The notes under the pieces were generated by a model. It was given only the letters and a program-made list of their open reading frames with translations, was not told where the DNA came from and did no database searches. Shown one piece after another: positions 1 through 59,294 of a DNA stretch of 59,294 bases (position 1 is the stretch's first letter; the number at the start of each line of letters is the position of its first letter). Source of the DNA: Agathobacter sp. (GTDB lineage: Bacteria > Bacillota > Clostridia > Lachnospirales > Lachnospiraceae); contig JAFLRQ010000001.1 in assembly GCA_022511395.1 (NCBI GenBank), positions 10,291 through 69,584 of the forward strand, written 5' to 3'. Position numbers and translations under genes: made by a program.

Positions 1-556
1 CCTCCCGCTTTTTCCCGCGAAACGGTCCGCCGGATGCCGTGAGCAGTATCCTTTGGATCCGGTTGCCCTCACTCCCCAGCAGTGACTGGAAAATCGCGCT
101 GTGCTCGCTGTCCACCGGCAGGATCTTCACTCCCTTTTTTCGCGCGAGGGGCATAATGAGATGCCCCGCCGTCACCAGCGTCTCCTTGTTGGCCAATGCA
201 ATGTCCTTGCCCGCCATAATCGCGGCGATGGTGGGTCGCAGCCCCAGCATACCGACCATTGCCGTCACCAGGAGCTCACTCTCCTCCATGGCCGCCACCT
301 CGATCAGGCCCTCCATCCCACAGCGTATCGGAATGCCGAGATCCGCCGTGCGCACCCGCAGCTCCTTGGCGTCCCGCTCCTCCCACACATTGACCAGCTT
401 CGGGGAAAAGCGACGCATCTGCTCCTCCATGAGCGCAAGGTTGCCGCCGCACGCCAGCGCCACCACCTCGATGTCCCTATGCTCCTCCACCACCGCGAGG
501 GTCTGGGTTCCAATGGAACCTGTGGAGCCTAAGATCGCTATTTTTTTATGTCCCAT
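1..556 (-). CDS. dxr: 1-deoxy-D-xylulose 5-phosphate reductoisomerase, 3' end truncated by window edge
   Basis: Manual minus-strand translation MGHKKIAILGSTGSIGTQTLAVVEEH...LANKETLVTAGHLI...DSEHSAIFQSL is open to the window start. Confidence 0.95.
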   Translation of the reverse strand, partial: MGHKKIAILGSTGSIGTQTLAVVEEHRDIEVVALACGGNLALMEEQMRRFSPKLVNVWEERDAKELRVRTADLGIPIRCGMEGLIEVAAMEESELLVTAMVGMLGLRPTIAAIMAGKDIALANKETLVTAGHLIMPLARKKGVKILPVDSEHSAIFQSLLGSEGNRIQRILLTASGGPFRGKKRE

Positions 557-580
557 CGCATCCTCCGCAAGCCCCGTCCG

Positions 581-1381
581 TCAGACCAGCCAGACGGAGA
601 GGTAATAAATGATTGGCGCCGTAATGATCATGCTGTCAAAGCGGTCCAAAATCCCGCCATGGCCCGGAATCAGCCTGCCGTAATCCTTGATTTCGTAATT
701 CCGCTTGATGGCGGAGGCGGTGAGATCCCCCACCATGGAGATGAGGGCCGCAACTGCCGCAATGCCGGAGAGAACCGCAATCTGCACTCCGTCAAGCTCC
801 ATCTGCGCGCGAAAAATATAACTGTAGAGCGCCACCAGCAGCGCTGATCCCACGACGCCCCCCACTGCGCCCTCCACGGACTTCTTTGGGCTCAGCTTTG
901 GCGACATCTTGTGTTTTCCAATCAGCACACCCACACAGTAGGCGCAGGTGTCACAGCCCCACGAGCACAAAAACACCAGAAACGCCAGATACAGCCCGCG
1001 CTCCAATACACGGATCTGATAGACATAGGACAGCATGACGGCCACATAGAACAGCCCAAAAAAAACCTTCATGATCTGCCTCGCCGTATACTTAGGATAC
1101 GCAAACACAAACACAAACATGAGAAGAATCAAAAAACCCATGAACACCGGCATTGGGTCAGCCAGAAAACGCCACTGCAAATTTGCGTAGTACACGGCCG
1201 CCGCCAGATAGCCCAGCATTGACAGCGGGCTCCTGTGGATCTCAAACACGCGGTAGAGTTCAAACATCCCAATGCAGGAGATGACAAATGTGGATGCCAG
1301 CAAAACCTCGGCTCCCGTGATGACGAGAAACAGGGCAAGGATCACCAGCACGATTCCGCTCAACAGCCTTGTTTTAAACAT
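581..1381 (-). CDS. cdsA: Phosphatidate cytidylyltransferase
   Basis: Multi-TM protein ending KDYGRLIPGHGGILDRFDSMIITAPIIYYL (CdsA signature); start set at MFKTRLLSG. Confidence 0.95.
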   Translation of the reverse strand: MFKTRLLSGIVLVILALFLVITGAEVLLASTFVISCIGMFELYRVFEIHRSPLSMLGYLAAAVYYANLQWRFLADPMPVFMGFLILLMFVFVFAYPKYTARQIMKVFFGLFYVAVMLSYVYQIRVLERGLYLAFLVFLCSWGCDTCAYCVGVLIGKHKMSPKLSPKKSVEGAVGGVVGSALLVALYSYIFRAQMELDGVQIAVLSGIAAVAALISMVGDLTASAIKRNYEIKDYGRLIPGHGGILDRFDSMIITAPIIYYLSVWLV

Positions 1382-2099
1382 GCGGTGCCTCTTCCTCCTT
1401 TTCCAGACCGCCAAAGCGGCGTTCTCTTTGATTATATGCGCGAATTGCGTCCATCAGTTGCTCTCTGTGGAAATCCGGCCACGGAACCTCTGTGAAGTAC
1501 AGCTCCGTGTACGCGAGCTGCCACAACAGATAATTGGACAGGCGCTGCTCTCCGCTGGTGCGGATCAGAAGATCCGGGTCCGGCAGCTCCCTTGTGTCCA
1601 GATAGGCCGAGAAGCTCTCCTCCCCGATCTCGTCGACGGACAGCCGCCCGCTCACGCAGTCCTCCGCCATGCGCCGCATTGCGCGGACCATCTCGTCCCT
1701 GCTCCCGTAATTGATGGCAATGGTAAGGTTCAGCCCGGTATTTCCCGCGGACGCCTCCTCCAGATTGCGTATGCTCATCTGGAATGCCTCGGACAGACGC
1801 CCAATCTCGCCGATCACGCGCACACGCATATTGTTCTTATCCGCGATTTTCACACAGTTCTTTAAATAATTTTCGAGGAGCTTCATCAGTGCATCCACTT
1901 CGCTCTGAGGACGGTTCCAGTTCTCGGTGGAAAAAGCATAGAGCGTCAGATACTGAATGCCGATCTCATAGGCCACGCGGCAGATATCCTCCACGTTTTT
2001 CGCCCCGACAGTATGCCCGTAATTGCGCGGCATTCCCTTGCTCTTCGCCCAGCGCCCGTTGCCGTCCAAAATAATCGCGACATGCCTTGGTATATTCAT
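1374..2099 (-). CDS. uppS: Isoprenyl (undecaprenyl diphosphate) synthase
   Basis: MNIPRHVAIILDGNGRWAKSKGMPRNYGHTVGAKNVEDI...LYAFSTENWNRP; ORF-track N-terminal extension rejected. Confidence 0.96.
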   Translation of the reverse strand: MNIPRHVAIILDGNGRWAKSKGMPRNYGHTVGAKNVEDICRVAYEIGIQYLTLYAFSTENWNRPQSEVDALMKLLENYLKNCVKIADKNNMRVRVIGEIGRLSEAFQMSIRNLEEASAGNTGLNLTIAINYGSRDEMVRAMRRMAEDCVSGRLSVDEIGEESFSAYLDTRELPDPDLLIRTSGEQRLSNYLLWQLAYTELYFTEVPWPDFHREQLMDAIRAYNQRERRFGGLEKEEEAPHV

Positions 2100-2123
2100 A
2101 TGCGTTCCCCCATACGATTGAAA

Positions 2124-2149
2124 AGGGACATGCCTATGGCAATGTCCCT
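2124..2149 (-). terminator. Hairpin in the frr-uppS gap, terminator/attenuator-like
   Basis: AGGGACATGCC-TAT-GGC(A)ATGTCCCT: 11-bp stem with one bulge, 3-nt loop, short TTTT on the minus strand. Confidence 0.5.
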
Positions 2150-2169
2150 GACTGCTCTTAATACAAGAG

Positions 2170-2724
2170 TTAAACTGTAAGAATTTCCTTTGACTTCTCG
2201 TCCACCGCCTTGTCGATCTTCGCCACATACTGATCGGTCAGCTTTTGGATGCCGTCCTCCAGATCCTTGATCGCGTCCTCGGAGATATCCTCACTCTTGC
2301 CAAGCTTCTTAAATTGATCCATCGCATCCCTGCGGATGTTGCGGATCGCCACCTTGGCGTTCTCACCCTTCTTCTTGATATCCTTTGCCAGATCCTTGCG
2401 TCGCTCCTCCGTGAGCTCCGGGAACACCAGACGAATCATCTTACCGTCATTCGTCGGGTTGATCCCAAGATCCGACATGTTGATCGCCTTCTCAATCTCC
2501 TTCACCATGGAGGCTTCCCACGGCTGGATCTGGATGATTCTTGGTTCCGGCACATTGACATTGGCAACGCTCTGAATCGGGGTGGGGGTCCCGTAATAGT
2601 CCACACGAAGCTTGTCGAGCAGATGCGGATTGGCCCGCCCTGCGCGGATTCCCGCAAACTCCTCGTCCAGATTCGCCAGCGTCTTGTTCATCTTATCTTC
2701 ATACTGATCTAATCTTTTATCCAT
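2170..2724 (-). CDS. frr: Ribosome recycling factor
   Basis: 184 aa; NKTLANLDEEFAGIRAGRANPHLLDKLRVDYYGTPTPI. Confidence 0.97.
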   Translation of the reverse strand: MDKRLDQYEDKMNKTLANLDEEFAGIRAGRANPHLLDKLRVDYYGTPTPIQSVANVNVPEPRIIQIQPWEASMVKEIEKAINMSDLGINPTNDGKMIRLVFPELTEERRKDLAKDIKKKGENAKVAIRNIRRDAMDQFKKLGKSEDISEDAIKDLEDGIQKLTDQYVAKIDKAVDEKSKEILTV

Positions 2725-2740
2725 ACTCCCTCCCCGCTCT

Positions 2741-3442
2741 CTAGTCCACGGTGACCTTCGTCCCGCTGAAGCTTCCGCTCACTGCCCTTACAATACTGTC
2801 CTCCTCGTTCAGCCCGAACACATACATCGGCATCCGGTTCTCCATGCACATCACGGAGGCCGTCAGATCCACCACGGCAAGCTCCCTGTCGATCACCTCG
2901 CGGATGGACACCTCATCGTATTTGCGCGCGTTGGCATTCACTTTCGGATCGCTGTCGTACACCCCGTCGATCGACTTGGCGAGATAGATCCCGTCCGCCT
3001 CAATCTCCACAGCCCGAAGGACCGTTGCCGTGTCCGTGGAAAAGTAAGGATGCCCCGTACCGCCGGCAAAGAAAACTACCATGTCATGCGCAAAATACTT
3101 GTTCGCGCGGTCCTTGGAAAACAGCTTCGTCATGGAACCGCACTCAAAGGGGGTAAGAACCGCCGTCTTCATTCCGACCGAACGAAAAATCTCCGACACA
3201 TAGATGCAGTTCATCACAGTGGCAAGCATACCGATCTGATCCGCCTTCACGCGGTCTATCGTCTCGCTGGTTCTTCCCCGCCAGAAGTTTCCGCCGCCGA
3301 TCACAATTCCAATCTGAACGCCGTCGTCCGCCAGCTTTTTGACCTGCCGCGCCACCGCAGTGACCGTCGGCTCGTCAAATCCCTGGTGTCTCTCACCTGC
3401 CAGCGCCTCTCCGCTCAGTTTCAACAAAATCCGCTTCTTCAT
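2741..3442 (-). CDS. pyrH: UMP kinase
   Basis: MKKRILLKLSGEALAGE...IGIVIGGGNFWRGR...MDLTASVMCMEN-type C-terminus. Confidence 0.97.
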   Translation of the reverse strand: MKKRILLKLSGEALAGERHQGFDEPTVTAVARQVKKLADDGVQIGIVIGGGNFWRGRTSETIDRVKADQIGMLATVMNCIYVSEIFRSVGMKTAVLTPFECGSMTKLFSKDRANKYFAHDMVVFFAGGTGHPYFSTDTATVLRAVEIEADGIYLAKSIDGVYDSDPKVNANARKYDEVSIREVIDRELAVVDLTASVMCMENRMPMYVFGLNEEDSIVRAVSGSFSGTKVTVD

Positions 3443-3475
3443 CCTGCATCACCTCCGCCAGCACGGAAACAATCA

Positions 3476-4255
3476 TTATTTATTGTCAAAAAGCCCCTGT
3501 ACATCGATATCCGCGTAGCACTGCGAGCAGAATCCCTCGATCACTGCACCGTTGTTGATCTGCACGGAGCGGGACTTGATATTGCCCATAACGACCGCTG
3601 AGGTATCTACAACCACCGGTCCCTGCACGTCGATGTCACCCTTGATGGCGCCTGCAATCACTGCGGACGCCGCAGAGATATTGCCGATAATGACAGAGCC
3701 TGCCCCGATCTTTACCGTGCCGGAGCTGACCACTTCACCCTCAATCTTTGCAACATCGGCAAAAAACTCACTTGCGGAGCTGTTGCCGTTGATAGTGCCG
3801 GTCACGGACAGCTTGCCGTTACAGGTCACATTGCCATTGATCGTTCCCTGAATCTCAAAGGAACCTGCGGTAGACAGATCTCCGGTAATCACGGTACTTG
3901 TGGTGATCACGGTCGTCTCGTCGCTGACCTGTCCCGCTGCCGGACTCACATTGCCTCTTACAATTTCACTCATAATGCTCCTCTCTGCCTGCGGCTGGGC
4001 AGGACGCTCCTGTACCTGCGGCTCACGTTCTTTTGCGGGTTCAATCGGCGGAAGCTCTCCTCCTGCCGCCGGTGCTGTGCTGACATTCTCCAAAAGTCCA
4101 TCCAGCTTGGAGAGCTCGCTCTGCACGTTCACGCCCTCGCTCAGCGTGTCCACTACCAACGCTCCGTCGCGTCCCTGTCCCTGTGCTTCCGCACCCGGCA
4201 TCATCTCGTTCACTGCCTGTGACAAATCCTCTTTGAAATCCTTAAATAATCCCAT
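3476..4255 (-). CDS. Bactofilin / polymer-forming cytoskeletal protein
   Basis: Repetitive beta-helix STVITGDLSTAGSFEIQGTINGNVTCNGKLSVTGTINGN...IKGDIDVQGPVVVD. Confidence 0.88.
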   Translation of the reverse strand: MGLFKDFKEDLSQAVNEMMPGAEAQGQGRDGALVVDTLSEGVNVQSELSKLDGLLENVSTAPAAGGELPPIEPAKEREPQVQERPAQPQAERSIMSEIVRGNVSPAAGQVSDETTVITTSTVITGDLSTAGSFEIQGTINGNVTCNGKLSVTGTINGNSSASEFFADVAKIEGEVVSSGTVKIGAGSVIIGNISAASAVIAGAIKGDIDVQGPVVVDTSAVVMGNIKSRSVQINNGAVIEGFCSQCYADIDVQGLFDNK

Positions 4256-4276
4256 GGTATATCCTCCATACTCATT

Positions 4277-5221
4277 TTATTCAACACTATCAGCCCTGAT
4301 ATATTGAATCACTCTTGTATTTTCATCAATCGGCAGGATTTTCGCCTGCATGTCCTGCAGGGACTCAATCAGCGGCCCGAGAGCCTCCACCGTTGTTGAC
4401 TTATTGTCACCGTCATGCAAAAGCACAACCGATGTTTTGTAACGGGACACCCCCTCCTTCACATTGGAGATGACATCCTCTGCGGAATAATCCGCCACCG
4501 CGTCTCCGCCCGAGACATTCCAGTCAAAATACGCAATGCCCTTTTCGTTCAGGATGCGAACCAGCTCGACCATGTTCACATTGCTGATCTCATTGCCGCT
4601 GCCACCCGGAAACCGATAATATTTACACGAAACTCCGGTCACATTCTCAAGAAGGGACAGCATTTTCTCACAGTCCTGCCGAAAGGCCTCCTTTGATGCG
4701 TAGAGGGTACTGTACTGGTTCGAGTAGGAGCGCATGCCAAGTGTGTGTCCCTCCGAGACAATCCGCCTGTATGTTGCCTGCATGTCCTCCGACTCGTCTC
4801 CGACGACAAAAAAAGTCGCCCGCACACCATGATCTCTCAGCACATCGAGAATCGCATCCGTATTCCGGTTGGGGCCTCCGTCAAATGTCAGGTAGACCAG
4901 ATGCTCGTCGCCCGCCACAGCCATATTGTCCGGCGAATCAATTCCCGTCAGCACCTGACCGAAGGACTCCGGCGGATCATCTTTCTGCGAGCTCGGCCCT
5001 TCATCCGGTGCGCGCTGCGTCTCCTCGATCCTTTGGATTCTCTCTTCCATCCGGTTCAGTTTGCGGTACAATGAAATGACGTTAGCCGTCAGAATTATTA
5101 TTGCCAGAAACGAGATCAGCATCCAGCCGAAGATCGATACAATAATCCCGATCTTGATCCGGTTGATTCTCGCGCGTCTTTTCATGCGCTCATCAACCGC
5201 TGCAGTGACCTTTTCACTCAT
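4277..5221 (-). CDS. Membrane-anchored polysaccharide deacetylase-like (NodB fold) protein with altered metal motifs
   Basis: N-terminal TM and coiled coil; LVYLTFDGGPNRNTDAILDVL, GHTLGMRSYSN, YYRFPGGSG, FDWNVSGGDA, VVLLHDG. Confidence 0.88.
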   Translation of the reverse strand: MSEKVTAAVDERMKRRARINRIKIGIIVSIFGWMLISFLAIIILTANVISLYRKLNRMEERIQRIEETQRAPDEGPSSQKDDPPESFGQVLTGIDSPDNMAVAGDEHLVYLTFDGGPNRNTDAILDVLRDHGVRATFFVVGDESEDMQATYRRIVSEGHTLGMRSYSNQYSTLYASKEAFRQDCEKMLSLLENVTGVSCKYYRFPGGSGNEISNVNMVELVRILNEKGIAYFDWNVSGGDAVADYSAEDVISNVKEGVSRYKTSVVLLHDGDNKSTTVEALGPLIESLQDMQAKILPIDENTRVIQYIRADSVE

Positions 5222-5296
5222 ACATTTCCTCCAACGGAAAATATCCTTTTTTATTTTACCACATTTTTCATCAATGTAAAGAAAAATTTAAATTAC

Positions 5297-5326
5297 AAAA
5301 AAATGGGAGTGCCGTAACACCCCCAT
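5297..5326 (-). terminator. Intrinsic terminator after tsf
   Basis: Minus strand ATGGGGGTG-TTACGG-CACTCCCAT (one G-U) followed by a T-run. Confidence 0.85.
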
Positions 5327-5351
5327 TCCCTATACGCCCCTGCGAAATTAC

Positions 5352-6287
5352 TTATGCGTTCATCTGAGCGGCAACCTCAGCGGCAAAGTCCTCCTGCTTC
5401 TTCTCAAGTCCCTCGCCTGTCTCAAAGCGGACAAAGCGCTTTACGGCGACATCCGCGCCCACGTTCTTCGACACCTGCGCAAGGTACTGGCCAACCGTCT
5501 GCTTCCCGTCCTCCGCCTTCACATACACCTGATCCACAAGGCAGATTTCCTTCAGCTCCTTGCTGACACGGCCCTCGATCATGCCATTGATCACCTTTTC
5601 CGGTTTCTGGGACTCCTTCGGGTCATTCATGATCTGCGCGCGGAGAATCTCCTTCTCATGCTCGATATAATCCGCGCTGACCTCGTCGCGGCTCACGTAC
5701 TTCGGATAAAGGGCCGCAATCTGCATCGCAATGTTGGACATTGCGGTCTTCACCTCATCGTTGGCCACAGAGGTCTCCGCCTCCACGATCACAGCGATTC
5801 TTCCGCCGCCGTGAATGTAGGACACGACACATCCGTTCTCCGCAGTCACCTTCTCAAAGCGGCGGATCTTCAAATTCTCACCGATCACGGCAATCTTCTC
5901 TGTCAGCGCCTCCTGAACCGTCTTGCCCTCGTCAAGAATCCACTTCTGGGCCATAAACGCATCCATATCGTCTGTGCCGGAACCAAGCGCCTGCTTAGCC
6001 ACCGCGTCCACAAACTCGCGGAAGGTCTCGTTCTTCGCAACGAAGTCGGTCTCGGAATTGACCTCTACAACAGCCGCGGTCCTGTCGCCGTCCATTGCAA
6101 CCGTGCACAGACCCTCGGCCGCGATGCGGCCCGCCTTCTTCTCCGCCTTTGCCTGACCGTTCTTTCTGAGGTACTCAACCGCCTCATCCATATCGCCGTT
6201 AGTCTCGTTCAGCGCCTTCTTGCAATCCATCATGCCTGCGCCTGTCATCTCGCGCAGCTCTTTTACCATAGCAGCAGTAATTGCCAT
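5352..6287 (-). CDS. tsf: Elongation factor Ts
   Basis: MAITAAMVKELREMTGAGMMDCKKALNETNGDMDEAVEYLR. Confidence 0.97.
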   Translation of the reverse strand: MAITAAMVKELREMTGAGMMDCKKALNETNGDMDEAVEYLRKNGQAKAEKKAGRIAAEGLCTVAMDGDRTAAVVEVNSETDFVAKNETFREFVDAVAKQALGSGTDDMDAFMAQKWILDEGKTVQEALTEKIAVIGENLKIRRFEKVTAENGCVVSYIHGGGRIAVIVEAETSVANDEVKTAMSNIAMQIAALYPKYVSRDEVSADYIEHEKEILRAQIMNDPKESQKPEKVINGMIEGRVSKELKEICLVDQVYVKAEDGKQTVGQYLAQVSKNVGADVAVKRFVRFETGEGLEKKQEDFAAEVAAQMNA

Positions 6288-6325
6288 CTCATTATCCTCC
6301 AAATTCAATCTGTTTAACGCCCCGG

Positions 6326-7078
6326 TTACGCCTCGGCAGCCAGCTCTTCCTCTTCTGCCTCCATGCTTTCAGCCTCAGCCGGAACCACATTCTCCACTCC
6401 CTGCTTTGCCTCGATGACAGCGTCCGCCATCTTGGAAACAATCAGCTTCACCGCGCGGATCGCGTCGTCATTGCCCGGAATCACATAATCCAGCTCATCC
6501 GGATCACAGTTGGTGTCCGCGATACCGATCAGTGTGATGCCTAAGGTGCGGGCCTCCTGAATGCAGATTCTCTCCTTCTTCGGGTCAACGACAAAGATTG
6601 CGTCCGGAATGCGCTTCATCTCCTTGATACCGCCAAGGTTGCGCTCTAACTTCTCCCACTCTTTCTTCAAAGCAATGACTTCCTTCTTCGGAAGCACATC
6701 GAAGGTTCCGTCCGTGGACATCGCCTCGATCTCCTTCAGACGCCCAATCCGGCTCTGGATTGTGCGGAAGTTGGTGAGCATGCCGCCCAGCCATCTCTCA
6801 TTTACATAGTACATGCCGCAGCGCTCCGCCTCAGACTTGATTGCGTCCTGCGCCTGCTTCTTGGTTCCGACAAAGAGGATTGTCCCGCCCTGCGCGGCCA
6901 CGTCAGAGACTGCGTCGTACGCCTCATCCACCTTGTCCACAGACTTCTGCAGGTCGATGATGTAGATGCCGTTGCGCTCCGTGTAGATGTACGGTGCCAT
7001 CTTGGGATTCCATCTTCTCGTCTGGTGTCCGAAATGAACACCTGCTTCCAGTAGCTGTTTCATTGAAATTACGCTCAT
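6326..7078 (-). CDS. rpsB: 30S ribosomal protein S2
   Basis: [47 protein letters not shown]; internal start chosen over the ORF-track start. Confidence 0.97.
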
Positions 7079-7213
7079 TTTCTTTACCTCCATCGGTTCA
7101 ATCTTCCATACCCGGGTCATCCGCCGCAGTCTTCACTTGAAGCCCCACAGCCCTGCTCTCCACCGGACCGCGTAAATCCGGCACCCAAGCACCCTGGCAT
7201 GTGTTTCATTAAT

Positions 7214-7250
7214 AAAGCCTCTGGCATTATACCACGCCAAAGGCTTTTTT
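7214..7250. terminator. Terminator-like hairpin between the fla/che block and rpsB; T-run on plus strand
   Basis: AAAGCCTCTGGC-ATTATACCAC-GCCAAAGGCTTT (11 of 12 paired) then TTT. Confidence 0.65.
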
Positions 7251-7254
7251 GCAA
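7226..7254 (-). promoter_or_regulatory. Sigma-A-type promoter for rpsB-tsf
   Basis: Minus strand TTGCAA (7249-7254), 17-bp spacer, TATAAT (7226-7231). Confidence 0.75.
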
Positions 7255-7259
7255 GCAAT

Positions 7260-7496
7260 TTATTTTTCGTCTTCTTCCGGCTGACCGTCTCCCTCCGCCT
7301 GCGATTCCCCGGAATCGTCCGGCGTTTCGAAATCCTCTGTCTCCTCAGGCATCACCATTCCGAGGGCCTCCGCGCGCCGGATGACCTCCTCGTTGGAAAT
7401 CTCCTTTACGCCTCTCGTGTGAAACGCAACGGTCAGCATAATCGCAGTGAACATAATTCCGAAGCCGCAGCCTCTCAGATAATACTTAAACCGCAT
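7260..7496 (-). CDS. Small membrane protein with acidic tail, end of fla/che block
   Basis: MRFKYYLRGCGFGIMFTAIMLTVAF...EEVIRRAEALGMV then acidic tail; short ORF tightly linked to 7498-8265. Confidence 0.75.
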   Translation of the reverse strand: MRFKYYLRGCGFGIMFTAIMLTVAFHTRGVKEISNEEVIRRAEALGMVMPEETEDFETPDDSGESQAEGDGQPEEDEK

Positions 7497-7497
7497 C

Positions 7498-8265
7498 TCA
7501 TGCCCCCCTGTACAGATCAATTACAAGGCGCACCTCTCCGAGGCCCAAGCCGAGCTGCCGGGCAATTTCCACATCCGGAACCCCCTCGTCGCGCAGCGCA
7601 AGGATACTCTCGTTGTGGTTCGCCCGCTCTTCGCGCTCATCACTCCACTCCCGTTGCTCCCGCAGCGCCCTCATCTCCTGCGGCTCCCGCTTCTCATGCG
7701 GCTCTTCCGCATCCTCAAAGAGATCCTCAGACTCACTCCCGGACGCACCGAACTCCTCCGGCTCAACCAGCGGCGGTAATTTCCGATGCAGACTGCTCTC
7801 AAGCTCCCTCGCGGCCTCCGCCACGCTGTATAGCATGTCATTCCCCGAGCTCTTCACCTGCTTGGAGAAATCGCGGAGCTGATCTGCGAACTGCGTCAGT
7901 TCCACATGCTTGTCATTGAGCATATTGTAGAGGAAAATGATCTCGCTGTGTGTCTTGTTCATGGACTCGATCACTGTGTCGGAATACTCGTTGATCGCCA
8001 TAATCTTCTCGTTCGTCACCTTCTCTAGGGCGCGCTTTGTGACATCCGCCACCTCGCCGACCGCCTCCGTGAGCGAGTCGTCAATGACAGACTCCGCCTC
8101 CTTCAGCTGGCGCTCCACAATTACCTTCATTTCCTTTTCACTGAGGCTGGTAAGCCGCTCAAGATCCTTGTGCGTAAGCTTTTCCTCAACAAAAAAACTG
8201 ACCAGGATAAAAGCGACGCCTATCAGGATCAGTATCATTTCCAATGCTGTCATGCCGTTCCTCAA
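7498..8265 (-). CDS. DUF6115-type protein: N-terminal TM, coiled coil, C-terminal HTH-like segment
   Basis: MTALEMILILIGVAFILVSFFVEEK...ILALRDEGVPDVEIARQLGLGLGEVRLVIDLYRG. Confidence 0.75.
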   Translation of the reverse strand: MRNGMTALEMILILIGVAFILVSFFVEEKLTHKDLERLTSLSEKEMKVIVERQLKEAESVIDDSLTEAVGEVADVTKRALEKVTNEKIMAINEYSDTVIESMNKTHSEIIFLYNMLNDKHVELTQFADQLRDFSKQVKSSGNDMLYSVAEAARELESSLHRKLPPLVEPEEFGASGSESEDLFEDAEEPHEKREPQEMRALREQREWSDEREERANHNESILALRDEGVPDVEIARQLGLGLGEVRLVIDLYRGA

Positions 8266-8585
8266 ACTTTGATATCAAAACCGGAACTGCCCTGCTTTTT
8301 GATCACACGGTCTCCTCCTGCGGGCTGTCCGTCCTTTTTGTCCTTTTTACGGCGCCCCCCGGCAGAATACTTTCCCTTGCCCTCATCCCTTGCGTCCGCG
8401 TCATTTTTCATCTTTTCGCTGTTCTCGGGATTTAATACCTGATGCGACAGAGCCTCCTCCCGCGACTTCACCTGCACCTGTATGTTCTGCTGGTCAATCT
8501 GCGGTTTGGTGTCCTCCTGATGTTTGATCAGATTCATGTCTGCACTGCGCGGTATCATTACATTGTTGATTGGGGTTATCGCCAT
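8262..8585 (-). CDS. Hypothetical flagellar-operon protein
   Basis: MAITPINNVMIPRSADMNLIKHQEDTKPQIDQQ...; overlaps the next gene by 4 nt. Confidence 0.7.
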   Translation of the reverse strand: MAITPINNVMIPRSADMNLIKHQEDTKPQIDQQNIQVQVKSREEALSHQVLNPENSEKMKNDADARDEGKGKYSAGGRRKKDKKDGQPAGGDRVIKKQGSSGFDIKV

Positions 8586-8641
8586 ACGTCCACTCCTCAC
8601 CTCATAAAAATATGGCCAAAGCCGTTTCTGTCAGATCGGCC

Positions 8642-9406
8642 TTAGTCTACCAATATATCCATGTACGGTCCCATTTTTTTGCGCATTTTCACAAGCGCCT
8701 TGGTGTGAAGCTGCGACACGCGCGATTCCGACACCTCCAGGAGCCTGCTGATCTCCTTTAACGTCAAATCCTCGTAATAGTAGAGCTCGACCACCCTGCG
8801 CTCCTTTTCGGTCAAAAGCTCCAGCGAGGCGACAAGCATCTCCTTGAGCTCCTCCTCCTCCACAACCGCCTCCGGCTGTGAAAAACGTGACTGGCTGACA
8901 CTGTCAACCACCGGCTCGGAACCGTTCTCCTCGAACTCGTTTAAAGAGACAACATTTGTCACCTGCATCTGAGCCTGCCAGCTGGTCAGCTCATCCTCCG
9001 AGAGCCCGAGCTCCGCCGCCAGTTCGTCATCCGTCGCCGCGCGTCCGGTACGCATCTCAATCTCCCGGATCGCCTCATCCATCCTGCGCTGGCGCTGGCG
9101 CACCGTCCTTGGAATCCAGTCCATCTTGCGGATCTGGTCCAAGATCGCTCCTCGGATCCGCAGGCTTGCGTATGTTTCAAACTTGACATTTTTCTCGAGA
9201 TCAAATTTGTCAATTGCGTCAATCAGTCCGAAAATTCCGTAGCTCACCAAATCCTCGTACTCAACATTGTGTCCGAGGTACATGCTCAGCCTTCCGGCAA
9301 CAATTTTTACCAACTGGGAATATTCAATTATCAGCTGTTCACGCAGCTCCTTGGACGGCTTTTTGCAGTACTCGTCCCAGAGCTTTTCCTTGTCGACTGT
9401 CTTCAT
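8642..9406 (-). CDS. fliA: Flagellar sigma-28 family RNA polymerase sigma factor
   Basis: LWDEYCKKPSKELREQLIIEYSQLVKIVAGRLSMYLG...GIFGLIDAIDKFDLEKNVKFETYASLRIRGAILDQIRKMDWIPR. Confidence 0.95.
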   Translation of the reverse strand: MKTVDKEKLWDEYCKKPSKELREQLIIEYSQLVKIVAGRLSMYLGHNVEYEDLVSYGIFGLIDAIDKFDLEKNVKFETYASLRIRGAILDQIRKMDWIPRTVRQRQRRMDEAIREIEMRTGRAATDDELAAELGLSEDELTSWQAQMQVTNVVSLNEFEENGSEPVVDSVSQSRFSQPEAVVEEEELKEMLVASLELLTEKERRVVELYYYEDLTLKEISRLLEVSESRVSQLHTKALVKMRKKMGPYMDILVD

Positions 9407-9423
9407 TCACCCTGCCTTTTCGG

Positions 9424-9738
9424 TTATGCGTCGCCTGCGTCAATGTTTTCCAGTTCTTCCTCAGTCTCTGTCTCCGACTGCGCGTCTCCCTCTTCAAGCT
9501 CTGCGTCCGCATCGCCCTCCCCGGGCGTTCCCTCCTCTTCTCCGGGCTGCTCCTCCATCTCCTTGAAGTTGGCATCCACGATCCACTGCACCAGAGTGCC
9601 GAGCACGTAAAAGATGATCAGCACAAGCAAAAGCCTGACCGTGAAGGCCAGCGGTGACAGGCGCTTGGCAAAAGCCAGAACACAGTTGATCGCGCCCGCC
9701 AATAGCATAATCAGCGCCGGAAGCCATTTTGTTTTCAT
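9424..9738 (-). CDS. Small membrane protein with acidic tail in che operon
   Basis: MKTKWLPALIMLLAGAINCVLAF...LLLVLIIFYVLGTLVQWIVDANF then Glu/Asp-rich tail. Confidence 0.75.
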   Translation of the reverse strand: MKTKWLPALIMLLAGAINCVLAFAKRLSPLAFTVRLLLVLIIFYVLGTLVQWIVDANFKEMEEQPGEEEGTPGEGDADAELEEGDAQSETETEEELENIDAGDA

Positions 9739-9753
9739 AACTCCTATGCTCCT

Positions 9754-10239
9754 CTATATTACTTTGGAGAATTTTCCGACTGCCTTAATAAGATATTCCC
9801 CGTTTTCACAATTTAACTCCACCGTGCGCCCGTAGTTGAGCCCGGTGTCCTCCGCGATCAAAGGAATCCTGAGTTCCTTTAGGATCTCCTTTGCCGCCTC
9901 CGCGTTGCTCTTCCCAACATTGCCCAGCGCGGTGTTTGCGGATATTTCAAACATGCAGGCGCCCCCGGCGATCTTCGCCACAAGACGTCTCTGCTCGGCA
10001 CCGGACTGAAGCACCTGTCGAAGCAGCTCACGAATCCCGGTGTCTGCAAATTTTGCAATGTTGGAATGGTTTTTTATTTTTGTACTGTCGGGCAGCATAT
10101 AGTGGACCAATCCGCCAATCTTTGTCTGAGGATCATAGAACGTCAATCCGATACAGGAACCAAGCCCCAGCGTCGTCAATACATCCGTTGAACGCCCAAC
10201 TTTCAGATCCGCCATTCCTACCTTGATCAAGTTTCCCAC
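9754..10239 (-). CDS. cheD: Chemoreceptor glutamine deamidase
   Basis: LTTLGLGSCIGLTFYDPQTKIGGLVHYMLPDS: Cys and His motifs present. Confidence 0.95.
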   Translation of the reverse strand: MGNLIKVGMADLKVGRSTDVLTTLGLGSCIGLTFYDPQTKIGGLVHYMLPDSTKIKNHSNIAKFADTGIRELLRQVLQSGAEQRRLVAKIAGGACMFEISANTALGNVGKSNAEAAKEILKELRIPLIAEDTGLNYGRTVELNCENGEYLIKAVGKFSKVI

Positions 10240-10253
10240 TTTCCGTTCATCTC

Positions 10254-10874
10254 CTAAATGTGAATTCCGAGGGAGGAAAGTATTATTTCGTAGGAATCCT
10301 CCTCCGGCATAAGAATAAAATAGCCGTCAATGGAAACATCATCTCCGAACTCCGTCTGGATCATGAGGGCATTGTTGCCGAACTGGCCGAACTGAATCGC
10401 AGGCACGGACAAAATTGCTCCCGCCATATCAATCGCAACATGCGGGATGGACGGAGCAATCTTCAGATTCGTCATCCCTGACAGGGCGGTCAGATAAGAG
10501 GCGGTAATAATATTGCCGATCTCCTTGATTGCAGACATATCCATCTCCGTGAAGTCGTCCCTGCATTCCGGATCACGCCCCATAAGCTTGTTCACCAGAT
10601 AGTGCGCGGAATCCATTCTCATCAAAAACATCATACTGCCCGTGATGTCCATGGTCACCTCGAGAAAAACCCCGACAATGACCTCCTCCTCCGGGCATAT
10701 GGCCGAGCTCAGCTGGGATGCCTCCATCAATTGAACCTTGGGAACATTCATCTGAATGGTCTGATTGAGCATACCGGCGAGGGCGGTCGTTGCATTTCCC
10801 GCCCCGATATTGCCAATCTCCCGGAGAATATCCAAATACATTTCATTTACATTGTCCAGGGAAAATTCACCCAT
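10254..10874 (-). CDS. cheC: CheY-P phosphatase
   Basis: LREIGNIGAGNATTALAGMLNQTI and KEIGNIITASYLTALSGMT: two ExxN motifs. Confidence 0.94.
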   Translation of the reverse strand: MGEFSLDNVNEMYLDILREIGNIGAGNATTALAGMLNQTIQMNVPKVQLMEASQLSSAICPEEEVIVGVFLEVTMDITGSMMFLMRMDSAHYLVNKLMGRDPECRDDFTEMDMSAIKEIGNIITASYLTALSGMTNLKIAPSIPHVAIDMAGAILSVPAIQFGQFGNNALMIQTEFGDDVSIDGYFILMPEEDSYEIILSSLGIHI

Positions 10875-10910
10875 AATCCACCTCGCATTCCGCGCAAAAA
10901 TCTTCTTAAA

Positions 10911-11381
10911 CTAGACATTGTCCTTCTCATCAATGATCGCATTGATCTCCAAAAGTGAAATCAACTGCTCTCCGCTCTTGCCGATTCCATTGATAAAATT
11001 ATCCCTCGCATGACCGGACTGCACATTGTTCGGCTCGATCTGGTCGGTGGAGAGCGTGACCACCTCGCTGACCGCGTCCACAATTACGCCCAGCATACCT
11101 CTGTCCTCAATCTTTAAGATGATGATTCTTGAAGTGTTCGTGATCTCATCCTTCTCGAGTCCCATCTTGATGCGGATACTCATGACCGGAACAACCTCGC
11201 CGCGCAGGTTGATAATCCCCGGGAAATAGACCTGTGCCTTCGGCACCCGCGTAATCTTCTGCATGCGCACAATGTTGTCAATATAGCTGATATCAATGCC
11301 GTATTTCTCACTGCCGATCTGTACGACTATGTACTGCTTTGTCTGTTTGTCCACAGTTGTGTCTATCATTAAATCTGACAT
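10911..11381 (-). CDS. cheW: Chemotaxis coupling protein
   Basis: YIVVQIGSEKYGIDISYIDNIVRMQKITRVPKAQVYFPGIINLRGEVVPVM. Confidence 0.95.
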   Translation of the reverse strand: MSDLMIDTTVDKQTKQYIVVQIGSEKYGIDISYIDNIVRMQKITRVPKAQVYFPGIINLRGEVVPVMSIRIKMGLEKDEITNTSRIIILKIEDRGMLGVIVDAVSEVVTLSTDQIEPNNVQSGHARDNFINGIGKSGEQLISLLEINAIIDEKDNV

Positions 11382-11394
11382 TTTCTTCCCCCCA

Positions 11395-13482
11395 TTACAT
11401 CAGCGTGTTTGCGTCTAAAATCAATGCCACTTCGCCGTCTCCGAGTATCGTCGCGCCGCTGATCAGCTTGTTGCCGTTGATATATTTGCCAAGCGACTTG
11501 ATAACGATTTCCTGCTGGCCGATCAGATTGTCCACCACGAGACCCACCTGACTGTCACCGCGCTTTACAATAACTACAGTGAGATTCTCCGGCTCCACCT
11601 CCATCGGTTCAATGTCGAGCACCTTATCCAGACGGACGAGGGGGATGACGCTGCCGCGGAGATGCATGACTTCCTTGGCCTGCACATACTTGATCTCCGT
11701 TACCGGAATATTCTCAATGTTGGAGATCGATCCGAGCGCAATCGCATATTTCTCATCGCGAATCTCAACCATCAGGGCCTGAATGATCGCAAGCGTCAGC
11801 GGAAGGCGAACCGAGAAGGTCGTTCCTTCGCCGATGGATGTCTTGACATCCACATCACCGCCCAGCTGCTCGATTCCGGACTTCACCACATCCAGTCCGA
11901 CGCCTCGGCCGGAAATGTCCGTGATCTTCTTCGCCATGGAAAAGCTCGGGAGGAACAGGAGGTTAATAATCTCCTTCTGGGTCATCGACTCCGCCTGCTC
12001 TTCCGTGATGGTTCCGCGCTCAATGGCCTTGTTCTTGACCGCTTCCACGTCAATTCCGTTACCGTCATCGCCAACCTGGATAATGACGTTATTTCCTTCC
12101 TGATAAGCATTCAGGAAAATATTTCCTACCTCCGGCTTTCCTCTCTTGATACGCAGTGCCGTATCCTCGAGACCGTGGTCCGCAGAGTTTCTCAGCAGGT
12201 GCTGCAGCGGATCTCCGATCTGGTCAACCACCGTGCGGTCAAGCTCGGTGTCCTCACCGGTCATCACCAGCTCCATCTTTTTGTTCAGCGTTCTCGACAG
12301 ATCGCGGATCATGCGCGGGAACTTATTGACCACGCTCTCAATCGGAACCATTCGAACCTTCATTACGGATTCGTGAAGGTTCGTCGTAATCCGCTCCAGA
12401 TACTCAATCTGCTCATGGAAGCTCTGGCTGGAATTGCCGCCCTCCGACGAGCTGATCGAAACAAGGCTGTTCTTTGCGATAATCAGCTCGGACACTTGGT
12501 TCATCAGCGCGTCGAGCTTTTCGATATCCACGCGGACCGTGCGGTTTGTCGCCGGTTTTCCCACTGCCTTTTTCGCCTGTGCCTGCGAATCCTCCTTCTT
12601 CGCCGGAGCCGCGGCCTTCTTCTCCACCGGAGCGGGCTTCGTCTCTTCCTCCGCCTCCTTCTCCTCCTCAACGCGCTCCGAAAAGTCATTCAGCTCCTCG
12701 GCAAAGACCGCATCGATCTCAGAGACATTCTCCGCCGCCTTTTTGACAACATCCAGACTTTCTGCAGAAGCCAGATAGAAACTGAAGGTCAGATCAAATT
12801 TCTCATCTTCAATATCCTGTGAGCTCGGCTGGTAGACCACAATCTGGCCGAACTCTTCCACCGCCCGAAACACAAGGAACGCACGCGCCGCTTTCAACAG
12901 GCACTCGGACTGAATCCGAACTGTCATTCCGTATATGTGCTGTCCGGCCTCCTTGAGCTCATTAATCTTCTTGCGGTCCGCATCATCCAGCTCAATCTCC
13001 AGATACTGCTTGTCGGACTCTTTGACATTCGCTGAGGCAGCCGTCCCCTCCGATCCGGATTCGGCCGCCGCCGGAGTGTCATCCGCCGGCTTATTGTTTG
13101 CCCTCGCAATCGCATTGTTGAGCTCCTTGATAATCAGCTCGTTATCCTCTTTTCCCTCGTCGGAGCTCGCCTTGACATTGTCAAGGTAACCCTCGATCGC
13201 GTCCAGACACTTAAACAGCAGGTCAATCATGCTGCTGTCCACAGACAGCTTGTCGCTCCGAACCTCCTGGAACACATTCTCCATGTCATGGGTCAGATGC
13301 TGCATGCGCTTAAAGCCCATGGTACCTGCCATGCCCTTTAAGGAGTGCGCCGCCCGGAATACCTCATTGATCGTGTCCTTGTTGTCCGGCTCTTTTTCAA
13401 GTGTCATGATGCAGTCGCTGAGCGTCTGCAGATGTTCGGCACTCTCATCAATAAAGATCTCAAGATACTGGCTAATATCCAT
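11395..13482 (-). CDS. cheA: Chemotaxis histidine kinase
   Basis: MDISQYLEIFIDESAEHLQ...RAAHSLKGMAGTMGF...HLLRNSADHGLE...; ORF-track start at 13695 is inside cheB and rejected. Confidence 0.96.
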   Translation of the reverse strand: MDISQYLEIFIDESAEHLQTLSDCIMTLEKEPDNKDTINEVFRAAHSLKGMAGTMGFKRMQHLTHDMENVFQEVRSDKLSVDSSMIDLLFKCLDAIEGYLDNVKASSDEGKEDNELIIKELNNAIARANNKPADDTPAAAESGSEGTAASANVKESDKQYLEIELDDADRKKINELKEAGQHIYGMTVRIQSECLLKAARAFLVFRAVEEFGQIVVYQPSSQDIEDEKFDLTFSFYLASAESLDVVKKAAENVSEIDAVFAEELNDFSERVEEEKEAEEETKPAPVEKKAAAPAKKEDSQAQAKKAVGKPATNRTVRVDIEKLDALMNQVSELIIAKNSLVSISSSEGGNSSQSFHEQIEYLERITTNLHESVMKVRMVPIESVVNKFPRMIRDLSRTLNKKMELVMTGEDTELDRTVVDQIGDPLQHLLRNSADHGLEDTALRIKRGKPEVGNIFLNAYQEGNNVIIQVGDDGNGIDVEAVKNKAIERGTITEEQAESMTQKEIINLLFLPSFSMAKKITDISGRGVGLDVVKSGIEQLGGDVDVKTSIGEGTTFSVRLPLTLAIIQALMVEIRDEKYAIALGSISNIENIPVTEIKYVQAKEVMHLRGSVIPLVRLDKVLDIEPMEVEPENLTVVIVKRGDSQVGLVVDNLIGQQEIVIKSLGKYINGNKLISGATILGDGEVALILDANTLM

Positions 13483-13484
13483 AA

Positions 13485-14537
13485 CTACATTACCCCCACA
13501 TTCTTTGTGATTGTTTTTGCAACCTCGTTCAGAGGAACAACTTCGTTGACAAGACCTGCTTCCGCAATTGCCTTCGGCATCCCGTACACAACACAGGTTT
13601 CCGCATTCTGTGCGATCACATGAATCCGTTTGCGGCGAGAGAGGGAGAGAATCCCGCTGGTGCCGTCCGCTCCCATCCCGGTGAGCACCACGCACACAAT
13701 CTCGTCGTACTTCGATTCCATAAGCGAATCGTACATAATGTTGGCACAGGGCTTTAACCCGCCGATTGCAGGGCTGTCGTTCAGCACGATCCGGTGCGTG
13801 CCGTCCGAATTACTTGCAACCTCTAGGTGTTTTCCGCCGGGAGCGATGTACACATGCCCCTTTTTGAGCACCTCCTGGTCCTCGGCCTCCGAGACCGCAA
13901 TCTCACTGAGCTCATTTAACCGGTTTGCCAGGGATTTGGTAAAACCGACCGGCATGTGCTGAACCAGCACCATGGGCGCGTCCAGCTTTTTCGGAAGAAG
14001 CGGAATCACCGACTGCAGCGCTTTCGGTCCTCCCGTGGAGCACGCCAGCGCAACCAGCTTGTTTTTTCCGGCTCCGGCCCGTACCGGGCGGGATTCGGTT
14101 TCCTTTGCCTCACTCCTCGGCGCCCTCACGTAGTTTTTGGAGTAGAGAACCGCATTGAGCACTGAGAGGAGCTTTCTTCTGAATTCTCCGCCCTTTGTCT
14201 CAATGATGTTGCCCGGTTTTGTCAGAAAATCAACTGCGCCGAGCTCCATTGCGCGGATTGTGGTCTCTGCGTTTTCCGTGGTGTTCGTGCTCACCACAAC
14301 CGCGGTCACCTTGATCCCGTCCTTTTTCAGTTTTTCAAGTAATTGCAGACCATCCATTCGAGGCATATTGACATCCAAAATAACGGCATCATAGCGCTTT
14401 TGTTTCAGCACCTCATACGCTTCCAATCCATCTCTGCAGGAATCGATTGCCTGGAAGTTGTTATCCGAGTTGATTATATCACAGAGCACCCTTCTCACGA
14501 GTGCAGAGTCATCGATAACCAAAATGTTTTTTTTCAT
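13485..14537 (-). CDS. cheB: Chemotaxis methylesterase / response regulator
   Basis: MKKNILVIDDSALVRRVLCDII...ACSTGGPKAL...VQHMP...TGMGADG. Confidence 0.96.
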   Translation of the reverse strand: MKKNILVIDDSALVRRVLCDIINSDNNFQAIDSCRDGLEAYEVLKQKRYDAVILDVNMPRMDGLQLLEKLKKDGIKVTAVVVSTNTTENAETTIRAMELGAVDFLTKPGNIIETKGGEFRRKLLSVLNAVLYSKNYVRAPRSEAKETESRPVRAGAGKNKLVALACSTGGPKALQSVIPLLPKKLDAPMVLVQHMPVGFTKSLANRLNELSEIAVSEAEDQEVLKKGHVYIAPGGKHLEVASNSDGTHRIVLNDSPAIGGLKPCANIMYDSLMESKYDEIVCVVLTGMGADGTSGILSLSRRKRIHVIAQNAETCVVYGMPKAIAEAGLVNEVVPLNEVAKTITKNVGVM

Positions 14538-14541
14538 AAAA

Positions 14542-15288
14542 TCATTCCCCATTTTCCTTTTGACGTATTCTGCGCTCTTCCTCGAATACAAACCGAACAA
14601 TTTTCTCCCTGTCCCGGAGATCCTTGTACAGGAATTTGCCGCGGCAGCTGAACTGTCCCTGCATGGAGGCATGCGGCACGCAGTCTACAATCTGTGAGAC
14701 CAGATACAGAGTCTCCTTCATCCAAGCCCGCTCCAAGCGAAGCGTAATCATCAGGTAAGTGTCCCTCTCCAACTTCCTCTCTGAGTGAAAACGGATGCCG
14801 CCGCCGCTGATGTCCTGAATTGTGCCGGCCCCAAGCTCATAGCTGACCTCTCCGTTCGCAATCTCTTCCAACAGATGATCCGTCGTCGGCAGCTCGGCAA
14901 CCTTCTTGGGGATCAAATAGAACGTGATCTGCGACATGTACTCAATGCGGAAATACTCCCTCCGCTGGTATTTCCGGAGTTCGGATTTTAAGACCACGTT
15001 GAGAAAGTAAAACTGTCCCTCCTTCGAGCGCCCTTTCACAGTCGCTGTGCAGCGGTACATTCCGCCGATGCCGAAAAAGGTCATATCGCAGTCCGCCCCC
15101 GTCGGAAAAAGGACCATCCTCTGTCCCTGCATGGGCATGGAGATAGAGAGCTCCTTATTCGAGATAATCTCCTCGACACTGCTGTAGCAGACGGCAGTGT
15201 TGCGCCCCATATCCTCCATCAGATTCTCATCCTGCTGCGACCGGATCTCGATTCGATTTCCCATTTTTATCACATCTGTAAGTACCAT
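14542..15288 (-). CDS. YcgR/PilZ-domain c-di-GMP-binding flagellar brake protein
   Basis: YQRREYFRIEY (RxxxR) and IQDISGGGIRFHS (D/NxSxxG). Confidence 0.88.
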   Translation of the reverse strand: MVLTDVIKMGNRIEIRSQQDENLMEDMGRNTAVCYSSVEEIISNKELSISMPMQGQRMVLFPTGADCDMTFFGIGGMYRCTATVKGRSKEGQFYFLNVVLKSELRKYQRREYFRIEYMSQITFYLIPKKVAELPTTDHLLEEIANGEVSYELGAGTIQDISGGGIRFHSERKLERDTYLMITLRLERAWMKETLYLVSQIVDCVPHASMQGQFSCRGKFLYKDLRDREKIVRFVFEEERRIRQKENGE

Positions 15289-15299
15289 ATGCCACGCTC

Positions 15300-16175
15300 C
15301 TATTTGCGATTCAAAAATAAATCCGAAAAAATCTGCGCAATGCTCCGGCTCATGGGAACCTGCTCATGCGTTCCGTTTAAGAAATTTTCCGTGAGTATCT
15401 CAAAGGCTTTGGACGACTTGGCGCCCGGATCCGTCAAAGAGACTGTCTTCTGCTGGCGCACCGCCCTCTCCAGCGCCGAATCCTGCGGAATCATGCCAAG
15501 ATAGTTCAGCTCGCCGTGCAAAAACTGCGCCACGACGGAGTTGAGCTTGTCATACACCATCTTCCCCTCCTCCTTGGACAAAACCTTGTTGGAGACCACA
15601 TGGACAGTCGTTGAGTCCTGCGCGAAATTCGGGTTGCGGTACAGAGCCTTGAGCAGCGAATATGCGTCCGTCAGGGAGCTCGGGTCCGGCGTCGCAATCA
15701 AAAGAACATCCGGGCTTGCCAGTGCAAACGACAGCACCTGGTCGGAGACCCCCGCTCCTGTGTCAATAATTATGTAATCTGCCAGATCGTTGAGCTCGTC
15801 GATGGATTTCACAATATACGCGATCTGATCCCGGTAGAGATTGTTCATATCAATGATCCCGGACCCCCCTGAGATAAAGCCAATCTCCATAGGTCCCGGG
15901 GTAATAATCTCGCGGATGGACTTTCCGCGGTAAATAAGGTCTGAAAGATTATATTGCGGAATCGCGCCAAACATGACCTCAACATTGGCAAGCCCGAGAT
16001 CCGCATCAAATATGATGACCCTCTTGCCCGCCTTTCTCAGCTGGACGGCAAGATTCACAGACAGATTGGATTTACCGACTCCCCCCTTGCCGCTCAGGAC
16101 CGTCACAACCCTGGCTGTATTGTTATTCATGCCATGCTTTTTCACAGCATTGCGCAGTTGTTGTGCCTGATCCAT
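15300..16175 (-). CDS. flhG: MinD-like flagellar number regulator
   Basis: VVTVLSGKGGVGKSNLSVNLAVQLRKAGKRVIIFDADLGLANVEVMFG. Confidence 0.93.
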   Translation of the reverse strand: MDQAQQLRNAVKKHGMNNNTARVVTVLSGKGGVGKSNLSVNLAVQLRKAGKRVIIFDADLGLANVEVMFGAIPQYNLSDLIYRGKSIREIITPGPMEIGFISGGSGIIDMNNLYRDQIAYIVKSIDELNDLADYIIIDTGAGVSDQVLSFALASPDVLLIATPDPSSLTDAYSLLKALYRNPNFAQDSTTVHVVSNKVLSKEEGKMVYDKLNSVVAQFLHGELNYLGMIPQDSALERAVRQQKTVSLTDPGAKSSKAFEILTENFLNGTHEQVPMSRSIAQIFSDLFLNRK

Positions 16176-17452
16176 TACTCATTGCCTCCCAGCAGCTTTT
16201 TGACAATCTTTTGTGTATCAAAGACCGCAATGTCGTCCGGAACATTCTGTCCGTCAGTTACATAGGATAAATCCGCCTGCGTGTAAAGCTTGACATTGAG
16301 AATATTTCCATAGGTGGTCGTCTCATCCAGCTTGGTAAATATCAGCTTGTAATCCGCAATCTTGCGATAGGTATCCGCAATATCCAGTAAATCTTTGTAT
16401 TTTGTCGTGGCGCTCAAGACCAGATAAACCTCGCGGGAAAATTTCTCATCCAGTCCCTGAAGAAGCTGTCTCGTATCCTCCTTCTGGCTCTCGTTTTTGT
16501 GGGAAAAGCCTGCAGTATCCACAAACACCAGATCATAGGTAAGAAAATTTTCCAGCTTCCCGTTCATCTCCTGCGCCGAATAGACAATCTCCATGGGCGC
16601 CTTAAGGATGTTTGCATAGATCTGCAGCTGCTCGGTCGCGGCGATCCGGTAAGTGTCCGCCGTGATAAATGCTACTTTTTTATTATACTCCATTTTGTAC
16701 TTGGATGCAATCTTGGCGATGGTCGTAGTTTTCCCAACGCCGGTCGGTCCAATAAAAAAAACTACCCGCGGCTTTTTCTTGCCGAGTTCAATCACCCGCG
16801 GCTGCCCAAAGCGCAGGATCAGCTTCTGGTAGACATTGGAGAGTATCGTATCCACGCTGTTGCCCGGACGGATAAAACGCTCCACTTCATCTAAGATCTG
16901 ATTGACATACTTCTCGTTGACCTCATTCTTGATGAGCGCATTGTAGAGAAGGCGCACAAAGTTAATCTCCTCGGAGGTGGGCGCCTTCGCCTTGTCCTCC
17001 GCATTCGGCGCGCCGAATTTTTCTTCCAGACGGTCTGAGAGAGCATCTAAGCGATCCTCAAACTTCTCATGCTGCGAATGCTTTTCCTCCGCCTCCCGCG
17101 CTTCCCTCTCAAGGGTTGGCCGCACATCCGCCCGTTTTGCCACCGGCGGTTTCGGCAGGGGAGCCGGGGCGGGCGCCGGAGCCGTCAGGTCAATCGCCTC
17201 GTCCGCCGCCAGGTTAATTGCATCGTGAAACGACAGCGGTTCCATTGCATGCGCCGCACGCGCGGAACCCGTACCCGATTCTTTCTCTTTCATCGCAGCC
17301 GTCACCTCCCATGACGATTTTTTGAACACGGCAAATACTCCCTTCGGCTTAATTTCCTTCGTGAGCATAATCACCGCGTCCTCGCCGTAAGCAGCTTTTG
17401 CCGCCGCGATTGCCTCTTCTTCTGTTTTTCCTTTGAATTTATTGATGTTCAT
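16175..17452 (-). CDS. flhF: SRP-like GTPase
   Basis: FFIGPTGVGKTTTIAKIASKYKMEYNKKVAFITADTYRIAATEQLQIYA; 1-nt overlap with flhG. Confidence 0.95.
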   Translation of the reverse strand: MNINKFKGKTEEEAIAAAKAAYGEDAVIMLTKEIKPKGVFAVFKKSSWEVTAAMKEKESGTGSARAAHAMEPLSFHDAINLAADEAIDLTAPAPAPAPLPKPPVAKRADVRPTLEREAREAEEKHSQHEKFEDRLDALSDRLEEKFGAPNAEDKAKAPTSEEINFVRLLYNALIKNEVNEKYVNQILDEVERFIRPGNSVDTILSNVYQKLILRFGQPRVIELGKKKPRVVFFIGPTGVGKTTTIAKIASKYKMEYNKKVAFITADTYRIAATEQLQIYANILKAPMEIVYSAQEMNGKLENFLTYDLVFVDTAGFSHKNESQKEDTRQLLQGLDEKFSREVYLVLSATTKYKDLLDIADTYRKIADYKLIFTKLDETTTYGNILNVKLYTQADLSYVTDGQNVPDDIAVFDTQKIVKKLLGGNE

Positions 17453-19492
17453 TTAAATCATCACCATTCCGACCGACTGCAGCTCCACATCGGCCTCCAC
17501 CTCGTTGTATGACACAACCGTGAGGTCTTTGATATAATCTTCCGTCAGTTTCTTAAAGTACATACGAACAATCGGCGAAGTAACCACAAGTGCAGGCTTT
17601 CCGATACTTTCGAGCTTCTGTACTTCTTCCTCCAGCGAACTCATAATCGCCCTGGTCTTGTCCGGATCGAGGGTCAGATAAGCGCCGTTCTCTGTCTGCT
17701 TGACTGACGACATAATCTCCTGCTCCACCTTCGGATCCACCGTGATCACGCTGGTGACTTCGTTCGGCGGGAACAGATGGCTGGAGATTGCGCGTTTTAA
17801 GCTCTGTCTGACATATTCCGTCAGGACATCCGTGTCCCTTGTCGTCTGCGCGTGATCCGCGAGGGATTCGAAGATCGTCAGGAGATCGCGGATCGAGAGT
17901 CCCTCGGTCAGGAGGTTCTGCAGAACCTTCTGCACCTCGCCGAGCCCCAGAAGCTTCGGCGTGAGCTCCTCCACAAGCACCGGATTCGTCTCTCTCAAAT
18001 TGTCCACAAGGCTCTGTACATCCTGTCTGGTCAGAAGCTCTGCGATGTGGCTGCGGATGACCTCCGTCAGGTGGGTCGCAATGATCGAGGGCGCATCCAC
18101 TACCGTGTAACCAAGGCTCTCCGCGCGCTCCCTCTGCGCCTCCGTAATCCAGATAGCCGGCAGATGGAAGGACGGCTCATAGGTCGGGATACCCGTGATC
18201 TCATCCTCCACATAACCGGGATTCATTGCCATATAGTGATCGAAGAGAATTTCGCCCTCGGTCACCTGAATTCCCTTGATCTTAATAATATACTGGTTCG
18301 GGTTGAGCTGGATATTGTCCCTCAACCGGATGATCGGAACCACCATGCCAAGTTCCAGCGCGATCTGCCTTCGGATCATGACCACGCGGTCCAGAAGGTC
18401 TCCTCCCTGATTGACATCCGCCAGCGGGATGATGCCGTAACCGAATTCGAGCTCGATGGGATCCACCTGCAGAAGGGATACCACATTCTCCGGTTTTCGG
18501 ATTTCCTCCGCCTCGGTCTCCTGCTGCATAACCTCCTCCTCGATCTTCTCCTCCCCAATTCCGTTGGCGATACTGCGCGCCGCGAGAATAAAGGCAACGC
18601 CAAGCGCCGCAAACAGCAAAAACTCCAGAGGCGTCACCGCGCCGAGAAAGATCAGCACGGCTCCGACCATGTAGAGCACCTTCGGAATGCCGAAGAGCTG
18701 CTTGACCAATACACCGGAAAAGTCTGCATCACTCGACCCCTTGGTCACAAGGATACCGGTTGCCAGAGAAATTAAAAGCGAAGGAATCTGGGACACCAGT
18801 CCGTCACCGATTGTGAGAAGCCCAAACTTGTTGATTGCCTCTCCAAATTCCAAGCCTAGGTTCATGACCCCCATCGCGGTTCCGCCCACCAGGTTGATCA
18901 GTGTGATGATCAGGCCCGCCGCCGCGTCTCCCTTTACATACTTCGTGGCACCGTCCATGGAACCGAAGAAGCTGGACTCCTTCTGAAGCTTCTCGCGGCG
19001 TTCCTTCGCCTCCTCGTCCGTGATGGCTCCGGCGTTCAGGTCCGCGTCGACTGCCATCTGCTTGCCGGGCAGCGCGTCCAATGTGAAACGCGCCGTAACC
19101 TCGGACACACGCTCGGAACCTTTGTTGATGACGATAAACTGGATCAGCACCAGCACGATGAACACAATCGTGCCGATAATCATATCGCCGCCGCCCACAA
19201 ACTGGCCAAAGGTGGTGACGACGTTTCCCGGCTCTCCGGTTGTCAGAATCAAACGTGTGGATGACACGTTCAGTGAGATACGAAAAATCGTTGTGAACAA
19301 AAGCAGTGTCGGAAAGAAGGACATATCCAGCACTTCCTTCGCAAACAGTGAGTTAAACAGCGTAATCAGCGCAACCGAAATGTTGATTGCAAGCATGACA
19401 TCCAGAAGAATGGAAGGAATTGGCACAATAAAAAAGATTACTGCCGCCAGCAAATATAGACCGACACCAATGTCCGCTTTTTTGACCGTCAT
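17453..19492 (-). CDS. flhA: Flagellar export protein FlhA
   Basis: 679 aa; FPTLLLFTTIFRISLNVSSTRLIL...RFTLDALPGKQMAVDADLNAGAI. Confidence 0.97.
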   Translation of the reverse strand: MTVKKADIGVGLYLLAAVIFFIVPIPSILLDVMLAINISVALITLFNSLFAKEVLDMSFFPTLLLFTTIFRISLNVSSTRLILTTGEPGNVVTTFGQFVGGGDMIIGTIVFIVLVLIQFIVINKGSERVSEVTARFTLDALPGKQMAVDADLNAGAITDEEAKERREKLQKESSFFGSMDGATKYVKGDAAAGLIITLINLVGGTAMGVMNLGLEFGEAINKFGLLTIGDGLVSQIPSLLISLATGILVTKGSSDADFSGVLVKQLFGIPKVLYMVGAVLIFLGAVTPLEFLLFAALGVAFILAARSIANGIGEEKIEEEVMQQETEAEEIRKPENVVSLLQVDPIELEFGYGIIPLADVNQGGDLLDRVVMIRRQIALELGMVVPIIRLRDNIQLNPNQYIIKIKGIQVTEGEILFDHYMAMNPGYVEDEITGIPTYEPSFHLPAIWITEAQRERAESLGYTVVDAPSIIATHLTEVIRSHIAELLTRQDVQSLVDNLRETNPVLVEELTPKLLGLGEVQKVLQNLLTEGLSIRDLLTIFESLADHAQTTRDTDVLTEYVRQSLKRAISSHLFPPNEVTSVITVDPKVEQEIMSSVKQTENGAYLTLDPDKTRAIMSSLEEEVQKLESIGKPALVVTSPIVRMYFKKLTEDYIKDLTVVSYNEVEADVELQSVGMVMI

Positions 19493-19531
19493 GCCCTCAC
19501 CTCCTTCTTCTGTCTGTCACTTACGGGATCA

Positions 19532-20641
19532 TCAAACCACTTTTCGATTTTGTTTCTGGAAAATGGTGGCCAGAATGTCTGCAACTGTCAGGTACAATTC
19601 CGGCGGGATCATCGCGCCGATGTCCACGTTGTGGTAGAGCATCCGCGCAAGCGGCTTGTTCTCCACAATCTCCACTCCGTTCTCCCTTGCAACCTCTTTG
19701 ATCTTTAATGCCACATAATCCGCGCCCTTTGCCACCACATAGGGCGCCTCGCAACTCCTGTCGTATTTCAGCGCAACCGCCAAGTGCGTCGGGTTCGTGA
19801 TGACGACATCCGCCTGAGGCACCGCCTGCATCATACGCCTCTGGGAGACCTCGCGCATCTTCTGCCTCTGTCTGCTCTTAATCTGCGGATCTCCCTCTGT
19901 GTTCTTGTACTCATCCTTCACTTCCTGTTTGGTCATCTTCATGTCTTCCTTGAACTTCCACTTCTGGTAAGCCCAATCCGCAAATCCGAACACGATGTAA
20001 AAGATACTGATCTTAAGACCCACATCAAAGATAATCGATCCCACCAGGGCGACTGCCTGGTTGAGCTCCAGCTCATAGAGGACAAACAGCGTGTTCGCCT
20101 CGTCCCGGATCGACGAGTAAGCTATGTAGACAATAATTCCGACCTTCACAATGGACTTTAAGAGCTCCATGAGTGTTTCCTTGGAAAATATCCGTTTGAA
20201 ACCGTTGATCGGATTGAATTTTGACAATTTCGGCTGCATCGGCTTTGCGGACACCGTCCACCCCACCTGCACAATACAGACGAAGGTTGTCACCACCACT
20301 CCAAAGACAAAAAACGGAAGCACCGTGAGCAGCCATCGGATAATCACGGGGAACAGTACTGACGACGCGGCCTTCGAGCTCATGCCAAACTCGTTCATCT
20401 TGACGAAATCCGACATATTTCCGTAAATATACGGAAACATTCCCAGCAGGTTCCCCCCCACATAGGCAATAAAAATCCGCAGACACAAAAACAGCACAAG
20501 CAGGCCAAACGCCGAGTTCAGCTCCTTGCTTTTGGCGACCTTTCCCTCTTTCCTCGCATCGGTCAGTTTCTTCTGCGTGGCAGGCTCGGTCTTCTCGCCG
20601 CCCTCGCCGTCCTTCGCGAAGAACTGGAGGTCAAGGCGCAT
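19532..20641 (-). CDS. flhB: Flagellar export switch protein FlhB
   Basis: MRLDLQFFAKDGEGGEKTEPATQKKLTDARKEGKVAKSKEL; autocleavage NPTH in VVITNPTHLAVAL. Confidence 0.95.
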   Translation of the reverse strand: MRLDLQFFAKDGEGGEKTEPATQKKLTDARKEGKVAKSKELNSAFGLLVLFLCLRIFIAYVGGNLLGMFPYIYGNMSDFVKMNEFGMSSKAASSVLFPVIIRWLLTVLPFFVFGVVVTTFVCIVQVGWTVSAKPMQPKLSKFNPINGFKRIFSKETLMELLKSIVKVGIIVYIAYSSIRDEANTLFVLYELELNQAVALVGSIIFDVGLKISIFYIVFGFADWAYQKWKFKEDMKMTKQEVKDEYKNTEGDPQIKSRQRQKMREVSQRRMMQAVPQADVVITNPTHLAVALKYDRSCEAPYVVAKGADYVALKIKEVARENGVEIVENKPLARMLYHNVDIGAMIPPELYLTVADILATIFQKQNRKVV

Positions 20642-20672
20642 TCTCCTCATTTGGACCGTATACAATTGTTCC

Positions 20673-21452
20673 TCAGTACATCCCCTCTGCAAAGAACACC
20701 ACCATCTTCCTTATCTCTGCAAAAATCTTATCCGCCGCATTCGGCAGCACAAGCACTGTGAACAGCAGGACGAGATATCCCACAATAATCTTGAGCTGCA
20801 TACCGACTGCAAACATATTCATCTGCGGTGCAACCTTCGCCATGACTCCCAGCACACAGTTGAGGATCATGATGCAGGCAAAGACCGGAAGAAAAATCCG
20901 AAAGCCCAGCACAAACAAATCCTTGAAGTATGTGAGCATGGAATCCATCAAATGTTCCCACTGAAACAGGGTATGCCCCGTGGGGATCACCGTGAAGGAG
21001 TCCGCGATGGCGCGGATCAGATACTCATGAATCCCTGATGCCATCAGCAATAACAGCACCATATAATAGTAAAGACTTCCGGTGATCGTCGATTCACTCC
21101 CCATATCCGGATTGAACAGCGTCGCCATGGAAAGTCCGATATCCATATCAATCAAACTGCCTGCAAACAAAACAATAGAATTACAGATGTTCGCTGCCAA
21201 ACCGAGCAGCAAGCCCGTAATTCCTTCACTGAGCACCACTACTCCGTAACCTACCACGCCCACATAGTTCGGTTCCGGCCGCTCTGCTATATTGTACATC
21301 AGAAACGAAATAAAAAGTGCGAAACCGATTTTGGTCCGATTAGGAATTCCCCTCTGTCCAAAAAACGGGGCGGCAACGAAAAATGAGGCCAGTCGCACCA
21401 AGATCAGCAGCCAATATTCAAAATTCTCCAGCGTAAACGAGTAGCTGAGCAT
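20673..21452 (-). CDS. fliR: Flagellar export protein FliR
   Basis: Multi-TM 259 aa between fliQ and flhB; APFFGQRGIPNRTKIGFAL. Confidence 0.94.
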   Translation of the reverse strand: MLSYSFTLENFEYWLLILVRLASFFVAAPFFGQRGIPNRTKIGFALFISFLMYNIAERPEPNYVGVVGYGVVVLSEGITGLLLGLAANICNSIVLFAGSLIDMDIGLSMATLFNPDMGSESTITGSLYYYMVLLLLMASGIHEYLIRAIADSFTVIPTGHTLFQWEHLMDSMLTYFKDLFVLGFRIFLPVFACIMILNCVLGVMAKVAPQMNMFAVGMQLKIIVGYLVLLFTVLVLPNAADKIFAEIRKMVVFFAEGMY

Positions 21453-21455
21453 ACG

Positions 21456-21737
21456 TTAAATTCCTATGCTCATATAACGGCTGAAGCTCGTCCACAAATC
21501 CACCATAAAATGGCTCATATTGTCCAGCATCCAGGAACCGATGAGCATCATCGTCGCAAAAACACCGAGAATTTTAGGCACAAATGTGAGCGTCTGCTCC
21601 TGTATGGATGTAATCGTCTGAAAAATACTGACAATCAATCCGATGAGCAATGAAACCAAAAGCAGCGGCATTGCAGTAATGATAACCGTATAGATCGCTT
21701 CCTGCGTAATATCCAGAATCGTTTCCTGCGTGATCAA
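21456..21737 (-). CDS. fliQ: Flagellar export protein FliQ
   Basis: 93 aa, two TM; VSIFQTITSIQEQTLTFVPKI. Confidence 0.95.
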   Translation of the reverse strand: MITQETILDITQEAIYTVIITAMPLLLVSLLIGLIVSIFQTITSIQEQTLTFVPKILGVFATMMLIGSWMLDNMSHFMVDLWTSFSRYMSIGI

Positions 21738-21750
21738 ATTCTATCCCTCC

Positions 21751-22638
21751 TCAGTAAAAAGTCTCTACGATACCCTTAATCACCAGATCCCAGCCGTCGG
21801 CAAGGACAAACAACAGCACCTTAAACGGCATGGAGATCGTAGTCGGCGGCAGCATCATCATACCCATGGACATAAGCACGGAGGATACTACCATGTCGAT
21901 CACAATAAACGGAATATAAATCAGAAATCCCATAATGAACGCCTTGCGGAGCTCACTTAATATGAACGCGGGAACCAGCGTCGTAAACGGGACATCATAC
22001 AACTCCTCCACCGTCTCATAGGTTTCCCCGGAGATATCCGCAAAGAGTGTGATGTCACTGACCTGAATCCGGCAGTCCTCAATCATGAACTTGCGGATCG
22101 GCGCCTCCGCGCGCGCCCAAAACTCCGTCTGGTTGATCTCGCCTGCATCCAGCGGGCGGATTGCATTTTCATTGATTTCTGTGAATGTGGGCCACATAAT
22201 AAAAAAGGTCAGAAACAGCGCAAGACCGACAATGATCTGATTTGGCGGTGCGCTCTGCGTGCCCATTGCCGTCCGCACAAAGTGCAGGACGATGACGATC
22301 CTCGTGAAGGAGGTCATCATGATGAGAATCGACGGTGCCAGCGACAGGATCGTCAGTGTGAGGAGCATCCGGATCGGGGTGCTCATCGTCCCCGTCTCAG
22401 AGTCCCACGAGATAGAGAGTCCATTGTTTGTCAAGTGGCTTCCGTCCGCATCCTCGGTATTCTGGGTAAGATCGTCAATGTCATCCCCAGAGGGCAACTG
22501 CGGATCATTCGTTTCCGGCGTATTCACGGAAGCGGCGTACACCGTCTCCCGCCTGACACAGAGTGGAATTGTCAAAATTATGATTGCACAGGCGAAAATA
22601 AAGCTTGCCGCGCAATATGCCTTCTTGAATCTATTCAT
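21751..22638 (-). CDS. fliP: Flagellar export protein FliP
   Basis: MMTSFTRIVIVLHFVRTAMGTQSAPPNQIIVGLALFLTFFIM. Confidence 0.96.
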   Translation of the reverse strand: MNRFKKAYCAASFIFACAIIILTIPLCVRRETVYAASVNTPETNDPQLPSGDDIDDLTQNTEDADGSHLTNNGLSISWDSETGTMSTPIRMLLTLTILSLAPSILIMMTSFTRIVIVLHFVRTAMGTQSAPPNQIIVGLALFLTFFIMWPTFTEINENAIRPLDAGEINQTEFWARAEAPIRKFMIEDCRIQVSDITLFADISGETYETVEELYDVPFTTLVPAFILSELRKAFIMGFLIYIPFIVIDMVVSSVLMSMGMMMLPPTTISMPFKVLLFVLADGWDLVIKGIVETFY

Positions 22639-22639
22639 A

Positions 22640-23023
22640 TCAATCCTGCTTTTTTTGCAGCTTGTCCTTCAGCTTTCCGAACACATCGGCAAAGCTCTCC
22701 CCGGATTTTCCCGGCTCCTGATCCTCAATATCAGACAGATCTTTAAAGTCCTCACGGGTAAGCTCTGCGAGAAGATGCACCTCATCCTTTCCGATGGAGA
22801 CAACCAGGTACTTTTTGCCGGCCTCCACAATACTGATCATTTTATTGTTTCCGACTCCTATGGTCTCCACGATCCGGAGATTCTTATTGCTGCTTCTGCC
22901 CTTCTGGTAGACGCCCATCCAGCGGGTCACAAGATACGTAATCACCAGAACAAAAATAAAAATGATCAGGGTTCCGAGCAGCCTGAGAAAGCTGTCCAGA
23001 GTACCCGCCGCCAATATACCCAT
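22640..23023 (-). CDS. fliO: Flagellar biosynthetic protein FliO
   Basis: Single TM then LRIVETIGVGNNKMISIVEAGKKYLVVSIGKDEVHLLAEL. Confidence 0.85.
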   Translation of the reverse strand: MGILAAGTLDSFLRLLGTLIIFIFVLVITYLVTRWMGVYQKGRSSNKNLRIVETIGVGNNKMISIVEAGKKYLVVSIGKDEVHLLAELTREDFKDLSDIEDQEPGKSGESFADVFGKLKDKLQKKQD

Positions 23024-23036
23024 ACAAACCCTTTCA

Positions 23037-24191
23037 CTAGGTCGTCGGAGCCTTTACCGCCGCATTCACAATCTCTGTGATGCGCACAGCGAAGCTTTCT
23101 TCGATCACAACGACCTCACCTCTGGCAACATGCTTGCCGTTGACCAGCACATCGATCGGCTCTCCCGCAAGCTTGTTCAACTCAATAATCTTGCCGGGCC
23201 CGAAATCCAGAATTTCGGAGATCGACTTGGATGTGCGTCCCAGCTCGACCGTCACCTCCAGCGGCACATCCATAATCAAATCGATATTCTCCGGCTGATA
23301 CATACCGAACGTAGCGCCTGAAAACGGCGTAAACTGCGCCGGCTGTACATTTACCTGCTGCCCCATAATCTGTGGGCCCATCATTGGTTGTCCCATCATC
23401 GGCTGACCCATCATTGGTTGTCCCATCATCGGCTGCTGTGCTGCCTGCGCAGGCGCCGGTGCTGGGGCAGGTGTCGGTGCAGGGGCAGGCGCCGGTGCCG
23501 GAGGTGCCTCCTTGACACTGTCTGTGTCCTTCTGCATGGTCTCCGTCACGCCGGCGCACATCTCTTTTGCGAAGGAAACCGGGTAGAGCTGCATAATGAT
23601 GCTGTCCACCAGATCTCCAATCTCCATCCGAAACGAAATTCTGACGAACTGCTTTGTCAGGAAGGTATCAATCTCCGACTCATCGATATTTTCCGCCATG
23701 TCCACAAGGTTCGCCTGCGGCGGGCTGATATCAATGGTTTTGCTCAGCATGGAGGAGAGGGAGGTTGCCGCGGAGCCCATCATCTGGTTCATGGCCTCGC
23801 TGATTGCACTCAAGTGCAGTTCGCCCAGCTCTACATCCGTATTTGTTCCGTCCCCGCCCATCATGAGATCCGTGATGACCTTGACGTCATTCTCACGCAG
23901 GACAAGAATATTGTTCCCGTCCAACCCCATGGTGTATGCAATTTTTATAAACACACACGGTTTCTCATACTGCTTGGTAATATCGTCCCAAGTCGCGTAA
24001 GACACCACCGGTGTCGAAATTTCGACCTTTCGATTGACCAGAGAAAACAGAGTTGTAGCTGCCGTTCCCATACTGATATTGGCAATCTCTCCAATCGCAT
24101 CTTGTTCCGCATCGGTCAGGAGTTCCTCCTCCGCTCCCGGTTCATTGAGCAGAGCGTTCAGCTCCTCCGGCGATAATTGTGCTCCGTCCAT
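23037..24191 (-). CDS. fliY: Flagellar switch protein FliY (CheC-like domain plus FliN domain)
   Basis: CheC-type ExxN sites, Pro/Ala and MMGQP linker, C-terminal LEVTVELGRTSKSISEILDFGPGKIIELNKLAGEPIDVLVNGK. Confidence 0.94.
   Translation of the reverse strand: MDGAQLSPEELNALLNEPGAEEELLTDAEQDAIGEIANISMGTAATTLFSLVNRKVEISTPVVSYATWDDITKQYEKPCVFIKIAYTMGLDGNNILVLRENDVKVITDLMMGGDGTNTDVELGELHLSAISEAMNQMMGSAATSLSSMLSKTIDISPPQANLVDMAENIDESEIDTFLTKQFVRISFRMEIGDLVDSIIMQLYPVSFAKEMCAGVTETMQKDTDSVKEAPPAPAPAPAPTPAPAPAPAQAAQQPMMGQPMMGQPMMGQPMMGPQIMGQQVNVQPAQFTPFSGATFGMYQPENIDLIMDVPLEVTVELGRTSKSISEILDFGPGKIIELNKLAGEPIDVLVNGKHVARGEVVVIEESFAVRITEIVNAAVKAPTT
23377..23436 (-). repeat. Two tandem 30-bp coding repeats (four 15-bp units) encoding MMGQP-type repeats in FliY linker
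   Basis: CCCATCATTGGTTGT / CCCATCATCGGCTGA / CCCATCATTGGTTGT / CCCATCATCGGCTGC. Confidence 0.9.
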
Positions 24192-24192
24192 A

Positions 24193-25176
24193 CTATTCTT
24201 GCTCCTCTCTGATCACCGAAGTGACCCTAACTGCATAATCTTCTCCTGTCGATCCCGGCAGGGCCGTAAACTTGCGGATATTGCCGACATATATATCCAG
24301 CTCGTCATCCACTCTGCGATCCAGCTGAATGATATCACCGAGCTGGAGCGTCGCAAAATCGCTGACCGATATCATGCTGCAGCCGAGCACAGCCTTCACC
24401 GGAATCTGCACACGCTGGATCAGCGACTCAATCGCGCGGGCGTAATCCGTGTCGTCCCGTGCTGTCATATTGGTATACCAGTACTTGGTATTCAGCTTGT
24501 CAATGACATCCTCCAGCGTCATGTACGGAAGACAGATATTCATCAAGCCCTCCACATCGCCGATCTTTAAGTGTATCGTGACAATGCCGATCATCTCACT
24601 CGGAGAAATAATCTGCGCGTACTGGGAATTCGTCTCTATCCGCTCCAGCCTCGGGAGGATATCTGCAACATTCTGCCACGGCTCCCGCAAAAGATTCACA
24701 CAGACAATCATAATCCGCTCAATAATGAGAAGCTCAATCTCAGAAAATTCGCGAACCTTGTCCAGCGGATCTCCCCGTCCTCCCAGCATCCGGTCCACAA
24801 TAGCGTAGCCCAGATTGGTCGCTGTCTCAATGATAATATTTCCCTGTAACGGCGCAAAATTCACAATTGCCAAAAGTACGGGGTTCGACAGTGCATTGGA
24901 AAATTCGGAATAGGTGACTGCCTCCGAGTTCACCACCTCCACCTGCACATTTTTCCGCAGGTAGACCGGCAGGTTTGTAGACAAAAGCCGTCCATAGTGT
25001 TCAAAAATAATCTCCAGCGTTCTCAAATGCTCCTTGGAGAACTTGGACGGGCGGGCAAAATCGTAATTTTTGACCTGTTTTTCATCTTTTTCTTTAATTT
25101 CCTCAACATCCAGCTCGCCGGCGCTGAGCGCAGCCAGCAGACTGTCTATTTCATTTTGGGATAATACGTCTCCCAT
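24193..25176 (-). CDS. fliM: Flagellar motor switch protein FliM
   Basis: MGDVLSQNEIDSLLAALSAGELDVEE...YDFARPSKFSKEHLRTLEIIFEHY. Confidence 0.97.
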   Translation of the reverse strand: MGDVLSQNEIDSLLAALSAGELDVEEIKEKDEKQVKNYDFARPSKFSKEHLRTLEIIFEHYGRLLSTNLPVYLRKNVQVEVVNSEAVTYSEFSNALSNPVLLAIVNFAPLQGNIIIETATNLGYAIVDRMLGGRGDPLDKVREFSEIELLIIERIMIVCVNLLREPWQNVADILPRLERIETNSQYAQIISPSEMIGIVTIHLKIGDVEGLMNICLPYMTLEDVIDKLNTKYWYTNMTARDDTDYARAIESLIQRVQIPVKAVLGCSMISVSDFATLQLGDIIQLDRRVDDELDIYVGNIRKFTALPGSTGEDYAVRVTSVIREEQE

Positions 25177-25215
25177 CAGTCCATCACCACCTGTAACCGA
25201 TCTAGTAAAAACTAT

Positions 25216-25743
25216 TTATTCTACATTGCACTTGGAGAAATTCACCGCGATGATATAGTCGCCGCCGAACATCTCCTGCATCAGCTCAAGCAGGGTATCC
25301 TGCACCTCAAGGCGGATATCCGCGTCCCGCATATCATCCACCGTATAGCGGCTGATTGTCTCAATGACAGTGCTCTGGATTGTCGTATCCTGATTGGCCA
25401 TAAACTCCTGCGTATATTTCTTGTAATTGTCACTGCCCTTATTCAGTACAAGCGTGACATTGACCACGGCATAATGGATTTTCTTATCTCCGCTCGAGGC
25501 GAGTGTCACCGTAATGTCCGTTCCGGAATTGACCCTGTACTCCTCCCTCTTATCCATCGGAATACTGTCGAGCCCGGATGACGCTCCGCTGTTTAAATCC
25601 AGATCAATTGCCTTGCAAAGCTTGTCGATAAATGTGTTCGCCTTCTTCGTCTGCGGCAGCACCGAGAACATCAGGATTGCCGTCAGCATGAAATTGGCCA
25701 AAACCAACACCAAAATAAGTACAGACATCAAATTTTTCTTCAT
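25216..25743 (-). CDS. fliL: Flagellar basal body-associated FliL-like protein
   Basis: N-terminal TM; C-terminal IRLEVQDTLLELMQEMFGGDYIIAVNFSKCNVE; between motB and fliM. Confidence 0.88.
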   Translation of the reverse strand: MKKNLMSVLILVLVLANFMLTAILMFSVLPQTKKANTFIDKLCKAIDLDLNSGASSGLDSIPMDKREEYRVNSGTDITVTLASSGDKKIHYAVVNVTLVLNKGSDNYKKYTQEFMANQDTTIQSTVIETISRYTVDDMRDADIRLEVQDTLLELMQEMFGGDYIIAVNFSKCNVE

Positions 25744-25756
25744 TACCGTATCCTTT

Positions 25757-26572
25757 CTAGTTCGTCCTTGAACTGTATGAATTATATACCTTTATCTCAA
25801 CGCGGCGATTCCTCGCACGCCCCTCCGCCGTCGTATTGTCCGCAATCGGCACATAAGCGCCGCGCCCGGAGGATTTGAGATTGGCGTCCGGTAGATTGGT
25901 GTGCTCTCTCAAATAGTCCGCCACACTCATCGCGCGGAACATGGAGAGCACGTTATTGTTTGGAAAACGGCTGGAGCTGATGGGCACGTTGTCCGTGTGT
26001 CCCTCCACTTCAATGATATGCTTGTTGTACCGCTCCAATATCTTGCCGATCTTGTCCATGATCGGGTATGCTTCCGTCACCAGATCCGCCTTTCCTGATT
26101 CAAAGAGGATCGCCCCGCTCAGATCAAGCTGAACGTACTGGGAATTGAATGTCACATCCACCATATCCGAGATGCCCGAAACATTGAGTGCCACCTCAAT
26201 CTCATCCGCCATCTCCTGCGACTCATTCAGCGCCTCCTGCTCATACTCCTCTATGAAGTTGCCCTTGCCATCATCCTCCGTATCAGTATCCGGAGCCATG
26301 GAGTTGGTCATCTCCTTATAGTAGGAATCCAGAAATTCCAACTGCCGCACACCGGCAGAGATCATTTCCCCGTCTCCGATTGTCGCGCCGCCGTTCGACA
26401 GGATGCTCACCGTGCTCTGCAGCGAGGCAATCACCTGCTGGAATTTCTCCTCGTCCACGGAGGACATGGAATACAGGAGCACGAAAAAGCACAGAAGCAG
26501 GTTCATCAAGTCCGAAAAGGTTGACATCCACGCCGGCGATCCCTTTTTGGGCTCCTCCTGTCTCTTAACCAT
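25757..26572 (-). CDS. motB: Motor protein MotB
   Basis: PAWMSTFSDLMNLLLCFFVLLYSMSSVD; OmpA-like VEGHTDNVPIS...RARNRRVEI. Confidence 0.96.
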   Translation of the reverse strand: MVKRQEEPKKGSPAWMSTFSDLMNLLLCFFVLLYSMSSVDEEKFQQVIASLQSTVSILSNGGATIGDGEMISAGVRQLEFLDSYYKEMTNSMAPDTDTEDDGKGNFIEEYEQEALNESQEMADEIEVALNVSGISDMVDVTFNSQYVQLDLSGAILFESGKADLVTEAYPIMDKIGKILERYNKHIIEVEGHTDNVPISSSRFPNNNVLSMFRAMSVADYLREHTNLPDANLKSSGRGAYVPIADNTTAEGRARNRRVEIKVYNSYSSRTN

Positions 26573-27378
26573 TACTCCTCACCTCCCGGAGCCTCCATTC
26601 CGACCGAATCTCTGGCGGACGGAGCAAGGAAGGATTTCAGTTTATCCTCAATCACGCGCGGATTCTCTCCGGCCTGAATCGAGAGGAGTCCCTCAATCGT
26701 AATATTGCGCAGAGTGACCTCAACGTCATTGTTGACCGAGAGCTTGGTTCCGATCGGATTACAGAGCCAGTTTGCGATCAGGGAACCGTACAGCGTGGTC
26801 AGAAGGGCCACGGCCATAGCCGGTCCGATGGTGGAGGCATCTTCCATGTTGTAAAGCATGATAACGAGTCCGACCAGCGTACCGATCATTCCCCATGCAG
26901 GGCCAAGCTCTGCCCATTTCTCCCAGAATCCGATGGTCTTCTTGTGGCGTGCCTCCAGACACACAAGATCCGTCTCCAGAATTCCCCGCACCAGCTCCGG
27001 GTCCGCGCCGTCCACGACAAGCATGATGCCCTTTTTCAGGAACTGGTCCTCAATGTTGTTCGCCGCCTCCTCAAGGGCAAGCAAACCTTCCTTACGTCCC
27101 ACGTTTGCGAGATCGATAATGGTCCTGATAATTTCCGCCGGGTCCATGTTGCCCTGCTCCTTGAACGCGAGCGAGGCACTCTTCAAACCATTGATGAAAT
27201 CCTTCAGCTTGTGGCTGCCCAGCGTACCGGCGATTGAACCTCCGACAGTAATGATTACAGAGGGAACATCGACAAAGTATTTAAAGCTTGACGGTCCTCC
27301 GCCCGTAATAATTCCGACCACGACCATCGCCGCGCCCATGATAATTCCTACAAGAGATGCTATATCCAAAGCTTTCAC
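26572..27378 (-). CDS. motA: Motor protein MotA
   Basis: MKALDIASLVGIIMGAAMVVVGIITGGG...WAELGPAWGMIGTLVGLVIML. Confidence 0.97.
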   Translation of the reverse strand: MKALDIASLVGIIMGAAMVVVGIITGGGPSSFKYFVDVPSVIITVGGSIAGTLGSHKLKDFINGLKSASLAFKEQGNMDPAEIIRTIIDLANVGRKEGLLALEEAANNIEDQFLKKGIMLVVDGADPELVRGILETDLVCLEARHKKTIGFWEKWAELGPAWGMIGTLVGLVIMLYNMEDASTIGPAMAVALLTTLYGSLIANWLCNPIGTKLSVNNDVEVTLRNITIEGLLSIQAGENPRVIEDKLKSFLAPSARDSVGMEAPGGEE

Positions 27379-27468
27379 CTTCCGTAAAAAATTTATTTAT
27401 GTAATACCTACTATATGATTTTACTAAACTTTGCTCCGAATGTCTACTTTCTTTTTGTGGAAAAACAA

Positions 27469-27521
27469 AAAAAATCCGAAAAACAGATAGAAAACGGCTA
27501 AAAACCACTTTCTATCTGTTT
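27469..27521 (-). terminator. Terminator-like hairpin between flgE and motA
   Basis: Perfect 13-bp inverted repeat AAACAGATAGAAA (27481-27493)/TTTCTATCTGTTT (27509-27521); minus strand then reads CGGA and T8. Confidence 0.65.
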
Positions 27522-27550
27522 TTTCGTCATTTAAAAATGTCAAAATTCAA

Positions 27551-29008
27551 TTATCGTTTCAAGTTGATAAGCTCCTCAAGAAGTGTATCGGAAACGGTAA
27601 TCACGCGGGAATTCGCCTGAAATCCACGCTGTGTAATGATCATGTCCGTAAACTGTCCGGAGAGATCCACGTTGGACATTTCCAGCTCGCCGGAATTCAT
27701 CTTGCTTCCGTCTGCGCTGATCTCCACGCCGATCCCGTCGAATTCGCCGGAGTTCAAGGTGGTCTGATAGCAGTTGTCGCCAACCTTCTCGAGACCGGAC
27801 GCATTTGCAAACTGTGCTGCGGCAAGCTGGCACAACAGCACGGTATTGCCGTTGTCATAGGAGCCGTAAACCTTTCCGGTCTGATCCACCTGCAGTCCCG
27901 TCAGCTTTCCGACCCTCTTGCCGGCACCCTCGCCGCCTGCTGCAGAGCCTTTGAGAGCCTTCATGGTGGAGGTTCCGCGGTTGTACTGGTTTAAGGATCT
28001 CGAGAAGTCCAGCTCAATGTCCGCGAAATTACTTCTCTGAATCGTCCCGTCCTCCTGAGTCGTATTATGTCCGGTCAACATAGCCGAAAGATTTAACATC
28101 ACGCTTGTGGCGCCATCCTGTCCGGGGATACTGCGGAACACACCGGTGTTGCGATCGTACTCAATATCGTACCCGTTAACGCCATTTTCTCCAAAGTACT
28201 GAGCAAGGCTCGCAAGAAACGTCTCCTCATCAATCGGATCGCCGTTTTCATCGGCCCTGGAGAACAGGGACTTGCCGTCGGTATCCAGAATATCCGTCAA
28301 CGAAACGTGATAGTTGCCGTCAATCGGTGTTCCGTCATCCTCCTTGTTCTGGGTCACGGAAAATCTTGCGGTGTAATTGTAGCCCAGATCATCGTAAAAC
28401 GCGAGCTGCATGATGTAGCCGCCCTCTGCCTCAATGTCGGTGTCCGTCTTGTCAAGAATGCCCGAAATATATGCCCGGGTGGTCGCCTCCGGGGAAGCCG
28501 TCATATTCTCCGGTGCCATCACCTGCAGCGGGGACACCGTGTCCTTGCGGATCTCCCCCGTAAGCGGGTCAACCTGCCAGCCCATCACGGTGTAGCCGGT
28601 AGAGCTCATGCAGAGGAAGCCGTTTCCGTCCACATAGAAAGAGCCGGCTCTTGTGAAGAAGGTGTTGGTTCCGTCGCTGACCACGAAGAAATTGGTGGTC
28701 TGGCTGTCGGAAAGCCGGATGTCAAAGGGATAGCCGGTGGTCTCCGCCGCACCCGAGCCCGTGATGTTGCACATGGTCGATGCGGTGGCCACACCGAGAC
28801 CGATCTGCTTTGCGTTGACGCCGCCGATTCCTCTGGCCATGTCGCCGCCGGATGCAGATGCGGTAGTCTGATACATAATTTCACTGAATCTTACGTTGGA
28901 AGCCTTGAATGCCTCCGTGTTCACATTCGAGATGTTGTTACCGATAACATCCATTCTCGTCTGATGTGTCTTAAGTCCGGACACAGCAGAAAAAAGTGAT
29001 CTCATCAT
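27551..29008 (-). CDS. flgE: Flagellar hook protein
   Basis: MMRSLFSAVSGLKTHQTRMDVIGNNISNVNTEAFKASNVRFSEIMYQT...; C-terminal FQANSRVITVSDTLLEELINLKR. Confidence 0.95.
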   Translation of the reverse strand: MMRSLFSAVSGLKTHQTRMDVIGNNISNVNTEAFKASNVRFSEIMYQTTASASGGDMARGIGGVNAKQIGLGVATASTMCNITGSGAAETTGYPFDIRLSDSQTTNFFVVSDGTNTFFTRAGSFYVDGNGFLCMSSTGYTVMGWQVDPLTGEIRKDTVSPLQVMAPENMTASPEATTRAYISGILDKTDTDIEAEGGYIMQLAFYDDLGYNYTARFSVTQNKEDDGTPIDGNYHVSLTDILDTDGKSLFSRADENGDPIDEETFLASLAQYFGENGVNGYDIEYDRNTGVFRSIPGQDGATSVMLNLSAMLTGHNTTQEDGTIQRSNFADIELDFSRSLNQYNRGTSTMKALKGSAAGGEGAGKRVGKLTGLQVDQTGKVYGSYDNGNTVLLCQLAAAQFANASGLEKVGDNCYQTTLNSGEFDGIGVEISADGSKMNSGELEMSNVDLSGQFTDMIITQRGFQANSRVITVSDTLLEELINLKR

Positions 29009-29044
29009 AGTGCAGTTTCCTCCTTAAAATCGAATTCACCCAAC

Positions 29045-29098
29045 AAATCCGATCGGAGATGGCCATGCAGTCGGATTTCGTCTGTCAGTCGGAAATCC
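29045..29098 (-). promoter_or_regulatory. Alternative-hairpin leader upstream of flgE
   Basis: GGATTTC/GAAATCC and AAATCCGA/TCGGATTT share one strand segment (29073-29078). Confidence 0.5.
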
Positions 29099-29143
29099 CC
29101 CTCGCCCCCTCAGCCGCGCACACAGCGGCCTTTGGTCCGGTTC

Positions 29144-29548
29144 TTACATAATTACTGCGCCATCTATGTTGGTGAATATATTGCTGTTTGTTTCCTCTTG
29201 ATCCATTGCAGTTACAACCGTCCGGTTCGGCACATTCACGATGAAAGCCAGCGAGTCTACCAGCACCAGCGATTCGTTGATGCCCTTCGCCTTTGCCTGC
29301 TCTACACCGCTTTCCAGCCGCGCGCTCTGCTCGGTTGACAGGTTAATGCCCCGGCTCTCAAGCCTTGACGCCGCATGTCTGGAGAACTTGAGCTCTGTCG
29401 CCTGCTCCGCCGCCAGATCCTGCTGCTGTCTGAGCACTTCCTCAAAAGAGATGTCGGCTGGCTTTCCGGCTTTGCCTGTGCTCTTCTGATTTAAAAACTG
29501 GTCGGTTATCTGTTCTATGGACTTAAATTGATTTGTAATCGGCTTCAT
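29144..29548 (-). CDS. TIGR02530-type flagellar operon protein
   Basis: ELKFSRHAASRLESRGINLSTEQSARLESGVEQAKAKGINESLVLVDSLAFIVNVPNRTVVTAM. Confidence 0.88.
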   Translation of the reverse strand: MKPITNQFKSIEQITDQFLNQKSTGKAGKPADISFEEVLRQQQDLAAEQATELKFSRHAASRLESRGINLSTEQSARLESGVEQAKAKGINESLVLVDSLAFIVNVPNRTVVTAMDQEETNSNIFTNIDGAVIM

Positions 29549-29578
29549 AACCTCTCCTCCGTGAGCCTGCCGGTTTTC

Positions 29579-30292
29579 CTAAGCAATGTTTTCGTTTTCG
29601 TCGCCGCTGTCGCTGTCGCCGCCGTCCTCGCCATTACCCTCAGACTCTTTCTGCTGCTCAAGCACTTCCTGAAGCCTCGTCCAGTACTCGCCGATCTGCT
29701 TCACTGTGTCGTCGTCCACAAACTGTCTCTGATAGTCTGACAGCCCGTCATAAATGTCCTTGACCTGGGTAATCATGATCTCGTGCTCCGGCCGAACATT
29801 GTCGAGATCCGGAAGATACTTGACCATATTTGCGAGGGTCGCCGCAATTACCGCCGCCTCATAATACTCGTTGTTGACCACCGTCTCCAGACTGGACAGC
29901 GGATATTCATTTCCGTTGACGGACAGATACGTCTCTCCGTTCTTATAGAGCACGTAATCAACCACGCCGTCCACGGTGTTGGTCCTTCCGGTCGTCTCGT
30001 CCTCAACCTGTAAGATAACTGTCTTTCCTACAAGGTCGTTCGCCATTGCACTCTGCTGGGTATTCTGCATTGCGAGCATCGCCTCAACCTGTGAGAAGGT
30101 TGCAAGCTGTGCCACATACTCCGTGTTGCTCGTGGGCTCCAGCGGATCCTGATACTGCATCTCGGCACATAACAACTGCAAAAAATCCTGATAGTCAAGC
30201 TTGGATCCTTTCGCCGGCTCAAACTGCCTTGAGCTTGGCGTTTTGTTCTGCTGCAGAACTCCGTCGACTACCGCTGCTACATTACTTGCCAT
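29579..30292 (-). CDS. flgD: Flagellar hook-capping protein FlgD with unusual C-terminal helical extension
   Basis: LDYQDFLQLLCAEMQYQDPLEPTSNTEYVAQLATFSQVEAM; C-terminus YLPDLDNVRPEHEIMITQVKDIYDGLSDYQRQFVDDDT. Confidence 0.92.
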   Translation of the reverse strand: MASNVAAVVDGVLQQNKTPSSRQFEPAKGSKLDYQDFLQLLCAEMQYQDPLEPTSNTEYVAQLATFSQVEAMLAMQNTQQSAMANDLVGKTVILQVEDETTGRTNTVDGVVDYVLYKNGETYLSVNGNEYPLSSLETVVNNEYYEAAVIAATLANMVKYLPDLDNVRPEHEIMITQVKDIYDGLSDYQRQFVDDDTVKQIGEYWTRLQEVLEQQKESEGNGEDGGDSDSGDENENIA

Positions 30293-30319
30293 ACACTCTC
30301 CTTTCTTTTGTCCTTTCCA

Positions 30320-32068
30320 CTACGCGGACAAATCCATTGTGTTGCCGTTTTCCCTCATAATCTGCGCAACCAGAGCTTCCTCCTCCGTCATCACGCCCGA
30401 AACCTCATCGAGCTCATCCAGACGGATGTTTCTTCTGTGAAGCGCTGCAGCCTCTGCCTGCTCGCCTTCCTGCTCCTCGCGTCTGGCGTTCTGCTCCAGA
30501 TTCTGCTCAAACTCGTGGGACGCGACCGTCACTTCGATGGCGTCCACCTTGACACCTGCCTGATTCAGATTCTGCTTCAGATCCGCGATCTGAGTCTCAA
30601 GCGCATTCCGAACCGCTTCGTTTGCTGCCGTGATCTGGGCGTTCACCGCACCTTCTCTCGCAGAAACCTGCACGTAAACCTTGCCGAGATTTTCAGGATT
30701 CAGCTGCATTTCCATGCTTGTGGTTTCCCCGGAAATATTTACCTTGACCTGTTCCGCAATCTGCCTGATGATGTCCATTGTGTCGATGGATGTGAAAGAG
30801 ACATCCTTCACCGGCATCTCCATTGCCATGGCTTTAAACTCCTGCGCATTCACCGAAACCGTATTCACCGTCCCGTCGAAGCCCTTATGGCTCCTAAAGC
30901 TCTCCGGTTCCTTCTGTGTGTCATTCCCGAAGAATCCGTCCTTGGACTCTTTTCCGTCAGCCATTTGTCTCTGCTCCGGCTCTGCCACCTTCGGCAGTCT
31001 CTGCTCCGGCGCCTCCGGTTCTTCTTCCTTGGCCTCCACACGCTCTGCGGGCTCCTCTTTCGGTTTCACTGTAAGCGGCTCCACCGGCTGTACCTCTGCT
31101 GCCACTTCCCCGGTCTGCACCTGAACCGTCTCCGACTGTTCTTTCTGCACCGCAGCATCCTCTGTCACGGCTTTGATTTCCGGCTTGACCTCTGTTTTGG
31201 GTTCAGTCCCTGCCTTCGGCTCAGTCTCTTTCTTTGGCTCAGCATCAGCCACAATCACAGTCTCAGCTTCCGCCACTGCCACGGCTTCGTCCTCTGTCTC
31301 GACCGGCCGGTTCTGCATAGCCGTCTCAGCCGGCTGTTCCACCGTAACCTGCACTTCAGCCCGCATCTGCGGCTCCGACATCTCCTGCCGTTCTACCGGC
31401 GCCACTTCCTGCGCCTGCGGCGCATCCGGCTGCCTCAACAGTTCCGGCATCTCCGCCATCACTTCCGGCTGCTCCAGCACATCCATGTGGGCAATCAATT
31501 CGTCCTTTTGATCCACCGGCAGATCCATAGCCTTCATCAGCTGGTCTCCAAGCTCCCTGACATCCTTCATGAGATCCACAAAATCAGGATTGATCAAAAG
31601 CTCCGACGGATTCTCCGCCCCGGTAAGTTCCACCGCAAGCTGCGCCAGATTTACCGGATTCATGAGGTCATAGGCAGTCAGCCCAAGCAGTTCCATTGCA
31701 TTCAGGACTTCTTCCTCCGACACATCCAGCTCCTCAGCCACTTCCGCAACCACCTGCTCCTTGAAATCGCCAAGCTCCTCTTTGGACTCTGTGATCTTCC
31801 TGTCAACACCCTGTACATTCGCCTGACCAATCTCCGTATCTCTGTACTGATACCGGTCATAGGCGTCCGTTGCGCTGATTTTCACATCGCCTGAAGGCTC
31901 CTGCGCTTTCGCCGGAACCGGAATTTCTGAGCTGTTTGTGTTCATCAGAAAAGCAAACATTCCGGCCATCATCGGATCCTCGGTTTTGGTTTTGGGTCCG
32001 GCAGCATTTGTATTTACGGCCGGTCCTGCTTTTGCAGCCGTCCAGTGAAATACATTTGCACCTGTCAT
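30320..32068 (-). CDS. fliK: Flagellar hook-length control protein
   Basis: Glu/Pro-rich N-terminus; C-terminal MEMQLNPENLGKVYVQVSAREGAVNAQITAANEAVRNALE. Confidence 0.92.
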   Translation of the reverse strand: MTGANVFHWTAAKAGPAVNTNAAGPKTKTEDPMMAGMFAFLMNTNSSEIPVPAKAQEPSGDVKISATDAYDRYQYRDTEIGQANVQGVDRKITESKEELGDFKEQVVAEVAEELDVSEEEVLNAMELLGLTAYDLMNPVNLAQLAVELTGAENPSELLINPDFVDLMKDVRELGDQLMKAMDLPVDQKDELIAHMDVLEQPEVMAEMPELLRQPDAPQAQEVAPVERQEMSEPQMRAEVQVTVEQPAETAMQNRPVETEDEAVAVAEAETVIVADAEPKKETEPKAGTEPKTEVKPEIKAVTEDAAVQKEQSETVQVQTGEVAAEVQPVEPLTVKPKEEPAERVEAKEEEPEAPEQRLPKVAEPEQRQMADGKESKDGFFGNDTQKEPESFRSHKGFDGTVNTVSVNAQEFKAMAMEMPVKDVSFTSIDTMDIIRQIAEQVKVNISGETTSMEMQLNPENLGKVYVQVSAREGAVNAQITAANEAVRNALETQIADLKQNLNQAGVKVDAIEVTVASHEFEQNLEQNARREEQEGEQAEAAALHRRNIRLDELDEVSGVMTEEEALVAQIMRENGNTMDLSA

Positions 32069-32100
32069 GTCATTCCTCCTTTCCTTTTTTCTACAGATTT

Positions 32101-32943
32101 CTAACGATCCGGTTCCATGATCTCCGTCAGTCTGGCGGCCAGCTCCGGTTCCATCTGTGCAAGGATGTCGCCCCTCTGCTTAGCCCCCATGTTGGTCAGA
32201 ATCTCCGCTACCAATCCAAGATTGTTTGTCATGGAGTTGAAGATTTCTGCCGCATCCTTCGGCTGCATCTGTGAATATGTCTTTACATAATCTGCGACGG
32301 AATCGTCGTAGGAAATCTGCGCAATCACTTGTTTATATAGGACAGCGGCATTCTCAGGATCAATGCTTTCATAAAATGCCCTATATTCTCTTATATCGGG
32401 TGAAACGTCCGATAACACAACCTCTTCGTAAAACTTTTGTTTCTCCCTTTCAAAGGCTGCCTCTTCTTCTTTGTACACGGACAACTCATTGATGGTCGCC
32501 TGCAAATCCGCAATTGTCGCCACATCGTCCAGGTTCTTTTCGATCGCAGCGTCCAATTCGTCCTCAAGCTCCCGAATCCGTGCCAGCGCCTCGTCGAGTG
32601 ACCGGTAAGGCGGCTGATTTTCACCGTCCGGATAAACGACCTCCGGCTCTGGCAAAATCTTGTTCACATACGGAACATCCTTCAAAATCGGGTAGAGCAC
32701 GGAGGATCCGAACCCACCCACATCACTCCGGATCAAAATCGCCAGAATTCCGACCCAGATTGCGATAATCAAAATAGTCACAAGAAACAGGACCAGCTTG
32801 CTGCCAAAACTTTCCCCTTCCTCCCCGTCCGCAGCATCCTTATCCTTGCCTTTCTTTCCGCTCTTTTTTCCTTTTTTCCTGCGAGCCTTTGGATCGTCGT
32901 CCAACTCCTCCGCAGGCTTCAGAAAATCGTCTCGTTTTGCCAT
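32101..32943 (-). CDS. MotE/MgtE-intracellular-domain flagellar protein
   Basis: N-terminal TM, coiled coil, C-terminal MQPKDAAEIFNSMTNNLGLVAEILTNMGAKQRGDILAQMEPELAARLTEIM. Confidence 0.85.
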   Translation of the reverse strand: MAKRDDFLKPAEELDDDPKARRKKGKKSGKKGKDKDAADGEEGESFGSKLVLFLVTILIIAIWVGILAILIRSDVGGFGSSVLYPILKDVPYVNKILPEPEVVYPDGENQPPYRSLDEALARIRELEDELDAAIEKNLDDVATIADLQATINELSVYKEEEAAFEREKQKFYEEVVLSDVSPDIREYRAFYESIDPENAAVLYKQVIAQISYDDSVADYVKTYSQMQPKDAAEIFNSMTNNLGLVAEILTNMGAKQRGDILAQMEPELAARLTEIMEPDR

Positions 32944-32964
32944 GATATGTACTCCTTTTATCGA

Positions 32965-33411
32965 CTATGCATGGTTGTTAAAGGTGTAGCTCACCAGCTC
33001 GTCGATCTCCTTCATCTCCTCCACTGCCAGTTCGTGCTTGAACTCATCGAACGCTTTCTCCCGCAGTTTTTCCTGAACCTTGCGCTCCTGCATCACTTCG
33101 TTTAAAGCGCGCCTTGCATCCTCCAGCACAAGCTCCGCCTTGTGCACCTCCATCATCTGCCGCCGCACGATGGTCTTCATCGCATTTAAGTCTGCCCGGG
33201 CATTGGTGACTGACTGCACGTCAATCGCGCCCGACATCAGCTCCTTTAAGCGCCTCTCGTAGCCGACACGGCGCACCAGATAGCCCTGCAGCTTTTCCTG
33301 CTCCGCCATGTACGCCTGATTCGCCAGAGCAAAGGCCATCTGCGCCTGCGTTTCAAGCTTCTGCTTAATATTCAAAATATTCTGCATGCGATAGACAAAC
33401 TTTTTTGCCAT
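32965..33411 (-). CDS. fliJ: Flagellar export chaperone FliJ
   Basis: 148-aa coiled coil downstream of fliI; MAKKFVYRMQNILNIKQKLETQAQ. Confidence 0.93.
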   Translation of the reverse strand: MAKKFVYRMQNILNIKQKLETQAQMAFALANQAYMAEQEKLQGYLVRRVGYERRLKELMSGAIDVQSVTNARADLNAMKTIVRRQMMEVHKAELVLEDARRALNEVMQERKVQEKLREKAFDEFKHELAVEEMKEIDELVSYTFNNHA

Positions 33412-33414
33412 TCA

Positions 33415-34725
33415 CTAATCCTCAAATACCCCTTCCAACAGCTGCACTTCCTCGTCGAAAAGAAATTTTTCATTTGTCTCCTGGCACAGGAACCGGTTGA
33501 CATCCTTGATTTTTTTGATTGCATAATCAATCTCCGGATTCGAGCCGTTCTTGTACGCGCCGATGTTGATCAGATCCTCCGCCTCGCTGTACGTCGCCAA
33601 AACACTTTTCAGCTTGCCGGCCAGCGCCTTGTGCTCATCTGTCACAATGGAGGTCATAACACGGGAAATACTCTGCAAAATATCAATTGCCGGATAATGG
33701 TTCTTGTGCCCCAGCTTGCGGTCCAGCATAATATGCCCGTCCAGAATGCCGCGGGCGGTATCCGTGATCGGCTCGTTGAAGTCGTCGCCGTCCACAAGCA
33801 CCGTGTAAAGCCCTGTGATCGAACCGTTCGCGTTCGTTCCCGCGCGCTCCAGAAGCTTGGGCATCTCCGAGTACACGCTTGGGGGATAGCCCCTCGTCAC
33901 CGGCGGTTCGCCGGACGCGAGCCCGATTTCACGCTGGGCCTGGGAGAAACGGGTCATAGAGTCCATCATCAGAAGGACATCCTTTCCCTGATCCCTAAAA
34001 TATTCCGCAATCGCCGTGGCGGTTTTCGCGCACTTATTGCGGATCAGCGCCGGCTTGTCAGAGGTTGCGACAACCACCACCGAGCGCGCCATGCCCTCCG
34101 GACCAAGATCCCTCTCGATAAACTCCCGCACCTCACGGCCTCGCTCGCCAATCAGCGCAATCACGTTGATGTCAGCCTTCGTGTTTCGCGCAAACATGCC
34201 AAGAAGCGTACTTTTTCCAACGCCGGAGCCGGCAAAAACGCCGATACGCTGCCCCTTGCCCACAGTGATCAGGCCATCCACCGCCTTGACGCCAAGCGGC
34301 AGAACCTCGCTGATAATCCTTCTTTCCATGGGATCGGGCGGTTCATTCTCCAGCGGATAATAGTCGCCCTTGATTTCCTCCTCGCCGTCCGTCAGACGGC
34401 CAATGCCGTCCAGCGTATGTCCCAAGAGTTCATCCCCTACCAAAACAGATAAAGGATGTCCCGTATTCTCTACGATACATCCAACTCCAACACCTTCCAC
34501 ACTATCGATCGGCATCAGAATCAACTCGGAGTCATGGAAACCAACCACCTCGGCGATCACGTGATCTTCGCTGTTCTTATCCGGATAGATCCTGCACAGA
34601 TCTCCCAATCTGGCCTCCGGCCCTATTGATTCAATTGTGAGTCCCACTACCTTTACAACCTTGCCGTAGCTCTTGTAATACTGCCGGTCCAAAAGCTGTA
34701 AATACTTTTCTGCTTCTGCGATCAA
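33415..34725 (-). CDS. fliI: Flagellum-specific ATPase
   Basis: GQRIGVFAGSGVGKSTLLGMFARNTKADINVIALIGERGREVREFI. Confidence 0.97.
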   Translation of the reverse strand: MIAEAEKYLQLLDRQYYKSYGKVVKVVGLTIESIGPEARLGDLCRIYPDKNSEDHVIAEVVGFHDSELILMPIDSVEGVGVGCIVENTGHPLSVLVGDELLGHTLDGIGRLTDGEEEIKGDYYPLENEPPDPMERRIISEVLPLGVKAVDGLITVGKGQRIGVFAGSGVGKSTLLGMFARNTKADINVIALIGERGREVREFIERDLGPEGMARSVVVVATSDKPALIRNKCAKTATAIAEYFRDQGKDVLLMMDSMTRFSQAQREIGLASGEPPVTRGYPPSVYSEMPKLLERAGTNANGSITGLYTVLVDGDDFNEPITDTARGILDGHIMLDRKLGHKNHYPAIDILQSISRVMTSIVTDEHKALAGKLKSVLATYSEAEDLINIGAYKNGSNPEIDYAIKKIKDVNRFLCQETNEKFLFDEEVQLLEGVFED

Positions 34726-34736
34726 ACGCCCACTCC

Positions 34737-35606
34737 TTATACCAAAGCCCGGATGGCCTGGATCAAATTCTGAAATTCCATGTCAATTCCGCAGTCAAAG
34801 ACGCCGTAGCTCGTCTCAAGCTGGCATTGGCCGTCCGACATCTGTGCGTCCTGCAAAAGCTCCACGGATACATCGGCTCCGGCGCGCAGCCGGATTTCGT
34901 CGAGATGCTCCAAAAGCATCTTCCTGTCCTCGTCGTTCGTGCGTATTCTTACCTTGTTTCCGACCTCGACATTCAACAGGGTATTATTGATCAGCGCAAG
35001 CAAAATCTCCCGCTTGTCGCTGAGCTGGATACAGAACACTTTCTCAAACACCGGAATCAGGGCATCCACAATATCCCCCTCCAGCTCCTCCATACGCATC
35101 TGAAACTCGGACTCCAGCTCCGTCTTTTTGTTGGCGAGCTCTTCTTCCAACAAGCCCTTCTGCTCCGTGAGGCTTCTCTCCAGCTCCGCAAGCTCCTCCT
35201 CACGAGCCTGTGAACCGGCGGCATAACCCTCCTGCTTCTGCTCCTCAAAGACGGCCTTCGCCCGCACCTGCGCATCCTCCAGCACCTGCTTCGCCTGTGC
35301 CTGCGCATCGTTTATTATCTGATCCGCCTGAGCCTGCGCATCCGCAATCATCTGCTGTGCAAGCTCATTCAAATCCGGCTGTGGTTCCACTTCAAGCTTT
35401 GTCACCGCGATTCCATTGACAAACTCGCCGGACTCATCCCCGGCATCTGCGCCGGACTCATCCGAAAAAGCGGCCTGCTGCGGCGGAACCACAGGAGCTG
35501 GTGCCTCCTGGGCGCGGATCCGCTCCTTCGCAAGAACATTTGAGTTTATGATGAACTTGCTGTTTGGCTCCTGCACGACAAAGTACTGTTTTAATAAATT
35601 AGACAA
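34737..35606 (-). CDS. fliH: Flagellar assembly protein FliH
   Basis: Coiled-coil protein between fliG and fliI; TTG start (LSNLLKQYFVVQ) preferred because GGAGGTGA precedes it. Confidence 0.9.
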   Translation of the reverse strand: MSNLLKQYFVVQEPNSKFIINSNVLAKERIRAQEAPAPVVPPQQAAFSDESGADAGDESGEFVNGIAVTKLEVEPQPDLNELAQQMIADAQAQADQIINDAQAQAKQVLEDAQVRAKAVFEEQKQEGYAAGSQAREEELAELERSLTEQKGLLEEELANKKTELESEFQMRMEELEGDIVDALIPVFEKVFCIQLSDKREILLALINNTLLNVEVGNKVRIRTNDEDRKMLLEHLDEIRLRAGADVSVELLQDAQMSDGQCQLETSYGVFDCGIDMEFQNLIQAIRALV

Positions 35607-36603
35607 CGATATCGTCACCTCCGCCACGGGAAATTACTATCTCACCGGCATCCTCAAGCTTTCGGATGACTCCGACAATCTTCTGCTGTGCCTCTTCCAC
35701 ATCCTTCATGCGGACAGGTCCCATGAATTCCATATCTTCCTTGATCATGGCAGCCAGACGCTTGGACAGGTTCTTGAATATCACATTCTGAACCTCCTCG
35801 TTGGCGCTCTTGAGCGCCAGCTCCAGATCGGGATTGTCCACCTCACGCAGCACGCGCTGGATCGCACGATCCTCCAGAAGCAGGATATCCTCGAAGACGA
35901 ACATCTTCTTGCGGATCTCGTCTGCCAGCTCCGGCTCTTCGATCTCGAGAGATTCCATAATATGTTTCTCTGTTCCGCGGTCTACGGAGTTCAAGATATT
36001 GACCACCGCATCGATACCGCCGACAATCGTGTAATCTTGATTGACCAGTGAAGCAAGCTTCCGTTCCAATACGCGCTCCACCTCCTTGATGACATCCGGC
36101 GAAGTCCGGTCCATCGTCGCAATACGCCTTGCAACATCCGCCTGCTTTTCAGGCGGAAGCGATCCAATCACAAGAGCCGCCTGCCCCGCCGCCAAATACG
36201 ACAGAATCATGGCGATAGTCTGCGGGTGCTCATCCTGAATAAAGTTGAGCAGCTGGCTTGGATCGGTCTTTCTCACAAACTCAAACGGACGCACCTGCAG
36301 GGACGCCGTGAGCTTTGCGATCACATTCTGTGCCTTGTCGCTTCCCAAAGCCTTCTCCAAAAGTTCCTTCGCGTATCCGATACCGCCCTCCGCAATATAT
36401 TGCTGTGCAAGACAGATCTGATAAAACTCCTCCAATACGTCCTCTTTTGTCTGGGGAGCGACACTCCTCGTATTGGCAATTTCCAGAGTCAGCTCTTCAA
36501 TTTCATCTTCTTTCAGGTGCTTAAAAATCGTGGCTGCTTTTTCCGGTCCCAACGTAATCAAAAGGATCGCAGCCTTCTGCACCCCAGTGTATGTCTCTGC
36601 CAT
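35599..36603 (-). CDS. fliG: Motor switch protein FliG
   Basis: GVQKAAILLITLGPEKAATIFKHL...FIQDEHPQTIAMILSYL. Confidence 0.97.
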   Translation of the reverse strand: MAETYTGVQKAAILLITLGPEKAATIFKHLKEDEIEELTLEIANTRSVAPQTKEDVLEEFYQICLAQQYIAEGGIGYAKELLEKALGSDKAQNVIAKLTASLQVRPFEFVRKTDPSQLLNFIQDEHPQTIAMILSYLAAGQAALVIGSLPPEKQADVARRIATMDRTSPDVIKEVERVLERKLASLVNQDYTIVGGIDAVVNILNSVDRGTEKHIMESLEIEEPELADEIRKKMFVFEDILLLEDRAIQRVLREVDNPDLELALKSANEEVQNVIFKNLSKRLAAMIKEDMEFMGPVRMKDVEEAQQKIVGVIRKLEDAGEIVISRGGGDDIVV

Positions 36604-36623
36604 AGCTTAAGCTGCACCCACCT

Positions 36624-38243
36624 TTACTCCCATTCTTCATTCAGCCAGTTGCGCAGCAGGAGCGCCACCGCATCCGGCTTTTCTTCCACAAATTTTTCGA
36701 TCAGCAGCCTGGTTTCAGACTTCTCCGCATAACCGATATCCTCTAACATATCCTGATTTTCTGCTGTTGATTCCAAGAGCGCCTCCACAGAAAGCTCCGG
36801 TTCCGGCTCGACTTCCTTCTGCTTCCTTGTACTGCGGAACACGACATATCCCAGCAGGGCAAAGATAAGTACCGTAAGTGCAATCTGCAGGATATCCGTA
36901 ACGCCGATCCTGCTTCTGACGGAATCCTTAAACATCGGCTTCTCAATGCAGATGAATTCCACCGCGCTGGTATCGCAGTTGACAATTCTGGACACCGCAG
37001 AGATATAAACCGGATCCACATCGACCCTTGTGTTATCCGCATGTGCCGCCTTGAACTGATCCCATGTCAGATCGCCAAGCTCGCCGTTCGCCCGCACCAC
37101 ATCCTCATCGTAGATGACATGGCGCACAGCGACAACCGCCGCGGAGCAGTTATCATAATTGATCGTACCGCCCTTTTTCTCTGTCGTCGTGATCTGCTCG
37201 TTATTGTTATATGTAGTCTCATTCTTTGACACGGACCACTCACCGTCCGTCGTGCCGGTGTAGTAGCTGGTGTCGTCGGTATTGCTGGTGGTTCCGGGCA
37301 CACCGTCCACAGCACCTGTGCCGGAGGCAGTGTAGTTATACTGCTGCGCAATTTCGCCGGTGTCCATACCGTCGTTGTGCCAATAGCGGTGAATTACATC
37401 CGTTACGGAATCAAAGCTCATGTCAATGGAAAGACCGACCTCCACGTTGGAGAAGAGTCCGGATCCCACCAGAGCGTCCTTAATTTCTTTCTTGATGTTT
37501 GCGGCCATCTGTGTCTGCTGGTCCATCTGAGTGGCAATCAATGAACTGTCGCTGTCCTGATCCGCTCCCGAGTACAGAATCTTGGAAGTGGCCTGATCCA
37601 GAATCGTCACATTGTCGGTTGTCTTATTTCCGAGCTGTGTCGCGATGAACCGGGCGATGGAGTACGCCTGATCCGCAGTGATCGGTCCTGCCAGATCGAG
37701 ACTGACGCTCGCCGAGCTCTCCTGCATCCGCGAGAACAATGTTCCGTCATCACCTTCAATGTCCAGAGAGACCGTCGCGGAATTGATCAGTTTCTGCGCT
37801 GCGAGATCCTCCTCAAGCTTATCCTCCAAATAATCCCTATAGTACTTCTGCTGATCCGCCGACGTGGTAGAAAATCCGCTGCTCAGATAATCCTTCAGCT
37901 TGACCTGCGCCGCCGCGTATCCGTTTGTGGCAAAGTTGTTGGAACCCATCAGCATGTTGGCGTTGGATTCATCCTTCCGGTCAACATAAAAATCCGTCGT
38001 GTTCTCAATCCGGTATTTGATCGAGCTGTCCGAATCCAAAAGCTGCTTTACCTGGCTCGCCTCCTTGTAATTTACCGCAGTATAAAGCAGCACATACACC
38101 GGCTTCGTCATGACAACTGCGAGAATCACAAGAGCCAGAACGACCACGGCGGTCAGGCTGACCATGAGTGTCTTCTGCTTTGTAGTGAACTTTTTCCACC
38201 ACTCAACTATTCGATTTAATACCTTTTGTATCTGTTCCGGCAT
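36624..38243 (-). CDS. fliF: MS-ring protein FliF
   Basis: 539 aa, two terminal TMs; NRIVEWWKKFTTKQKTLM; SATVSLDIEGDD. Confidence 0.95.
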   Translation of the reverse strand: MPEQIQKVLNRIVEWWKKFTTKQKTLMVSLTAVVVLALVILAVVMTKPVYVLLYTAVNYKEASQVKQLLDSDSSIKYRIENTTDFYVDRKDESNANMLMGSNNFATNGYAAAQVKLKDYLSSGFSTTSADQQKYYRDYLEDKLEEDLAAQKLINSATVSLDIEGDDGTLFSRMQESSASVSLDLAGPITADQAYSIARFIATQLGNKTTDNVTILDQATSKILYSGADQDSDSSLIATQMDQQTQMAANIKKEIKDALVGSGLFSNVEVGLSIDMSFDSVTDVIHRYWHNDGMDTGEIAQQYNYTASGTGAVDGVPGTTSNTDDTSYYTGTTDGEWSVSKNETTYNNNEQITTTEKKGGTINYDNCSAAVVAVRHVIYDEDVVRANGELGDLTWDQFKAAHADNTRVDVDPVYISAVSRIVNCDTSAVEFICIEKPMFKDSVRSRIGVTDILQIALTVLIFALLGYVVFRSTRKQKEVEPEPELSVEALLESTAENQDMLEDIGYAEKSETRLLIEKFVEEKPDAVALLLRNWLNEEWE

Positions 38244-38279
38244 TTCCTGAGTCCTTTCTTCTGCAGTCTGTCAGAAATA

Positions 38280-38591
38280 CTAAACCTGCATCTGCATAAT
38301 CTGGTTGTAGCCCTCAATCAGGCGGTCGCGCACTGCAACCGTGTACTGCAGTGCAATATTCGCTTTGGATGCGGCGATCATCAGATCGTGCGTATTCTCA
38401 GACTCGCCCAGAGCAAACTTGATCTCCTCGGCCTGCGCATACTGCTGCAGGTCATTTGTCTCGTTCAGGTGCTGCATCATGGCGTCAAAAATCGCGCCGA
38501 AGGACTCTCCGTCCGTCTTCGCCGGAGATTTCCTCTCTTCAAATGCCCTCAGATAATCCGAAGACACATGGTTCAAACTTGCGATATCCAT
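38280..38591 (-). CDS. fliE: Hook-basal body protein FliE
   Basis: GESFGAIFDAMMQHLNETNDLQQYAQ...VAVRDRLIEGYNQIMQMQV. Confidence 0.94.
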   Translation of the reverse strand: MDIASLNHVSSDYLRAFEERKSPAKTDGESFGAIFDAMMQHLNETNDLQQYAQAEEIKFALGESENTHDLMIAASKANIALQYTVAVRDRLIEGYNQIMQMQV

Positions 38592-38614
38592 ATACTCACT
38601 CCTCGTTTATTTTA

Positions 38615-39058
38615 TTATGACTGGCCGATGCTCAGGCCAAACTTTGCCATATTCTTGCTCGCCTCAAACGCGGTTGCATTCGCCTCATAGGAGCGCTGCG
38701 CATCGATCAGATCCGTCATCTCCACAACCGTGTTCACATTCGGATAATAGACATATCCGTCCTCGTCCGCATCCGGATGGGCCGGGTCATACTCCTTGAT
38801 AAAGTCCGTCGAGTGATCCTCGAACACGCGCGTCACCTTCACGCCGTTGCCGATGGCAGGATTCTTGGACGTGGAGAAAAACTGGCTGAAGGGTGTCACG
38901 TTCTTCTCGCGGAAAGTCACGATCTTGCGGCAGTACGGATCTTCCCCCGACTTGCGCGTCGTGTTCACGTTCGCAATATTCTCCGCGATAATGTCCGTGC
39001 GGAACCGCTGAGCCGTCATGCCGCTGGCACTGATATTAAAAGCCTGAAATAATCCCAT
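38615..39058 (-). CDS. flgC: Rod protein FlgC
   Basis: MGLFQAFNISASGMTAQRFRTDIIAENIANVNTTR...VVEMTDLIDAQRSYEANATAFEA. Confidence 0.97.
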   Translation of the reverse strand: MGLFQAFNISASGMTAQRFRTDIIAENIANVNTTRKSGEDPYCRKIVTFREKNVTPFSQFFSTSKNPAIGNGVKVTRVFEDHSTDFIKEYDPAHPDADEDGYVYYPNVNTVVEMTDLIDAQRSYEANATAFEASKNMAKFGLSIGQS

Positions 39059-39078
39059 ATGTATTCCCTCCCGTCATG

Positions 39079-39474
39079 TTAGGTCAGAACCGTTTTCATC
39101 CGCACAAATTCCTGATTGATGCTGGTCGTCACCGCCTGATAACGCAGCTGCTCGGATGCAAGCTCCACATTTTCCGTGTCAATATCCACATTGTTTTGAT
39201 CCATGCGGTAAGAATAGCCAGCCATGTCCGTGTAGGTCATAGGCTCCAATTCCCTCAGATCGGCTCCGTTCACCTTTGCATCCAGCGACTCATAGCGCCG
39301 GTAATCCAGTTCCTGCTTTAAAAGGGTTTGAAAATCCAGATCCTTCCGCTTGTATCGGGGAGTGTCCACGTTCGCAATATTGTTTGCGAGCAGCCCCTCC
39401 CGGCGCCAGCTTGCGTCTGCCGCCTTGTCCAATACATTCACGTAGTTGAAAGCGTTCGTACTAATCATTTGCAC
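39079..39474 (-). CDS. flgB: Rod protein FlgB
   Basis: LDKAADASWRREGLLANNIANVDTPRYKRKDLDFQTLLK. Confidence 0.96.
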   Translation of the reverse strand: MQMISTNAFNYVNVLDKAADASWRREGLLANNIANVDTPRYKRKDLDFQTLLKQELDYRRYESLDAKVNGADLRELEPMTYTDMAGYSYRMDQNNVDIDTENVELASEQLRYQAVTTSINQEFVRMKTVLT

Positions 39475-39521
39475 CTCCTGTAAACCTTACATCTTGTGCT
39501 CAAATTCACTCTATCATACTA

Positions 39522-39549
39522 ATTATAGTTGATATCGAAAAAAACACAA
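39522..39549 (-). promoter_or_regulatory. Candidate promoter of the fla/che operon
   Basis: Minus strand TATAAT (39522-39527) with weak TTGTGT (39544-39549), 16-bp spacer. Confidence 0.5.
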
Positions 39550-39577
39550 GATATTTTTCGCAAATTTTTTAAAAAAG

Positions 39578-39606
39578 GAAAAAAGACCTATATCCACTAT
39601 AAGTCC
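39578..39606 (-). terminator. Intrinsic terminator after codY
   Basis: Minus strand GGACTTATA-GTGGA-TATAGGTCT (9 bp, two G-U) followed by T6. Confidence 0.75.
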
Positions 39607-39636
39607 GTTTACTTTTCCCAATCCTTGGTTCATTAT

Positions 39637-40422
39637 TTAGCCTTTTTGGGCATTTTTGTTCTTAATCTCCGCCAATTCGTCAAAGACCACATCATTCACA
39701 ACCTTTATGTACGTCCCCTTCATCCCGGAAGACCTCGACTCAATGACTCCTGCGCTCTCAAACTTGCGGAGCGCATTGACAATCACCGATCTGGTTATGC
39801 CCACCCGATCCGCGATTTTGCTGGCGACAAGGATTCCCTCCCTGCCGTTCAGCTCGTCAAAAATATGCGTGATCGCCTCAAGCTCCGAGAAGGATAAGGT
39901 GTTGATCGCCGACTTGACAATCGTCACCTTTCTCGCCTCCTCCGCGCTCTCCTCGTTGACAGAGCGCATCATTTCCAGCCCCACAACCGTAGTGCCGTAC
40001 TCCGTGAGGATAATGTCGTCAATGTCATATTCCTTGTCGTTTCGGTACACAAACAGCGTGCCGAGCCTCTCTCCCGCAATGTCGATCGGCGTAATGATGG
40101 CGCGATATTTCTTGGAGTCCCCGCCAAAGCCCAGCGTCTCCAGATTCACATTCTCCTTCGTCGAGAGAATTCCAAGCAGGCGCTCATTCAGCTCAGGGTC
40201 AATATAACCGCCAACCTCATCCACAACCAGCTCATTCAACACCTCAACTCCCATGCAGCTGCCGGAGCCAAGCACCTTGCCCTTCTTGCTGATCACAAGA
40301 ATGTCTGAGTTCAGAATCCCGGTCAGCACCTCGCAGATGTCATTGAAAACAACCTTGGAGGAGTTATTATTGTGGAGCAATTTGTTGATTTTTCTGGTTT
40401 TATCCAAGAGCTGAACACTCAT
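39637..40422 (-). CDS. codY: GTP-sensing global repressor CodY
   Basis: 261 aa; MSVQLLDKTRKINKLLHN...EGILVASKIADRVGITRSVIVNALRKFESAGVIESRSSGMKGTYIKV. Confidence 0.97.
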   Translation of the reverse strand: MSVQLLDKTRKINKLLHNNNSSKVVFNDICEVLTGILNSDILVISKKGKVLGSGSCMGVEVLNELVVDEVGGYIDPELNERLLGILSTKENVNLETLGFGGDSKKYRAIITPIDIAGERLGTLFVYRNDKEYDIDDIILTEYGTTVVGLEMMRSVNEESAEEARKVTIVKSAINTLSFSELEAITHIFDELNGREGILVASKIADRVGITRSVIVNALRKFESAGVIESRSSGMKGTYIKVVNDVVFDELAEIKNKNAQKG

Positions 40423-40463
40423 TTTATCTTAACCTCCTGCCATTTGATACTGGGAGCAAAGTA

Positions 40464-40492
40464 ATTATATCACGACTTTTCTGACAATTCAA
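40464..40492 (-). promoter_or_regulatory. codY promoter with embedded CodY-box-like operator (40475-40489)
   Basis: Minus strand TTGAAT-N17-TATAAT; AATTGTCAGAAAAGT matches 13 of 15 of AATTTTCWGAAAATT. Confidence 0.75.
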
Positions 40493-40521
40493 CACAATAA
40501 ATCATATTTCAGCAAAATGTT

Positions 40522-42600
40522 TTAATTTTCTGATTCTGTCTTTGCCTCCGTATAGCCGCAATGAGTGTCGGAACAGGCCAGCCTGCTGCCCTTATCCACC
40601 ATATAGCTCCCGCAGCGCGGGCACTTTTTTTCCACAGGTCTGGCCCAGCTCATAAACTCACAGTCCGGATAACCGATACAGCCGTAATAGCGCCTGCCCT
40701 TCTTCGTTGTCTTGATCACCACATCCCTGCCGCATTCCGGGCACGCCACGCCGATCTTCTCATAATACGGCTTTGTGTTCCTGCAGTCCGGGAACCCCGG
40801 GCAGGCCAGAAACTTTCCGTGGGGTCCGTACTTGATGACCATGTTGCGCCCACAGGCTTCGCAGATCTCGTCCGTCACCTCGTCCTCAATCGTCACCTTC
40901 GTGAGCTCCTGCTCCGCCTCCTGCACCGCCGCCTCAATGTCCGGATACATGTTTGCGACCACGCTCTTCCACGGCACCTCTCCATCCGCCACGCTGTCCA
41001 GCAGACTCTCCATATTTGCCGTGAAGCGCTCATCGACAATCGTGGGGAACGATGCCTTCATAATCGAATTCACCACCGCCCCCATCTCCGTCACATACAG
41101 GTTCTTGTTCTCCTTCGTGATGTAACGCCGCGCAAGGATTGTCGTGATGGTCGGCGAGTACGTGCTGGGCCGGCCGATTCCAAGCTCCTCGAGGGTCTTT
41201 ACCAGCGACCCTTCCGTGTAGTGGGCGGGCGGCTGGGTAAAGTGCTGTTTCGGCTCAAGCTCCACCAGGGAAAGCTTTGTGTCCGTCCCGATGGATTTTA
41301 ACAGAACCTGCTTATCCCCCTCATCGTCGTCCGCCTCCGTGTATGCCAGCTTAAACCCGTCAAAGGCCAGCTGCGAGGTGGACACGCGGAACCGGTAATC
41401 GCCCGCCGCAATGCCGACAGCCGTCGTCTCATAGACCGCGTTTGCCATCCTGCTCGCCGCAAAGCGCTTCCATATGAGCTGGTAGAGGCGGAACTGGTCG
41501 CGGCTCAGCGAATCCTTCACCTCCGCCGGCGTGCGCTCGATCGAAGTCGGCCGGATCGCCTCGTGGGCATCCTGAATCTTGGAATCCGACTTCTTTTTCC
41601 CCTCGCCCACCGAGAGGTACTGCGCCCCGTAATTCTGCTCCACAAACACCCGCGCCGCCTCGTCCGCCTCGTCCGAGATGCGGACAGAGTCGGTACGCAG
41701 GTAGGTGATGAGTCCCACGGTTCCCTGTCCCTTGATGTCCACGCCCTCATAGAGCTGCTGGGCGATGCGCATGGTCTTGGAAATCGGGAAATTCAGCGCC
41801 TTGTAAGCCTCCTGCTGCAGGGTGCTGGTGGTGAAGGGGAGCGGCGCCTTCTTGACGCGCTCACCCTTTTTGACATCCTGCACCGCAAAGCTCTTTCCCT
41901 CAAGCTGGGCCAGCACCCCGTTCATCTGCTCCTCTGAGGCAATCTCAATTTTCTCCCCTTTATACTCCACAAGCCTCGCAAGAATCGGCTTCTTCTCCCC
42001 CTTGGGCAAAAGCGCCGCCTCAAGGGTCCAGTATTCCTCCGGGATAAAGGCCTCAATCTCCTCCTCCCGGTCGCAGACAATGCGCAGCGCCACGGACTGT
42101 ACCCGCCCCGCACTCAAGCCACGCTTGACCTTCGCCCAGAGAAGCGGGCTGATTTTGTATCCCACCATGCGGTCCAACATTCTTCTGGTCTGCTGCGCGT
42201 CCACCAGATCCATGTCGATCTCCCTCGGGTTCTTTAAGGATGCCGTGACGGCATTTTTCGTAATCTCGTTAAAGCTGATCCGGCTGACCTTCTTGTCCTC
42301 AAGCTTCAAAGCCTTGGTCAGATGCCAGGAAATCGCCTCCCCCTCGCGGTCCGGGTCCGTTGCAAGATAGACCTTATCCGCCTTCTTGACTTCCTTCCTG
42401 AGCTTGGCAAGCACGTCTCCCTTGCCCCGGATTGTAATGTATTTCGGCTCGTAATCCTCCTCCGGGGAAAACCCGAGGCTGCTCTTGGGCAGGTCCCTCA
42501 CATGTCCGTTGGACGCCATGACCTCATAGTTCTTGCCCAAAAATTTCTTGATGGTCTTCACCTTGGCCGGTGACTCAACAATAACCAGATACTTTGCCAT
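40522..42600 (-). CDS. topA: DNA topoisomerase I
   Basis: MAKYLVIVESPAKVKTIKKFLGKNYEVMASNGHVRDLP; C-terminal zinc fingers. Confidence 0.97.
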   Translation of the reverse strand: MAKYLVIVESPAKVKTIKKFLGKNYEVMASNGHVRDLPKSSLGFSPEEDYEPKYITIRGKGDVLAKLRKEVKKADKVYLATDPDREGEAISWHLTKALKLEDKKVSRISFNEITKNAVTASLKNPREIDMDLVDAQQTRRMLDRMVGYKISPLLWAKVKRGLSAGRVQSVALRIVCDREEEIEAFIPEEYWTLEAALLPKGEKKPILARLVEYKGEKIEIASEEQMNGVLAQLEGKSFAVQDVKKGERVKKAPLPFTTSTLQQEAYKALNFPISKTMRIAQQLYEGVDIKGQGTVGLITYLRTDSVRISDEADEAARVFVEQNYGAQYLSVGEGKKKSDSKIQDAHEAIRPTSIERTPAEVKDSLSRDQFRLYQLIWKRFAASRMANAVYETTAVGIAAGDYRFRVSTSQLAFDGFKLAYTEADDDEGDKQVLLKSIGTDTKLSLVELEPKQHFTQPPAHYTEGSLVKTLEELGIGRPSTYSPTITTILARRYITKENKNLYVTEMGAVVNSIMKASFPTIVDERFTANMESLLDSVADGEVPWKSVVANMYPDIEAAVQEAEQELTKVTIEDEVTDEICEACGRNMVIKYGPHGKFLACPGFPDCRNTKPYYEKIGVACPECGRDVVIKTTKKGRRYYGCIGYPDCEFMSWARPVEKKCPRCGSYMVDKGSRLACSDTHCGYTEAKTESEN

Positions 42601-42615
42601 ATCCTGTGCTCCTTA

Positions 42616-43692
42616 TTACTTTTTTCTAATATAATAGTTCGCAGCGGTCTCTTCCACAAATCCCTTCTGCTCCAGCCGCTCCAAAATTTCAAGCATCTCC
42701 GTCAGCCCATAGGGGCTGTTCTGCACCAGCGTCCCAATGCCCAGCGGAGCAAAATCGAATAAACTATACACCAAGCGTTCGCTTTTTTCAAGAAGATTTT
42801 TTCTGAAATCCGTCCGCTCGCAGCATGCGGCATCCGAGAGCCCAAGATCCCTCACGAAATCCTCCACAGATGTCAGAACGCCCGCGCCCTGCCGGATCAG
42901 CGCGTTGCAGCCCTGGCTTAAAGGATCAAAAATCCGCCCCGGAAGCGCATACACATCCCGTCCCTGCTCCAAGGCGCAGTCCGCCGTGATCAGGGAACCG
43001 CTTTTCTCTCTGGCCTCAATGACCACCGTGCAGTCCGCAAGACCCGCAATGATCCGGTTTCTCTGCGGAAAAAGCTCCGCCCGCGGCTGCATGTGCATCG
43101 GATACTCCGATAGTATGCCTCCCTGCGCCGGAATATTCTCATATAAAAATCGATTTGCGGCCGGATAGCAGACATCCACACCGCAGCCGAGCACGGCATA
43201 GGTCCGCCCGCCCGCAGCAAGCGCCCCTGCGTGCCCGTCCGCATCGATTCCGCGCGCCATTCCGCTGACAATATCCACCTGCTCTGCGGCAAGCCTCTCG
43301 GCAAGCGCACGCGCCGCCTGCGCACCGTAAGCGCTCCGTCCTCTGGCGCCGACAATCGCGACACAGAGCCGCCCCGGCTCCGGCAGGCTGCCGAGATAGT
43401 ACAGGCAGTATGGCGGCCTGTGGATGTTGAGCAGTTTTTTGGGGTAGTCCTCCTCCTCAATGGTCACAAATCCCACTCCCTGCTCCTGCAGGCGCACCCA
43501 CTCGCCCTCCAAATTCCACTCCCTCCTGCTCGCTAAGATCCGCTCCTTATCCGCCTCCTCAAGTCCCGGAAGCGCGCGCACTGCCGCCTCGCTCAGCCCG
43601 TACACCTCCTGTGCGCTATGGCAGGTTTCAAGGATCATTTGCCGCTTTGCCGACGAAAGTCTGGGGATGTTCGCAAACCACAGTCCATACAT
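42616..43692 (-). CDS. dprA: DNA processing protein DprA/Smf
   Basis: VAIVGARGRSAYG...IVSGMARGIDADGHAGALAAGGRTYAVLGCGVDVCYP; start at MYGLWFANI. Confidence 0.95.
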   Translation of the reverse strand: MYGLWFANIPRLSSAKRQMILETCHSAQEVYGLSEAAVRALPGLEEADKERILASRREWNLEGEWVRLQEQGVGFVTIEEEDYPKKLLNIHRPPYCLYYLGSLPEPGRLCVAIVGARGRSAYGAQAARALAERLAAEQVDIVSGMARGIDADGHAGALAAGGRTYAVLGCGVDVCYPAANRFLYENIPAQGGILSEYPMHMQPRAELFPQRNRIIAGLADCTVVIEAREKSGSLITADCALEQGRDVYALPGRIFDPLSQGCNALIRQGAGVLTSVEDFVRDLGLSDAACCERTDFRKNLLEKSERLVYSLFDFAPLGIGTLVQNSPYGLTEMLEILERLEQKGFVEETAANYYIRKK

Positions 43693-43693
43693 C

Positions 43694-45271
43694 CTACATC
43701 CCTCCCCAGAATTTTTCGTCAAAGCCAAAGTAGCAGGCCGCTTCACTCAGATGCCGGATTTTGATTGGATCCGAGTGATCGAGGTCCGCCACCGTCCGAG
43801 CCACGCGGAGAACCTTGTGGTAGCTTCGTGCCGTCATGCTGCGAGCGCCGAAGACCTGCTCCATATACCGCTCCTCCTTCTCCCCAAGCGCACAATAGTC
43901 CGCGATCTGAGCGGCAGGAATCCTGCTGTTGTGGCAAAAGCCCTGTCCTTGGTAGCGCGCAAGCTGCAGCTCGTGGCACTCCTGCACCCGGCTGCGGATA
44001 TCGGCAGAGCTCTCATTTTTTGCCTTTCCCGCAAGCTCCCTGTAGGTGACAGCCGGAGCCTCCGCGCAGATGTCGATCCGGTCAAGGAGCGGTTTCGATA
44101 CCCTCCCGATATAGCGGCGAAGCATCGCGGGCGTACAGCAGCACCGCTGCAGGTCCGGATAGTAACCGCAGTTGCACGGGTTCATCGCCGCAACCAACAG
44201 AAAATCGGACGGGTAACTCACGCTGCCCGCCGCCCGCACAAGGTGGATCTCGTGCTCCTCCAGCGGCTGTCTCAGCGTCTCAACCGTGGATTTTTCAAAC
44301 TCCGTCAGCTCATCCAAAAACAAAACGCCCTTGTGCGCCAGTGAGATCTCACCGGGTCTTAGATCCTTCCCGCCGCCCACAAGTCCCGCAAGGCTCGCCG
44401 TGTGGTGCGGACTGCGAAACGGGCGACGCGCAATCAGGTCCCTGCGCTTTCCCAGCATCCCCCGCACACTGTAGATCTTTGATAGCTCCAGCCTCTCCTC
44501 CCTCACAAGCGGCGGAAGGATGGTTGCCATGCGCTCCGCAATCATGGTTTTCCCCGCTCCCGGCGGTCCGATCATGAGCAGGTTGTGCATTCCGGAGGCC
44601 GCCACCTCCGCCACACGCCGCAGGTAAGCCTGTCCGTTCACCTCCGAAAAGTCCGCCTCCGGCGCCTCCGAGTCCTCGTGCGGCATTTCCCCCGCAGCCT
44701 CAGGCTCCGCGCACGGCTTATCCCCGGCGCTCCCCGCCTCTGTCTCTGTGTACGGCTCCCCCCGGAGGAAGCCAAGAAGCTCCGTAAGACTGGAAAACCC
44801 CCGTATTTCCGCCGTCTGCACAAGCCTTGCCTCCCACATATTCTCCGCGGGAACCACAAAACGCCGGGTGCCGTCCGCCGCCGCGTCCGAGACAATGGGG
44901 AGCACTCCGCTCACCGGGAGAATGTCGCCGCGCAGGTTCAGTTCCCCCACATACAGCGCGTCCGCCGCGCGCTCCCCGTCCACCAGCCCCATCGCCGCAA
45001 GCAGCGCGACCGCAATCGCCACGTCAAAGCCTGTGCCGCTCTTTCGAATGTTTGCCGGGGAAAGGTTGACCGTGATCCGCTTTGCGGGAAGCGCAATACC
45101 GCAGTTGTGCAGTGCCGTGCGCACACGCTCCCTCGCCTCCCGCACCTCGGAGGCGAGAAACCCCACCATCTCAAACGCCGGCATCCCCGCGCTGATATCG
45201 ACCTCCACGCGAATGGGAACCGCCCGGATCCCCACCGGCATGGAGGTCATTGTTGTACTATACATATCCAC
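43694..45271 (-). CDS. comM: YifB/ComM-family Mg chelatase-like AAA ATPase
   Basis: VEVDISAGMPAFEMVGFLASEVREARERVRTAL...LLMIGPPGAGKTMIAERMATILPPL. Confidence 0.95.
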   Translation of the reverse strand: MDMYSTTMTSMPVGIRAVPIRVEVDISAGMPAFEMVGFLASEVREARERVRTALHNCGIALPAKRITVNLSPANIRKSGTGFDVAIAVALLAAMGLVDGERAADALYVGELNLRGDILPVSGVLPIVSDAAADGTRRFVVPAENMWEARLVQTAEIRGFSSLTELLGFLRGEPYTETEAGSAGDKPCAEPEAAGEMPHEDSEAPEADFSEVNGQAYLRRVAEVAASGMHNLLMIGPPGAGKTMIAERMATILPPLVREERLELSKIYSVRGMLGKRRDLIARRPFRSPHHTASLAGLVGGGKDLRPGEISLAHKGVLFLDELTEFEKSTVETLRQPLEEHEIHLVRAAGSVSYPSDFLLVAAMNPCNCGYYPDLQRCCCTPAMLRRYIGRVSKPLLDRIDICAEAPAVTYRELAGKAKNESSADIRSRVQECHELQLARYQGQGFCHNSRIPAAQIADYCALGEKEERYMEQVFGARSMTARSYHKVLRVARTVADLDHSDPIKIRHLSEAACYFGFDEKFWGGM

Positions 45272-45313
45272 CTCTTTCTATCTGCAGGGGAATTGTGCAT
45301 AGATCTACGCATG

Positions 45314-45348
45314 AAAAAAAGATGAATTTATTGTAACAAAAATTCATC
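45314..45348 (-). terminator. Intrinsic terminator after sigK-like gene
   Basis: Minus strand GATGAATTT-10 nt-AAATTCATC (perfect 9 bp) then T7. Confidence 0.85.
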
Positions 45349-45405
45349 CCCTTTTCCACTGTTTTTTAAATTTTACGTTTTCTGTGATTTTTATTCCCTG
45401 TGCCG

Positions 45406-46032
45406 CTAATTTTGTTCAAACCTCTGCCGCAGCTTTCCCAGCGCTTTCTTCTCAATCCTCGACACATAGGATCTGGAAATATTTAAGCACGCGGAGATCT
45501 CCCGCTGCGTGCACTCCTCCTCGCCGTCCAGCCCGAACCGCTTGCAGATGATCCGGTATTCCCTCGGCGTGAGCACGGAGCGGATCTGATCCCGGATGCG
45601 GCCGATCATCTCCTCCTTGTAGATATTCTCGGCGACATCCGCATCCTCCTGTTCCAACACATCCACCAGATGGATTTGGTTGCCTTCTTTGTCCGTCCCG
45701 ATGGGCTCAAAGAGCGAGACCTCATTCCTTATCTTTTTTTTGCTGCGAAAGTACATGAGCATCTCATTGTCGATACAACGGATCGCGTAAGTTGCAAAGC
45801 GGCTGCCGTAGTCCGGCTTAAAGCTTGTGACTGCCTTCAGCAGTCCGATCGTCCCGATCGAGATCAAGTCCTCCATGTCCTCCTCGGAGTTCTGGTACTT
45901 TTTCGCAACGTGTGCAACCAGACGCATGTTGTGCAGGATCAGTTCGTCCCTTGCGGCCGGATCCCCCTTGGCAACTTCGGCAAGGCAGACGGCTTCCTCC
46001 GAACGTGACAGCGGAGCAAGAAAAGTTTTCAC
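45406..46032 (-). CDS. sigK: Sporulation sigma factor SigK-like, no pro-sequence, GTG start
   Basis: APLSRSEEAVCLAEVAKGDPAARDELILHNMRLVAHVAKKYQNSEEDMEDLISIGTIGLLKAV...REISACLNISRSYVSRIEKKAL; in-frame TGA at 46033-46035. Confidence 0.88.
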   Translation of the reverse strand: MKTFLAPLSRSEEAVCLAEVAKGDPAARDELILHNMRLVAHVAKKYQNSEEDMEDLISIGTIGLLKAVTSFKPDYGSRFATYAIRCIDNEMLMYFRSKKKIRNEVSLFEPIGTDKEGNQIHLVDVLEQEDADVAENIYKEEMIGRIRDQIRSVLTPREYRIICKRFGLDGEEECTQREISACLNISRSYVSRIEKKALGKLRQRFEQN

Positions 46033-46061
46033 TCAGGCACTCTCTTCCACTGCTTTCTAAC

Positions 46062-46088
46062 ATTCTATGTGAAACCGTCAATTTACGT
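46062..46088 (-). promoter_or_regulatory. Candidate SigK/SigE-type promoter
   Basis: Minus strand AC-N17-CATAGAATG, 30 bp upstream of the GTG start. Confidence 0.45.
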
Positions 46089-46123
46089 GCTTTTCCCACT
46101 CAAATTGGGACTTGAGTACTCTC

Positions 46124-46732
46124 TCAACCCCGCTTACCCACTGCATTTAACGCTTTTGTCCGCCTGTCCAGCTCACCCTTTTCATAGGGAACCAGCCCTT
46201 TTAACACCCTGTTTCTGATATGGGAAAAGGTCTGTCTCTCCCCCTTGACGGCGAGCATCGTGAGCAGATATACCAGAAGGGCCTCCGTGTCCTCGTGCAT
46301 GATATAATGGCCCCGGCCTTTCTCATAGTACTCGAGGGCACTTCGCGCCGTGTAGGCATCCTTCTGGTAATTCTTGGACGCGCTGACGCGGTCGATGAAC
46401 ATCTCCACCACATAGCGGACGGGCATTTTCATTCCGGTCATGCCCCCGTGTCCGTCCTTTTTTGCCGCATAGTCAATCCAGTACTCCAGATGATGGCGGT
46501 TCTTCCCCTTGTGGTGCAGCCACGCCTGCGAGTATCCCTTATCCTCCCGCTCCGCGTTGTTCGGGCTCATGTTTCCCCGGAAATATTTACATCCCACCAG
46601 AAATTCCACCGGGGAATACTTGGACCAGTCATGCATGATCCCCTGCCGGTAAAGCCCCACCCGGAAGCACCCTGCGCGCACCAGATTTTTATGCCTCACA
46701 ATCGTCTTTAAATGTTCCCATGCCTTTATCAT
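46124..46732 (-). CDS. DUF5662-type protein
   Basis: MIKAWEHLKTIVRHKNLVRAGCFRVGLYRQGIMHDWSKYSPVEF...WLHHKGKNRHHLEYWIDY. Confidence 0.8.
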   Translation of the reverse strand: MIKAWEHLKTIVRHKNLVRAGCFRVGLYRQGIMHDWSKYSPVEFLVGCKYFRGNMSPNNAEREDKGYSQAWLHHKGKNRHHLEYWIDYAAKKDGHGGMTGMKMPVRYVVEMFIDRVSASKNYQKDAYTARSALEYYEKGRGHYIMHEDTEALLVYLLTMLAVKGERQTFSHIRNRVLKGLVPYEKGELDRRTKALNAVGKRG

Positions 46733-48627
46733 TTCTTTCTTTTATGCCTCTTTTCCGTGCGCCGTGCCGGGCGGCACACATACACGCGCACCGACTGCGG
46801 AGACAGGCGTACCACATTCCCCTCCTGAAGAAGCTGTTCCTCATAATAAGGAGTGTCGGCAGCGCTGTCCATCACGAGATACCAGTCTTTCCCCGGCTCC
46901 GGCTTTGGAAGGGAAAGGTTCGACTCCGCCGCCAGAAAATTGTAAGCAACATACACATCCTCGCTCTTTGCGGCGTCCGGAGAGTAGGCCCCGGAATACA
47001 GCATGCCGATACAGAGCCTCCCCGCATCCGGCTCCGCAATCCACGCATTCTCCCCGTGAAACGACAGATCCGGTGACCCAAGCAGCCTGTGGTCGCTGAA
47101 GCGGAACGGCTCTTCACTCGCAATCACCGGGTGCATCCTGCGGAATTCCACAAGCTTTTGCAGAAAATGCAGCTCCTTCCGGTGCAGGGACTCGTTCTTC
47201 CAGTTCACCCAGCCAACCGGATTGTCCTGACAGTACGCATTGTTGTTCCCCTGCTGCGAGTTGCGGAATTCATCCCCCGCCCACAAAAGCGGCACTCCCT
47301 GCGCCAGAAAAAGCATCATCACGCCGCTTCTCCACTTGAGCCTGCGCAGTGCGTTGATATAGCGCAGGCGGGTCGGCCCCTCACAGCCGCAATTGTTGCT
47401 GAAATTCCAGTCGGGTCCGTCGCGGTTCTCCTCACCGTTTGCCTCGTTGTGCTTATCGTTGTACATGAACAGATCCGCCAGCGTAAAACCATTGTTGCCA
47501 GCCAGATAATTCACATAGCCCAAATGCTGCCCCTGCTTGCGCTGCTGATCCACAAACTCCTTCATATTGCCGTTGATATGGTTCAAAATCTTGCGCGCCG
47601 GGTACAGGTATTCATCCTTGTACAGAAACAGGTTCTTGCATCTCCTCACATCCTTCATGTCCGGCGAAAACCACTCGCAGAAAATTTTCGTGCGGCTCAA
47701 CAGATTGTCCTGCACAATCGCCGTCAGCGGAATGCTTCCGCCCAGCAGATGGAATCCGTCCACATGATACTCCCGGACCCAGTAGCGCAGGGCGTCCAAT
47801 ATCATATTATGGTTGCTGTCCTCCGGAAAATACATCTCCATCACACATTCCATGCCAAGCTCGTGCAGGCGGCGGATCAACGTCTTGTACTCTGCCGACG
47901 CGCGCTCCGGGTCCGCGGCATAGGAGGCCTTCACTGCAAAATAGTTGCCGTGCCCGTATCCCCAGTAATTTAACTGCCGCTTCTCCGCCACCGCGACTGC
48001 CGGGCGGATGATGTCCTGGCTCTTTGCCTTCCATGTCACATATTCCGGAATATGCGCAGGCTCCGTGATCTGCATCTCCTCAAACTCGTACACCGGCATC
48101 AGCTCGACGGTTGTGACCCCAAGGCGGCCCAGATAGCCGATCTTGTTCATCAATGCCCGGAAGGTTCCCGGATTCCGGACTCCGGTCTCCATCGTAAAGC
48201 CCCGCACATGGAGCTTGTATATAAACATTCCGCTTCCCATCAGCTCCGGCGCGCGGTCCCTCTTCCAGTCAAACGCCTCATCCGCAAACCCTGCATACAC
48301 CTCATACCCATCCTTCTTCCGGGCGCTGTCGTTCCAGACCTCGCGCCCGGTGATCCGGCGGGCATACGGATCCATTACCTTCTCACCGTTGATCTCAAAA
48401 TAATAGACATAATTCTTCACATCGAGTCCGCAGACCTCAATCGAGCACAGGGAACCAATGCAGAAGTCCTCCGGGACCTCAATGCGGACCTTCTCCCCGC
48501 TGCCCCGGGGAACCAGCACAACGGCGCACTGATCCTCCTTTTCCCTGCAGAAAGTAAAGATCACGCTGCCCGCAAGCTGCCTGACTCCCAGTTTCTCGTA
48601 ATTTCCTTCTCTTACGCATCTTTTCAT
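46729..48627 (-). CDS. GH13 (GlgX/isoamylase-like) protein with degenerate active site
   Basis: GlgX-like FTLADLFMYNDKHNEANGEENRDG; catalytic regions VDGFHLLGG and LAGNNGFTL deviate. Confidence 0.85.
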   Translation of the reverse strand: MKRCVREGNYEKLGVRQLAGSVIFTFCREKEDQCAVVLVPRGSGEKVRIEVPEDFCIGSLCSIEVCGLDVKNYVYYFEINGEKVMDPYARRITGREVWNDSARKKDGYEVYAGFADEAFDWKRDRAPELMGSGMFIYKLHVRGFTMETGVRNPGTFRALMNKIGYLGRLGVTTVELMPVYEFEEMQITEPAHIPEYVTWKAKSQDIIRPAVAVAEKRQLNYWGYGHGNYFAVKASYAADPERASAEYKTLIRRLHELGMECVMEMYFPEDSNHNMILDALRYWVREYHVDGFHLLGGSIPLTAIVQDNLLSRTKIFCEWFSPDMKDVRRCKNLFLYKDEYLYPARKILNHINGNMKEFVDQQRKQGQHLGYVNYLAGNNGFTLADLFMYNDKHNEANGEENRDGPDWNFSNNCGCEGPTRLRYINALRRLKWRSGVMMLFLAQGVPLLWAGDEFRNSQQGNNNAYCQDNPVGWVNWKNESLHRKELHFLQKLVEFRRMHPVIASEEPFRFSDHRLLGSPDLSFHGENAWIAEPDAGRLCIGMLYSGAYSPDAAKSEDVYVAYNFLAAESNLSLPKPEPGKDWYLVMDSAADTPYYEEQLLQEGNVVRLSPQSVRVYVCRPARRTEKRHKRKK

Positions 48628-48708
48628 ACACTACCGCCCATCCATGCTGCCAACCATTACAAAAAAATTATACACGCTTTCCACATCTTTGTATAGTTTT
48701 ATTTCCGT

Positions 48709-48737
48709 TTGACAACGGATAATTTATTTTCTATAAT
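48709..48737 (+). promoter_or_regulatory. Consensus sigma-A promoter for DUF1292 gene
   Basis: TTGACA (48709-48714), N17, TATAAT (48732-48737); AAAGGGGG SD before ATG 48764. Confidence 0.92.
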
Positions 48738-48763
48738 GAAAAAAACACAAAAAGGGGGCAATT

Positions 48764-49087
48764 ATGGCAGAAAAAGAAAAAGTCACTCCTGTCACTGAAG
48801 ATGAAATTGAGGATATCCGGGTGACCTTAAATTTAGACACGGGGGATGTCGAGTGCGAGATCCTCACAATATTCGAGGCGGATGGGAGAGATTACATCGC
48901 GCTGATGCCTTTGAAGCCCGACGGCAGCCAAAACGACGACGGTGTCGTCTATCTCTACCGCTACGCCGAGGACGAGGAGGGGCTTCCTCAAATCACCATG
49001 ATCGAGGACGACGACGAGTACGAGATCGCCTCCGACCGCTTTGACGAGCTCCTAGACGACGAGATGTTTGACGACATGGAGGACTGA
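48764..49087 (+). CDS. DUF1292 family protein
   Basis: Acidic 107 aa; DYIALMPLKPD...GVVYLYRYAEDEEGLPQITMIEDDDEYEIASDRFDELLDDE. Confidence 0.9.
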   Translation: MAEKEKVTPVTEDEIEDIRVTLNLDTGDVECEILTIFEADGRDYIALMPLKPDGSQNDDGVVYLYRYAEDEEGLPQITMIEDDDEYEIASDRFDELLDDEMFDDMED

Positions 49088-49095
49088 TCCGGGAA

Positions 49096-50922
49096 TCAAA
49101 TCCCAAGCTCCCCCACGAAACGGGATATCTCTGCCCCGTGGTTATTCAGATTTTTGACCCAGCTGACGTGCAGCGCATCCTTTGCCCGCGTCACGCCCAC
49201 ATAGAATAGGCGGCGCTCCTCCTCGATGTCGGTCTCAAGAACCGCCTTTTTCCAAGGCATCACACCCTCGTTCGCGTCGATCAGAAAAACCGTCCGATAT
49301 TCCAAACCCTTTGCGCCATGCAGTGTCGCAATACTCACGGCATCAGGGTTTTCATTTGTCTGTCTTGCAAGCTCCTGCATCGTTTTCCGATACTCGCTCA
49401 CATGGGTGAACCATTCCGCCACCGTCCGATAGCCCTTTGCGCCGGTCTGAATCTCGTCCGCCACCTCCAAAAGCTCCTCCTTCTTCAGGCGGTGTTCCTC
49501 TGCATACTGCAGGAGATAGCTGTCGTAGTCGATCCCCTTCCGAATATAGTTGATCGCCGCAAAGGGGCTCATGCTCCCCATCTGCCGCACATCATGCCAC
49601 AGCCGCTCAATGCGCTCCGCAATCCACGGTTTCTCGTCGTATGCCTTCACCCACTCGTCAAAGGCAACCTCTGCCTCCGGCAGGCTGTCCCTTCCGATAT
49701 AGCGCTTCGGCTTGTTCATGATGGAGAGAAAATCAGCCCGCGCCCTTCCTCCCCCCGCAATTCTCAGATAGGCAAAAATATCCTTCGCAATCCAGTGCTC
49801 ATAGAGATCCGGAATCCGCTCCCTCGTGCGAAACGGCAGATTCTGATCCATCATCTGCTCCATCAGAAGCCGCGGCTGCGTGTTCGTCCGGCAGAGCACC
49901 GCAATCTCCCCGGGCTTGATCCCGCTCTGCAGCGCCCCCTGTATCTGCAGAGTGACATGCTCATACTCCTGCCGCTGATCCTCAAAACACCTGAGCGTGA
50001 TCTCTGCCGAAGTCTCCCGAAAGGCCCGGACCTCCTTTTCAAACCGCTGCGCGTTGCAGGCGATCAGCCGACCGGCGGCTGCCACAATGCCGGGTGCCGA
50101 CCGGTAGTTCACATCCAGCGTGATCTGTCTGGCCTCCGGGTAATCGTTCTTAAATCCAAGCATAATCTCCGGCTTTGCCCCCCGGAAACGGTAGATGGAC
50201 TGGTCGTCATCCCCCACCGCAAACAGGTTGTTAAGCGGCGCCGCCATCATCTTCACGATCTCGTACTGAATCCGGTTGATATCCTGAAACTCGTCGATCA
50301 GTATGTAAGGATAGCGTTTCTGCCACGCCGCAAGGATGTCTGTGCGCTGGGAGAACAGGTCGTATGTGAAGGTCAGCATATCGTCAAAGTCGATGAGCCT
50401 GGCCGCAGAAAGCCTTCTGTGATACTCTGCATAGATCCCCCGGAACACCTCCTCGGCACACTCCGCGGAATAAAAATGGTCCACGCTGATCCCGGAATTT
50501 TTGATCATGCCGATCTCCGCCAGCAGATTGCCGATACACTCGTTTTCATCCTTGTATTCGATTGGGAATTGCGGGAGAATCTCCCGCATGAGCTGATAGC
50601 GCTGCTCCTCAGACACGATATTGCTGCTCTTAAAATGATAGGCATATTTAAGAATCGTAAAAAATACGGAGTGAAAGGTTCCGAAGGTGACCGGCATGCT
50701 CTGCGTCCCCATCCGATGCAGAAAACGCTGCTTCATCTCATTCGCCGCGGCGCGCGTGAACGTGATCACGAGAATGTCCGCCGGATTCAGGCCGCAGTCA
50801 GAGATCAGATGCGCCGTCCGCTCGGTGATGACCGCCGTCTTGCCGCTCCCCGGCCCCGCCAATACAAGCGCAGGGCCATCCCCGTGCAGGATGGCCTCCC
50901 TTTGTGAATCATTGTAATTCAT
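49096..50922 (-). CDS. UvrD/Rep/PcrA-type ATP-dependent helicase
   Basis: MNYNDSQREAILHGDGPALVLAGPGSGKT...LIDEFQDIN...VGDDDQSIYRFRGA...FYVGVTRAKDALHV. Confidence 0.94.
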   Translation of the reverse strand: MNYNDSQREAILHGDGPALVLAGPGSGKTAVITERTAHLISDCGLNPADILVITFTRAAANEMKQRFLHRMGTQSMPVTFGTFHSVFFTILKYAYHFKSSNIVSEEQRYQLMREILPQFPIEYKDENECIGNLLAEIGMIKNSGISVDHFYSAECAEEVFRGIYAEYHRRLSAARLIDFDDMLTFTYDLFSQRTDILAAWQKRYPYILIDEFQDINRIQYEIVKMMAAPLNNLFAVGDDDQSIYRFRGAKPEIMLGFKNDYPEARQITLDVNYRSAPGIVAAAGRLIACNAQRFEKEVRAFRETSAEITLRCFEDQRQEYEHVTLQIQGALQSGIKPGEIAVLCRTNTQPRLLMEQMMDQNLPFRTRERIPDLYEHWIAKDIFAYLRIAGGGRARADFLSIMNKPKRYIGRDSLPEAEVAFDEWVKAYDEKPWIAERIERLWHDVRQMGSMSPFAAINYIRKGIDYDSYLLQYAEEHRLKKEELLEVADEIQTGAKGYRTVAEWFTHVSEYRKTMQELARQTNENPDAVSIATLHGAKGLEYRTVFLIDANEGVMPWKKAVLETDIEEERRLFYVGVTRAKDALHVSWVKNLNNHGAEISRFVGELGI

Positions 50923-50957
50923 ATAATCCTCCCGGCTGTTCCATCGTTCAATGCCTC

Positions 50958-52163
50958 TCACTCCTGGCTCCGGTGGTCCACCTTTTTTCGGACAATCAGG
51001 GCGTTTGGCATATACCGGCCGCGGCCGGACTTACTGGAAGATTTCGTGATATAGCGTCCGTCGTACCACATAACTGCGGAGCTTCCCCCGTCTAAATTCA
51101 TTGCCTGATACACTCCGTACCGCAGGAGAATGTCTTTACACTCCGCGACCGTGCAGCCGACGCTGTAGCCGACCTGCCTGCCGTCGATGATGAGGAGCAG
51201 CATGCTTCCGTCCAGCCGCTGTCCGATGGAGGTCCTTGGCTGCAGCCCCATGCCGAAGGTGCCGTCCACAACGCTCTGTCCGTCCACAACCAGCGCCGGG
51301 AAGAACTCACAGCTCCACCGGTAGTCCGCCACGGAATTGGTCGGATAACTGCCAACATAAAATTTGTTGTCGTTCTTCATTCCGCAGAACTTCCAGTAGC
51401 CCTTGATATTGCGGTTGCCGTACTCCACCCCGTCGATAATCAGCGTCCCCTTGACCTGGCCTCCGCTCCCGTGGCCGCCGACATCCTTAAACCCGCTTGC
51501 ATTCACCACAAGGAGGGCGTTCTCCTGTTTTCCGAAGCTCTCCGCCTCCTGTCCCCATGAGCCGAGACTTTTCGACTTGACCATATCAATCTGGGCGGGA
51601 TCCTTCACAATCGCCAGCTTTCCCTGATAGGTGGAGCCGCTGACCTTCACGATCAGCATCCCGTTCTCAACATCAATCACAAGGATCGGATCCCCCTGCG
51701 CCGTCTTCAGGCCCAGCGTCTCCTCCATGTCCTCCAGAAAAATTTTGTCATAGCCGTCCCGCGTCAGCTCCGGATGCGCTGTAAAATAACTGCGCACAGA
51801 TTCGGAATCCAGCTCCGCGTATGTCTCATAGAAGATTGTGACCGGATCCTTTACAGGCTCACCCGTCTCGGTTTCTGAGTTGGTCTCCGTATCCCATGTG
51901 CTGGTCAGCCCCTGCTGTGCCTGCTGATTTGCCTCGAAATTCGCCATAACCTGATCGATAATGCCGCTTGGGAAAAACCAGGTCGCAAGCCACTGATGGC
52001 TGTTTGTTGTCATTGCAGTCTCAATATAGATCGTGCGCCATTTTTCGATGAAGGGAATGTGTGAAAAGGCGATGACCAGATAACACGCAATCATCACGCA
52101 CAGCACACTCCCCGCTATAATTAATCGCTTGAGCAGTTTTTCTCTTTTGTCCGTTGTCTTCAC
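50958..52163 (-). CDS. Phosphodiester glycosidase (NAGPA-like) membrane protein
   Basis: N-terminal TM; FFPALVVDGQSVVDGTFGMGLQPRTSIGQRLDGSMLLLIIDGRQVGYSVGCTVAECKDILLRYGVYQAMNLDGGSSAVMWYDGR; GTG start with SD preferred. Confidence 0.88.
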   Translation of the reverse strand: MKTTDKREKLLKRLIIAGSVLCVMIACYLVIAFSHIPFIEKWRTIYIETAMTTNSHQWLATWFFPSGIIDQVMANFEANQQAQQGLTSTWDTETNSETETGEPVKDPVTIFYETYAELDSESVRSYFTAHPELTRDGYDKIFLEDMEETLGLKTAQGDPILVIDVENGMLIVKVSGSTYQGKLAIVKDPAQIDMVKSKSLGSWGQEAESFGKQENALLVVNASGFKDVGGHGSGGQVKGTLIIDGVEYGNRNIKGYWKFCGMKNDNKFYVGSYPTNSVADYRWSCEFFPALVVDGQSVVDGTFGMGLQPRTSIGQRLDGSMLLLIIDGRQVGYSVGCTVAECKDILLRYGVYQAMNLDGGSSAVMWYDGRYITKSSSKSGRGRYMPNALIVRKKVDHRSQE

Positions 52164-52167
52164 AAGC

Positions 52168-53034
52168 TCACTTCTCCTTCTTATCAGCCTCCGCAAGATA
52201 CTCGATAATTTCGTGTGCTGCCACATTGCCCTCCCCCACGGCTTTCGCATACTGGTAGGGCCGCCCGGTACAGTCTCCCGCCGCGTAGCATCCCGGCAGG
52301 TTCGTCTCCTGCTTTCGGTTCACCACAATATGGCCGTTCTCCACGACAAGGTTTTTGAGCATAATCGCCGGAGCTATGGCGTTCCGCAGAAGAAACACTC
52401 CGTCCACCTCGCGCGACTCGCCGCTTTTTAACGTGACCTCGCATGCCTTCAGCTCACCCTTAATCTCTACCGGATAGTCCGTGCTGACATGCACATTCTC
52501 CCGCACAACACCGGGTTCGGGATAGGCCGGATAAAAATCCACAGATTCCGCAAGGTCCGCCAGAAACTCGACCTCGTGCTCAAATTTTGGGGCGTTGGCG
52601 TACACCGCAATCTTTTTTCCTTTATAGAAATTTCCGTCGCAGGTCGCGCAATAGCTCACGCCGCGGCCAAGAAACTCCTCCTCCCCGCGAAGCGGTGCCG
52701 CGTTCGCGGCCCCGACACAGAGTGCCACCGTCCTTGCCTCATAGACCTCGTTGTCCGCCAGCACCATATAATGGTCACCTGCCGGCATAATGTTTGTGAC
52801 CTGTTTTTCTGTGATCGCAATCTCCATCTGCTGCCGATGCGCGTCAAACGCCTCAAAGAGCCCGCGCCCCGTGATGCCCGGCAGGGCCGGATAATTGTCC
52901 ACATGCGGTGTTTTTTGCACCTTGTCACTCATCTGTCCGTTTCCGAACCACAAAAATTGCCGGTTGTGTATTTTTAAATTCAGGGCACACGAAAATCCGG
53001 CCGGACCGGTGCCCACAATAATACAGTCATACAT
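52168..53034 (-). CDS. Thioredoxin reductase-like FAD oxidoreductase lacking NADPH motif
   Basis: GTGPAGFSCALNL, SYCATCDGNFYKGK, YAAGDCTGRPYQYAKAVGEGNVAAHEI. Confidence 0.9.
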   Translation of the reverse strand: MYDCIIVGTGPAGFSCALNLKIHNRQFLWFGNGQMSDKVQKTPHVDNYPALPGITGRGLFEAFDAHRQQMEIAITEKQVTNIMPAGDHYMVLADNEVYEARTVALCVGAANAAPLRGEEEFLGRGVSYCATCDGNFYKGKKIAVYANAPKFEHEVEFLADLAESVDFYPAYPEPGVVRENVHVSTDYPVEIKGELKACEVTLKSGESREVDGVFLLRNAIAPAIMLKNLVVENGHIVVNRKQETNLPGCYAAGDCTGRPYQYAKAVGEGNVAAHEIIEYLAEADKKEK

Positions 53035-53181
53035 TGCTTTTCCTCGCTTTTTGTTTTATTTTCTGCGATTCGCGCAAAATAAATTCGAGAGGTTTTTGGT
53101 TCTTGTTCCAGTTTTTTCACAACTGACAATTTCACCCTATTATAGAACAAAAGCACAAACACATCAACACCTGTTTTTATC

Positions 53182-53210
53182 TTTTCAATTTTCATGCATC
53201 GTGGTATAAT
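53182..53210 (+). promoter_or_regulatory. Candidate promoter for GH5 gene
   Basis: TTTTCA, N17, TATAAT (53205-53210); AGGAG SD before ATG 53245. Confidence 0.6.
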
Positions 53211-53244
53211 TGCTGTAAAACACACCGCAAAGGAGAATTTCACT

Positions 53245-54600
53245 ATGCGATTCACCAAAAAAAACAAATTTTTACTGATTCTTTTATCCGTACTCCTCGG
53301 TTTGACTGCCTGCGGAACTCCCGCCGGAAAGGATGGCGACACAGAAATGATCCATGTAAATAACCCCCAAGCCCCGGACGATTCTCAGAATCCGGCAGGC
53401 TCCCAGACCTCGGACGATTCTCAGAATCCGACAGCCTCTCAGAACCCGGACAATTCCAATGAATCTTCCTCCGGGAATCAACCCGATCCGTCCGTACCGG
53501 AGCTTGCGGTCGGCGAGTTTGCGCTCCCGGAGAGTGAAGCCCTCGACTTTGTACACAATCTGACCCTCGGCTGGAATCTCGGCAACACCCTCGACGCCAT
53601 CGACTGTACCTGGCTGAACGACGAGATGGCCTACGAGTCCGCATGGAGCGGGCAGATGACGACAAAAGAACATATTACTGCCATCAAAAATGCGGGCTTT
53701 CGCTCTATCCGCATCCCGGTGTCGTGGCACAACCATATCTCGGATTCCGCCGACTACACCATCAGTCAACCGTGGCTCGACCGGGTCAATGAGATCGTCG
53801 ATTACTGTATCGATCAGGATATGTATGTGATCATCAACATTCATCACGACAACAGCAAGGAGTTTATGTACCCGACGAGTCAGGATCTCGACCGCTCCGT
53901 TCGGTATGTGACCGCCATCTGGAGGCAGGTCTCCGAGCGTTTCCGCGATTACGATGAGCATCTCATCTTCGAGTCGCTCAACGAGCCCCGGCTGGTGGGA
54001 CATCCAAACGAGTGGTGGATTGACCCGGATTCCGCCGACTGCAAGGACGCAATCCAGTGCATCAACCGGATGAATCAGGCGTTTGCAGACACCGTGCGCG
54101 CATCCGGCGGCAACAACAAGGCACGCTACCTCATGTGTCCGGGCTATGCCGCCTCCCCGGAAGGCGCATTGAACGACGGCTTTGTCCTCCCGAAGGACTC
54201 TGCCGGCAACAACCACCGCATCATTGTCTCCGCGCACGCCTACACGCCGTATAACTTTGCGCTCGAATACCCCGGCACCTCCAGCTGGTCCAGCGCCAAC
54301 AAAACCGATGTGAACAATATGCTCGGCTTTATGGACAATCTTTACAACAAGTTTACCAGTCAGGGAATTCCCGTGATCATCGGCGAGTTCGGCGCAAGGG
54401 AAAAGAACGGAAATCTCAGCGCGCGCGTGGACTTTGCCTCCTTCTATGTCGCGGCCGCAAGGGCCAGAGGCATGACCTGCTTCTGGTGGGACAACAACTG
54501 CTTTGAGGGAGACGGTGAGCGGTTCGGACTGTTCGACCGCGCCAGCGGACAAATCCGTTACCCGGAGATCAGCCGGGCCATGGTGAATTACGCGAAGTAG
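53245..54600 (+). CDS. GH5 cellulase-like lipoprotein
   Basis: Lipobox LTAC; LGWNLGNTLDAIDCTW; catalytic ESLNEP and IIGEFGA. Confidence 0.93.
   Translation: MRFTKKNKFLLILLSVLLGLTACGTPAGKDGDTEMIHVNNPQAPDDSQNPAGSQTSDDSQNPTASQNPDNSNESSSGNQPDPSVPELAVGEFALPESEALDFVHNLTLGWNLGNTLDAIDCTWLNDEMAYESAWSGQMTTKEHITAIKNAGFRSIRIPVSWHNHISDSADYTISQPWLDRVNEIVDYCIDQDMYVIINIHHDNSKEFMYPTSQDLDRSVRYVTAIWRQVSERFRDYDEHLIFESLNEPRLVGHPNEWWIDPDSADCKDAIQCINRMNQAFADTVRASGGNNKARYLMCPGYAASPEGALNDGFVLPKDSAGNNHRIIVSAHAYTPYNFALEYPGTSSWSSANKTDVNNMLGFMDNLYNKFTSQGIPVIIGEFGAREKNGNLSARVDFASFYVAAARARGMTCFWWDNNCFEGDGERFGLFDRASGQIRYPEISRAMVNYAK
53375..53430 (+). repeat. 36-bp-period direct repeat in GH5 linker
   Basis: CGGACGATTCTCAGAATCCG occurs twice, encoding DDSQNP units. 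Confidence 0.85.
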
Positions 54601-55072
54601 GGAAGCGCTTTACCATAATATACTCTTCCGCATTTTCATCAACAATCTCAAAGCCGACATCAAAGTACATTTTTACTGCATAGTTGGCTTTTTGTACCGC
54701 CAGAGAAGCCTGCTTGTACCCGCAGGTTTCCAAAACAGCAAGCATTTTTTTCATCATTTCCGTTCCGATGCCGCGCCCTCGATATTCTTTGTACAAGGAG
54801 ATCGCAAAAGAGGGCGTCCGGTCATCAATATGTCCGTAATCGTTCATAATGCGAACCCAGACAGCGCCGATAACTCTATTACCGATCTCTGCAACCAAAG
54901 CCTTGTCGTGCGTCTGCGTGCCAAAATCCGCAATATAAACCTGCAATTCCGGTTCATTCACGATTGACTTTGGCGGCGGCTCGACTCCCTCGGGTATAAA
55001 AATCGCCTCATACAGAAAATCCTCCAGCAAAGGATATTCGTTTTCTTTTATTTCCCGTATCTTATAATCCAT
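54569..55072 (-). CDS. GNAT family N-acetyltransferase
   Basis: FAISLYKEYRGRGIGTEMMKKMLAVLETCGYKQASLAVQKANYAVKMYFDVGFEIV. Confidence 0.92.
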   Translation of the reverse strand: MDYKIREIKENEYPLLEDFLYEAIFIPEGVEPPPKSIVNEPELQVYIADFGTQTHDKALVAEIGNRVIGAVWVRIMNDYGHIDDRTPSFAISLYKEYRGRGIGTEMMKKMLAVLETCGYKQASLAVQKANYAVKMYFDVGFEIVDENAEEYIMVKRFPTSRNSPWPG

Positions 55073-57042
55073 ATCAATCCCTCTATGATGCTTGCCGAGG
55101 CCCATGGCATCAGCGCAAACCATGTGCCTGCCGGAGTTTGGTCCGGATACTTCTCAACCACAAGCCCCTGGCAGAAACAGAATCGTTCCGACATCCACCC
55201 CACCCGGCCGTAACCGTATTCTTTGTCAAAGGTGTTGAAGGTCTGCATACCCCAATCGACTGTATCCTGCATACGGCTTCTCATATATGGATCATCCGTA
55301 TGCTCCACAAGATAGATCATCTCATCAATGATTGTGCTTGACATGGGATGAATATGAGGATTTGCAACCGAAGTGATGCTTCCGCCGCAGCTTGACCAGC
55401 CGATCTCACACAACGGTTTTACCTTTACGGGCGTATTGTAGCCCAGCTTAAATGTAACCTCATAGTATAGTCCGTCCCGCAAATGATCCAGATACCGGGC
55501 TTCACGGGTGATCTCATGCAAGAGGCGCACGGCTCTGACATAAGCCAGAATGCCTTCATTGTCAACCGCCTTGTCTGTATCCAGCGGACCTCCGTAACAT
55601 ACGCATTTTTTGACAAACGCATCATAATAATGCTGTTCCGACTTCTTTAATCCCTCAACATACGAATCCTCTCCTGTGATCCGGCAATAGAGAGCCGTGG
55701 CCGCAAGACACCATGCGCCGCCCAAAGAGTCATACTCCAGACCTGCCCCGGTGGTTTCCGACATGGAAAACGGATACTCCTCATCTGTATTTTTAATCTG
55801 ATTGAATTTGGCGATAATCGGCTGCACAAAGCGGAGCCAATCTGCATGGTCGACATTCCTCTCATCTTTTTCGGACAGATAAGCCTTCAAAATATAATAT
55901 ACGGCTTGTCCGTTAATGTATGCGCTGTGTCCTCCGCTGTGCATGCCGGAGTACCACCAGCCCTTAACATGCCACCGCCCTTCGTCAACCGCATCATACA
56001 GTAATTGTGAGGACGGATTATAGCTGTGCGCAATTACTTCTTCGATAAAGATCAGAGCCTGCTGCCTCATCCTACTGTCCTGCAGCTGATTTGCCGCAAG
56101 AAGCATGGGGGCTGCCACCGCCATGCCGTTGGTCCAGCTGAGGGAGCCGATCTTGTTGTACGCATATCCATCCGGTCGGTCATATACAAAGCCCGTATAC
56201 ATGTGATCTTCTTCCAGCCATGCATAGTCTCTGATTGCAGAAGAAAGCAGCTCCAGCGCCTTTTTTGCATCCATTCCGTCTATCCTGCGGGGCGGCTGAT
56301 GATATGCATTGTATACATCTTTGATTGCCTCATGTATTCCAAGCTCATTGTCCGCCTCGTACTCGTAAACTCGGATCAAAAAGGAAACCGTTTCCTCTGC
56401 GCGCAGCAAAAAGCTGTTTTCCTCTGTCACCGGCGCCCGGTCCTTCACGGTGGCAGTCTGAATAAACAACCATGGAGCGTTCTCATATCCCAGTGTATAT
56501 CCAACACTTGCATTTCCGTTATCGCCGATCCTGCAGGTAAAGCCGCTGTACTGATAAAAGGGTTTATCACTTTTGCTGCAAAAATCAACCGCTTCTTTAT
56601 CCGCATTGCCGTCACCAACCCAATATGGTGCTGCCGCAATCCCCACCACGGTTCCCTCGTCATAGATCAGGCTTACAGGCTCCGCCAGACGATCGCTTCT
56701 TGTCATCCAGTAAGGCGACTCCGGTCTTTGGGCTGCCCCTTCCACAATGCGCGGAAATTCCTTTCTCCCGTGACTTGGCATGTCGGCGGTATTATTTCCG
56801 TACATATATCCCGGCATGAAAAACTGCGGATGCTTCTGTCCGAGTAAAACCCTGACATGAATCACGCCGAGGAAATCACAATCGGATACATTTTTAACGC
56901 GAACCTCTACGAGCTTACCGTTCGGGATGGTTCCCGCGTCACGGAGCTGGCAGTCAAGTCCTTCCTCAGCAAGGTCGTTATATATGATGCTGTCGCTGTA
57001 GGCTCTTCTCGCTTCACATGTGATTTTATATTTGCTCATCAT
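55048..57042 (-). CDS. Putative six-hairpin (alpha/alpha)6 glycosidase-like protein, family not identified
   Basis: 664 aa; N-terminal beta-rich region, C-terminal Trp/Tyr-rich helical region; adjoins GH42. Confidence 0.6.
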   Translation of the reverse strand: MMSKYKITCEARRAYSDSIIYNDLAEEGLDCQLRDAGTIPNGKLVEVRVKNVSDCDFLGVIHVRVLLGQKHPQFFMPGYMYGNNTADMPSHGRKEFPRIVEGAAQRPESPYWMTRSDRLAEPVSLIYDEGTVVGIAAAPYWVGDGNADKEAVDFCSKSDKPFYQYSGFTCRIGDNGNASVGYTLGYENAPWLFIQTATVKDRAPVTEENSFLLRAEETVSFLIRVYEYEADNELGIHEAIKDVYNAYHQPPRRIDGMDAKKALELLSSAIRDYAWLEEDHMYTGFVYDRPDGYAYNKIGSLSWTNGMAVAAPMLLAANQLQDSRMRQQALIFIEEVIAHSYNPSSQLLYDAVDEGRWHVKGWWYSGMHSGGHSAYINGQAVYYILKAYLSEKDERNVDHADWLRFVQPIIAKFNQIKNTDEEYPFSMSETTGAGLEYDSLGGAWCLAATALYCRITGEDSYVEGLKKSEQHYYDAFVKKCVCYGGPLDTDKAVDNEGILAYVRAVRLLHEITREARYLDHLRDGLYYEVTFKLGYNTPVKVKPLCEIGWSSCGGSITSVANPHIHPMSSTIIDEMIYLVEHTDDPYMRSRMQDTVDWGMQTFNTFDKEYGYGRVGWMSERFCFCQGLVVEKYPDQTPAGTWFALMPWASASIIEGLIWIIRYGK

Positions 57043-59098
57043 TCATCGTCCTTTTTTCAATAACCATGCTCTTCCCGGCCGGCAATACGCTATCACCATG
57101 AACGGCCGTGCCCTGAATCAAATCCATTCCGGTCAGACTTTGCAGCAAAATGTCTTCCTCTGAAGTATTCAGATAGAATTCATATACACGGTTTTCTCCG
57201 TACCTTCTGTGATATTCCAGTCCCTTGGGCAGCCTGCGGAACTCAATCTCCGCTTCCTGCAGCAGCTTTTCGAAAAAAGCATCCATGCCGTCCATCGCGC
57301 ATCTTGCCGCCTGATAATATGCCGCTCCCTGTCCGCTTACTTTGCGCGTGAGCGCCGCCATTCCCTGATAAAAGTCCTCCTTGTATGTACCGAGAATTTC
57401 CGCGTCACTCACACGAAGCAGCTCCGCATAATCATAAACCTCCCAGTCGGCTTTCAAACTGTCATTTCCGACCATTTGAACTGCATTTTTGTCTGACGGA
57501 TATAAGGTGTCAATCTCTTCAACCGTTACGCCAAAGAGCTCCTTTAGCCCATCCCCCGGAAATCCGCCCTGATAACACAGACAGTTTTCATTCACATATC
57601 CGGTCACATAGGTTCCAAGAAGAATACCGCCGTTTTCTACAAATCGTTTCAGCTTATCCGCGATATCGTCCTTGAGCATATACAGCATCGGCGCAATCAC
57701 AAGACGATAGCCGTCCAGCGAATCTCCGGTTGAAATCATGTCCGCCTCCACACCGTATTCCATCAGCTTTGTCCAGTAATCCTGACAGGTTTTATCGTAT
57801 TTCTTCGTATGTCTGCTGAGTCCGCCGGCGTTTCCAAGCGCCCACCAATTGTCCCACTCAAAAATGACCGCGGCCTTGCTGCGCACAACAGATCCCTCTA
57901 CACATCCAAGCCGCTTCAGGATCTCTCCCGTTGCCGCAACCTCCTTAAAAACTCTTGTATCATTTGTCCCCAAATGATCAATCACCGCTCCGTGAAACTG
58001 TTCTGCCGCTCCACGGGACTTTCTCCACTGGAAATACTGTACCGTGTCCGATCCGCAGGCAAGTGCCTGCAGTGCAAACTGTTCATGGACACCGGGCCTC
58101 TTTAACTTATTGTATTCCATCCAGTTCACCTGTCCCGGCGCGCTCTCCATAAGCATAAATGGCTGTTCCTTCTTCATGCCTCTCATAAGCGCATGGTCAA
58201 ACGCACTGTCCATCATGATATCCGAGTAGCTTTCCCTGTCATTGTGGAATGCCGGATAATTGTCCCATGAGATGACATCTATGTGATCTGCCAGCACACG
58301 ATAGTCGATCTCCCAAAAACGCTTCATAAAATTTGTTGTGACCGGCACATTTTTGTTCTTGGAAAAGGTACGGATGGTCTCAATCTCGGTTTCCATATAC
58401 TCCGCAAAGTTCCTGCTCGTAAATCTCTTCCACTCGAGATTAAGTCCCATAATGGCGGTTTCTCCATTCGCATACGGCGGTTCTATCTGACAAAAATCCG
58501 TATATCTCTTACTCCAGAATGCCGTCCACCACTCATGATTCAGCTCATCGATATCATTGTGAAAGCGCTCCCTCAGATAATCCTGAAACTTCATCTTACA
58601 AGCATCACAGTAGCATTCTCCGCCAAATTCATTGGAAATGTGCCACATCAGAAGTCCCGGATGGTCCCCCACTGCCTCCGCAAGCTTTCGGTCAATGATG
58701 CTTACCTTTTTGCGATACAATTCCGAGGACATGCAATGATTGTGCCGGATTCCATGCCGATTCCGAATCCCCATTGCATCTACCCGCATCACCTCCGGAT
58801 ACTTCTGATCCAGCCATACCGGCCTTGCCCCGGATGGCGTGGCAAGAACCGTATAGATCCCATTCTCATACAGATTGTCCATAATCTGCTTCAGCCAGTC
58901 CAGATGAAACTCGCCCTCCCTCGGCTCATACATTGCCCAGGAAAATACCCCGAGCGTAGCTTCATTGATCCCCGCCTGCTTCATGTACTCGATATCTTTT
59001 TTCAGAACGTCCGGATCATCCAGCCATTGCTCCGGATTGTAATCTCCGCCATGCACAATGGCGCCCAGTTTTTTCCCAAATATATAGTTACTCATCAT
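57026..59098 (-). CDS. GH42 beta-galactosidase
   Basis: HGGDYNPEQWLDDPDVLKKDIEYMKQAGINEATLGVFSWAMYEP; WHISNEFGGECYCDAC; MLMESAPGQVNW. Confidence 0.95.
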   Translation of the reverse strand: MMSNYIFGKKLGAIVHGGDYNPEQWLDDPDVLKKDIEYMKQAGINEATLGVFSWAMYEPREGEFHLDWLKQIMDNLYENGIYTVLATPSGARPVWLDQKYPEVMRVDAMGIRNRHGIRHNHCMSSELYRKKVSIIDRKLAEAVGDHPGLLMWHISNEFGGECYCDACKMKFQDYLRERFHNDIDELNHEWWTAFWSKRYTDFCQIEPPYANGETAIMGLNLEWKRFTSRNFAEYMETEIETIRTFSKNKNVPVTTNFMKRFWEIDYRVLADHIDVISWDNYPAFHNDRESYSDIMMDSAFDHALMRGMKKEQPFMLMESAPGQVNWMEYNKLKRPGVHEQFALQALACGSDTVQYFQWRKSRGAAEQFHGAVIDHLGTNDTRVFKEVAATGEILKRLGCVEGSVVRSKAAVIFEWDNWWALGNAGGLSRHTKKYDKTCQDYWTKLMEYGVEADMISTGDSLDGYRLVIAPMLYMLKDDIADKLKRFVENGGILLGTYVTGYVNENCLCYQGGFPGDGLKELFGVTVEEIDTLYPSDKNAVQMVGNDSLKADWEVYDYAELLRVSDAEILGTYKEDFYQGMAALTRKVSGQGAAYYQAARCAMDGMDAFFEKLLQEAEIEFRRLPKGLEYHRRYGENRVYEFYLNTSEEDILLQSLTGMDLIQGTAVHGDSVLPAGKSMVIEKRTMNDEQI

Positions 59099-59269
59099 AC
59101 CTCCTCAAAACAGGTTTGCACCACTTTCCCATCGTATCATAAAAAAAACAATTTTTCCACAAATACATATTGACTTTTTCTATTCTCTATTGAAAATGAA
59201 GGTAGGCAATAAAGTGCAGACCGGATCAAGGATGAAAAATTACTGGAATTATAGGGAGGTATTTTGAAT

Positions 59270-59294
59270 ATGAAAAAGGAAAATAATACGGGCA
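59270..59294 (+). CDS. 5' end of a divergent CDS truncated by window edge
   Basis: AGGGAGGT SD 9 nt upstream of ATGAAAAAGGAAAATAATACG (MKKENNTG). Confidence 0.55.

Follow-up and report, generated by a model that had tools for sequence, protein, structure and literature searches.

Is a GlgX-like protein that lacks the catalytic residues of its family a decaying relic, or has it been kept for something other than cutting glycogen? The question is raised by an open reading frame at positions 46729-48627 (minus strand, stop codon included) of the window, the whole 59,294-nucleotide stretch of Agathobacter sp. DNA analysed here. Catalysis in GH13 requires an Asp/Glu/Asp triad, and the original prediction suggested that this 632-aa GlgX/isoamylase-like protein is a pseudoenzyme, conserved in a non-catalytic role.

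Catalytic positions of the GlgX-like protein

The frame starts with ATG and has zero internal stops. The GlgX equivalog model TIGR02100 matches its product with an E-value of 5.5e-84, its relatives in the PDB are ISA1, GlgX and TreX, and all of the motifs quoted in the prediction (MEMYFPED, VDGFHLLGG, KIFCEWF, LAGNNGFTL and YNDKHNEANGEENRDG) are present in it. Using E. coli GlgX D336/E371/D443 as the catalytic reference, the alignment places L295/E318/N379 at the three positions, so the GH13 triad is absent. Both aspartates that were claimed to be lost are indeed replaced: region II (EYHVDGFHLLGGSIP, 47728-47772; this and the following regions are on the minus strand) has Leu295 (47743-47745) in the nucleophile column of D336, and region IV (VNYLAGNNGFTLADL, 47470-47514) has Asn379 (47491-47493) in the stabiliser column of D443. 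Region I reads VMEMYFPEDSN (47812-47844) in place of the canonical D-V-V-x-N-H. Its Asp has become Glu264, as claimed, and the Asn and His are gone; this Asp is not among the three catalytic residues. The acid/base Glu was said to remain, which is true of the window protein (region III, RTKIFCEWFSPD, 47659-47694; Glu318, 47674-47676) and does not extend to the family, where Glu occupies this position in 25 of 112 relatives.

The protein resembles GlgX and TreX (TIGR02100) in its fold and in the diagnostic beta7/beta8 loops YNxKHNExNGExNxDG and GNNNxYCQDN. It differs in lacking the triad, in its score (282.5 bits against a curated cut-off of 640.9, which is not reached) and in its spacing. The beta3-beta4 segment is shortened, leaving 31 residues between region I and the nucleophile position of region II compared to a median of 75 in GlgX, and the nucleophile-to-acid segment has shrunk from 37 residues to 23. 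An Asp supplied from a shifted position is ruled out: VDGF fixes region II in the alignment and GFTL does so for region IV, so the motifs are secured on both sides, and no Asp replaces the nucleophile.

A single clade across Lachnospiraceae

All 25 orthologs recovered from genome contigs (44-69% identity) are intact and lack the nucleophile Asp; in every one of them region I carries Glu and region IV carries Asn (TN in one). The FHLLG/GNNGF substitutions are common to the orthologs found, and they recur in independent assemblies, Roseburia isolates included. We then aligned 112 family members with 42 canonical GlgX proteins, counting one outlier, L166, apart as a 113th member. Among the 112, region IV Asp occurs in 15, nucleophile Asp in none and all three catalytic residues together in none, compared to a full triad in 42/42 canonical GlgX. 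Overall, the nucleophile Asp is absent from 112 of 113 family members and from 0 of 42 canonical proteins. The exception, L166 (441-2297, minus strand), has Asp in the nucleophile column (HIDGFRID) and Arg, not Glu, at the acid position; its Asp may reflect either a reversal or a very old remnant.

In a tree from a quick search, in which E. coli GlgX and L166 form long branches, the pseudoenzymes occupy one side of a branch with an SH-aLRT support of 100, and their join with canonical GlgX of Lachnospirales has a support of 99. Because L166 is nested within the clade, parsimony requires two changes at the nucleophile, one loss and one reversal (L166), compared to seven changes at each of the other two catalytic positions. 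In close pairs, dN/dS (Nei-Gojobori) is 0.03-0.13 and not near 1, reading frames are intact throughout, and no frameshifts or stops were seen in close orthologs. The window protein thus belongs to one ancient clade of GH13_11-fold proteins under purifying selection in Lachnospiraceae; the clade's sister group comprises the canonical GlgX of that family and of related ones. The catalytic nucleophile was lost once, at the base of this clade, after which the remaining catalytic positions drifted unconstrained. The prediction of a conserved non-catalytic protein, not decay, is borne out by the shared substitutions, the low dN/dS and the single nucleophile loss. Since these residues have been lost or have drifted, the family should be unable to cleave glycosidic bonds by GH13 chemistry, and judging from the sequences we regard the loss of this activity as near certain.

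To map the distribution, a profile built from the orthologs was applied to 299 Lachnospiraceae genomes from 298 genera, with presence called at E ≤ 1e-90. Full-length members were found in most of them, and intact full-length orthologs occur in well over 100 genera. An earlier impression that the family is limited to Roseburia and Agathobacter arose because the first scan was restricted by its peptide patterns, and it is overturned by the family-wide matches. The pseudoenzyme is present in about 226 of the 299 genomes, a figure that is approximate as it includes some of 33 intermediate-scoring, GlgX-less genomes counted without sequence inspection (182 at 1e-120). Canonical GlgX is present in 99, making the pseudoenzyme, found in about three quarters of the genomes, more frequent than the working enzyme. 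Both proteins occur in 89 genomes, the pseudoenzyme alone in 137, GlgX alone in 10 and neither in 63. The 137 genomes were scored as GlgX-less by TIGR02100 with read-through scoring, and since the single-contig genomes G185, G271 and G282 are among them, the missing GlgX is not merely an assembly loss. Outside Lachnospiraceae, no members were found in about 250 genomes of the same order; matches there are canonical GlgX proteins of about 700 aa (E 1e-62 to 1e-84, compared to < 1e-107 for members). The glgA gene is present in 289 of the 299 genomes, and its association with the pseudoenzyme is weak (Fisher p ~0.02), with genome size and genome incompleteness acting as confounders.

Candidates for a substitute debranching enzyme were sought in 20 GlgX-less genomes. 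Type I pullulanase exceeds its cut-off in 5 of the 20 and so is not a universal substitute. Nearly all 20 contain frames resembling a GH13 protein of about 700 aa (L173, 5018-7087, minus strand; also L174 and L176). That protein is neopullulanase/maltodextrin-glucosidase-like and was set aside. Two further records deserve mention. One genome appears to contain two family members (G256:C158 and G256:C91; frames of 642 and 721 aa). A record titled Muribaculaceae, of Bacteroidota (L006), holds a Lachnospiraceae locus that is 94% identical to L005 with an identical gene order, and is probably a misbinned or mislabelled MAG.

Conserved loops and neighbouring genes

In its predicted fold the protein resembles GlgX, ISA1 and TreX along almost the whole length (E 1e-40, TM 0.75). 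An Isoamylase_C domain scores over its cut-off, and together with the fold match this gives the (beta/alpha)8 barrel and C-terminal isoamylase domain that characterise GH13_11. No Pfam match to CBM48 was obtained in 26 members; residues 1-120 are modelled with high confidence as a beta-rich domain. Relative to canonical GlgX, column conservation drops across regions I-IV, from 0.88 to 0.43 in region I and from 0.80 to 0.26 in region III, the least conserved stretch of the family. Conservation is instead highest in two loops whose topology is taken from the model. The beta7 loop (residues 384-417; YNDKHNEANGEENRDG...NFSNNCGCEG, 47377-47478, minus strand) averages 0.64 compared to a family mean of 0.40, and the beta8 loop (residues 444-475; LLWAGDEFRNSQQGNNNAYCQDNPVGW, 47203-47298, minus strand) is the best-conserved window at 0.65-0.70. 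About half of the 57 positions common to the family and GlgX lie in these loops. The model puts them on the substrate face, after strands beta7 and beta8, with low pLDDT there because the alignment is shallow. We infer that they form a candidate glucan-binding rim, at which ligand recognition may have outlasted catalysis, although their conservation could instead serve folding or contact with a partner.

No glycogen genes adjoin the pseudoenzyme gene in the loci compared, where the neighbours are housekeeping genes, DUF5662 or ABC-F. Within the Roseburia/Agathobacter branch the order is GltX, PcrA-like, DUF1292 (divergent), pseudoenzyme, DUF5662, SigK-like sigma factor, ComM, DprA and TopA; in a second branch an ABC-F gene precedes the pseudoenzyme. 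The DUF5662 (PF18907) gene of the window (46124-46732, minus strand, 202 aa) overlaps the pseudoenzyme stop codon (ATGA) and is a probable co-transcribed partner. In 33 of 45 loci the gene immediately downstream, on the same strand, is DUF5662, which either overlaps the pseudoenzyme gene or is separated from it by a few to tens of nucleotides. Across the family, it is within 1 kb in 38 of the 86 genomes for which the places of both genes are listed. It is related to phage family phrog_20637 and has the invariant residues H7, H14, H34-D35, S37-K38-Y39, H73-H74 and H80-H81. Its all-helical model found no fold match in the PDB, so the fold gives no guide to its function. A suspected link to defence systems proved to be just an incidental match to a GlgB model.

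Upstream, promoter-like sites face in divergent directions. TATACA-17-TATAAT (48667-48695, minus strand; a consensus match only) lies 40 nt from the pseudoenzyme ATG, and TTGACA-17-TATAAT (48709-48737, plus strand), a perfect consensus overlapping a possible stem-loop, precedes the DUF1292 gene. Elsewhere in the window are a putative lipoprotein endoglucanase, GH5-like by eye (53194-54600, plus strand; LTACG lipobox, then GFRSIRIPVSWHNH), and a protein with an NAGPA-type phosphodiester glycosidase domain and an N-terminal membrane helix (50958-52250, minus strand).

Possible functions of the pseudoenzyme

The protein has lost its triad and yet its relatives are intact in about three quarters of Lachnospiraceae genomes, exceeding the working enzyme, and therefore it probably binds glycogen and governs how it is handled, and does not cut it. 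Considering together how the loops are conserved, the context of the pathway and the precedent of ISA2, we favour a pseudoenzyme that binds alpha-glucan and acts as a non-catalytic regulator or scaffold of glycogen handling, a reading we give moderate confidence. Since the substrate-face loops are kept, the beta7/beta8 face may still hold branched alpha-glucan. The pseudoenzyme would then occupy or present branch points or, alternatively, tether other enzymes of glycogen turnover, with the co-directional DUF5662 protein as the best candidate partner. The glycogen binding or sensing suggested in the original prediction is a plausible role that agrees with how conservation is distributed.

Non-catalytic paralogues have precedents. 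GlgD is the non-catalytic partner of GlgC in Bacillota, and is thus a comparable case in the same pathway and phylum, although with an unrelated fold and at a different step. For plant ISA2, an isoamylase without catalytic activity, effects on the structure of glucan have been documented (PMC12510319, PMC3787081). It is likewise a long-kept isoamylase-fold paralogue (GH13_11) in which the nucleophile and most catalytic residues are replaced (PMC12510319), and the defining loss of the nucleophile and other catalytic residues is seen in our protein too (definition in PMC12510319). However, the pseudoenzyme is of independent origin, being sister to Lachnospirales GlgX, and it usually occurs without a catalytic partner. 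Streptomyces GlgX, among the best fold matches, is catalytic; its allosteric activation by c-di-GMP (7U39-7U3D, PMC9530166) makes clear that regulation can act on GlgX proteins, and E. coli GlgX and TreX are reported not to share its c-di-GMP residues (PMC9530166).

Taking ISA2 more literally, the protein could be an obligate partner that regulates or stabilises canonical GlgX in a heteromer. Among working systems the ISA1-ISA2 complex of plants comes nearest, and the best fold matches include its structures. Of the 99 GlgX-bearing genomes, 89 also have the pseudoenzyme, and the window's own genome encodes a canonical GlgX in which every motif is present (G000:C87). We nevertheless find this distinctly improbable. 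The pseudoenzyme profile gives 283 bits for GlgX and 271 bits for ISA1 against a far lower 127 bits for ISA2, the extra N-terminal beta-sandwich domain of ISA2 (PMC12510319) has no counterpart in the 632-aa protein, and 137 of 226 pseudoenzyme genomes, single-contig ones included, show no match to canonical GlgX. With so many such genomes, the pseudoenzyme is probably not an obligate GlgX subunit. Somewhat less improbable, though still unlikely, is a non-glycogen function common to the pseudoenzyme and DUF5662, such as partner binding or signalling with the old barrel as a scaffold. The recurrent adjacency of the two genes and the lack of adjoining glycogen genes fit this proposal, but conservation in the protein peaks in the glucan-facing loops, and DUF5662, which 246 of 299 Lachnospiraceae genomes contain, also occurs where the pseudoenzyme does not.

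A catalyst with new chemistry or a new substrate could draw on the family-specific residues K233, E399, D512 and E264, positions that are 78-100% conserved in the family, with other residues there in most Lachnospirales GlgX. At the -1 subsite none of the four takes the place of the missing nucleophile or acid, and region III, the expected seat of a general acid, is where conservation is poorest; we judge this very unlikely. Finally, while loss of catalytic residues is by itself compatible with a decaying gene copy, full-length orthologs across so many genera and their dN/dS rule out a pseudogene, and identical substitutions in independent assemblies argue against a sequencing or alignment artefact, leaving decay or artefact a negligible prospect. 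A non-catalytic glycogen regulator or scaffold remains our preferred interpretation.

We found no description of a bacterial GlgX pseudoenzyme in the open-licence literature, subscription papers being outside our scope. Similarity searches count such proteins as GlgX. A review of glycogen genes in gut commensals used BLASTP at ≥20% identity and listed two glgX homologues in Blautia obeum (PMC10395257), one of which may be a pseudoenzyme. Because pseudoenzymes would pass this threshold, the debranching capacity of Lachnospiraceae has probably been overstated, raising the questions of what their real debranching enzyme is and why the dead copy is retained more often than the live one. In plants, what ISA2 does without catalysis is still under debate, and the family offers a bacterial counterpart to it that can be approached by genetics. 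In the broadest reading, to which we give about even chances, one duplication and one nucleophile loss produced a family-wide, non-enzymatic glycogen-binding protein that outlived its parent enzyme in many genera. It would be an ISA2 counterpart that acts without the catalytic sister and, in dominant gut bacteria, controls glycogen structure or turnover, perhaps together with DUF5662.
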